From the NCBI GenBank assembly GCA_021822605.1, contig JAKAQL010000019.1, forward strand, positions 1 through 36,431: a DNA stretch of 36,431 nucleotides. Reading direction: 5' to 3'. Numbering within the stretch: the stretch's first letter is position 1; every line of letters starts with the position of its first letter. The notes beneath the pieces were generated by a model. The model ran no database searches, was not told where the DNA came from, and was given only the letters and a program-made list of their open reading frames with translations. Positions 1-36,431 of this stretch are shown here, piece after piece. This DNA is from Actinomycetes bacterium. GTDB taxonomy: Bacteria; Actinomycetota; Acidimicrobiia; Acidimicrobiales; Acidimicrobiaceae. The position numbers were made by a program, and so were the translations under genes.

Positions 1-7
1 CCGATCT
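1..7. other. Probable sequencing-adapter remnant at contig edge
   Basis: The first seven bases, CCGATCT, equal the 3' end of the standard Illumina adapter (which ends GCTCTTCCGATCT). They sit exactly where the uvrC reading frame stops abnormally: the in-frame TAG (complement of 6-8) takes two of its three bases from this heptamer. A seven-base match can occur by chance, but the combination with a contig-type edge and a conserved gene broken at that base makes an untrimmed adapter the simplest reading. Confidence 0.7.
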
Positions 8-1301
8 AGTGGCGATAGTCCCGGTTCTTCATCAGGCCATCCTCCATCACCACCATCGAACCCACATAGTTCGTGCCCTGCAGATGACTCATGTCGTAGC
101 ACTCGATTCGCAGCGGGGCCTCGTGAAGGCTCAATCGTTCGGTAAGGTCGACGAGTGCCTCAGCACGGGCGTTATGGTCACTAGCCCGCCGCAATCGGTG
201 CCGTCGGAACTCCTGTCGCGCGTTCTCTGTTGCCGTCGCCACAAGCGCACGGGGTCGTCCTCGCCTTCCCACACTGCAGACAACCCTCCTCCCGGCGAGC
301 TCACTCAACAGACGCTCAAGCCGCTCTTGGTCGTCGATGGGAGCGGGAAGCACTACCTTCGACGGATAGTCGAACGCCTTCTCCGCGTAGTAGAGCTCAA
401 TGACTCTCGTCAACATCTCCGCTTCGGAGAAGTCCTCCACCAGATCGACGACGATGCCGTTTGTCCCAACGACACGACCGGCACGAACACGAAGTGCCTG
501 AAGACTAACCTCCAGGTCGTCTGCGTTGAATCCAAAGACATCGAGGTCACCATCACGACTGATGACCATCTCCTGTCGTTCCAGGACGCTCGTGATCGCC
601 TGCAGCTGATCTCGGAATCGCGCTGCCTGTTCGAACTCCAGGTCCACCGCCGCCTGGCGCATCTTGGCAGCGATCCCCTCGGCCAGTTGCGCCCCCTGTC
701 CGCCAAGAAACTGCGAGACCCTCTCGACCATATCGCTGTACTCTTCATGGGTCACAGCACCGATGCAGGGTCCCGCACATCGACCGATGTGGTAGTACAG
801 ACATGGGCGACCGTCTCGGGTGTGTCGGGCAAGCTTTGCAGGCGAACAGCTTCGCAGCGGCAATGCCCTGAGGAGCAGCTCGAGGGTCTCGCGCGCAGCA
901 CCTGAACTCACATACGGTCCAAAATACCGTACCTTCGGCCGGCGGGCTCCTCGAACAAGCATCGCCCGGGGCCACTCCTCGTTTGTCGTGACCGCGATCA
1001 TCGGATAGCTCTTGTCGTCGCGCAGTCTGATATTGTAACGCGGTCGATGCTCCTTGATCAGCGAATATTCAAGCATGAAGGCTTCGGCATCGGTCGCCAC
1101 CGTTATCCAGGTCACCGACTCCGCAACCGCTAGCATCGCGCGTGTCTTGCCAGGCAAGGTCTGTGAGTTGACGAAGTAACTCGACAGTCGGGAGCGTAAG
1201 GACTTCGCCTTGCCAACGTAGATGACCCTACCTTCGGCATCCCGGAATTGGTACGAACCAGGCTGATCGGGGATGGACGACTTCTCGGGGTGCTCAATCA
1301 C
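6..1301 (-). CDS. uvrC: UvrABC system protein C, cut at the window edge
   Basis: UvrC is the dual-incision nuclease subunit of nucleotide excision repair, acting with UvrA and UvrB on bulky DNA lesions. The N-terminal GIY-YIG nuclease domain is clear (PGSYQF, then [14 protein letters not shown]). A cysteine set ([18 protein letters not shown]) fits the Fe-S site described for UvrC, and a UVR domain that binds UvrB follows ([13 protein letters not shown]). The start of the C-terminal RNase H-like nuclease half is seen ([20 protein letters not shown]), and the frame then stops at YRH, where the family continues with FKI. About 170-200 residues and the HhH domain are missing, probably an adapter/contig-edge artefact rather than a mutation. 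The GTG start at 1301 (product [15 protein letters not shown]) matches the family N-terminus and overlaps the end of uvrA by 8 nt. A longer start at 1358 exists but adds non-family residues. Confidence 0.93.
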
Positions 1302-4134
1302 GACGGAGCAGCGGTGCGAGAAACTGACCGGTATAGCTGACAGAAGAGCGTGCGACATCCTCCGGTGTGCCCGTCACCAGAACCTGTCCTCCGCGATCTC
1401 CACCCTCTGGTCCCAGATCGATGAGGTAATCAGCCGTCTTGATGACATCGAGATTGTGCTCGATCACGACAACGGTGTTGCCCTGGTCGACCAGCGAATG
1501 CAGCACCACCAAGAGTTTGCGAACGTCCTCGAAGTGTAGTCCGGTCGTCGGCTCATCAAGGATGTAGAGGGTTTTCCCGGTCGAGCGCCTCGCTAACTCG
1601 CTTGCCAATTTCACCCTCTGGGCCTCACCGCCTGACAGGGTCGTTGCCGGTTGTCCAAGCCGCACATAGCCAAGGCCCACCTCGTCTAAGGTAACCAAGT
1701 GACGCACGATCGGCGGTTGGCGAGCAAAAAAGGCGCGCGCCTCCTCGATCGGCATCGCCAGTACATCAGCTATGGAGTGATCGCGGTAGGTCACCTCTAA
1801 GGTCTCGCGGTTGAAGCGAGCACCGTGACATGCCTCGCAGGCGACAAAGACGTCAGGTAAGAAGTTCATCTCAATGCGGATGGTGCCCTCGCCGCTGCAG
1901 GCTTCGCAGCGTCCACCTTTGACATTAAATGAGAACCGACCGGGCTTGTAACCACGCGCTCTCGACTCCGGCATCTCGGCGAAGAGCTTACGAATGTGAT
2001 CAAACATACCGGTATACGTGGCAGGATTGGACCGGGGCGTCCGACCGATCGGCGACTGATCGATATCGATCACCTTGTCGATCAGTTCAAGGCCCGTTAT
2101 GCCTTTGTGCCTTCCCGGAACATCGCGGGATCGGTTCACCTGCGCTCGCGCCGCCTTGAAGAGGATCTCGTTGACGAGTGTCGACTTTCCGGAGCCCGCC
2201 ACACCCGTTACACAGGTAAAGAGACCAACTGGGAAGGCTACGTCCAAGTTCTTCAGGTTGTTCTCACTCGCACCAAGGACCATAATCGAACCATTGTTGG
2301 GCTCTCGACGCGTCTCTGGAAGCGGAACGCTCCTCTTGCCCGATAGGTAGGCCCCGGTGAGTGAAGCCTTGGACCGTAGCAGCTCCTTCACGCTGCCCTC
2401 GAAAACGACCTCCCCTCCATGCTCACCGGCCCCTGGTCCGATATCAACAACATGATCTGCCGCTCGAATCGTGTCCTCGTCATGCTCGACCACGATCACG
2501 GTGTTACCTTGATCGCGCAGCTTCAAGAGCGTGTCGATCAGTCGATGGTTATCACGTTGGTGCAGGCCAATCGAGGGTTCGTCAAGGACATATAGTACTC
2601 CTGCGAGTCCGGATCCAATCTGAGAAGCAAGACGAATCCGTTGCGCCTCACCACCTGATAACGTAACAGCGCTCCGGGCAAGAGTGAGATAATCAAGGCC
2701 CACGTCAACCAAGAAGCGCAGGCGGGCCGTGATCTCCTTGAGAATTTGGACGGCGATTTGACGCTCGCGAGCGTCGAGTTCCAGCCCTATCACGCGGGCC
2801 AATGCATCGCCGATTGGCAGCGCTACTAATCGGTCGATAGCGATACCATCAACTGTTACCGCGCGTGCCTCAGCCTTCAGCCTTGTTCCATCGCAACCTT
2901 CACACGGCACCTGTCGCATATACGACTCGATGATCGCTCGCGTGGTCTCTGTCTCTACCTCACCATGACGACGCTTGAGGAAGTTGACGACTCCCTCATA
3001 GGTAAAGCTGTAGGAGCGTTCACGACCACGCCGGTCAACATACTCATGTAAAACCTTCTCATCCACACCGTAAAGAATGATCTTACGTTGCTCCTCATCG
3101 AGAGAGCCCACGGGCTTGGTCAGCGGTATCCCGTAGTCCTTGGCCACTCGTTCCAGCATGTGCTCAAGATAGTCAGCGCGCAACGCCCCAAAAGGCGCAA
3201 CAGCCCCTTGGACCAGTGACCGCGTCGGATCTGGCAGGACCAGATCCTCATCGACCTCGAAACGCATGCCCAACCCAGAACAGACAGGACAGGCTCCAAA
3301 TGGAGAGTTGAAGGAGAAGTTCCGAGGCTCGAGGCGACCCAGAGAGATGCCACAGGCAACACAGGCGAGTTCCTCGGAATAGCGCTCGACGCGGACGACC
3401 TCGCGGTCTGGGCCGACTTCGAGGACATCAACCCGCCCACTGGCGACACCGAGCGCAGTCTCGGTCGATTCGATCAGTCGGCGCAGGTCCGACGGGGTGA
3501 CTCGCAGACGGTCAACGATCACCGAGATCGAGTGAGCCTCGTACCGCTCGAGTGCCATCTGCTTACGGTCTGCGAGTTCAACGAGCTCGTTATCGATCAT
3601 TACACGGGCAAAACCCTGTTTGGTCAGATCATCGAGAAGCGACTGGTACTCGCCCTTCCTCGCCTGCACGATTGGGGCAGCGATCATGACTCGTCGATCG
3701 TTGAAGGTTGATGAGATAAGATCCACGATCTCTTGAGGAGTCTGCTGAGATACCTCTAATCCACACTGCGGACAATGCGGATGTCCGATACGGGCAAACA
3801 GAAGCCGTAAGTAATCGTAGATCTCGGTCACAGTGGCGACGGTTGAGCGGGGGTTGTGCGAAGCGGTTTTCTGATCGATAGAGATTGCAGGAGACAGACC
3901 TTCAATGAAGTCCACATCAGGCTTCTCCATCAGCCCCAAGAACTGGCGCGCGTATGATGAGAGCGACTCGACATACCGGCGCTGACCCTCGGCGAAGATG
4001 GTATCAAAGGCGAGTGAACTCTTCCCGGACCCAGAGAGCCCTGTGAAGACGACAAGACGATCTCTTGGAATATCGACAGAGACATTCTTGAGATTATGCT
4101 CCCGCGCGCCCTGTACCCGTAGAATATCAGGCAT
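1294..4134 (-). CDS. uvrA: Excinuclease ABC subunit A
   Basis: DNA-damage recognition ATPase of nucleotide excision repair; a dimer loads UvrB at lesions. About 946 residues, the normal family length. Two ABC modules are visible: first Walker A GLSGSGKS near residue 32, first signature [12 protein letters not shown], second Walker A GVAGSGKS, second signature [12 protein letters not shown] and Walker [13 protein letters not shown]. Zinc-binding CxxC pairs are present (CVACG...CPVCSG and CEACSG...CEACHG), plus CPQCG near residue 120. The ATG at 4134 begins [15 protein letters not shown], the usual family start; a GTG two codons upstream (4140) is the alternative. It starts 11 nt after the menF stop and overlaps uvrC by 8 nt, so it is likely co-transcribed with both. 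No key residue appears missing. Confidence 0.97.
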
Positions 4135-4145
4135 AACCACCCAGC

Positions 4146-5297
4146 CTAACGCGAGTTCAATGCACGAGTAACTACATCCAACTTGGCCTCGATCTCGGCT
4201 ACCTCAGCGTCGATCTCAGAGTCGGCGACGATACCGGCACCTGCGATTAACTCAAGTACTTCGGCGCCAACCGATGCCCCTCGGATCGCCAAATACACCT
4301 CACCGTCACCAAAAGGGTCTGCGATCCCAACAACACCCGCGTACATCCCACGATAGGGCTCCATCTGACGAAGCATCTCGACGGCGCTTGGCCTTGGCAC
4401 TCCGGACACGGCAGCCGTCGGCGCGATAGCAAGCACGACCGATACGAGACTCGCGCCGGGTAGCAGCTGTCCCCGCATCGGAGTAGCCAGGTGAATGAGT
4501 CGCCCAGCGTCGAAGAGAACTGGCCCCTTCGGGACATCCAGTTCCTTCACAAATCCACCAAGGTCATCTCGGAGCTGCTCAACCAGAAGTCGATGCTCAA
4601 AGAGGTCTTTCGCCGAGTTCAACAGCGATACCTGTCCACCTCGCAGAGCGGTCCCAGCGAGTGGGCGCAACGAGAGCAAGTGCCCGGATTTCGCCGCGAT
4701 AAGCTCCGGTGACGCCCCAAAGAAGCCGTCCACACAGTAGAGGTGACTGGCAGGATGTGCCTTCTTCATGCGGGCTAACGCCGCTCCGATGGAAAACCCC
4801 TTGGTCAACTGCTGAGTGGCACGACCCGTGACGACGAGTTTGCTCAACTGGCCTTGATCGATAGCCAACTTCGCCAGCCGGACACGCATTGCCGTCGCGT
4901 CCCCGTCGTGAATACGTTCCCCTTGTAACAGTGGTCCCACTGGTGCCATGTGTGCCTGGGATGCAAGCTCAAGGATGCGGAGCTTGATCGCACTCCCTGG
5001 AGACGCCTCGTACACATCAATCTCCAGACGGTCTCGGCCAGCAATGAGCACGACCGGATACGAGCGAGTGGTCAACGACTCAGCTACCGCAAAACCACTT
5101 GAGAGAAAACACGGACCACGCCGATCCGACCCCGCATCCGGGCTGCACTCCTCTGCTTCGCCAACCCCCAAATAGAGGCTACCAGCAGCCTCCACCAACT
5201 GGAAAGGGATATGATTCGTCTCCAGATTGGCGATAAACCCAAAAAAACGGCCAGACTCAAAGGAGCCCACCATAGAAAGCCCAGAAAGGAATCTCAC
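4146..5297 (-). CDS. menF: Isochorismate synthase (MenF/EntC family)
   Basis: Chorismate-utilising enzyme that converts chorismate to isochorismate, the entry step to menaquinone. The 383-residue protein carries the chorismate-binding fold in its C-terminal two thirds: the general-base lysine region ([13 protein letters not shown]153), FGASPELI with the catalytic glutamate E198, the EHRLLVEQL helix, [10 protein letters not shown], and the end block [21 protein letters not shown] followed by GAGIV. The base lysine and acid glutamate favour isochorismate synthase over anthranilate or aminodeoxychorismate synthases. The neighbouring menG makes a menaquinone role more likely than a siderophore role. 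The ATG overlaps the menG stop as ATGA, implying translational coupling. The N-terminal 110 residues are divergent, as is usual in the family. Confidence 0.88.
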
Positions 5298-5998
5298 TCC
5301 GCTCCCCGTTTTGCGATCAGTAGCTGCGCTGCACCAAACCCAACGACGATGCGCCGCAGCTCGATGTAACCAGCGTGCCTCATAAGTTCACGAAACTCCA
5401 CGTCCGAGGGCAAGTATGCAACGGACTGAGGGAGGTAGCGATAGGCACTCTTGTCGGCAGAGATCAACCCCCCTACCAGCGGCACAACCGAGCCAAAATA
5501 GAGACCATGCATCGCCCTCACAAGGCGACTCCTCGGCGTCGCTACCTCCAAGATCCCGAGAACCCCACCTGGTCGTAACACCCGATGGGCTTCGGATAAA
5601 ACACCAGCGAAGTCGGCAAAATTGCGGACCGCAAACCCCGAACTCACTGCATCGAAGCTACCATCTTGAAAAGGCAATGCCTCCCCTACTCCTTGGACCA
5701 ACGGCGAATACGCCTTGGCTCTCTCAAGCATGCGGAAAGACAAGTCAAGCCCATAGGCGCGTACGCCCTTTGCCGACCACGCTCTCAAAAAATCGCCTGT
5801 GCCGCAGGCGAGATCGAGAACGCGAGCCTGGGGTCCCACGTGCATCTCGCGAACCAATCGGGCACGCCACCCTTGGTCGAGACCAAAAGTCATCAGGCGG
5901 TTCACAATGTCGTAGGTGCCTGCGATTCGATCGAACATGTCACGAACGTAAGGCTGCTTTGCCCCCTCGTCGGGGAGCACACTCTCGTTTTGCTTCAT
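5294..5998 (-). CDS. menG: Demethylmenaquinone methyltransferase (UbiE/MenG)
   Basis: SAM-dependent C-methyltransferase for the last step of menaquinone synthesis. The 234-residue length and motifs fit: VRDMFDRIAGTYDIVNRLMTFG at the N-terminus, SAM motif I VLDLACGTGDF (residues 60-70), motif II GEALPFQDGSFDAV, the family-specific SSGFAVRNFAD, and motif III VLRPGGVLGILEVATP with SADKSAYRYLPQSV. It lies 17 nt downstream of the zinc-ribbon gene and overlaps menF by 4 nt (ATGA), so the two menaquinone genes are coupled. No ubiquinone genes are seen nearby, and actinobacteria use menaquinone, so MenG is preferred to UbiE. Confidence 0.93.
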   Translation of the reverse strand: MKQNESVLPDEGAKQPYVRDMFDRIAGTYDIVNRLMTFGLDQGWRARLVREMHVGPQARVLDLACGTGDFLRAWSAKGVRAYGLDLSFRMLERAKAYSPLVQGVGEALPFQDGSFDAVSSGFAVRNFADFAGVLSEAHRVLRPGGVLGILEVATPRSRLVRAMHGLYFGSVVPLVGGLISADKSAYRYLPQSVAYLPSDVEFRELMRHAGYIELRRIVVGFGAAQLLIAKRGAE

Positions 5999-6015
5999 CT
6001 TAGCGGATCAACCCT

Positions 6016-6249
6016 TCACCGAGTTGAACGATTCCTCGACGAATCGCTGGAAACCAGCGAGGCGCCGCAGTGGCGACAGAAGGGATAGGCAGAGGAGGTC
6101 GGACGATGGCACTGTGGGCATGAGTTGGCCTTCATCTCGCCGGATGCAACCTTGCGTATCACCGAAACGAGCATGCCGCCGATAGCCACGACGAATAACC
6201 CCTCGAGAATATCCCGGGGTATATGGGCAAGTACAAACGCCTCAAACAT
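6016..6249 (-). CDS. Small membrane-anchored zinc-ribbon protein
   Basis: Function unknown. The 77-residue product has one predicted transmembrane helix (about residues 15-31, ILEGLFVVAIGGMLVSVI), a short basic linker, then a zinc-ribbon with four cysteines at 44, 47, 58 and 61 (CPQCH and CRHCG), ending in a polar Ser/Arg tail. The helix-first order suggests a cytoplasmic ribbon at the membrane. Start ATG 6249 has an AGGAA element about 9 nt upstream. It is the first gene of the menG-menF-uvrA-uvrC run, 17 nt before menG. Zinc-ribbon mini-proteins are common and not diagnostic, so no role in quinone synthesis or repair should be assumed. Confidence 0.7.
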   Translation of the reverse strand: MFEAFVLAHIPRDILEGLFVVAIGGMLVSVIRKVASGEMKANSCPQCHRPTSSAYPFCRHCGASLVSSDSSRNRSTR

Positions 6250-6302
6250 CTCCGCAACTTCCTATGCGCGACGATCTCGCACATCATCTCATTCTAGTGC
6301 GT

Positions 6303-6348
6303 CCGACCTCCCCCAGTCAGTGCTTTCGCCGAGGAGGGGTTAGGTCGG
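6303..6348 (-). terminator. Hairpin over the mscS stop codon
   Basis: CCGACCT (6303-6309) and AGGTCGG (6342-6348) form a perfect 7-bp stem, and CCCC/GGGG inside it can extend the pairing after a small internal loop. The TAA stop of the channel gene (6340-6342) lies in the stem. There is no T-run on the minus-strand side, so it may be a 3'-end stabiliser or a weak terminator separating the channel gene from the zinc-ribbon/menG operon. Confidence 0.4.
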
Positions 6349-7623
6349 CCTTCGGTCACTTCGCCCTCCGAGTTTGGAGGAGGAAGCCGGCATCGTTGAG
6401 GCGTTGAAGAGTTGGGTGCTGAGCGGATCAGTTGGTGCCGATACGCTCTCCTGTACCGGCAGGCCCTCCGTGTTCGCAGCTGGGGGTGGCATCAGCGACG
6501 CGTTGAAGAGTTGGGACCTATTCGCGTCGGCATCATCCTCTCCAACCTGAGCCTCCGTCACGTCCAATGACGTTCGTAGCGAACTTGGCACCATCTCGGC
6601 TCGGATCCGCGGCAACACCTGAGGATAATGCTGCTGCAAGAAGAGAATCATCTTCTCGCGCAGTTCACATTCGAGATTCCATGATCTCGAACTATCGGGG
6701 GAACTCATCACAAATCGGAGCTGCATCGTCGATGCGCCGAGTTGCGTAACCTGCATCCTTGCCACGCTTCCATCCCAGTCAGGGGAGGAGGCGAGGATCG
6801 AGAGGAACTGCTCGCGAATCACGGGAACCGGGGCCGTGTAATCGAGTTCGATGTGGACGATACCGAGGATATCAGCGGTCGTCTTGGTCCAGTTCTCAAA
6901 CGGGTTCGAAATAAAGTACGAGATGGGCAACACCAACCGTCTCAGGTCCCAAACCCGAACCACCACATAGGTGAGCGATATCTCCTCGATACGTCCCCAA
7001 TGCCCCTCGATCACGACGACGTCATCAAGACGGATCGGCTGCGAAATGGCGATCTGAATCCCCGCGATCACGTTTGAAGCAACTGGTTTGGAGGCGATAC
7101 CAGCGATGATCGAGATGATGCCAGCCGAAGCCAGCACCCCAGCTCCTGCAAGCCGCACCGATGGGAAGGAGAACAGCACGACTGCGGTAGCGATCAGTGC
7201 GATCACCACCACGATAATCCGTCGAAAGACTCGTACCTGAGTCTGCAATCTCCTCGCCTTGAGGTTATCCGCAGCGTCGATGTGGTAGTAGTAGAGAATT
7301 GCATCCTCTATCGCCTCGACGAGGCGGGCAAGCCCCCAAGCGACTACCCCAACCAAGAGTATCGCGATGGCATGACGAATATCGACCTCTGCCGGAACTG
7401 AAACCTTAACGTAGTGCAGCGACGCGAGCATTAAGAGCAGTGGAGCCAATGACCTAGTCGGACCCCGTAACCTCCTCAGTGCCGCAGTTCTCACTGAGTT
7501 GGGGTGGCGTGCATTGATCCAACGAGTGAAACGGATGACCAAGAAAGCGATAGCAATACCCAACACCAACGCTACGAGCAACGCCGGCAGTGCCTTTAGA
7601 TATTCACGGAATAAGCTGCTCAA
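6340..7623 (-). CDS. MscS-family mechanosensitive channel
   Basis: Small-conductance mechanosensitive channel-type protein that opens on hypo-osmotic shock. About 427 residues. Several N-terminal membrane helices (ALPALLVALVLGIAIAFLVI; APLLLMLASLHYV; AIAILLVGVVAWGLARLV; IIVVVIALIATAVVLF) precede the pore/beta domain block AGIASKPVASNVIAGIQIAISQPI, RLDDVVVIEGHWGRIEEI, and ISNPFENWTKTT typical of YbdG/YkuT-like members. The frame stays open to 8202, but that part lies antisense to the MaoC gene and is not protein-like. A TTG at 7623 with GAGGAGG about 10 nt upstream gives a start just before the first helix. The C-terminal tail holds a duplicated peptide (QLFNAS...MP at about 370 and 402). Divergent from the MaoC gene. 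Confidence 0.85.
   Translation of the reverse strand: MSSLFREYLKALPALLVALVLGIAIAFLVIRFTRWINARHPNSVRTAALRRLRGPTRSLAPLLLMLASLHYVKVSVPAEVDIRHAIAILLVGVVAWGLARLVEAIEDAILYYYHIDAADNLKARRLQTQVRVFRRIIVVVIALIATAVVLFSFPSVRLAGAGVLASAGIISIIAGIASKPVASNVIAGIQIAISQPIRLDDVVVIEGHWGRIEEISLTYVVVRVWDLRRLVLPISYFISNPFENWTKTTADILGIVHIELDYTAPVPVIREQFLSILASSPDWDGSVARMQVTQLGASTMQLRFVMSSPDSSRSWNLECELREKMILFLQQHYPQVLPRIRAEMVPSSLRTSLDVTEAQVGEDDADANRSQLFNASLMPPPAANTEGLPVQESVSAPTDPLSTQLFNASTMPASSSKLGGRSDRRPT
6401..6515. repeat. 16-bp direct repeat inside the mscS 3' end
   Basis: GCGTTGAAGAGTTGGG occurs at 6401-6416 and again at 6500-6515, 99 bp (33 codons) apart. Each copy is preceded by GCATC six bases upstream. On the coding strand the copies encode TQLFNASTMP and SQLFNASLMP, so it is an in-frame peptide duplication in the cytoplasmic tail of the channel. 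Confidence 0.85.
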
Positions 7624-7701
7624 CTTCTTTGAGTCCTCCTCATTGTGGCACTCTTCATGTATCAGTGTAGGGCCTGTACAAAACTCCCGGGGAGATGATG
7701 C

Positions 7702-7707
7702 TACGCT
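7702..7707 (+). promoter_or_regulatory. Putative leaderless -10 (TACGCT) for the MaoC gene
   Basis: TACGCT fits the actinobacterial -10 pattern TAnnnT and ends 6 nt before the ATG at 7714, the spacing expected if transcription starts at the start codon. No Shine-Dalgarno sequence is obvious and no clear -35 is seen. Confidence 0.4.
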
Positions 7708-7713
7708 GAAGAT

Positions 7714-8169
7714 ATGCCAACACCAGTTCATGGAGTCGATGGACTCAAACAGCTCGTGGGAGTTGACCTCGGGTTTACGCCCTATCGGACCGTCACCCAG
7801 GAGCAGATCACGATGTTTGCTGACGCAACCGATGATCATCAGTGGATCCATGTTGATCCAGAGGCGGCTAAAACTGGACCTTTCGGCACCACCATTGCCC
7901 ACGGATTCCTCACGCTGTCGCTCGTCTCGGCTATGCTCCCTGAGATCCTTCAGGTCGATGGGATCTCCATGGGTGTCAACTATGGTACTAACCGAGTTCG
8001 CTTTCCAGCCCCAGTACCAGTCAATGCTCGAATTCGTCTCGGGGCAATGATCGCCGAGGTGACTGAGGTGACTGGCGGTGTGCAAGTTCAGGTCAACGTC
8101 TCCATTGAGGTCGAGGGAGCTAGCAAGCCTTCTATGGTCGGTGAAATCCTCTTCCGCTATTACCACTGA
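7714..8169 (+). CDS. MaoC-like hydratase
   Basis: Hot-dog-fold hydratase of the MaoC family, which typically hydrates trans-2-enoyl-CoA to (R)-3-hydroxyacyl-CoA. 151 residues, the usual single-domain length. The hydratase-2 motif is present: ADATDDHQWIHVDPEAA supplies the catalytic Asp and His, followed by GPFGTTIAHGFLTLSLV. NYGTNRVRFPAPVPVNARIR and a C-terminal EGEILF-like strand (MVGEILFRYY) complete the fold. The true substrate cannot be read from sequence; fatty-acid degradation and PHA supply are both possible. The gene is alone, divergent from the MscS gene with a 90-bp shared upstream region, and probably transcribed from a leaderless promoter. Confidence 0.9.
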   Translation: MPTPVHGVDGLKQLVGVDLGFTPYRTVTQEQITMFADATDDHQWIHVDPEAAKTGPFGTTIAHGFLTLSLVSAMLPEILQVDGISMGVNYGTNRVRFPAPVPVNARIRLGAMIAEVTEVTGGVQVQVNVSIEVEGASKPSMVGEILFRYYH

Positions 8170-8431
8170 AGCGTCGCCCTCGCCAAGCGCGCGGTTCTCC
8201 ACTATCTCTCAGTCAGCCTCGTCGCCCCTACCCGCAGCCGCAGGTACCCCAACCTACGCTTGCGGCGCTCGGCAGTGAAGAGGAGAGGTACCCCCCTCGT
8301 ACGACAATTCCAAGCACTGGTGTCTACTATCGGTCGCCACGATAGGGTCGGCCACAACCGATCTCTCGCCTGGGAGCTCACCGAGTGGTGCCCACCTCGT
8401 ATCAGGGTATCCACAACCATCTCAGCATTCC

Positions 8432-8599
8432 TCAATGGATAGTTACTGCGCCGATCGCCCACAATCCAGCTGCAACTACGAGAATCAACAGGAGCGTCGT
8501 CACCGCCAGCTTGAAAATCAACCGCACCCCAATGAGGACCACCACGATCACGATCAAAACATCTGGCCAACTCCTCAAACCACCATGGACGAGATGCAT
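8432..8599 (-). CDS. Small two-helix membrane protein, unknown function
   Basis: About 55 residues. The product is almost entirely two hydrophobic helices (DVLIVIVVVLIGVRLIF and AVTTLLLILVVAAGLWAIGAV) separated by a short Lys-containing turn. An ATG at 8599 with AAGGG 11 nt upstream is the preferred start; a TTG at 8629 would place the purine-rich AGGAGAAGG inside the gene. It is divergent from the polyphosphate kinase gene with about 120 bp between starts. The sustained hydrophobicity in one frame argues that it is real. No family was recognised. Confidence 0.6.
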   Translation of the reverse strand: MHLVHGGLRSWPDVLIVIVVVLIGVRLIFKLAVTTLLLILVVAAGLWAIGAVTIH

Positions 8600-8705
8600 A
8601 CCGATAGCGTCCCTTCTCCTGTCAACCAACGGCTCGCCGCTTGTGCAACCGCAGGGCCATACACAGACGGCTGATAAGCCTACCGCACAGTCGCATAGAT
8701 CGGAG

Positions 8706-8711
8706 TAAGGT
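8706..8711 (+). promoter_or_regulatory. Possible leaderless -10 (TAAGGT) for ppk2
   Basis: TAAGGT matches TAnnnT and ends 7 nt before the ATG at 8719. The same bases contain GGAG/AAGG and can act as a ribosome binding site, so the two readings compete. Confidence 0.25.
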
Positions 8712-8718
8712 CACCATC

Positions 8719-9573
8719 ATGACTTCGCCACACAAAGTGAACTGGTCAAAGCTCACACGCCTTGCCAGCCATCATGAGATTAACTCCAACACCTCGGCGG
8801 TGCCTAGCGCTCCGGACCTCACCAAGGAAGAGGGTAAACAGCTTCGTCACCGAAGTGTCAAGGAGCTGACGGACCTCCAGGAGGCTCTCTATGCCCAATC
8901 ATCCAACGGAGTACTCGTCGTCCTCCAGGGTTTGGACACCGCTGGCAAGGATGGCACAATCCGTGCCATCTTCGATGGGGTCAACCCACAGGGTGTCAAT
9001 GTCCATGGGTTCAAGGTGCCAACACCCTATGAAGCGGCGCACGACTACCTCTTTCGGATTCACATGGCTGTGCCTGGGCGCGGTGAGATCGGGGTCTTCA
9101 ACCGATCACATTACGAGGACCTGATCGTCCCACTCGCCAACAAGGCGATGAACGATCAAGCCTTCACACAGCGCGTCGGCGAAATTCATCGCTTCGAGCA
9201 GTACCTCACCGATCAACACATTACCATCATCAAACTCTATCTCCACGTCTCCTACGAAGTGCAGGGTCAACGTCTCCTGAGACGCCTCGATCGGCCAGAG
9301 AAACACTGGAAATTCTCCCCCGGCGACTTGGTTACCCGTGAGCATTTCAACAACTACGCCCAAGCCTACGGTCGCATCATTCCTGCTACCTCGTTCGATG
9401 ATGCTCCATGGCACGTCATCCCAGCGGACCGGAAATGGTATCGTAACGCCATCGCAACGGCCATTGTCACCGAAACCCTCGTAAAACTCGCACCAACGGC
9501 ACCAAAGGTTGATATTTCCCACATTGAAAAAATTCGAGCGGAACTACAGGGCGAACTCGCTCGACCGACATGA
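8719..9573 (+). CDS. ppk2: Polyphosphate kinase 2 family protein
   Basis: PPK2 enzymes transfer phosphate between polyphosphate and nucleotides, usually phosphorylating ADP, AMP or GDP from polyP. The 284-residue product has the Walker A GLDTAGKDG (71-79), the lid region HGFKVPTPYEAAHDYLFRIH, and the FNRSHYED motif (127-134). RRLDRPEKHWKFSPGD and a C-terminal DDAPWHVIPADRKWYRN block are also typical. The ATG at 8719 follows GGAGTAAGG at a suitable distance; a longer frame from 8641 adds unrelated residues. Single-domain size fits class I or III PPK2; the preferred nucleotide cannot be decided by eye. The gene stands alone, which fits a stress or energy-buffering role. Confidence 0.92.
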   Translation: MTSPHKVNWSKLTRLASHHEINSNTSAVPSAPDLTKEEGKQLRHRSVKELTDLQEALYAQSSNGVLVVLQGLDTAGKDGTIRAIFDGVNPQGVNVHGFKVPTPYEAAHDYLFRIHMAVPGRGEIGVFNRSHYEDLIVPLANKAMNDQAFTQRVGEIHRFEQYLTDQHITIIKLYLHVSYEVQGQRLLRRLDRPEKHWKFSPGDLVTREHFNNYAQAYGRIIPATSFDDAPWHVIPADRKWYRNAIATAIVTETLVKLAPTAPKVDISHIEKIRAELQGELARPT

Positions 9574-9985
9574 CAGTGATTCGGGATTGGCCTACCTGTC
9601 ATCGGTATTCAGCCATCTTGGGACGCTCGCTCCGGTCCATCTTGCTTGGTAGCCCGGCATGAACACCTACTACACCAATGAATGCGCTACAGGTTGAAGG
9701 TAGTGCAGACCAACAATCACACAGGGCAACCCTGATAGAGCTTGACGGTGACCCTGGTTGGGCGATCACCGGTACCACCCGAGAGTGCGACCGAATGACG
9801 AATACGTGCCATCTGTTCCCTACCCTCCCACAAGCACGAAGCCGGTCAACGAGGACCATATCGTAGGCTCACCAGCATGAAAGGCTGATTCGATTCCTCT
9901 TGAACCCGTCAGGATCGCTGCATTGTCAAGGCAGACCCACCCATGCACAAGCAACGAGACTCAGGCGCGCGCCCCGACGAACCGG
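9574..9985. other. 412-bp gap with no recognisable gene
   Basis: This stretch separates the convergent ppk2 and the four-helix membrane protein gene. Short open frames exist on both strands (for example 9678-9866 plus and 9599-9859 minus), but neither reads like a known protein or carries a good ribosome binding site. No clear hairpin with a T-run, tRNA or repeat was seen. It may hold gene remnants or regulatory sequence. Confidence 0.5.
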
Positions 9986-10360
9986 TTAGTGAAACCAGGT
10001 CTTGGCATACATCCGCGAGTGAGGATGAATGAAGAGTGCAAAAAGTACCACAGTGATGATGACGTTCAACAGCTCCGCACCGAAGAGCACACTCAACCCT
10101 ACCGTGAGAACGTAGTAGATCAACAGGAGCAGCGGTATACCGGTGGCGAGCAGCGCGGCGTAGTAACCAAGCTTCCTGGAGTTAGCGACACCATAAGCTC
10201 CACCAATCGGAAGTACGATGTCGAGGATCAGAAACACCAGCGAAATGCCACCACCGAAAAGCACGGTCAGCAGCGCCAGAGCAGCGTTGAGGTATAGCAG
10301 CAGCACACCAATCTGCAGAGTCTGTGGTTGGGTCCGATCGAACAGCTTGAGCTCTCTCAT
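9986..10360 (-). CDS. Four-helix membrane protein, unknown function
   Basis: 124 residues with about four predicted transmembrane helices: IGVLLLYLNAALALLTVLFG, ISLVFLILDIVLPIGGAYGV, YYAALLATGIPLLLLIYYVL and LLNVIITVVLFALFI. A charged N-terminus (MRELKLFDRTQP) precedes them. The ATG at 10360 has no ribosome binding site but a TAGACT -10 six bases upstream, suggesting a leaderless message. It is divergent from the VIT-type transporter gene, with about 100 bp between their starts; a shared job is possible but unproven. The family was not recognised. Confidence 0.75.
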   Translation of the reverse strand: MRELKLFDRTQPQTLQIGVLLLYLNAALALLTVLFGGGISLVFLILDIVLPIGGAYGVANSRKLGYYAALLATGIPLLLLIYYVLTVGLSVLFGAELLNVIITVVLFALFIHPHSRMYAKTWFH

Positions 10361-10366
10361 AGGTGT

Positions 10367-10372
10367 AGTCTA
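10367..10372 (-). promoter_or_regulatory. Putative leaderless -10 (TAGACT)
   Basis: On the minus strand TAGACT ends 6 nt before the ATG at 10360, and the six intervening bases (ACACCT) contain no Shine-Dalgarno sequence. This is consistent with a leaderless transcript of the four-helix membrane protein gene. Confidence 0.45.
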
Positions 10373-10445
10373 TCGCAGGTCGAAGGCAAAAACCCAACAC
10401 GGCTCTCAGGAACTCCAGCTGCATGGCGCAAGATCCACAATGCTC

Positions 10446-10451
10446 TACTAT
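10446..10451 (+). promoter_or_regulatory. Possible -10 (TACTAT) for the VIT-type gene
   Basis: TACTAT matches TAnnnT and lies 10 nt before the ATG at 10462, giving a leader of at most a few bases. No purine-rich ribosome site is present between them. Confidence 0.35.
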
Positions 10452-10461
10452 TGTGAGCAAC

Positions 10462-11163
10462 ATGGAAACGCACCATAGTGGTCATCGCGACATCACTGGC
10501 GGTGGCGCACGTGCAGCAGTTTTCGGTGTCTCTGACGGGCTTCTCTCCAACGTGGCACTCATCTTGGGCGTAGCCGGGGCCCATCCGGCCCCTAAGGCAG
10601 TGGTGATTGCGGGTCTTGCTGGCCTGGTGGCTGGCGCCTTCTCTATGGGGGTCGGTGAATACATCTCGATGGGCGCTCAACGCGAGTTGTTCCAACACGA
10701 ACTCAACGTTGAGGCGACAGAGATCCGGGATCGTCCCGATGCGGAGACTCGTGAACTGAAGGAACTCTACGTGTCGAGAGGAGTACCCGAGGACCTCGCG
10801 TCGCAGGTATCGCAGTACTTGATGCGTGACCCCGCGACCGCGCTCGAGATCCACGCTCAAGAAGAGCTCGGAATCGCTCCGGACTCCGTCGGCTCACCCA
10901 TCCAGGCTGCAACCGCCTCTTTTGTATCGTTCGCAATTGGCGCTGTTATCCCACTGATCCCCTGGTTCATCACGATAGGTTCGAAAGCGGTGATCGGCTC
11001 GGCCGTATTAGCAGGCATCGCCACCTTGATCGTCGGCGGTGGTCTCGCTGCGATGACTGGAAGAAGCATTGCGAAAGGCGCAACTCGTCAGTTCTTGCTC
11101 AGTGCTGTGGCCGCCTTGGTGACCTACGGTGTCGGCCACGTTCTTGGAACCACCATTCACTGA
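10462..11163 (+). CDS. VIT1/CCC1-family Fe/Mn transporter
   Basis: Member of the vacuolar iron transporter (VIT1/CCC1, DUF125) family of membrane proteins that move Fe2+ or Mn2+. 233 residues. Family features: the first-helix signature AAVFGVSDGLLSNVALILGVAGA (starting near residue 18), helix two GLAGLVAGAFSMGVGEYISM with the conserved Gly/Glu/Tyr, a charged cytosolic segment (RELFQHELNVEATEIRD, then ALEIHAQEELGI), and three C-terminal helices. The ATG at 10462 begins METHHSGH, a His-rich tail that may bind metal. An upstream ATG at 10423 would add 13 residues and is less likely. In an iron-rich niche a Fe/Mn efflux or storage role would make sense, but substrate and direction are inferred. 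Confidence 0.88.
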   Translation: METHHSGHRDITGGGARAAVFGVSDGLLSNVALILGVAGAHPAPKAVVIAGLAGLVAGAFSMGVGEYISMGAQRELFQHELNVEATEIRDRPDAETRELKELYVSRGVPEDLASQVSQYLMRDPATALEIHAQEELGIAPDSVGSPIQAATASFVSFAIGAVIPLIPWFITIGSKAVIGSAVLAGIATLIVGGGLAAMTGRSIAKGATRQFLLSAVAALVTYGVGHVLGTTIH

Positions 11164-11287
11164 CCTCTGTCCGTACCAGGCCTGCAACTAGGATCTCCTC
11201 ACCTGGATCGTCTCCCCTGGCAGCGAATAGCACCACGGGGACTGCAGCCCATTCTCCGTGCCCCTCCTTCGACCTAGTGGCGACGAC

Positions 11288-11293
11288 TAGAAT
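11288..11293 (+). promoter_or_regulatory. Putative leaderless -10 (TAGAAT) for fdhD
   Basis: TAGAAT ends 6 nt before the GTG at 11300; the intervening GTAGCG holds no Shine-Dalgarno sequence. Together this suggests initiation at the transcript 5' end. Confidence 0.5.
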
Positions 11294-11299
11294 GTAGCG

Positions 11300-12136
11300 G
11301 TGCCCATAGCCCATGCGATAGAGACGCGAAGAGTCATCAAGTTCCAAGATGGCAACATCAGTGTCACCGTAGATTCACTGATCCAGGAGGAACCCCTTGT
11401 GATCAACGTCGAATGGCCGGGAGGTGCCGCCAGCCACTTTACGACCACGATGCGAACGCCAGGCGACGATTTTGCGCTCGCTGTAGGTCTCCTTGCCACC
11501 GAGGCTGACATCACCAGTCAAGATATCAGTCAAAGTCGTTACTGTGTGGGTCCCGGCAACCAGCAGGACTACAACACGGTCACCGTCACTTTGCGCAGGC
11601 CAGTGTCGTTCAATACCTCTGCGTTACGGCCGGTTTCGTGCGGGTGGTGCGGCGCTCAAGACCTACTTCAACGCCTCGCGCCGCGCATCGCCTCCAACCC
11701 CCAACCACCATATCATTTCGAGGAGATCGCCCATCTCTTCGATGAATTCGACCAGCGGCAAGCGAATTTTCGGTCAACTGGTGCCTCGCATGCGGCACTG
11801 CTGAAGGCCCGAAGTGAAGGGAGCATTGTAGGCGAGGACGTGGGACGCCATAACGCCCTGGACAAGGCGATAGGTCATGCCATTCTCGACGATATCATGC
11901 TCGACGGCGCCATCGCACTTCTTTCTGGGCGCGCCGGATCCGACCTCGTTTTGAAGGCTTCGAAAGTCGGTGTCACCCACATCGCCTCGGTATCGGCTCC
12001 AACTGCGATGGCCGTCGAGTTGGCCAACCAAGCAGGGGTCACCCTTCTAGGATTCGTGAGACCCGGACGGTTCAATCTCTATAGTCACGCCGAGGGTATC
12101 ATCGAGACCTACGATGCGACACGCGTTCTTCGTTGA
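11300..12136 (+). CDS. fdhD: Formate dehydrogenase accessory sulfurtransferase FdhD
   Basis: FdhD moves sulfur from a cysteine desulfurase to the bis-MGD molybdenum cofactor of formate dehydrogenases and is required for their activity. 278 residues, the usual length. The sulfur-carrying pair is in SCGWCG (C114, C117), and GEDVGRHNALDKAIG, LLSGRAGSDLVLKASKVG and GVTLLGFVRPGRFNLY are diagnostic family blocks. The GTG start at 11300 is chosen because the frame reads as family sequence from EEPLVINVEWPGG and a TAGAAT box sits 6 nt upstream. Its likely client, the formate dehydrogenase-like protein, is about 13 kb away on the other strand. The 3' end overlaps whiB convergently by 28 nt. Confidence 0.93.
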   Translation: MPIAHAIETRRVIKFQDGNISVTVDSLIQEEPLVINVEWPGGAASHFTTTMRTPGDDFALAVGLLATEADITSQDISQSRYCVGPGNQQDYNTVTVTLRRPVSFNTSALRPVSCGWCGAQDLLQRLAPRIASNPQPPYHFEEIAHLFDEFDQRQANFRSTGASHAALLKARSEGSIVGEDVGRHNALDKAIGHAILDDIMLDGAIALLSGRAGSDLVLKASKVGVTHIASVSAPTAMAVELANQAGVTLLGFVRPGRFNLYSHAEGIIETYDATRVLR

Positions 12137-12399
12137 ACCCGTCTGATCCGACGGATCATGCGTCGCTCCTCCTCGTCCTTGCCACCCCAGATGCCATACT
12201 CTTGATTGGTTCGTAACGCGAACTCAAGGCATTCAAGCGAGACCGGGCACAGGGCGCAAAACTCCTTCACTCGGCGAATTTGAATCTCGGCATCACCGGT
12301 AACACCTACCGGAAAAAACCATCCAGGGTCGGTATCTCTACACTTCGCATTACTGCGCCAAGCCTCATAATCCCAGGTCGCTAACTTCGCTGACTCCAC
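12109..12399 (-). CDS. WhiB-family iron-sulfur regulator
   Basis: Actinobacteria-specific [4Fe-4S] transcription factor, usually acting with the primary sigma factor. 96 residues with the four cluster cysteines at C20, C48, C51 and C57 (CxxC within FCALCPVSLEC), the GIWGG turn (69-73), and a basic tail RRMIRRIRRVQRRTR for DNA binding. DPGWFFPVG before the cysteines is also typical. A strong GGAGG lies 8 nt before the ATG. Which WhiB class it belongs to cannot be assigned by eye; the short length and tail resemble WhiB1/WhiB2-like members. It overlaps fdhD at the 3' ends, so antisense interference is possible. Confidence 0.94.
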   Translation of the reverse strand: MESAKLATWDYEAWRSNAKCRDTDPGWFFPVGVTGDAEIQIRRVKEFCALCPVSLECLEFALRTNQEYGIWGGKDEEERRMIRRIRRVQRRTRVAS

Positions 12400-12443
12400 T
12401 GAGTACCTCCGAATTCGTTCTCCGCAACCTCGATCCCCCGAGT

Positions 12444-12564
12444 TCGAGCTACCAATCGAGCTGTCAAACCAACGAGCAGCGAGTCATATCGTGGACCCCT
12501 TTGTCCCTAAGCCCGACACCCACTTGACCGGACGACATAATAAGTATAATACAAGCTTCGAGCT
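12444..12564 (-). repeat. Three AGCTCGA copies upstream of whiB
   Basis: On the minus strand AGCTCGA occurs at 12444-12450, 12456-12462 and 12558-12564. The first two are exactly 12 bp apart and follow a consensus-like TTGACA (12462-12467). The third is part of the palindrome AAGCTTCGAGCTT. They may be operator sites for whiB control; this is inference. Confidence 0.35.
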
Positions 12565-12581
12565 TTCCGTATACAGAAAGC
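12553..12581. repeat. Two abutting inverted repeats downstream of the hydrolase
   Basis: AAGCT-TCG-AGCTT (12553-12565) overlaps GCTTTC (12562-12567) paired with GAAAGC (12576-12581) across an 8-nt loop, in an AT-rich stretch with TATAAT-like bases. It lies about 50 bp past the hydrolase stop and could be a terminator for that minus-strand operon or an operator for whiB. No long T-run follows. Confidence 0.35.
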
Positions 12582-12627
12582 ACCTACTTCCTACGACGAT
12601 CTCTGCTCAAAGCACTATCCACCCTGC

Positions 12628-13401
12628 TCAACCATTACTCACCCACGCCACGTTCTGGGCAACACCCTCACTCCCCTCCTCGAGAGGCCGCAGTCTCGCA
12701 AGCATGCTCCGCACAACTTCAGCTAGCAGTACTGGTGCTGAATGCAGCACGTCGTGGTCAGCCGTTGGCAGCACGGTGAGCGTGGCCTGTGGGAGACGAT
12801 CAGCTGCGTGCGCCATCGCGGCAAGTGGCACCACCCGGTCGCGTAGGCCCGCGACCACCACCGAGGGGCAACGAACTTTGGGCAATTCACTCTCCACCAA
12901 CCGCAGTTCACCAAGTAGATGGCGCTGTTCTGCCAAGAAACTCCGTCTCGTCCGATCAAACTGGGACCGACGCGCCGGGCCAAGGCTGACCCCAGCGATG
13001 AGAGCAGAGGTCATTGCTCCAAAGAATCGCGCTGCGAGAAGGCGATCGACCGCGACTAGTGACGTTTGGGTGATGGGAGGGGCGATCAGAATGAGCCCTT
13101 TGACACGCTCAGGATCCAACTGCGCAGCACGCACGGCGATCGTTGCTCCCAAGGAGTGCCCAATCAGAACAGCCTGGGGCTCTTTCAATTGGGCCAACAC
13201 CCACCAGGCATTGGCCTCGATCCCGATCACGCCCAACGGGTTGGCCCCCCACCCGGGACGGTCAAGACTCACCACTGGCCAACGATGATCCATCCATCGA
13301 TAGACTGGAGAGAAGTCCTCCTTTTGCCCCGGCTGTCCATGAAGAAAGATCACCTCCATCGCGTTGTCACTGTCCGTCATGATGAAGTTCTGCGTCGACA
13401 C
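12628..13401 (-). CDS. Alpha/beta hydrolase
   Basis: Serine hydrolase of the alpha/beta fold. 257 residues. The oxyanion-hole HGQPG (21-25), nucleophile elbow GHSLGA (Ser83), acid AGLRDRVVP (Asp188) and catalytic His in TADHDVLHSAP (His216) are all in place, so it should be active. A helical cap of about 60 residues follows the nucleophile strand. Substrate unknown; haloperoxidase/esterase-like relatives are common. A GTG at 13401 is preceded by GAGG; ATG codons at 13380 and 13359 are alternatives and would remove a non-family leader. It overlaps the end of the EamA transporter gene, so the two are probably co-transcribed. Confidence 0.88.
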   Translation of the reverse strand: MSTQNFIMTDSDNAMEVIFLHGQPGQKEDFSPVYRWMDHRWPVVSLDRPGWGANPLGVIGIEANAWWVLAQLKEPQAVLIGHSLGATIAVRAAQLDPERVKGLILIAPPITQTSLVAVDRLLAARFFGAMTSALIAGVSLGPARRSQFDRTRRSFLAEQRHLLGELRLVESELPKVRCPSVVVAGLRDRVVPLAAMAHAADRLPQATLTVLPTADHDVLHSAPVLLAEVVRSMLARLRPLEEGSEGVAQNVAWVSNG

Positions 13402-14227
13402 GAACCTCAGAACGGGCTAAATAGATCAATGCAAGTATTTCGACAGCAAGTGCACCAAGACTCTCTATAGCACTCGAACCGCCACGAAAAAGTGGTGTCT
13501 GTAGCGCAACCGTACTGATTGCAATGGCGGCGATTGGTTCACCAACCGTAACCAACGGCAACACCCGTGCCAAACTCTGCTGTTGAAAGGCACTCTGCAC
13601 TACCAGCAAGGCAAGTCCTCCTACTATGACGAGTACCCAAAGTTCCCAATGCTCTAGGGTGCGTGGCGCTCCTTGCTCGGTCCAGATAATCCCGACCTCA
13701 CGCTCAAAAATCGAGACGACCCCGAGAAGCAGTGCACCTATCATGGCCTGCATCCGACCATGGCCCGCCAACAGTGGACGCAAAAGAGTGACCGTCAAAA
13801 CACCGATGACAATACCGAGCGACCCGATCACGATAGACGCGTCGACGTAGATGGTCCGTCCACTCGCTTGCGGACTGAGAACAAGAAAGGTGATCAAAGC
13901 ACCGCAACTCACAAGGAGCGCGATCAGGTCGCCGACGCCAATAGGACGACGTGCTAGAAAATGTTCGAGGAGGATAGCAAGCACAAAGCCACTCGCCAAA
14001 ATCGGAAGCACCTGCGGAACCGAGCCGTACTTCAGTGCAAAGAACTGAGAAAGACCCCCAACGACATCGAAGAGTGCACCTAATCCAAAGCGTGGATTGG
14101 CGAGCAGTCTCCATAGAAGACTAAACCGCAGATTGAGTTCGCTCGCCGATGCTGTACTCGCTTGGAATTGCAATACGGCAGCCATTCCAAAACAAACCGC
14201 AGCTAATAAGGATAGAAGCACCACCAC
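13367..14227 (-). CDS. EamA/DMT-family transporter
   Basis: Membrane carrier of the drug/metabolite transporter superfamily. About 286 residues and 9-10 hydrophobic helices, with the family-like start VVLLSLLAAVCFGMAAVLQ, LKYGSVPQVLPILASGFVLAILLEHF in the first half, and SLARVLPLVTVGEPIAAIAISTVAL in the second, reflecting the internal duplication. The GTG at 14227 places the start at the first helix; it follows TAGACT by 10 nt. The frame extends to a TTG at 14275, which would overlap the divergent glycosyltransferase gene. Substrate unknown. The hydrolase overlaps its 3' end by up to 35 nt. Confidence 0.8.
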   Translation of the reverse strand: MVVLLSLLAAVCFGMAAVLQFQASTASASELNLRFSLLWRLLANPRFGLGALFDVVGGLSQFFALKYGSVPQVLPILASGFVLAILLEHFLARRPIGVGDLIALLVSCGALITFLVLSPQASGRTIYVDASIVIGSLGIVIGVLTVTLLRPLLAGHGRMQAMIGALLLGVVSIFEREVGIIWTEQGAPRTLEHWELWVLVIVGGLALLVVQSAFQQQSLARVLPLVTVGEPIAAIAISTVALQTPLFRGGSSAIESLGALAVEILALIYLARSEVRVDAELHHDGQ

Positions 14228-14237
14228 GAGGTCTCTA

Positions 14238-14243
14238 AGTCTA
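14238..14243 (-). promoter_or_regulatory. Possible -10 (TAGACT) for the EamA gene
   Basis: On the minus strand TAGACT lies 10 nt before the GTG at 14227. If used, this promoter and the plus-strand TAGAAT at 14255 sit nearly back to back. Confidence 0.3.
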
Positions 14244-14254
14244 AGGCGGACGAG

Positions 14255-14260
14255 TAGAAT
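14255..14260 (+). promoter_or_regulatory. Putative leaderless -10 (TAGAAT) for the glycosyltransferase gene
   Basis: TAGAAT ends 8 nt before the ATG at 14269, and the intervening GATCTGCA has no Shine-Dalgarno match. The arrangement resembles the fdhD upstream region. Confidence 0.45.
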
Positions 14261-14268
14261 GATCTGCA

Positions 14269-16041
14269 ATGTCAAGCACTAAGGCACTCCTGCTGTCGGC
14301 CAGAATGGGAGGAGGCCATAATGGAGTGGCTCACGTCATCACCGAGGAGCTCAACAGCTACGGGATTGAGTGCGAGACTCGTGACTTTCTTGATGCCTCA
14401 CCCCGTGTGGGGCGACTTTTGGAGCGAGGTTTCAAACTTGAGGTCGAGCGCGCACCATGGGCCTATCAGCTCGAATTCTGGCTTTGGAACACCTTCTCTC
14501 CAATGGCTACTTTTACCCGTAGGGCTCTACAAGCCTTCTTTCAGCGTGGCGTTGTCCGCTGGATCGAGGAGACGGAACCTGACATTATCATTGCCCTGCA
14601 CCCGTTTAGTGCCCAACTCCTCGGACAGATGCGCCATCAACGAAACCCGGTGATCTCACACCGACCGATCGCCACCTTCCTCACTGACTACTCCGTGCAC
14701 CCGCTGTGGGTCCACCCCGCCGTCGATCTCCACCTCTGTGTCTCCGAGACGGCGGCGGTCCAGGCACGGAACCGAGCTGGCGCCAACGGCGAGATCGTTG
14801 TCACCGGTCCTTTTGTCGACCAGCGTTTCTTTCGCGATGTCGATCAGTCAACAGCGAGGGAGGCCCTTGGCGTTCCAAGCCATCAATCGGTAGCGCTCAT
14901 CGCCTCGGGTTCTTGGGGTGTAGGGGATATCGCCCAAACCTTCCAACTCCTCGCCGCCCAAGAGGATGTCTACCCCATAGCCCTTTGCGGTCACAACTAT
15001 GATCTCCAAGCACAGCTCGAACGTTGTGGAGGCGGATTATCCGTCGGCTGGACCGAAGAGGTACGCCTTTACATGGCAGCAGCCGACGTGGTCATCCAAA
15101 ACGCTGGAGGGTTAACAGCCCTTGAGGCCATGGCGGCGCGACGCCCGGTAATCTCCTACCGGCCAATCGCCGGGCATGGCCGCGAAAACGTGGCAGCGAT
15201 GGAGTCGGTCGGTGCTACCGTTTGGTGCCATGACGAGAAGCAACTGCTTCAGCAGGTACATGACTTGAGCAACGATCCAGGCGAACAGGTCAACAAGCAA
15301 CTCGACCAGTTTCACACCGCACCTCACCAGCCGATCCTTGAACTTCTGCATGAGGCTCGGCTGGTGCCAACAACTCGACATGGCGTCTGGGCACTTCGCG
15401 CCACGAAATCCGCTATCATGCTGGTCGTGCTCTTCGTGATTGCCAACCTACTCTCGGGCGTGATCGGTTATCACGGCCTCAATTTGACGAAAACCGCGAA
15501 CAAATCCAGCTATGTCTACCTTTCAGTTCGCCTCCCTACCGGGGCGCTCCTGAACCCAAACTTCGACAGCATGACCGCTGACGAGGGTATCGGAGTCGTG
15601 ATCACCGGGCAACAGGCGCTAGCTCATCCGAGCGTCATCCGTTATGCTTTCCATCAGGGTATCGAAGTGATCAACGGCGGCACCGGCACCTCCTCAGACT
15701 TTAACTTTATTCTTCCCGAAAATGATCTATCGTCAGGGCGTGCCGAGCTGGCGCACGTTCTCGGCGTGCAGATTAACTCCTATCTCCCACAGAACACGAT
15801 GAATGCTGTCGATCTCGCGTGGGCCTCGCTCCACCACCAGACGATCATCCCCGCTCGCATCGTCTCCCACCACTTCAACCTGACACCGCACCCAGGTGCC
15901 ATTGTGGAACTGAATCTCAGTCAGCTATCGATCACGAATGCAGAGGTCGACCTCCAGGAGGAGCTCAAACGCCTCAACACAGACCATCTCACCCTTGCTC
16001 CGTTCGCAACCCTGCATGGAGCTGAAAGTGTGCACGCATGA
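14269..16041 (+). CDS. MGDG-synthase-like glycosyltransferase fused to a degenerate NodB-like domain
   Basis: 590 residues in three parts. Residues 1-365 are a GT-B glycosyltransferase like monogalactosyldiacylglycerol synthase/UgtP: KALLLSARMGGGHNGVA at the start, FLTDYSVHPLWVHPAVD, then VTGPFVD and a C-terminal donor site QNAGGLTALEAMAARRPVI. A transmembrane helix follows (about 381-403). Residues 414-580 align by pattern with NodB polysaccharide deacetylases (VVITGQQALAHPSVIRYAFHQGIEVINGG for the FFVxGxxxxxHPxLxxxxxxxGHExxxH region, and PGAIVELNLS for PGSIVLLH). The metal Asp pair is replaced (LPTGALLN) and the HxxxH is lost, so this domain is probably inactive. The GT likely builds a membrane glycolipid. 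ATG 14269 matches the family start. It overlaps the active deacetylase gene by 4 nt. Confidence 0.8.
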   Translation: MSSTKALLLSARMGGGHNGVAHVITEELNSYGIECETRDFLDASPRVGRLLERGFKLEVERAPWAYQLEFWLWNTFSPMATFTRRALQAFFQRGVVRWIEETEPDIIIALHPFSAQLLGQMRHQRNPVISHRPIATFLTDYSVHPLWVHPAVDLHLCVSETAAVQARNRAGANGEIVVTGPFVDQRFFRDVDQSTAREALGVPSHQSVALIASGSWGVGDIAQTFQLLAAQEDVYPIALCGHNYDLQAQLERCGGGLSVGWTEEVRLYMAAADVVIQNAGGLTALEAMAARRPVISYRPIAGHGRENVAAMESVGATVWCHDEKQLLQQVHDLSNDPGEQVNKQLDQFHTAPHQPILELLHEARLVPTTRHGVWALRATKSAIMLVVLFVIANLLSGVIGYHGLNLTKTANKSSYVYLSVRLPTGALLNPNFDSMTADEGIGVVITGQQALAHPSVIRYAFHQGIEVINGGTGTSSDFNFILPENDLSSGRAELAHVLGVQINSYLPQNTMNAVDLAWASLHHQTIIPARIVSHHFNLTPHPGAIVELNLSQLSITNAEVDLQEELKRLNTDHLTLAPFATLHGAESVHA

Positions 16042-16751
16042 AGACCACTACTGCCATCGCCACCCTCGCTAGTGCCAAAATTGCGCTCCACGTTGGGACG
16101 TTTTTGGCGCATACATGGCTCCTTGCGCCACTGACCGCCCCGTGGCTCCTCGGCAATGGTCACCCGCAGTCCATTGCATTGACCTTCGATGACGGCCCAG
16201 ACCCGATCTCAACCCCGCAGGTACTTGACATCCTTGAGCGCAATGCTGTCAAGGCAACCTTTTTTGTGCTCGGCGAGATGGTCGACCGTCAGCCACAACT
16301 CATCCGTGACATCCTCGCGGCAGGCCATGAACTTGGCGTCCATGGCTACTGGCACAAGAATCATCTCTTCCGTAGTGCTCGGAGCATCCGCTATGATATT
16401 GCCCGCACACTGGCCGCGGTCGAAGCCGCCGGCGGGGTTCGACCCACCTGGTACCGACCACCCTATGGTGTAGTCACCAGAGCTGATCTCACCGCTGCCC
16501 ATGCGGAGGGTTTACGAATCGTACTTTGGGGTACCTGGGGCAGAGACTGGCGTCGCCAAGCGTCCGCGGTCTCAGTGATGGCAGACTTGCGGTCACGTCT
16601 CCGTCCCGGTTCTACCATACTTCTCCATGATTCCGATCACACCTCGTACCCGGGATCGTTTCAGACAACCATACAGGCTCTGCCCCAGCTCATCGACCTG
16701 GCCCGCTCTCAGGAGCTAGCGTTTGTCACCCTCGCTCACCACGGCATCTGA
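16038..16751 (+). CDS. Polysaccharide deacetylase (NodB homology domain)
   Basis: Carbohydrate esterase family 4 enzyme that removes N- or O-acetyl groups from glycans. 237 residues with all catalytic motifs: TFDDGPDP (Asp51/Asp52), HGYWH (His102/His106), RPPYG (140-144) and ILLHDSD (His197). An N-terminal hydrophobic stretch (residues 5-38) may anchor or export it. The ATG overlaps the stop of the upstream glycosyltransferase (ATGA), so the pair is translationally coupled; it probably trims the product of that enzyme or a related envelope glycan. The 3' end overlaps the convergent permease gene by 36 nt. Confidence 0.92.
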   Translation: MKTTTAIATLASAKIALHVGTFLAHTWLLAPLTAPWLLGNGHPQSIALTFDDGPDPISTPQVLDILERNAVKATFFVLGEMVDRQPQLIRDILAAGHELGVHGYWHKNHLFRSARSIRYDIARTLAAVEAAGGVRPTWYRPPYGVVTRADLTAAHAEGLRIVLWGTWGRDWRRQASAVSVMADLRSRLRPGSTILLHDSDHTSYPGSFQTTIQALPQLIDLARSQELAFVTLAHHGI

Positions 16752-17822
16752 GTCCACCGATCCGAGACGACGACGCAACCACGGTGCGATCAGGCGTCGT
16801 GCAAGGACTTGGAGACCGCTTGCAATGGGGATCCCAACGAGCGCACCAGGTACTCCAGCTAACTGCGCCCCGATGAGGACAGCCAACAAAATCCAGAGGG
16901 GATTCAGCTGCACCGTGTGGGAAAGAATCACCGGATTGAGAAGGTGATTCTCGATCTGCTGATAAATGAGGAAGACAACCAACAGGATCACCGCTGGCAC
17001 CAGTCCGTGCAACAAAGCAAGTCCGACGGCTGGAATGCCTGCTAAGAGACCACCGACCAGCGGAATGAGATCTACCAAACCAACCCAAACCGAAACGAGG
17101 AGCGCAAAGGGAAGCCCGAGTGACCGGAAGGTAACATAGACGACGATACCGGCAACGATCGAGGTTGCTAAGTTGCCAAGCACATAACCGCTCACTGCCA
17201 CGCCCGTCTCGTGCAGAGCACTCCGCAGGTTCCCCTGACGCTCGACTGGCAGCATGCCAACAACGACATCGATTCCCTTTGGCCCTTCCAAGGAGAAGAA
17301 TATCGTCAACATCGCCGTGATAACCGCATCCGTCAAAAACGACAGGATCCCCTTGGCCGCCAACAACGCAGGTTCGAGCGCGGTGCTGGCGAACTTAGCC
17401 ACCCCTTGCGCAGAGAGATTCAGATAGTGTTCGAGGTGGAATCTATCTAACAACGACACAATACGAGTCTTCTTGTGGGTTACCGCTCGAATGAGACCAG
17501 GAAGATCATTGGCAAGGCGAACACCAGCAGCGTACAGCGGAACACTGAAGATAAGAAGAAGGCCGACCAACAGTCCGGTGGCGACGACTACCGTCAGAGC
17601 AACGGCCACCCCTCGCGGGAGTCGCCAGCGTCGTAACAGGTGGACAAAGGGTTCAACGATGATCGCCCCAACGATTGCGACCAGTACCTCAATCGCTAGG
17701 ACCTTGATGTAGAGCACAAAGGCGAGAGCCAATAAGACTCCGAGGATGCCGATCTCTGCCAGAAAAATCTGCTTTGCCAACCCCTGATACCGGTGGGAGT
17801 GCGAGGGCTCTTGCGACGTCAT
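16716..17822 (-). CDS. AI-2E-family (PerM-like) membrane permease
   Basis: Eight-helix-type membrane protein of the AI-2E transporter/PerM family, whose members export varied small molecules or ions. About 368 residues. Two helices at the N-terminus (IGILGVLLALAFVLYIKVLAIEVL, VAIVGAIIVEPFVHLL), then VVVATGLLVGLLLIF and a long amphipathic stretch. The conserved GLVDLIPLVGGLLAGIPAVGLAL and the end block NPVILSHTVQLNPLWILLAVLIGAQLAGVPGALVGIPIA are strongly typical. ATG 17822 is preferred over a TTG at 17834. Family membership does not fix the substrate; autoinducer-2 export should not be assumed. Confidence 0.88.
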   Translation of the reverse strand: MTSQEPSHSHRYQGLAKQIFLAEIGILGVLLALAFVLYIKVLAIEVLVAIVGAIIVEPFVHLLRRWRLPRGVAVALTVVVATGLLVGLLLIFSVPLYAAGVRLANDLPGLIRAVTHKKTRIVSLLDRFHLEHYLNLSAQGVAKFASTALEPALLAAKGILSFLTDAVITAMLTIFFSLEGPKGIDVVVGMLPVERQGNLRSALHETGVAVSGYVLGNLATSIVAGIVVYVTFRSLGLPFALLVSVWVGLVDLIPLVGGLLAGIPAVGLALLHGLVPAVILLVVFLIYQQIENHLLNPVILSHTVQLNPLWILLAVLIGAQLAGVPGALVGIPIASGLQVLARRLIAPWLRRRLGSVDSDAVVSEGDKR

Positions 17823-17834
17823 CGACACCCGCAA

Positions 17835-18092
17835 TCAATCGCACAGTTCTCCACGTCTAGACCTCCATTCCCACCAAACGCCGGCAGTATCCTTACCACA
17901 CTGTGCGACTCCATTCGAAAGCTCTCCGCTTGAGCCTATACAGCCACCGCCAGGCCGACCCTGTCTCGCATGACGGCCATCCAAACCATCGGCACGGAAT
18001 CCAACTGCAAAGACCCTACCCTAGTCCACTCTCCCTTGGTTCTTGGCGATCAAGAGTTCTCTAACAGGAGTGAAGCCAGCTAAGGTGGTAGA
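17835..18092. other. Divergent intergenic region, no gene seen
   Basis: About 260 bp between the divergent permease and YbhN-type genes. No convincing open frame, hairpin or repeat stands out. The right end carries TAAGGT directly before the GTG of the YbhN-type gene. Confidence 0.5.
18081..18086 (+). promoter_or_regulatory. Possible leaderless -10 (TAAGGT)
   Basis: TAAGGT fits TAnnnT and ends 6 nt before the GTG at 18093. AAGGTGG in the same bases is also a plausible ribosome site, so this is ambiguous. Confidence 0.25.
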
Positions 18093-19256
18093 GTGAGCAC
18101 TTGGCGGTCCAAGAGTGGTGGGAGTCGCCGTCGATCCTCCCATCGTCTACCGACTGAACAGTCGCGCGAAGTCATCACTGGGACGCGGCGTAGTCTTGGC
18201 AAGCTCGTCCGGCACTTTGCAATCCGCGGCATCTGGGGATTCGCGATCCTTCTCGTCGTCGAATATCTGGTCATTCCACAGATCGCTGGCGCGCGCAAAA
18301 CCATCCATCTACTCAGTCATGCAAACTATTGGCTCATCCCTTTGTCGGTTCTTGCCGAAGCATTTTCCCTCTTCGCGTACGCAAAACTCACCTCAGTCGT
18401 GCTGCCTCAGCCACAGCCCTCTTTGAAATCTCTTGCCAAGGTCGACCTCTCTGGGCTCGCCGTCTCCCATGTGTTGCCAGGAGGAACTGCGAGTGGTGCA
18501 GGACTGACGGTACGTCTACTCAACGGCCTGGGTGTGCGTGGGACCGATGCCGGTGTCGCCTTGGCAACCCAAGGAATTGGATCAGCCGTCGTGCTCAACC
18601 TCATGTTGTGGCTAGCCCTCATCGTCTCGCTGCCCCTGTTCGGGTTCAACACTCTCTACCTCGTTGTGGCCGGATTAGGGATCGTCCTGATGGCGGCTGT
18701 GATCGGGCTGGTGCTCACGCTCACTCGAGGCAACGATCGTGTGGTACTACTCGTAGACAAACTTGTCAGCAAGTTACCTTTCCTCAGGCGCTTCCAAGGA
18801 TCAATTCACTCGGGTATTATCCGCGCTGGCGAGCGAGTTCGGGCACTTGCAAGTGATCCACAGCTCCTCAAACGAGCCATCACGTGGGCTGCGTGCAACT
18901 GGCTGTTAGACGCGCTCAGTCTCTGGATTATGTTGCTAGCCTTCGGATCACTTGTCAACCCTGACGCGTTACTCGTCAGCTACGGCATCGCCAACGTCGC
19001 CGCTGCGATTCCCATCACCCCTGGCGGGTTGGGGGTGGTCGAGGGAATTATGATACCGCTCATCACTGGCTTTGGCACCTCGAAGGGTATCGCGATCCTT
19101 GGTGTGCTTTCGTATCGACTGTTCAATTTCTGGATTCCAATCCCGATCGGCGTGGGCACCTACGTTTCGCTCAAACTCAGTCGCGGGGAGGAGATCACTA
19201 TGGAACTCGACAGGATCGACCCACCCCCAGACGACGAGGACAAGCCTAAGCGATGA
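18093..19256 (+). CDS. YbhN/UPF0104 flippase-like membrane protein
   Basis: Integral membrane protein of the lysylphosphatidylglycerol synthase transmembrane-region (YbhN, UPF0104) family, proposed to flip lipid-linked molecules. 387 residues: a basic cytosolic N-terminus of about 45 residues, then about eight helices. Family hallmarks are DLSGLAVSHVLPGGTASGAGLTVRLL (Pro-Gly-Gly core) and NVAAAIPITPGGLGVVEGIMI near residue 310. The C-terminal tail is acidic (DPPPDDEDKPK). The soluble lysyltransferase domain of MprF is absent, so this is the transporter-like part only. GTG 18093 is used. Its closeness to the glycolipid-type glycosyltransferase hints at lipid traffic, without proof. Confidence 0.85.
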   Translation: MSTWRSKSGGSRRRSSHRLPTEQSREVITGTRRSLGKLVRHFAIRGIWGFAILLVVEYLVIPQIAGARKTIHLLSHANYWLIPLSVLAEAFSLFAYAKLTSVVLPQPQPSLKSLAKVDLSGLAVSHVLPGGTASGAGLTVRLLNGLGVRGTDAGVALATQGIGSAVVLNLMLWLALIVSLPLFGFNTLYLVVAGLGIVLMAAVIGLVLTLTRGNDRVVLLVDKLVSKLPFLRRFQGSIHSGIIRAGERVRALASDPQLLKRAITWAACNWLLDALSLWIMLLAFGSLVNPDALLVSYGIANVAAAIPITPGGLGVVEGIMIPLITGFGTSKGIAILGVLSYRLFNFWIPIPIGVGTYVSLKLSRGEEITMELDRIDPPPDDEDKPKR

Positions 19257-19352
19257 TCACAACACACCAACGGACCAGTGATCGGCTACCGTTCTGCTCG
19301 TCATCTATCTGAAAGGTACTGGGCTCCGATGCCTCAAGGGTGATCCAGTAGG

Positions 19353-19370
19353 TGGCGGGGAGGCCCGCCA
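19353..19370 (-). terminator. GC-rich hairpin after lpdA
   Basis: TGGCGGG (19353-19359) and CCCGCCA (19364-19370) form a perfect 7-bp stem with a 4-nt loop, one base past the lpdA stop. It lies between convergent genes. The T-run of a classical intrinsic terminator is missing on both sides, which is common in actinobacteria. Confidence 0.5.
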
Positions 19371-19371
19371 G

Positions 19372-20802
19372 TCATTTGCGCTTCTGTACGATAATATGTG
19401 TCGGCAGGCCCTGCGCTACCTCAGCTGCCTCTGGATACATCTCGGAGAGCGTTGGATGAGGATGAATAGTGAGCGCGAGATCATCGATAGTTGCGCCCAG
19501 CTCGATGGCCAGCGCGGCCTCGCTAATGAGATTCGATGCATCGACACCGACAATATGCACACCAAGCAGTCGCTTCGAATCAGCTAAGGCGATGAGTTTG
19601 ACTTCGCCGACCGATGCACCGAGAACAATGGCCCGACCGTTAGCCCGATACGGGAACCGAGCCACGATGATGTCGTCTCCATGAAGCGAGCGCGCCTCCT
19701 CCTCGCCCATGCCAGCGGATGCCACTTCGGGCTCCGCGAAGATCACGGCTGGTATCACTGTCGCGTCATTGCCCGCCTTATGGCCTGCAGCGACCTCTGC
19801 CGCTACCTTGGCCTCGTAATAGGCCTTATGAGCAAGCATCGGCCCAGGCACGATGTCTCCAATCGCGAAGACATGTTGATTCGTGGTGCGCATCTGATCA
19901 TCGACCGACACCCGTCCATCGAGTCCGATCGAGATACTCGCCTGGCTCAACCCAAGCTCCTCACTCAGGTTAGGGACCCGACCGACCATGACTGCAACCG
20001 CACTGCTCCGAATCTCCTCTGTTCCGTCCCCCTCGGTAATCTCCACGACGACTGCGTCGCCGGCCATCTTCATGCCCTTCACCGCGATACCAGTATGAAC
20101 TTCGACTCCCATCTGTTTGAGTGTCGTCCTCAGTGTTCGTTGAATCTCTGGCTCTACGCCCATCAAGATCTCGGGAGCCATCTCGAGAATCGTCACCTTG
20201 GTCCCAAGGCGCGCGTGTGCACTCCCGAGCTCAATACCGATGTAACCACCCCCAATGATGATCAGATCGCGGCGAACCACCGGGGTGAACAGCAGATCCG
20301 TGGAGTCAAGCACACGTTGGTGATCAACCAAAAACCCTTCGAGCTCACGAGGAGAAGATCCTGTTGCGAGGATGCAGTCCTTGAACTTGATCCTGCTGGT
20401 CTCATGACTTGCGCGAATTCGGACTTCGTTACGACCAACAAAACTTGCTTCACCTTCGACGATCTCAACATCTGCCGCCTTGAGCAACTGCGCTACACCT
20501 GAGGTCAATCGCTCTACGCTCGCCGTCACCGTCTGTGAGAGCGCTATCGGGTCAACATGGGCATCCTCGGTCATGACCCCCTTTTTGGCGAGGCTGTCGA
20601 GTTCGTGGAAGCGACTGGAGAGTTCAATCAACGCCTTTGAAGGGATGCAGCCGATGTTGAGACAAACGCCTCCAATCGCTCCGCGTTCAACCAGCGTCAC
20701 CGACCGCCCGAGCTGCGACGCGCGAATCGCAGCACTATAACCACCGGGACCCCCGCCGATAACGAGCAGATCTGTCTGTTCTGTGAATTCACCAACGACC
20801 AA
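19372..20802 (-). CDS. lpdA: Dihydrolipoyl dehydrogenase (E3)
   Basis: FAD enzyme that reoxidises the lipoyl arm of 2-oxoacid dehydrogenase complexes, passing electrons to NAD+. 476 residues. FAD site VIGGGPGGYSAAIRA, redox-active disulfide GGVCLNIGCIPSKAL (C47, C52), NAD site IIGGGYIGIELGSAHARLG, second FAD block FAIGDIVPGPMLAHKA, and the dimer-partner catalytic HPHPTLSE (His449, Glu454) are all intact. The TTG start at 20802 abuts the E2 stop codon directly and has GGAG 9 nt upstream, lying in the E2 end. It is the last gene of the four-gene E1alpha-E1beta-E2-E3 operon. Confidence 0.95.
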   Translation of the reverse strand: MVVGEFTEQTDLLVIGGGPGGYSAAIRASQLGRSVTLVERGAIGGVCLNIGCIPSKALIELSSRFHELDSLAKKGVMTEDAHVDPIALSQTVTASVERLTSGVAQLLKAADVEIVEGEASFVGRNEVRIRASHETSRIKFKDCILATGSSPRELEGFLVDHQRVLDSTDLLFTPVVRRDLIIIGGGYIGIELGSAHARLGTKVTILEMAPEILMGVEPEIQRTLRTTLKQMGVEVHTGIAVKGMKMAGDAVVVEITEGDGTEEIRSSAVAVMVGRVPNLSEELGLSQASISIGLDGRVSVDDQMRTTNQHVFAIGDIVPGPMLAHKAYYEAKVAAEVAAGHKAGNDATVIPAVIFAEPEVASAGMGEEEARSLHGDDIIVARFPYRANGRAIVLGASVGEVKLIALADSKRLLGVHIVGVDASNLISEAALAIELGATIDDLALTIHPHPTLSEMYPEAAEVAQGLPTHIIVQKRK

Positions 20803-22116
20803 CTACTTCATCTCCATCATCAACTGCACGGGATCACTGAGCAGCGCTATGACCCGCATGAGAAACTTTGAGGCATACCCACCGTCGATAATCCGGTGAT
20901 CGAAGGTCAGGGACAGCGTCATCACATCCCCAACACCGACAGTTCCGTCTTCCAGGACCACCGGCCGCTTGCGGATCGGACCTACGCCGAGGATCCCCAC
21001 CTCTGGGTAGTTAATGATTGGCGTGGCGTATACCCCCCCGATGGTTCCATAGTTGGTGATCGTGAAGGTCGACCCTGTGAGTTCTCCAGACGTGAGCGTA
21101 TGACCCCTAGCGCCTTCAATCAACCGGCTGAGTTCGCGTGATACCTCGAGGAGCGATCTCTCACCAACAGAGCGCAACACCGGCACCATCAACCCTTGAG
21201 GGTCATCGACTGCAAAGCCGAGATGAACATCCGCATAGGTGACGATCTCGCCTGCCTCCTCGTCAAGGCGGCCATTGAGATCGGGAAACTGAGCCAGTAC
21301 TCCAGCCACCGCTTTAGCGATCAATGGAAGATAGCTGATTCGCTCCGGCGCTAACCGCGTGTTCATATCACGGCGTAACGCTACCAGTGCCTCCACATTC
21401 GCCTCTTCGAACACGGATACTTGGACTGCATGAGACCACGACCGTGCCATATTTTCAGCAATCCGCTTTCGGATCCCCACCAAGGGCCGCCGCTGTTCAC
21501 CGGTAGCGGGCGAGACAGATGGTGGCTGCGTAGCTTTGGTACTCATAGTGTCACCCGTGGCAGGTGGCAACAGCTGGCTTCCGCCATCGGATGCGGCCTG
21601 CAGATCCTCTGCCAACACGCGACCATCAGGACCGGTGCCAGGTACCAGGTTGATGTCAAGACCAAGCTCACGCGCCAGCCGTCGCACCGCTGGCGTTGCG
21701 AGGGCGCGCTCGCTAGTTGTTCCAGCAACAGTACTCTGCGCCGGCAGCGTGGATCGCCCTATTAGGGCTTGTGAGGCCTGGCTACTCCCCTTTGCCGGGG
21801 CTAGATCACTCTGCTCACTCGATCCCGGCGATACACCGACAGCAGCAACGCCAGCCTCCATAGTAGCGCCAACCCCGCCGGCCTGATCGGTTGAGAAGGC
21901 TACTACGACCTCACCGACATTGACAGTGTCACCCTCGTGAAAGAGCACCTTATCGATCGACCCAGTCACCGGAGCGCCAATCGTCACGACCGCCTTGTCG
22001 GTCTCAACATCGAGCAACGGTTCGTCACGCTTGACCTCGTCACCCTCCTTGTGGTACCACTTGACGATTTGCGCCTCGTGTAAACCCTCACCTACGTCAG
22101 GAAACTTCCACTCCAC
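20803..22116 (-). CDS. Dihydrolipoamide acyltransferase (E2)
   Basis: Core acyltransferase of a 2-oxoacid dehydrogenase complex. 437 residues. One lipoyl domain at the N-terminus with the lipoylated lysine in VETDKAVV (K41), an Ala/Ser/Gly-rich linker, a peripheral subunit-binding domain ([33 protein letters not shown]), a second linker, and a catalytic domain ending in DHRIIDG (His407, Asp411). The GTG at 22116 has AAGGAG 9 nt upstream and follows the E1beta stop by 13 nt. Only one lipoyl domain is present. Pyruvate and branched-chain 2-oxoacids are both possible substrates; the E1alpha resembles pyruvate-type enzymes. Confidence 0.93.
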
Positions 22117-22129
22117 TATCGCTCACTCC

Positions 22130-23110
22130 TTAAAATCGCACGGATGCCAAGGCGGCCGTGATGACCTGCGAGGTATCAGGCAACCAGAGATCCTCAAACA
22201 TTGTCATTGGGTATGGAGTGTCATAACCCGTCACCCGCAGCACCGGGGCCTCTAAATACAAGAACGCCTTTTCTTGAATGACTGCCGCCAACTCTGCTCC
22301 AAAGCCAGAGGTGCGCACCGCCTCATGTACCACGACCGCGTGCTGCGTCTTTTGCACTGAGGCGACGATCGTCTCCTCGTCGAGTGGCGTTAGCGTCCGC
22401 AGGTCAATAACCTCAGGAGAGATATCGTATTGGGCAACCAACTCGTCAGCCGCAGCGAGAATCAAAGCCATCGATGGACCCCAACCGATGAGCGTCACAT
22501 CAGTACCCTGGCGCACCACGCTAGCTTTGCCAAGAGGCACTCGATAGGCCTCCTCCGGCACCTCATCACGGAAAGCGCGATAGAGTCGCATCGGTTCAAG
22601 GAACAATACCGGATCGGGGTCGTCGATAGCGCTGAGCAAGAGGCCCTTGGCATCATATGGGTTCGACGGCGTCACCACCTTAATTCCCGGCGTGTGGGTA
22701 AAGAGTGCCTCAAGTGAGTCGGAGTGGATCTCTGGAGCCTTGACTCCACCACCAAACGGAGCGCGGATCACCATCGGCGCTCCGTAGCGTCCAAGCGAAC
22801 GGAAACGAACGCGCGCCGCCTGCGAGGCAATCTGGTCCATCGTCTCGTAGATAAAGCCAAAGAACTGGATCTCCGCTACCGGCTTCATCCCCGCCATCGC
22901 GAGTCCGACCGAAGTACCCACAATTCCTGACTCCGCCAGTGGGGTGTCGATCACGCGCTCACCGCCGAATTTATCAAACAACCCATCGGTAATCCGAAAA
23001 ACCCCTCCGTCCTTCCCGACATCTTCGCCGAGGACTACGACCGCATCGTCCTCTCGCAAGGCAGCCTCTAGGGCCTGATTCAACGCCTGTGCAATCGTCA
23101 ACTTCGCCAT
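22130..23110 (-). CDS. pdhB: 2-oxoacid (pyruvate) dehydrogenase E1 beta
   Basis: Beta subunit of the thiamine-diphosphate-dependent decarboxylase that feeds acyl groups to E2. About 326 residues. Typical blocks: VVVLGEDVGKDGGVFRITDGL, DTPLAESGIVGTSVGLAMAGMKPVAEIQF, HSDSLEALFTHTPGIKVVTPSNPYDAKGLL, EVIDLRTLTPLDEETI and the end AVRTSGFGAEL. The glutamate that activates TPP lies in ESGIVG. The ATG at 23110 (MAKLTIAQALNQAL) follows the E1alpha stop by one base and has GAGGTGGG about 8 nt upstream; a GTG at 23119 is less likely. Co-transcribed with E1alpha. Confidence 0.93.
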   Translation of the reverse strand: MAKLTIAQALNQALEAALREDDAVVVLGEDVGKDGGVFRITDGLFDKFGGERVIDTPLAESGIVGTSVGLAMAGMKPVAEIQFFGFIYETMDQIASQAARVRFRSLGRYGAPMVIRAPFGGGVKAPEIHSDSLEALFTHTPGIKVVTPSNPYDAKGLLLSAIDDPDPVLFLEPMRLYRAFRDEVPEEAYRVPLGKASVVRQGTDVTLIGWGPSMALILAAADELVAQYDISPEVIDLRTLTPLDEETIVASVQKTQHAVVVHEAVRTSGFGAELAAVIQEKAFLYLEAPVLRVTGYDTPYPMTMFEDLWLPDTSQVITAALASVRF

Positions 23111-23111
23111 A

Positions 23112-24182
23112 TCAGGCACCCACCTCTTTCACTCGAGCTTCAAACTGCGCACGCTGTGAAGCAAGTCCAGTTGGGACCTCGGCGTAGACGTTGTCAAAAA
23201 GTACCAGGGGTGAGATGTCAAGCGCCTCACGGAAGACGGCCAGAACCTCCTCCACCTTCGCCTCAGATTCAACATCCATGGCGGCAAGATCCTCGTCATC
23301 GAGCAACCCTTCAGTGCGCAGCCATTTCTCAATGCGGGTCAGGGGATCGCGCTGTATCCAGAGGTCTTCCTCCTCAACGGAGCGATACTTACCAGGATCG
23401 TCAGCGGTAGTATGAGCGCCCAATCGGTAGGTCACTGCCTCGACCAGGAAAGGACCCTCGCCGCTACGAACCCGCGCAGATAACTCATGCATCAGATTGG
23501 CGACAGCCACATAATCGTTGCCATCCACCCGGAAGCCCTCAATACCGTAGGCCACCGAGCGCTGGGCAATCGTCTCTGCATGCATTTGGCGCGAGAGAGG
23601 GACAGATATCGCCCACTGGTTATTCTCACAGAAAAAGATCAATGGGACCTCGAGGACTGAAGCAAAGTTCATCGCCTCATGAAAGTCACCCTGGGACGTT
23701 GCACCATCGCCAAAGGTCACGACGGTCGCCACCCCCTCATGGCGCAGCTTGGTAGCCCATGCCACACCGACACCATGGAGCGTCTGGGCAGCGATGACCA
23801 CTTGCGCTGGCAACACCTGCTTGCCGGCCGGAACGTCGCCGAGACTCGGATGGCCCTTCGAGAAAAACAGTGCATGCTCCATCGGAACGCCCCGCAAGTA
23901 GCTCGCCGCCCAATCACGGTAGGTTGGAACCAACCAATCACGATCATCGAGTGCGGCAACGGCCCCCATCTGAGCGGCCTCCTGCCCCTTGAACGGAGCA
24001 TACGTTCCGATGACACCTTGGCGCTGAAGGTTCCACGCGCGCTCGTCAAACATCCGCAAGAAACGCATGGTCGTGTAGGTATCCTTGAGATCCTTTGCAG
24101 TCAGAACTCCCAGTTCACCAACGAGCTTTCCATCCTGATCGAGCCGCTGAATCAGCGGAAACATCTCATTACCATCGGTCAC
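23112..24182 (-). CDS. pdhA: 2-oxoacid (pyruvate) dehydrogenase E1 alpha
   Basis: TPP-binding alpha subunit of the E1 heterotetramer. About 356 residues. The TPP motif runs from GDGATSQGDFHEA (about 158) to FFCENNQWAIS (Asn187/Asn188). LQRQGVIGTYAPFKGQEAAQMG and VPTYRDWAASYLRG resemble the pyruvate-type PdhA of firmicutes, and YRLGAHTTADDPGKYR is the phosphorylation-loop equivalent. The GTG at 24182 has AAAGGGGG 9 nt upstream and is preferred over the ATG at 24218, which lies ahead of that site. First gene of the operon; most actinobacteria use a single-chain AceE for pyruvate, so the alpha/beta type could instead serve branched-chain 2-oxoacids. Confidence 0.92.
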   Translation of the reverse strand: MTDGNEMFPLIQRLDQDGKLVGELGVLTAKDLKDTYTTMRFLRMFDERAWNLQRQGVIGTYAPFKGQEAAQMGAVAALDDRDWLVPTYRDWAASYLRGVPMEHALFFSKGHPSLGDVPAGKQVLPAQVVIAAQTLHGVGVAWATKLRHEGVATVVTFGDGATSQGDFHEAMNFASVLEVPLIFFCENNQWAISVPLSRQMHAETIAQRSVAYGIEGFRVDGNDYVAVANLMHELSARVRSGEGPFLVEAVTYRLGAHTTADDPGKYRSVEEEDLWIQRDPLTRIEKWLRTEGLLDDEDLAAMDVESEAKVEEVLAVFREALDISPLVLFDNVYAEVPTGLASQRAQFEARVKEVGA

Positions 24183-24297
24183 GTCAGACCACCCCCTTTC
24201 TGGGTTGCCCTCACGCATGTACGCCTATGTGCTGAGGCGACACGCTCTAGCCAGGTCGATAGTCTTGGGATCGCCAAGTCGACTGATGCCAAGTTCC

Positions 24298-24327
24298 AAT
24301 ATAGTGCATCAGCAAAGAACGAGCCAA
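24298..24327 (-). promoter_or_regulatory. Candidate promoter of the E1-E2-E3 operon
   Basis: On the minus strand TTGGCT (24322-24327) and TATATT (24298-24303) are separated by 18 bp, about 115 bp before the preferred GTG of pdhA. An inverted repeat lies just upstream. The match to consensus is partial. Confidence 0.3.
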
Positions 24328-24331
24328 GACC

Positions 24332-24349
24332 AACCTTTCGTTAAAGGTT
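24332..24349 (-). terminator. Perfect hairpin after the FDH operon
   Basis: AACCTTT (24332-24338) and AAAGGTT (24343-24349) pair perfectly around CGTT. On the minus strand it is about 33 bp past the DUF1641 stop and is followed by T-rich sequence, so it may terminate that operon. It also sits next to the candidate pdhA -35 and could be an operator. Confidence 0.4.
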
Positions 24350-24381
24350 AGAGTTCAAACGTTACCGGCTGGTTACAACTT

Positions 24382-24783
24382 TTAGAACTGTTCACCGCCG
24401 AGCGCACGCAACAACGCAAGCGCCACGCCAATTCCACGGCGCGTCGACGGAAGTCTCGTCTGCCTGGCCAGCTCCCACCAGGACGGAACCTCGCTGGAGG
24501 CGACTTTTGCAGACGTTGCCGCAATACCGTTGGCGAGCCGTTCAACGAGCAGTGGCGTATATGAGCCCGTCAACAGCGAGAGTTTGGCAATGCGTGTGAC
24601 GGCCGCACGCCCGGCGTTGGAGTCCAACCTCTCAAGCATCACCGCTAAGGCGTCTGCCCCTCCGTGCCGGAGGGCATAAACAATCTCCTCTAACTTGGAT
24701 GACTCGAGTTTTGATGGTTCGAGCCCCGTCGCTGTTGTCGCCCTTTGCTCCAGCGGAGCCTCATAGTCGATCGGTTCTGCCAT
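24382..24783 (-). CDS. DUF1641 protein, formate dehydrogenase partner
   Basis: 133-residue soluble helical protein recognised as a DUF1641 (YrhD-like) member by its helical pattern (LEEIVYALRHGGADALAVMLERLDS, RIAKLSLLTGSYTPLLVERLANGI) and its position directly after the formate dehydrogenase alpha gene. The same pairing is known in Bacillus (yrhE-yrhD). Its biochemical role is not established; it is probably an accessory or electron-transfer partner of that enzyme. The ATG at 24783 lies 7 nt past the upstream stop with GAGGG-like bases before it. The open frame extends upstream to 24945, but there it only shadows the larger gene. Confidence 0.72.
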   Translation of the reverse strand: MAEPIDYEAPLEQRATTATGLEPSKLESSKLEEIVYALRHGGADALAVMLERLDSNAGRAAVTRIAKLSLLTGSYTPLLVERLANGIAATSAKVASSEVPSWWELARQTRLPSTRRGIGVALALLRALGGEQF

Positions 24784-24790
24784 CACACCC

Positions 24791-27760
24791 TCACTCTCGT
24801 TCGCCAGACATCTGCGATCCTTCCCTACCCACTGGATCAAGGTAATCACTCCTGGATCGCTTTGCACCAATGTTGACCCCACGCTGAGGGTTCCGATTCC
24901 CATAGCGAAAATTATGCCTTGGCAAGGCTCGGCGCGGCTTCTCATCGAGCACCTCTAACTTCGCTGCCAGCTCTTTGTAGGCCGGGGTGTGGGTGGCCTC
25001 ATCGACCTCTGAAGAGGTGAGAAAATTCACGGCCATCTCGTTGTGTTGTGCATTCATCGGCAGGTAGACCTGGTTTCCCTGCACTCTGTCGGTGATCACC
25101 GCTCGCACTTTAATCGACCCACGTCGAGAGGTCAACCGAAGGAGCGAACCGTCAAGAACACCTCGCATTTCGGCTAACTCAGGCGAAATCTCCACAAATG
25201 GCTCCGGAGTCATCTGCGCAATACCGGGCACTCGATACGTCATATTGCCCTCATGGAAGTGTTCTAGGAGCCGACCATTGTTGACGTGAATATCGTACTG
25301 CTCGTCCACCTCATCCGTGGGGGTCGTGTACCCAACAGGGTAAAGCCTCGCCTTGCCGGAGGGGAAGTGAAACCGATCCAAATAGAGCGTCGGAGAATCA
25401 GATCCATCCTCGGCAACCGGCCACTGGAGTGATCGATAGCCCTCCAAGCGGTCATAGGTGACGCCAGCGAACATCCCAGCAAGACTCGCTGCCTCAGCCA
25501 TGATCTCGCCGGGATGCTCATAAGACCATGAGGCTCCCATCGCCCGCGCAATACCCTGAGTGATCTGCCAATCAGGCCGTGCCTCGCCGAGTGGATCAAA
25601 CACTCGATAGAGACGCTGTATCCGTCTTTCGGTGTTGGTAAAGGTACCCTCCTTCTCCAATGATGGCGCAGCGGGTAGCACGACATTGGCGAAGCGAGCC
25701 GTATTTGTAAAAAAGATATCCTGAACTACGAAGAATTCAAGCTTGCGGAAGGCATCCTGAACCACGGTGGAGTTCGCATCCACGAGGCCCATCTCCTCGC
25801 CAGTCAAAAGGAGGGCCTTCAAACTCCCGGCGTGGATCGCATCCACCATCTCATGGTTGTCCAAACCTTGGGTCGTTGGCATTGGTCTTCCCCACGCCGA
25901 TTCGTATTTGGCGACGACCTCGGGAGCGTCGACCGCCTCGTAGCCGGGGAAATAGGTCGGCATCGCACCGAAGTCACTCGCCCCTTGGACGTTGTTGTGA
26001 CCGCGGAGCGGGTAGGCACCGCCTCCAGGCTTCCCAAAGTTACCTGAGACCAGCAATAGGTTCCCAATAGCCGTCGAGGTATCGGAACCATAGCTATGCT
26101 GCGTAACACCCATCGCCCAGAGTACAGCGAAGGATTTGGCGCGACCAAGTGCCTCAAAGACTGCAGTGAGTGTGTCCTCTGCCACACCTGTAACCTCGGC
26201 GGCATAGGAGACTGTGAATGGCTCCAGTGATATCAGAAAATCAGCGAAGTTCTCAACCTTGGTGGCGATGAAATCCTGGTCTTGGTATCCATGATCGATT
26301 AAGTACTTACTCGCGGCCGACAGCCAAACTAAGTCGGTACCCGGCCGAGGTGAGAACCAGATATCGGCGCGCTCAGCCATCTCGTGCTTGCGCAGATCAG
26401 CAACGATCAGTTTTTGACCCCGCGCTTTGTGGGCACGTTTCACTCTAGTGGCGATAACCGGGTGACTCTCTGCAGTGTTGGAACCCACGATAAGGACGAG
26501 GTCGCTCGCTTCGATATCAGTCACCGAACCAGAGTCGCCACCATAACCAACCGTCCGCCAAAGGCCCATCGTCGCAGGGGACTGGCAGTAGCGTGAGCAG
26601 TTGTCTACATTATGTGTTCCAATCACAGCACGTGCAAGCTTCTGGGCTAAAAAGGCCTCCTCGTTGGTGCACTTCGAGGAGGCGATGACTCCAACGGCAT
26701 CAGGTCCTTCGCGCTGCACGATAGCCAAAAGGGAATCTGCAACAAACGAAAGGGCCTCATCCCATGTTGCCCGACGGAAATGGGAACCCTCTCGAATTAA
26801 CGGATAGGCAAGACGGTCGGTGCTGTTGACGTAATCCCAACCGAATTTGCCTTTGACACAGGTCGAAATACCATTCATAGGGCCCCGCTCTGGTTGAACC
26901 TTTAGTATTGAACGACCCTTGGTCCAGATGTCGAAGGAGCAACCAACTCCACAATAGGTGCAGACCGTCTTTGTCTTCTTCACGAGCTGTCGTCGAAGTC
27001 GCTCCTCCATCTCTGAAAGCAGAAAAATCGGTTTCAGGCCGATCGCCGGTTCTAGTGCCTTGGTGAGGCTGATCATCGGCTCGCGCACCTTTGGCTTAAT
27101 GTTCGTAGCGATGCCAGCCCTGCCAATCATCGACTTCTCCATCAATGCGTTACAGGGGCAAACCGTCACACAGTGTCCGCAGCTCACACAGCTGGACTCC
27201 CCTGCTGGGAGATCATCATCAAAGACAACGCGAGGAATTTTCAATGACCAGTCAATCGACAATGTCTCGTTAACCTGCACCTCTTGACACGCCTGCACAC
27301 ACCGCCCGCACAGGATGCACTGCGACGGGTCATAACGATAGAACGGATGGCTGTCGTCAACGGAATAGGGCTTCGATCGAAAGGGTTCGGGTTGATCGTT
27401 GATCCCCATATCGCGGATGTTGTTGTGCAGCACGCAATCGGAGTTATTGTTATCACATATGGTGCAGTAGAGGTCATGATTAACAAGCATGCGCTGCGCT
27501 GCCACAACTCGCTCACGAACGCTGCCCCTCAGGCTCACCTGCTCACCACCAGCGACCGTACGCTCACATGCCCGCTGCGTAACCCCATTAACTTTGACTA
27601 AACAAAGATCACATGACCCAATAGTCCCGAGCATTGGGTGATAGCAGACCTGAGGCACATACACCTGAGCTCGGTTCAAAACCTCAAGAAGCAAATCGCC
27701 AGCGTTCGCACGATATTTGGCCCCGTCAACGGTTATCTCTACTGGCTCGCCCAACGGCAC
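24791..27760 (-). CDS. Molybdopterin formate dehydrogenase-like alpha subunit
   Basis: Large cytosolic oxidoreductase of the FdhA/YjgC/YrhE type, 989 residues. NuoG-like N-terminus: [2Fe-2S] cysteines 39, 50, 53, 65; His-ligated cluster H95, C99, C102, C109; two ferredoxin-type [4Fe-4S] sets at 148-158 and 191-201. The molybdopterin domain starts with a [4Fe-4S] site (C267, C270, C274, C301). The Mo-ligand cysteine is Cys392 in NCSRYCQSPAT; it is followed by Gln, where classical formate dehydrogenases have His. GYGGDSGSVTDIE and VADLRKHEMAERADI follow. FdhD, encoded at 11300, is the expected maturation factor. No NuoE/F-like subunits are adjacent, so the electron acceptor is unknown. GTG 27760 abuts the GGGGAG site; a TTG at 27754 has better spacing. 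Confidence 0.9.
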   Translation of the reverse strand: MPLGEPVEITVDGAKYRANAGDLLLEVLNRAQVYVPQVCYHPMLGTIGSCDLCLVKVNGVTQRACERTVAGGEQVSLRGSVRERVVAAQRMLVNHDLYCTICDNNNSDCVLHNNIRDMGINDQPEPFRSKPYSVDDSHPFYRYDPSQCILCGRCVQACQEVQVNETLSIDWSLKIPRVVFDDDLPAGESSCVSCGHCVTVCPCNALMEKSMIGRAGIATNIKPKVREPMISLTKALEPAIGLKPIFLLSEMEERLRRQLVKKTKTVCTYCGVGCSFDIWTKGRSILKVQPERGPMNGISTCVKGKFGWDYVNSTDRLAYPLIREGSHFRRATWDEALSFVADSLLAIVQREGPDAVGVIASSKCTNEEAFLAQKLARAVIGTHNVDNCSRYCQSPATMGLWRTVGYGGDSGSVTDIEASDLVLIVGSNTAESHPVIATRVKRAHKARGQKLIVADLRKHEMAERADIWFSPRPGTDLVWLSAASKYLIDHGYQDQDFIATKVENFADFLISLEPFTVSYAAEVTGVAEDTLTAVFEALGRAKSFAVLWAMGVTQHSYGSDTSTAIGNLLLVSGNFGKPGGGAYPLRGHNNVQGASDFGAMPTYFPGYEAVDAPEVVAKYESAWGRPMPTTQGLDNHEMVDAIHAGSLKALLLTGEEMGLVDANSTVVQDAFRKLEFFVVQDIFFTNTARFANVVLPAAPSLEKEGTFTNTERRIQRLYRVFDPLGEARPDWQITQGIARAMGASWSYEHPGEIMAEAASLAGMFAGVTYDRLEGYRSLQWPVAEDGSDSPTLYLDRFHFPSGKARLYPVGYTTPTDEVDEQYDIHVNNGRLLEHFHEGNMTYRVPGIAQMTPEPFVEISPELAEMRGVLDGSLLRLTSRRGSIKVRAVITDRVQGNQVYLPMNAQHNEMAVNFLTSSEVDEATHTPAYKELAAKLEVLDEKPRRALPRHNFRYGNRNPQRGVNIGAKRSRSDYLDPVGREGSQMSGERE

Positions 27761-27863
27761 CTCCCCTCAGAGCTACAGTAGCACAGAGTTGATCGTTCGA
27801 TGCGCGATCTCCAACCTCAATGTGCCTGCGTCGCTCGCTAAGAGGGTCGAATTCACGGGCTGA

Positions 27864-27886
27864 AAGCGCCTGCAGTCAGCGCGCTT
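27864..27886. repeat. Inverted repeat in the divergent FDH/DsbA region
   Basis: AAGCGC (27864-27869) and GCGCTT (27881-27886) face each other across 11 bp that include CTGCAG. Position between two divergent genes, next to the candidate -10 of the plus-strand gene, suggests an operator. Confidence 0.3.
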
Positions 27887-27888
27887 AC

Positions 27889-27894
27889 TAGCCT
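27889..27894 (+). promoter_or_regulatory. Putative leaderless -10 (TAGCCT)
   Basis: TAGCCT fits TAnnnT and ends 7 nt before the GTG at 27902; no Shine-Dalgarno sequence lies between. Confidence 0.4.
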
Positions 27895-27901
27895 GTCAAG
27901 A

Positions 27902-28654
27902 GTGATCGATCTCAATGAACCGGTAACCGTCGACTACCATTTCGACATACTCTGTCCCTTCGCCTACATGACCTCAAAGTGGATTCGCAGCGTTCGCGAA
28001 CAAGTTCCACTGACAATCAACTGGAGATTCTTCAGTCTTGAGGAGGTCAATCGCGGGGAGGGGAAACGCCATCCTTGGGACCGTTCTTGGTCCTATGGTT
28101 GGTCCATGCTTCGCATCGCCGCGCTCCTACGACGCCAGGATCCGTCCCTCGTCGACCGATGGTACGCCATTGCTGGCTTCGCTCTTCACGAAGCAGGTCA
28201 AAAGCCCCACGACCCTTCAGTCGCCCGGGAGCTCCTCGCTGAGTTGGACCTAGACCCTAGTCTTGTCGAAGCATCCATGGATGATCCGACTCTCGATGAC
28301 GAGATCCGACTCGATCATGAAAGGGTGCTCGCCGCTGGAGGGTTTGGTGTTCCGACACTGATCTTCAAAGATAACCAGACTCTTTTTGGTCCCGTCATCA
28401 TCGATCCACCATCTGGAGAGCGGGCACTCGAGTTATGGTCGATGGTCCTCACCGCTTCGCGCCATGCGAACTTCTTCGAACTCCAACAACCGAAGGGCCC
28501 AGCACAACTCACCGCAATCTCCAACGCACTGGAGCCGTACCTACAAGGGCGTGACTGGAAGAGCATCAATCGCGGCAAGGAGGTCACGTTCGACACCAAC
28601 AGCGATGCGAATGGCGGACAACCCACTGTTCCTTCGACAGGTTCGGGTGAATGA
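27902..28654 (+). CDS. DsbA-like protein of the mycothiol-dependent nitroreductase type
   Basis: Thioredoxin-fold protein of the DsbA/FrnE-like group, 250 residues. The N-terminal strand and motif FDILCPFAYMTSKWIR matches actinobacterial Rv2466c-type enzymes, in which the motif is CPWC; here it is CPFA, so Cys18 remains and the resolving cysteine is absent. INWRFFSLEEVNRGEG and the cis-proline loop FGVPTLIF are also typical. A monothiol enzyme could work with mycothiol as the resolving thiol. The last 20 residues are polar and low-complexity. It lies 3 nt upstream of a mycothiol-dependent-family gene. 2-Hydroxychromene-2-carboxylate isomerase-like function is an alternative. Confidence 0.78.
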   Translation: MIDLNEPVTVDYHFDILCPFAYMTSKWIRSVREQVPLTINWRFFSLEEVNRGEGKRHPWDRSWSYGWSMLRIAALLRRQDPSLVDRWYAIAGFALHEAGQKPHDPSVARELLAELDLDPSLVEASMDDPTLDDEIRLDHERVLAAGGFGVPTLIFKDNQTLFGPVIIDPPSGERALELWSMVLTASRHANFFELQQPKGPAQLTAISNALEPYLQGRDWKSINRGKEVTFDTNSDANGGQPTVPSTGSGE

Positions 28655-28657
28655 TCC

Positions 28658-29452
28658 ATGGATCCAGTCATATCAACACTCTTGGCAGAGTGGGATGCCC
28701 TCAGTCAACTCATCACACAAGTCCCAGAGGACCAATGGCTCCAACCGTCGATCTTGCCGTACTGGACGAACTTTGACATTCTTGCCCACATCGTCGGCAC
28801 GGAGCGCTTCTTGAACGGAGAAGCACCTTTCGACGGTCCACTTCCCACAGATCGCCACTACCCCAACGAGGTCGCCCAGCTCAATGATCGATGGTTGATC
28901 ACGTTGCGGCGTCTGTCCGTGGCAGAACTTCTGGCAACCTATCACAACACCATTGCTGAGCGAACCCAGGCGCTATCATCGCTTAGCAACACCGATCTCG
29001 ACACCATCGGCTGGACTCCGATTGGTCAAGCGCCGTTCCGGCGGTTCCTCCAGATTCGTATCTTCGACTGCTGGGTGCACGAACAGGATCTACGTCTCTC
29101 GCTCGGCATGCCTGGCCATACGTCCGGAGTGGTCGTCGAAGCAAGTATCGACGAAGTGGAGCGCGCTCTCGGCTACATCATTGGCAAACAGGCGAATCTC
29201 CCCCAAGGGACTACTGTTGAGCTATCCCTGACAGGCGGAGCCCCACGCACCTGGCATATCGAGGTGGGAGAGCGAGCCCGTCTGGTACCGGCGCTCGCGA
29301 ACGTCACCTGTCGATTGCAGATAGACTCCACCCTCTTCATGGCCCTTGCCTGTGGAAGAATTGACCGCGATCACGCCGATGGCTCCATCACGATCGATGG
29401 AGATCAGACACTCGCCGACCACATCATCGACAATCTCGCCTTCACTATCTGA
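28658..29452 (+). CDS. Maleylpyruvate isomerase/mycothiol-dependent (MDMPI, DinB-like) family protein
   Basis: 264 residues with an N-terminal DinB-like four-helix bundle and a C-terminal alpha/beta domain, as in the actinobacterial mycothiol-dependent maleylpyruvate isomerase family. Candidate metal ligands: His44 in NFDILAHIVGTERF, and Asp137 and His141 in RIFDCWVHEQDLR. The C-terminal part (GTTVELSLTGG, then ITIDGDQTLADHIIDNL) resembles the SCP2-like half. Starting 3 nt after the DsbA-like gene, it is co-transcribed with it. Most members are not true maleylpyruvate isomerases; a mycothiol S-transferase or detoxification role is equally possible. Confidence 0.85.
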   Translation: MDPVISTLLAEWDALSQLITQVPEDQWLQPSILPYWTNFDILAHIVGTERFLNGEAPFDGPLPTDRHYPNEVAQLNDRWLITLRRLSVAELLATYHNTIAERTQALSSLSNTDLDTIGWTPIGQAPFRRFLQIRIFDCWVHEQDLRLSLGMPGHTSGVVVEASIDEVERALGYIIGKQANLPQGTTVELSLTGGAPRTWHIEVGERARLVPALANVTCRLQIDSTLFMALACGRIDRDHADGSITIDGDQTLADHIIDNLAFTI

Positions 29453-29480
29453 TCAAAGAGCATCAACTGATACACCGAAG

Positions 29481-30533
29481 TCAATCCGACTGAGGTGCCT
29501 TGGCAGACGTGTGGAATCGATAGGTACCTGCGGTAAGAGTCTGGTACAGCTCACCCTGGAGAGCAAGAAGCTCTAGGTGATACTTTGTCTCCATCACCGC
29601 CAACATCTGGTTAAAGGTGTCGAGCTCTGAAAGGTGGCGTCCGCGACGCGTCCAGCGGAGCGCAGTGGCTACCTCATACGGGTTCGATGCCCCCTCCTTC
29701 ACGGCGCTCTGAGTGGCTTCCAAGCGTGTATCGTGATGAGCAAGCAACTCATCGATCCTGTCGTGGAAACCAGAAGCAGGCATCCCGTGGGCGGGTAGTA
29801 GCGGTGCGTCAGGGAGAAATCGTACACGCCGGAGTGAACGAAGGTAGTTGCCGAGCGGATCCGGATAGACGAGCGGTTCGAACCCAATCGATGGTGTGAT
29901 GTGCGGGAGGATATGGTCTCCAGCGAACAGCAATCGATTGCTATGGTCATAGAAGATGACATGCCCCCGCGTGTGCCCCGGAGTGGCTATGACCTGCAGT
30001 TGTCGGGTCTGAAGCTCAATGGTCTCCTCCTCGAGCCACCCATCGGGTTCCTCATAGAGTGATCCAGCGATGTCTTCGGTCCCAGATGACGGGGTAATAC
30101 TGGCAACCAGCGCACTCGCCCCACAGCGCTCCAGTTCGACCAGCTGATCATGCAAAGGGTTACCCGTGGGGTGAGCGGCGTGCGCAATTGACTCGCGTTC
30201 TCCCACACCAAGATAGATCCGTTGTCCAAACTCTCGTCGGAGCGCCACTGCCTGAGTGTAATGATCACGGTGGATGTGAGTCACGAGGAACAAACTGATA
30301 TCCCCGAGAGACGCGCTGAGAGACCTAAGCGCCTTCTGGAGGGCGGATCGAGCAATCTCAAGCTGCTGACCCGAGTCAACGAGCACCAACCGGTCTCCAT
30401 CGATAATCGCATAGACATTGACCGCCCGTAAGCCATCATGGGGTAGGGGCAACGGGATTCGGTAGACATCCGGTGCGACCTGATAGCAACCCGGCTCATC
30501 CCAGGAGGGACTCTCTGACTGTTGTGGATTCAC
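29481..30533 (-). CDS. MBL-fold metallo-hydrolase
   Basis: Metallo-beta-lactamase-fold hydrolase, 350 residues. Metal ligands: HIHRDH (His86, His88, Asp90, His91), TPGHTRGH (His187), FAGDHIL (Asp206) and LPAHGMP (His249). A C-terminal winged-helix-like region (SNPYEVATALRW to LLALQGELYQTL) resembles LACTB2/glyoxalase-II-like proteins, so a thioester or RNA substrate is possible. The GTG at 30533 has GGAG 5 nt upstream, which decides the start. It faces away from the glycan cassette by 140 bp and is probably transcribed alone. Confidence 0.88.
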   Translation of the reverse strand: MNPQQSESPSWDEPGCYQVAPDVYRIPLPLPHDGLRAVNVYAIIDGDRLVLVDSGQQLEIARSALQKALRSLSASLGDISLFLVTHIHRDHYTQAVALRREFGQRIYLGVGERESIAHAAHPTGNPLHDQLVELERCGASALVASITPSSGTEDIAGSLYEEPDGWLEEETIELQTRQLQVIATPGHTRGHVIFYDHSNRLLFAGDHILPHITPSIGFEPLVYPDPLGNYLRSLRRVRFLPDAPLLPAHGMPASGFHDRIDELLAHHDTRLEATQSAVKEGASNPYEVATALRWTRRGRHLSELDTFNQMLAVMETKYHLELLALQGELYQTLTAGTYRFHTSAKAPQSD

Positions 30534-30595
30534 TACTACTCCTATCTATCCACGAGCCTACCCACGACCCGGGTGGGGGCACAAGGCAAACGCGC

Positions 30596-30625
30596 CAGAT
30601 AGAGGCATGCCTAGCCTGCTGTCAA
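30596..30625 (-). promoter_or_regulatory. Candidate promoter of the MBL hydrolase gene
   Basis: On the minus strand a perfect TTGACA (30620-30625) is followed after 18 bp by TATCTG (30596-30601), about 60 bp before the GTG at 30533. The -10 match is partial. Confidence 0.35.
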
Positions 30626-30677
30626 GTTCAGGAGCACCAGCACCCGACTTGATTCGGAACTTAGGCTACAGAGCCTG

Positions 30678-31670
30678 CTAAAGACCGCCGGCTGCTTCGC
30701 GATAGTGGTCCATTGCCCCCGCAATACCATCTTCAAAAGTGATACTTGCGTGGAAGCCAAGGCGTTCCTGCAGGTCGGTGGATCCACCCCGTGCAAAGAC
30801 CCCCACAGGACGATCATCACGACCGACAACCTCGGTCTCGTAACCACAACTGCGGATGGCCATGCGGGCAAAGTCCAGAAAACTAGTCAAGCGACCAGTC
30901 GAAAGATTGATAGCCCCACCATCGTGTATCGCATCCATAGTCGTTATCACGCCACGTACGCAATCATCGATATGAATGAAGTCACGCATCTGGCGCCCGC
31001 TGCCCCACACGATCAGACGCTCACCTGCAGATCCAGCCAACGCGCGTTTACAGATTGAAGGGAACGGATAGCTATCATCCTGGTCTGCACCGTATCCGGA
31101 GAAAGGACGATAGCACACCGACTCGAGCCCGTGCCTCTCTTGCGCAAGTCGAGCCAGATACTCACAGGTCAACTTGGCCCAGCCGTACGACATATCTGGC
31201 ATCCCAATGTCACCCTGGAAGTCGATCATCTCCTCGGAGAGGAGCACGTAGCCCTCCTCACGCTGCAGTTCTACAGGATAGGCAGCACTGGAGGAGAAAC
31301 AGATCGTTTTGCCGGGCAGTGCCTTTGCGGCCCACTGCCAGTACTCGGCATCGATCGAAAGATCATCAGCAACCGCCAAAGGGTTAAGTTCGATCATCAA
31401 ACGCCCCCCAACCATCGCGGCCAAATGCAATACGAGGTCAAATGGCTCCCGGGGGCGATCATGAAAATAATCACGGCAGTCCATGCGATGGAAATGAAAA
31501 CGATCAAAATCTCGCGGATCAAAAAGTGGCCACTCGTTGGCTGGGTCTACTCCCCCCGTCCCAGGGGCGATTGGGTCAACGACGTGCACCTCATCTCCAG
31601 CCTCGAGAAAATATCGAGTGAAATGACGTCCAACGAAGCCAGCACCGCCGGTGATCAGAACCCGACGCAT
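30678..31670 (-). CDS. NAD-dependent sugar-nucleotide epimerase/dehydratase
   Basis: Extended short-chain dehydrogenase, 330 residues. NAD site VLITGGAGFVGRHF at the N-terminus, LVLHLAAMVGGR, catalytic SSSAAYP and the YxxxK pair in MSYGWAKLTCEYLA (Tyr162, Lys166), then RPFSGYGADQDDSYPFPS and the substrate-binding WGSGRQMRDFIHIDDCV. Typical of UDP-glucose 4-epimerase or GDP-fucose/dTDP-sugar relatives; the exact sugar is unknown. ATG 31670 overlaps the upstream stop by one base (TGATG), so it is translationally coupled to the STELLO-like gene. It likely supplies a donor sugar for the two adjacent glycosyltransferases. Confidence 0.88.
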   Translation of the reverse strand: MRRVLITGGAGFVGRHFTRYFLEAGDEVHVVDPIAPGTGGVDPANEWPLFDPRDFDRFHFHRMDCRDYFHDRPREPFDLVLHLAAMVGGRLMIELNPLAVADDLSIDAEYWQWAAKALPGKTICFSSSAAYPVELQREEGYVLLSEEMIDFQGDIGMPDMSYGWAKLTCEYLARLAQERHGLESVCYRPFSGYGADQDDSYPFPSICKRALAGSAGERLIVWGSGRQMRDFIHIDDCVRGVITTMDAIHDGGAINLSTGRLTSFLDFARMAIRSCGYETEVVGRDDRPVGVFARGGSTDLQERLGFHASITFEDGIAGAMDHYREAAGGL

Positions 31671-32584
31671 CAGACAAAGTGCCTTCGGTAAAGATCCCAC
31701 GCACGAATGGCAGGCCCTGGGAGATACCGGACGATCGATTCAGGATCCTTCTTCAGATCACGGAGCAACGAGAAATTGTTGGTGTAGCCAAGAATCTCTG
31801 CCTTGAAATCGCGCATGAGATCATGCTCATTGCGATCCTGATAGACCGATGGCTCTGTGAAGACCGCCTGGTACCCATGGGCCTGCACGTAATAGGCCGC
31901 CCAGATGTCGTCCATCCTGCCGATATGGGGATACAAAAAGTAGTGCGGTATCACCTCCCGAGACAACATCGTGTTCTGGGAGTTAAACGGAGCCATTACA
32001 GAACTCGCGATGGGAAATAAGGATGGATCGAACTCACATTCAGGGGCATGTTCGAGACGACAGATCGCATCAATGTCAGGATCGCCGTTCCAGAATCCAG
32101 CATCGATATCAACTTTGATCTGTCGACTAACTGGCTTGTCATAACGGCGCTGCGACAAGAGTTCCAGTGGGAATCCACGATGCCAAAGTGCCGGGTAATT
32201 CGTGGCCCCCACCGGATCAAAAGCGTCGAGCGAGGTCTCATACCACTGCACCTCAGTCTCGGTTCCCACCAAGATCTGACTGCCCCAATTGGGTTGTGGA
32301 ATGTTATCATCGTCGATCAGCGCGATAACCTCGGCACCCATCTCATAGGCCAGCAGGATACCGAAATTTCGGCGCTGGATGCAGTTCCAGCCGATGGCGT
32401 CAGAAAGCAGTTGATCATAGCTCTCTTGGTCAGCAGGGGAAACGTAGCGCCCACACTCAAGTTGGTAGTCCGTTGGAGTCTTGCGATCCCCAATGACGAT
32501 AAGGTTCCAACCCTCCATGGCGTCGTAGCGACGGATCGCCTCTGTCGGTGGATTGATCGTCGTGGTAACTATGGTCTTCATCAT
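31670..32584 (-). CDS. STELLO/GT75-like glycosyltransferase
   Basis: 304 residues. IVTTTINPPTEAI at the N-terminus and the metal-binding LIDDDN (Asp91-93) resemble STELLO (DUF288) and reversibly glycosylated polypeptide/UDP-arabinopyranose mutase (GT75) proteins. The later order also agrees: DAGFWNGDPDIDAICRL, a FNSQNTMLSREVIP block and the RMDDIWAAYYVQAHG motif, which parallels the GRYDDMWAG of GT75. So it is either a glycosyltransferase or a nucleotide-sugar mutase. No signal peptide or helix, so cytosolic. It begins ATGATG, 17 nt after the GT2 stop, and its stop overlaps the epimerase start. Assignment is by remembered pattern and needs a profile search. Confidence 0.68.
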   Translation of the reverse strand: MMKTIVTTTINPPTEAIRRYDAMEGWNLIVIGDRKTPTDYQLECGRYVSPADQESYDQLLSDAIGWNCIQRRNFGILLAYEMGAEVIALIDDDNIPQPNWGSQILVGTETEVQWYETSLDAFDPVGATNYPALWHRGFPLELLSQRRYDKPVSRQIKVDIDAGFWNGDPDIDAICRLEHAPECEFDPSLFPIASSVMAPFNSQNTMLSREVIPHYFLYPHIGRMDDIWAAYYVQAHGYQAVFTEPSVYQDRNEHDLMRDFKAEILGYTNNFSLLRDLKKDPESIVRYLPGPAIRAWDLYRRHFV

Positions 32585-32601
32585 GACTTGGTGCAGTGTA
32601 G

Positions 32602-33354
32602 CTAGCGCGCCCCCGTCAGCATGCCCGAAACCGGTTGCAATCTCGTTCGTATCCCAATCCGAAAGTACACAAAGTTTCGCAAGAAGCTGTTCGATGACTC
32701 ACCCTCTGTCCGAGCACTCCAGCGAGAAGGGATCTCATAGATCTGGATACCAATCCGTAGTGGTTTAACGATCGTCTCCAACAGAAAGGGGTGCCGCAGC
32801 TCTTCCCAGCGAATCGCGCGCACGAGTGCGGTTGGGAACAACCGATACCCGTAGGTCATGTCAGTGAGCGGTGTCTGGTACAGTAACGCAAAGCTAGCCT
32901 GAAACAGCTTGTTCAGCCCAAGTTTGATGGGCGAGTAGCCCGAAAAGGAACCTCCACTTGCCCAGCGGGATGCGGTAATGATGGCCTGGGGCAGGGCTTT
33001 CGCCCGTTCGATCATCAATGCGACATCATGCGGGTCGGTCTCGAGATCACTGGCCATCATGACAACATGACTACCCTGTGCCATCGCGAAACCCTCACGA
33101 ATCGCTCCTCCGAGAAAAGGTAGAGATTGTTGATGTACATGTATGCGGCTGCCGTATCTCGACTGCAGCTCTGCTACGACCGCCAAACTTTGTTCACTCG
33201 TCCGAGGAGACGTGAGCACGAGGTACTCACATACATCAACACCGACTTCATCCTCAATGATAGCCACCGTCATCTCTAGTGCCTCGGTTTCATTCATCAC
33301 AGGCAACAAAACAGTGGCGGCATGGAACTCATCGGTCCAGGGTGGTTTCGACAT
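32602..33354 (-). CDS. Glycosyltransferase family 2 (DPM1-like)
   Basis: GT-A glycosyltransferase of 250 residues, similar to polyprenol/dolichyl-phosphate sugar transferases. AATVLLPVMNETEALEMTV is the N-terminal nucleotide-sugar strand; the DxD-type site is SDLETDP (102-108), and TDMTYGYRLFP and EIPSRWSARTEGES give the acceptor side. No C-terminal membrane helices, so it is a soluble or peripheral enzyme. ATG 33354 has GAGGTG 7 nt upstream. First gene of the GT2-STELLO-epimerase cassette; a CGCT tandem repeat lies just upstream. Confidence 0.87.
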   Translation of the reverse strand: MSKPPWTDEFHAATVLLPVMNETEALEMTVAIIEDEVGVDVCEYLVLTSPRTSEQSLAVVAELQSRYGSRIHVHQQSLPFLGGAIREGFAMAQGSHVVMMASDLETDPHDVALMIERAKALPQAIITASRWASGGSFSGYSPIKLGLNKLFQASFALLYQTPLTDMTYGYRLFPTALVRAIRWEELRHPFLLETIVKPLRIGIQIYEIPSRWSARTEGESSNSFLRNFVYFRIGIRTRLQPVSGMLTGAR

Positions 33355-33622
33355 CGCAGCTCACCTCACTCACTCCTTCGCTCGCTCGCTCGCTCACAAG
33401 CATGGTACTCGACTACGATCGAGCACCGACCTTTGTAACGACTCCGGTCCCTCGAGAGCGCGGGAGTGGACCCTTTTGGCGATCAACTGAGCGATCAAGA
33501 CCGCCTTCATCAGGAAAATTGCCAGCTCAATTGCCGGTTACAGACATCGAGAAGACTCCATCAAGCACCTATACAGTGGCGTTGGTGCCACCAGTACCTT
33601 GAGGGCTAGCGTCAACTGTCCA
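33355..33622. other. Intergenic region with hairpin and tandem repeat
   Basis: 268 bp between the GT2 gene and the end of the lipid kinase gene. It holds the GT2 ribosome site (33361-33369), the CGCT repeat, and a hairpin GTGGC (33576-33580)/GCCAC (33587-33591) about 30 bp past the kinase stop that may terminate it. Nothing coding was recognised. Confidence 0.45.
33379..33394. repeat. (CGCT)4 tandem repeat upstream of the GT2 gene
   Basis: Four perfect CGCT units, flanked by imperfect TCAC units, 24 bp upstream of the GT2 start codon and next to its ribosome site. Short, but slipped-strand length changes here could alter expression. Confidence 0.7.
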
Positions 33623-34897
33623 TCACCGCAACCGTTGCCTCGGAGCTGCTACTCGACATGCTCTTGGGATCAACGTCACCGATAGGTTATTCACTGGACC
33701 TCGAGGCTCCCCATCGATAGCGACAACAAACGGCTCGACCGCCCGCACCTCCAGTTCAGATACATCTTCTATCATCGCGTGCCTTGGAAGACGACGTGCC
33801 CGTTGTCGAAATAGACTCCCAATCTCACCCATCACAATCCGCCAAGCAGAGCGTGAGATCATGACAAGCTGGGCGACGCCATCATCTGGGGCGCCACCAG
33901 GGAGGGTTACGCCAACCCTCCCTCCAAGACGTGGCGCATTCACCACTGCCAAATTCAGATAAGTATCAATTCTCTCATGGCCATTGATTGACACCGCAAG
34001 GTCCATCGATCGATGCCTCTCCCAGGCGGTGAATGCGACGACCGGATAGAGCAACGGGCGCCGCCATCCATGAACATCGTGAACCCTCTCGGCGAAATCT
34101 GCTACCAATCCAACGCTGACAGCATGAACAGCAGTACCCAAATTGGTGGTGAGCAGATCCACCTGACGCGATCCGGAACCACGCGCCACCAATGCTGCCT
34201 CCTCCGGGTACAGAGGAATCGCCAGTGAACGAGCTATATCGTTACCAGTCCCGGTCGGGAGGATTCCAAGCACTTGCCCAGTTTCAGTCAACGTAGCGAT
34301 AGCAACCCCTACGGTACCATCACCGCCAGCAACGATGATTCTGTCACCGACCGTAACCAGCTTCCTGACCGCATTGAGGGCGGTTGGAAGGTCCTCTCCT
34401 CGTGTCAGAAGGACCTCAATTCCCCCATCACTCTTCGCATCAACGATTCGACGCGCTCGTCGAAACAGACGAGTGGATCCAGAGTCAAGATTGGCAACGA
34501 CAATTGTCCTTGGGTGGTCCCGTCCTTTTTGACGACGGTCCCCGCCTACAGCGACCATTTCGCCGATGAGCACCATCAGGCCAACCGAAACAGTCACTCC
34601 AAAGGACCTATAGATACCCCTTGGCCGAGATCTGTGCAACGCGAAGAGGCTAGCTATAACCGCTGCTGGGAGGCGTATCGCTGGCGAGATTCTGCCAAAC
34701 CCGTAACAAAGACCGATCCAAAGACCACCCGAATCCTCGTTCCACAGAGAACCAACGATCGCAGCAATACCAACTGTCTGTGCCGCGAGAGGTCGACCCC
34801 GACGGAGCAATCGAATGACTGCTGCGGCGGCAAAAACATAACCTGCAACGTTCCAAGGGTCCTCAAGCAATCGCCATGATCGCTTAACTGTGTCCAT
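33623..34897 (-). CDS. Diacylglycerol kinase-family lipid kinase with N-terminal membrane domain
   Basis: About 424 residues. The C-terminal 290 form a DgkB/YegS-type lipid kinase: IVVANLDSGSTRLFRRAR, ATP-site IIVAGGDGTVG (GGDGT at about 191), GILPTGTGNDIARSLAIP, and FVVAIDGEPRG with VTLIPRAC at the end. The N-terminal 120 hold about four hydrophobic segments (GYVFAAAAVIRLL, TVGIAAIVGSLW, AVIASLFAL, VTVSVGLMVLIGEMVAV), absent from typical DgkB. Substrate could be diacylglycerol, undecaprenol or ceramide-like lipids. ATG 34897 is preferred; a TTG at 34927 is the alternative. No partner gene is adjacent. Confidence 0.87.
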   Translation of the reverse strand: MDTVKRSWRLLEDPWNVAGYVFAAAAVIRLLRRGRPLAAQTVGIAAIVGSLWNEDSGGLWIGLCYGFGRISPAIRLPAAVIASLFALHRSRPRGIYRSFGVTVSVGLMVLIGEMVAVGGDRRQKGRDHPRTIVVANLDSGSTRLFRRARRIVDAKSDGGIEVLLTRGEDLPTALNAVRKLVTVGDRIIVAGGDGTVGVAIATLTETGQVLGILPTGTGNDIARSLAIPLYPEEAALVARGSGSRQVDLLTTNLGTAVHAVSVGLVADFAERVHDVHGWRRPLLYPVVAFTAWERHRSMDLAVSINGHERIDTYLNLAVVNAPRLGGRVGVTLPGGAPDDGVAQLVMISRSAWRIVMGEIGSLFRQRARRLPRHAMIEDVSELEVRAVEPFVVAIDGEPRGPVNNLSVTLIPRACRVAAPRQRLR

Positions 34898-34989
34898 GCT
34901 TGTTATTCCGAGTATCCTCTCTATCAAAATTGCAAGAAAGCCATCGCTCTGCCCCTACCCAGCTGAACAACGCACAACAAAATTCATGA

Positions 34990-35274
34990 TTTGCGAACCT
35001 ACAAGGAGAGAATGGCCCCACTCTCTACAACACCAAGACCACGCTAGCCGTCTTCCACCTTGGCTACTCGAGTCCTCATAAGTTCTTGGCCCTCGATGTT
35101 GGAACCCAACGGATGGTGCTTACTCGGTCAGCTAAGTACCGGTACTTCTACGCTGAGAGCTACTTCCGGACCGAGGCAGCATAGAGAGCAGACGTTAGAA
35201 TGACAGGAGTCGTCTCACAAACGAAGTGGACCGGGCATGAGGGGCCCTCCACGAGTGCTGAGCTATCGCAGTAA
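34990..35274 (+). pseudogene. Interrupted coding-like frame, unrecognised
   Basis: After a stop at 34987 one plus-strand frame reads 64 codons to a TAG at 35182-35184 and then continues in the same frame for 29 codons to TAA at 35272. The codons are coding-like, with about two thirds G/C at third positions in the first part (for example LALDVGTQRMVLTRSAKYRYFYAES). No good start codon is present upstream of the stop, and the AAGGAG-ATG at 35012 belongs to another frame of only 11 codons. It may be a decayed gene; no family was recognised. The rest of 34898-35404 shows nothing clear. Confidence 0.3.
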
Positions 35275-35404
35275 CTGGGGGTTTAATGTGCCAGTTGATA
35301 ATGGAGTCCAGACCTCTCCTTGTCGATTGATTCGGGCGATTTGGGGAACTCCACTGAGCCACCAACATCGAGTCACGGACATTAACTCAAAGCCACGCTA
35401 TCCA

Positions 35405-36055
35405 TCAATGAGGTGGGTGAAGTACCGCAGAGGAGACGATGAAGATGAACGACGCCCCCGCGAGCGCAAGAATTCCTGGGACTGCCATCCTGCGGACTCG
35501 AACATGGCCAACATGCAGCAACAGCCAGAGTGTGACCGGAACCACAAGAAGTGCGATGGCTTCCACAGGGCTTACCAACCGTGTCCGTCCGATCCCAGCC
35601 GCGATAGCTACCAAAAGTTGCACTCCAAAAAGAGAACTTACCGCCAATGTTCGGTACCTCCTAGTGCAATACAACACGCCGGAAGCAGCAGGCAGCACTC
35701 CGAAGATAAGAATATTGGCCAGGTTCAAGAGCATGTACTCTAGAACCCGAGTCCCGTCAGCGAAACTATGTAATGGTATTGCTTGAGGATTGAGTAATGC
35801 TAAAGTTTCTGCCAAGGCACCACTAAGAATGGCGAGTGCAATGGACTTGCGCGCCAGCATCCCCGCTACAAAAACAGCTGGTGCAAAGAACACGAAGAAG
35901 AGCTGCGACTCCTTATTGGCAACAGTAAGCTCTAGCAGATCGCCGGCTGCTCCGACGATTAGACACAGACCGAGACCAAGCGCAAAGCCTCTCGCGTCAA
36001 AAAATCCTGTCGTCGTGATAGAACCATCAGGTAGTCTGCGGAATACTTTGAACAT
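35405..36055 (-). CDS. Integral membrane protein, unknown function
   Basis: About 216 residues with roughly six hydrophobic helices: FALGLGLCLIVGAAGDLL, LFFVFFAPAVFVAGMLA, SIALAILSGALAETLALL, LANILIFGVLPAASGVLY, AVSSLFGVQLLVAIAAGI and AIALLVVPVTLWLLLHVGH, then a C-terminal AVPGILALAGASFIFIV. Basic N-terminus MFKVFRRLPDG. ATG 36055 has AAGG about 9 nt upstream; a TTG at 36073 is the alternative. MASE1-like or sensor-type membrane domains look similar, but no kinase or GGDEF part is attached. Divergent from the exported protein at the right edge. Confidence 0.7.
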   Translation of the reverse strand: MFKVFRRLPDGSITTTGFFDARGFALGLGLCLIVGAAGDLLELTVANKESQLFFVFFAPAVFVAGMLARKSIALAILSGALAETLALLNPQAIPLHSFADGTRVLEYMLLNLANILIFGVLPAASGVLYCTRRYRTLAVSSLFGVQLLVAIAAGIGRTRLVSPVEAIALLVVPVTLWLLLHVGHVRVRRMAVPGILALAGASFIFIVSSAVLHPPH

Positions 36056-36199
36056 CGCCCATATCCTTCGCAAGCGCTAAGCAGCAATAATTTCTTTTCA
36101 TTCGGTAGTAGGTGACGTCGAGTGGATGATCATTAAGATGTTGGCGTTAGCGTAGTCATTATTAACGATAACTCATAACCCCCGACCTGGGAGGGCGTG

Positions 36200-36431
36200 A
36201 TGCGCATAACGCGCAAGAAACTCATCATGGTGGTTGCATCTCTCGTCTTGGCCTTCGCTGTAGTCGGGAGCTTCGCAGTGGCCAGGAGACCTGCGCCGCG
36301 CCTTGTTCCACTCAAGTCACTACCGACCTCCAAGAACACGGGGGGTCCACCGTGGGAGCCATCTCAGCGTGGCGGTGCGACGAGGGGTACGGTGGTAAGC
36401 GCTCCGCCTTGTACATCGACGCAGCTTGAAA
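36200..36431 (+). CDS. Exported protein, 5' part only
   Basis: The frame opens at ATG 36200, has GGGAGG 5 nt upstream, and is still open at the window end after 77 codons. It begins MRITRKK, followed by a hydrophobic core LIMVVASLVLAFAVVGSFAVA, a signal peptide or membrane anchor. A Pro/Gly/Thr-rich linker (PTSKNTGGPPWEPSQRGG) then leads to SAPPCTSTQLE. That last stretch resembles the beginning of a DUF4232-type extracellular domain, but too little is present to be sure. Divergent from the membrane protein gene with a 144-bp AT-rich region between. Confidence 0.65.
   Translation, partial: MRITRKKLIMVVASLVLAFAVVGSFAVARRPAPRLVPLKSLPTSKNTGGPPWEPSQRGGATRGTVVSAPPCTSTQLE

Follow-up and report, generated by a model that had tools for sequence, protein, structure and literature searches.

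Genes of the locus

The stretch of DNA analyzed here (referred to below as the window) is one entire contig of 36,431 bases from a 2.8 Mb genome. An ORF of 590 amino acids on its plus strand (14269–16041) encodes, according to domain matches and an AlphaFold model, a fusion of a glycosyltransferase (GT), a membrane helix, and a CE4 pseudoenzyme; this protein is designated S. The next ORF of the same strand (16038–16751, 237 amino acids) encodes D, a CE4 polysaccharide deacetylase with an N-terminal hydrophobic segment. The stop of S and the start of D share a 4-nt ATGA overlap (16038–16041, plus strand), and both ORFs lie where the preceding sequence-only reading had placed them. Further downstream, the plus strand harbors F (18093–19256), an MprF-type flippase-domain protein of 387 amino acids recognized by PF03706 (98.2 bits, cut-off 33.4) and TIGR00374 (71.2 bits, cut-off 43.2). 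Two genes of the minus strand complete the picture: a DMT-family transporter (13367–14275; NF038012, 51.8 bits, cut-off 50), divergent from S and possibly a second lipid transporter, and an AI-2E family transporter (16716–17834; PF01594, 173.4 bits). The window thus holds together the genes of an MGDG synthase-type transferase, a CE4 deacetylase, and a PF03706 flippase (starting at 14269, 16038, and 18093, respectively), the last two being separated by the AI-2E transporter gene alone.

The full-length AlphaFold model of S comprises the GT domain up to residue ~366, a helix at residues 371–402, and a third domain at residues ~413–583. The GT domain (residues 1 to ~366; 14269–15366, plus strand) is an MGDG synthase-type glycosyltransferase: it scores 56.9 bits against PF06925 (cut-off 25) and displays an MGD1-like fold, the MGD1 structures 4x1t and 4wyi being its top Foldseek matches (E 1.7e-15 for 4x1t). 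In the profile comparison with solved structures, S is nearest to UgtP (9wde, E 4.5e-45) and MGD1 (4wyi, E 1.8e-36), which places this domain in their family; the best-matching stretches of both are confined to the GT region of the profile. The model of UgtP diglucosyl diacylglycerol synthase, NF010135, was not reached (123.1 bits vs. the equivalog cut-off of 500).

The neighboring deacetylase scores 120.1 bits against PF01522 (cut-off 23.1), and its best solved relative is 7y51 (E 2.1e-34). Its catalytic residues, namely D51–D52 in the TFDDGP motif (MT1; 16188–16193, plus strand), H102-x3-H106 (MT2; 16341–16355, plus strand), and R140, are preserved in 68/68 of the D proteins, and D170 and H197 in all 67 that are readable at these positions. 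Judged by these residues, D is an intact CE4 deacetylase, in agreement with the sequence-only reading. Peptidoglycan deacetylases are found among the best solved relatives of D, and, at E ≤ 1e-3, the D profile hits the window's genome only once. Both observations would fit a scenario in which polyprenyl phosphate or else a polymer of the cell surface is the substrate of the GT domain, D being a peptidoglycan or polymer deacetylase that is merely co-transcribed. We regard this scenario as improbable: in the same profile comparison, MurG is far weaker (E 7e-4) than UgtP and MGD1, and the linkage to a flippase gene also speaks against it.

The C-terminal domain of S

The C-terminal domain of S (CTD; residues about 413–583, 15505–16017, plus strand) has no match of its own in Pfam or NCBIfam. 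In particular, it fails the curated cut-off of PF01522, a model listed for only one of 31 CTD members (E 0.12) and not matched by the CTD of the window. At the same time, four kinds of evidence agree that the CTD has the NodB fold. First, hhalign aligned the 31-row CTD profile with the D family over 169 collinear columns (E 3e-5, probability 73%), and the comparison of 74 CTDs with 68 D proteins yielded a score of 48.6 (91%), the controls being 17.2 for the reversed D profile and at most 17.3 for 20 column shuffles. Second, the CTD profile run against 177,635 PDB sequences returned Bacillus subtilis PdaA entries as the top three (whole-sequence E 0.0099–0.014; the best single stretch alone, E 1.6); a single-sequence phmmer search of PDB with the window's CTD found nothing. 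Third, a Foldseek search with the AlphaFold model of the CTD (pLDDT 79.6, pTM 0.81) yielded 37 structures at E ≤ 0.001, each of which is a CE4/NodB-type protein judging from its title. The top match was the CE4 pseudoenzyme 6hm9 (TMq 0.71); 4l1g was matched with E 9.5e-9 and TMq 0.69 (chain 4l1g_D) and, in VIA-align, with Z 17.2 and rmsd 3.1 over 181 aligned residues, and the BA3943 pseudoenzyme structures with Z about 16. Fourth, the D profile was matched directly by CTDs from three other genomes (E 2e-5 to 1.4e-3). Hence the NodB pattern that the sequence-only reading had recognized in the last ~170 residues of the transferase is borne out, by structure prediction as well. With regard to a possible origin of the CTD from its neighbor D, the CTD profile scored higher against nine CE4 domain pieces from eight loci (86.2) than against D (48.6), but these pieces had been collected as weak CTD-profile matches and the alignment depths differ, so the scores are no proof that the CTD is closer to general CE4 enzymes.

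The residues underlying CE4 catalysis are gone from this fold. As aligned in the 74 fusion domains, the Asp pair is present in 0/74 (its positions in the window are taken by R421–L422, 15529–15534, plus strand, according to the CTD–D profile alignment), the first metal His in 0/74 (Gly in 73), the second metal His in 9/74, and the MT3 Arg in 0/74. In the window, the place of the first metal His (MT2) is occupied in the alignment by N469–G470–G471 (15673–15681, plus strand). Judged by sequence, the CTD has thus lost CE4 activity in all homologs collected; the loss of the Asp pair and metal site was claimed correctly by the sequence-only reading. Instead, the CTD displays a conserved set of its own, i.e., G470, G471, and the near-invariant, CTD-specific D515 (15811–15813, plus strand), each kept in 73 of the 74 domains, followed by P507 (71), N469 (64), and H523 (55).

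The domain is kept by purifying selection: the dN/dS of the CTD amounts to 0.075–0.21 in 13/15 same-genus pairs (those computable), with dS mostly saturated. In the single clearly unsaturated pair (L003–L004), dN/dS is 0.04 for the GT domain, 0.21 for the CTD, and 0.07 for D. The looser constraint on the CTD relative to the GT domain in this pair, along with the absence of the helix and CTD in several branches (see below), would be compatible with the two serving only as a membrane anchor or spacer, the CE4 fold having no ligand. This option seems quite improbable, since the fusion is persistent and since a mere anchor would hardly be expected to keep N469, G470, G471, P507, and D515 in 64–73 of 74 proteins.

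The predicted membrane helix of S (residues 371–402; 15379–15474, plus strand) is suggested by the AlphaFold model (at low confidence) and by the KD maximum of the linker (2.56, residues 382–400). A hydrophobic linker segment was found in 65/74 S proteins, a clear helix being absent in the other nine. In these 65 proteins, the flank next to the GT domain has a mean charge of +3.8 and the one next to the CTD a mean charge of +0.6; the former is the more positive in 59, and the two are equal in five. Under the positive-inside rule, the GT domain would therefore face the cytoplasm and the CTD would be located outside the membrane, where the sequence-only reading had put it. As for D, an N-terminal hydrophobic segment is recognizable in 61/68 proteins (7/68 are without a clear one), so D is probably anchored outside too, although the known analogs leave its location uncertain.

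Distribution, gene linkage, and copies lacking the CTD

The fusion is retained in other genomes: 74 distinct S proteins were collected, the window's included, from related and hence not independent genomes. The complete fusion locus is present in 30/36 genomes of the family (counting the window's own). Strong CTD-profile matches were obtained in 38/298 genomes of the order, 32/395 of the class, and 2/396 of the phylum (G012, a member of the same family, and the genome of the window itself), these samples overlapping. Weak matches were set aside in 4 of 42 genomes for the order, 6 of 38 for the class (G326 and G433 among them), and 5 of 7 for the phylum. The four order and five phylum genomes (one shared) were rejected as CTD bearers, since the D profile recognizes their proteins much more strongly (E 3e-27 or lower), which makes them ordinary CE4-domain proteins; some of these ordinary proteins carry a changed MT1. 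A scan of genome contigs with short peptide patterns, the one search to extend beyond the phylum, returned one relative. Every CTD found resides in such a fusion, save three cut by contig ends (L037, L071, L088), which were left out of the 74 together with a partial match (G027).

The pairing of the fusion with an active-type deacetylase, pointed out from the window alone, recurs: D is situated within 400 nt downstream of S on the same strand in 67/74 cases. Among the exceptions, D lies 1.6 kb away in G009 and about 5 kb away in G021; it is on another contig in G147 (as a neighbor of F) and in G280 (S being located at the end of its contig); in G394 and G367, the unpaired S is a second copy in a genome that also holds a paired one. 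No D-type gene was found in G097, a genome 78% complete. In the order sample, D-type genes at E ≤ 1e-60 occur in 37/38 genomes with a strong CTD match vs. 15/260 of the others.

As for the flippase, 25/40 genomes have a PF03706 gene downstream of S, on its strand and no more than 8 kb away; each of the 40 holds 1–13 such genes (the distances were read by hand). The 15 misses include all six genomes from outside the order (0/6), one of which, G394, has a PF03706 gene about 6 kb upstream of S on the other strand. Among 21 neighborhoods (five from the same genus) compared by blastp with the window's genes, F and the divergent DMT transporter were each detected in 17, and the AI-2E transporter was detected in 14.

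For the 15 D-bearing genomes of the order sample without a strong CTD match, one locus had been collected before and 14 were fetched, along with those of G112, G147, and G021. Leaving aside G147 and G021, 15 loci were assessed. In seven of them, D is accompanied by a CTD-less transferase belonging to the same subfamily, D being directly downstream in five and divergent in two; one has a transferase fragment at a contig end, and one a transferase of another subfamily. At the remaining 6/15 loci, some of them at contig ends, no transferase was seen in the fetched stretch, so D does not always adjoin a transferase. The seven CTD-less transferases stop at most 40 residues past the GT model, so the helix and the CTD are missing together. 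Since these copies were found by starting from D, their adjacency to D is partly by choice, and D-less copies would escape such a search.

In the IQ-TREE phylogeny of 52 GT domains rooted on two paralogs, the CTD-less copies occupy four separate positions among the CTD-bearing sequences, which requires at least four changes in CTD presence; the AU test rejects their union into a single clade (p 1.5e-44, the group being defined by the trait). Two paralogs from G055 (L039, L040), devoid of both CTD and D, also branch inside the S clade in a FastTree analysis; they were excluded from the IQ-TREE set together with four other paralog or other-subfamily rows and a duplicate (L038 = L159). The simplest reading is that the CTD is ancestral and was lost repeatedly, with the change counts alone unable to separate gain from loss.

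Because the CTD-less copies of S still have the deacetylase, the CTD looks like an accessory of S rather than an obligatory activator, and in seven genomes the pathway apparently operates in its absence. Accordingly, the activation of the neighboring deacetylase, proposed in the sequence-only reading, is disfavored as a requirement by the absence of the CTD in several branches. A mirror-tree comparison (53 of the 68 pairs, thinned at 85% GT identity) showed no special CTD–D signal: the partial correlation was 0.35 for CTD–D given GT and 0.40 for GT–D given CTD.

The absence of special CTD–D covariation and the joint absence of helix and CTD in copies with D are also in line with the CTD sensing conditions outside and regulating the GT domain: binding of the glycolipid, of the product of its deacetylation, or of some other glycan would alter GT activity by feedback across the helix, with no contact with D. 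The single helix connecting an outer fold with a cytoplasmic enzyme and the conservation of NGG and D515 would suit this role as well. Taken alone, it leaves the adjacency of D in 67/74 unexplained, yet D also adjoins the CTD-less transferases. We consider such outer-face feedback rather unlikely, but it is the main rival to the reading preferred here, i.e., that the CTD holds a headgroup or docks D.

Known systems and the proposed pathway

The combination of functions encoded at this locus has a counterpart in Clostridioides difficile, where hexSDF codes for an MGDG synthase (HexS), a polysaccharide deacetylase (HexD), and an MprF-like flippase (HexF). According to the available text of the source, the cluster is required for an aminohexosyl glycolipid (product type, aminohexosyl-hexosyl-diradylglycerol) that matters for daptomycin and bacitracin tolerance; flipping by HexF is a proposal, and HexSD without HexF still made the product (PMC10128005). 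S, D, and F share these three functions within one cluster at the level of annotation. Unlike in hexSDF, an opposite-strand AI-2E transporter gene separates D and F in the window, and S carries a fused pseudo-deacetylase, of which the available text on hexSDF makes no mention (PMC10128005). A second system, gpgSDF of Pseudomonas aeruginosa, comprises a glycosyltransferase, a deacetylase, and a predicted flippase and is described in the accessible part of its source as giving rise to an amino-sugar lipid built on phosphatidylglycerol (PMC12713373). It is analogous in function but belongs to other protein families: GpgS is a family 4 glycosyltransferase, and GpgD is a COG3233 protein predicted to be cytoplasmic (PMC12713373, same part). 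The NCBIfam models for the gpg steps, NF053787 and NF053788, were not reached (22 of 480 and 10.7 of 280 bits, respectively).

Precedents for the two halves of S exist separately. The CE4 pseudoenzymes BA3943 (7bkf, 6hpa, 6hm9) and BA0150 (4m1b), which combine the CE4 fold with a changed catalytic motif, are among the best structural matches of the CTD (PMC6115787, PMC10967932, as far as their available text goes). Unlike the CTD, they are not part of a glycosyltransferase and, in the accessible text, are presented as secreted or N-terminally anchored polysaccharide-deacetylase proteins (PMC6115787). The fusions of the BA3480 type (GT2–NodB) resemble S in uniting a glycosyltransferase and a polysaccharide-deacetylase annotation in one membrane protein (PMC6115787, same text), but differ from it in being multi-spanning and of the GT2 family. 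The sequence-only reading knew of no described pair with this architecture; the synthase–deacetylase pair as such is known (hexS/hexD, gpgS/gpgD), as are, in the sources cited, CE4 pseudoenzymes and annotated GT2–NodB fusions. The new part is the CE4 pseudoenzyme fused to an MGDG-type transferase, a combination not found described in the literature searched (most subscription journals lying outside the search).

Since the gene content equals that of hexSDF, and gpgSDF does an analogous thing, S, D, and F are taken as a hexSDF-like pathway of an amino-sugar glycolipid, with the CTD holding the N-acetylated headgroup or docking D; we lean slightly towards this reading as a whole. The cytoplasmic GT domain of S would add N-acetylhexosamine to a diacylglycerol-type lipid, F (perhaps along with the DMT transporter) would carry the glycolipid to the outer face, and D would deacetylate it at that face, so that the headgroup becomes positively charged. 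The CTD, presumably outside and tied to the GT domain by one membrane helix, retains the fold and the NGG...D motif in spite of its lost catalytic residues; most likely, it would hold the N-acetylated headgroup or dock D and thereby bring cytoplasmic synthesis and external deacetylation together at one spot. The need for a flippase and the outside location of D are not certain, given the product made by HexSD without HexF and the predicted cytosolic GpgD in the available descriptions of these analogs. A stronger version, in which S both captures the flipped N-acetylated headgroup via the CTD and docks D to form a single membrane-spanning machine for synthesis and deacetylation, is offered tentatively and appears unlikely.

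A search of titles and the beginnings of abstracts for Acidimicrobium lipids returned nothing usable, and a link between the putative amino-glycolipid and life at low pH is a speculation. CE4 pseudoenzymes are known as structures but, to our knowledge, mostly have no assigned function. At the locus described here, a CE4 pseudoenzyme is fused to a glycolipid synthase, and the gene of the active enzyme is adjacent; this arrangement occurs in 30/36 genomes of the family and a minority of those of the order and class. With related synthases devoid of the CTD at hand, the same pathway can readily be compared in the presence and absence of the pseudoenzyme.

Transporter genes flanking the glycosyltransferase and the deacetylase

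The gene encoding the MGDG-synthase/UgtP-type glycosyltransferase (S; 14269-16041, forward strand), which carries a C-terminal CE4/NodB-fold pseudoenzyme domain (CTD), lies divergent from a gene for a DMT-family transporter (13367-14275, reverse strand). With the coordinates as listed, the latter overlaps the start of S by 7 nt, and its true start codon may be situated further inside the listed ORF. A blastp comparison with the window genes places the DMT-family transporter, which could be a second lipid transporter, next to S in 17 of 21 neighbourhoods. The same comparison recovers an AI-2E family transporter in 14 of the 21; in the window, its gene (16716-17834, reverse strand) is located between the CE4 deacetylase gene D (16038-16751) and the PF03706 flippase-domain gene F (18093-19256), on the strand opposite to both.

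Transferases at a distance from D or without it

In the relative G021, S and D are borne by the same contig (C150, locus L162; 1433-3196 and 7763-8746, respectively), about 5 kb apart, and the D match contains one TAA stop inside the matched stretch. Second copies of S with its CTD occur in G394 and G367 (L129 and L131), with no deacetylase within approximately 3.3 kb downstream. Another genome, G055, harbors two further transferases (L039 and L040) devoid of both CTD and D, which fall within the S clade of the FastTree tree.

Retention of D and F

A search of the whole assembly of the window's genome with the D profile (E <= 1e-3) returned a single match, suggesting that D may be its only CE4 deacetylase close to the D kind. 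In three other genomes (L147, L160, and L161), D is found near F while S is absent from the stretch examined; hence, D and F represent a pair that can be retained without S nearby.
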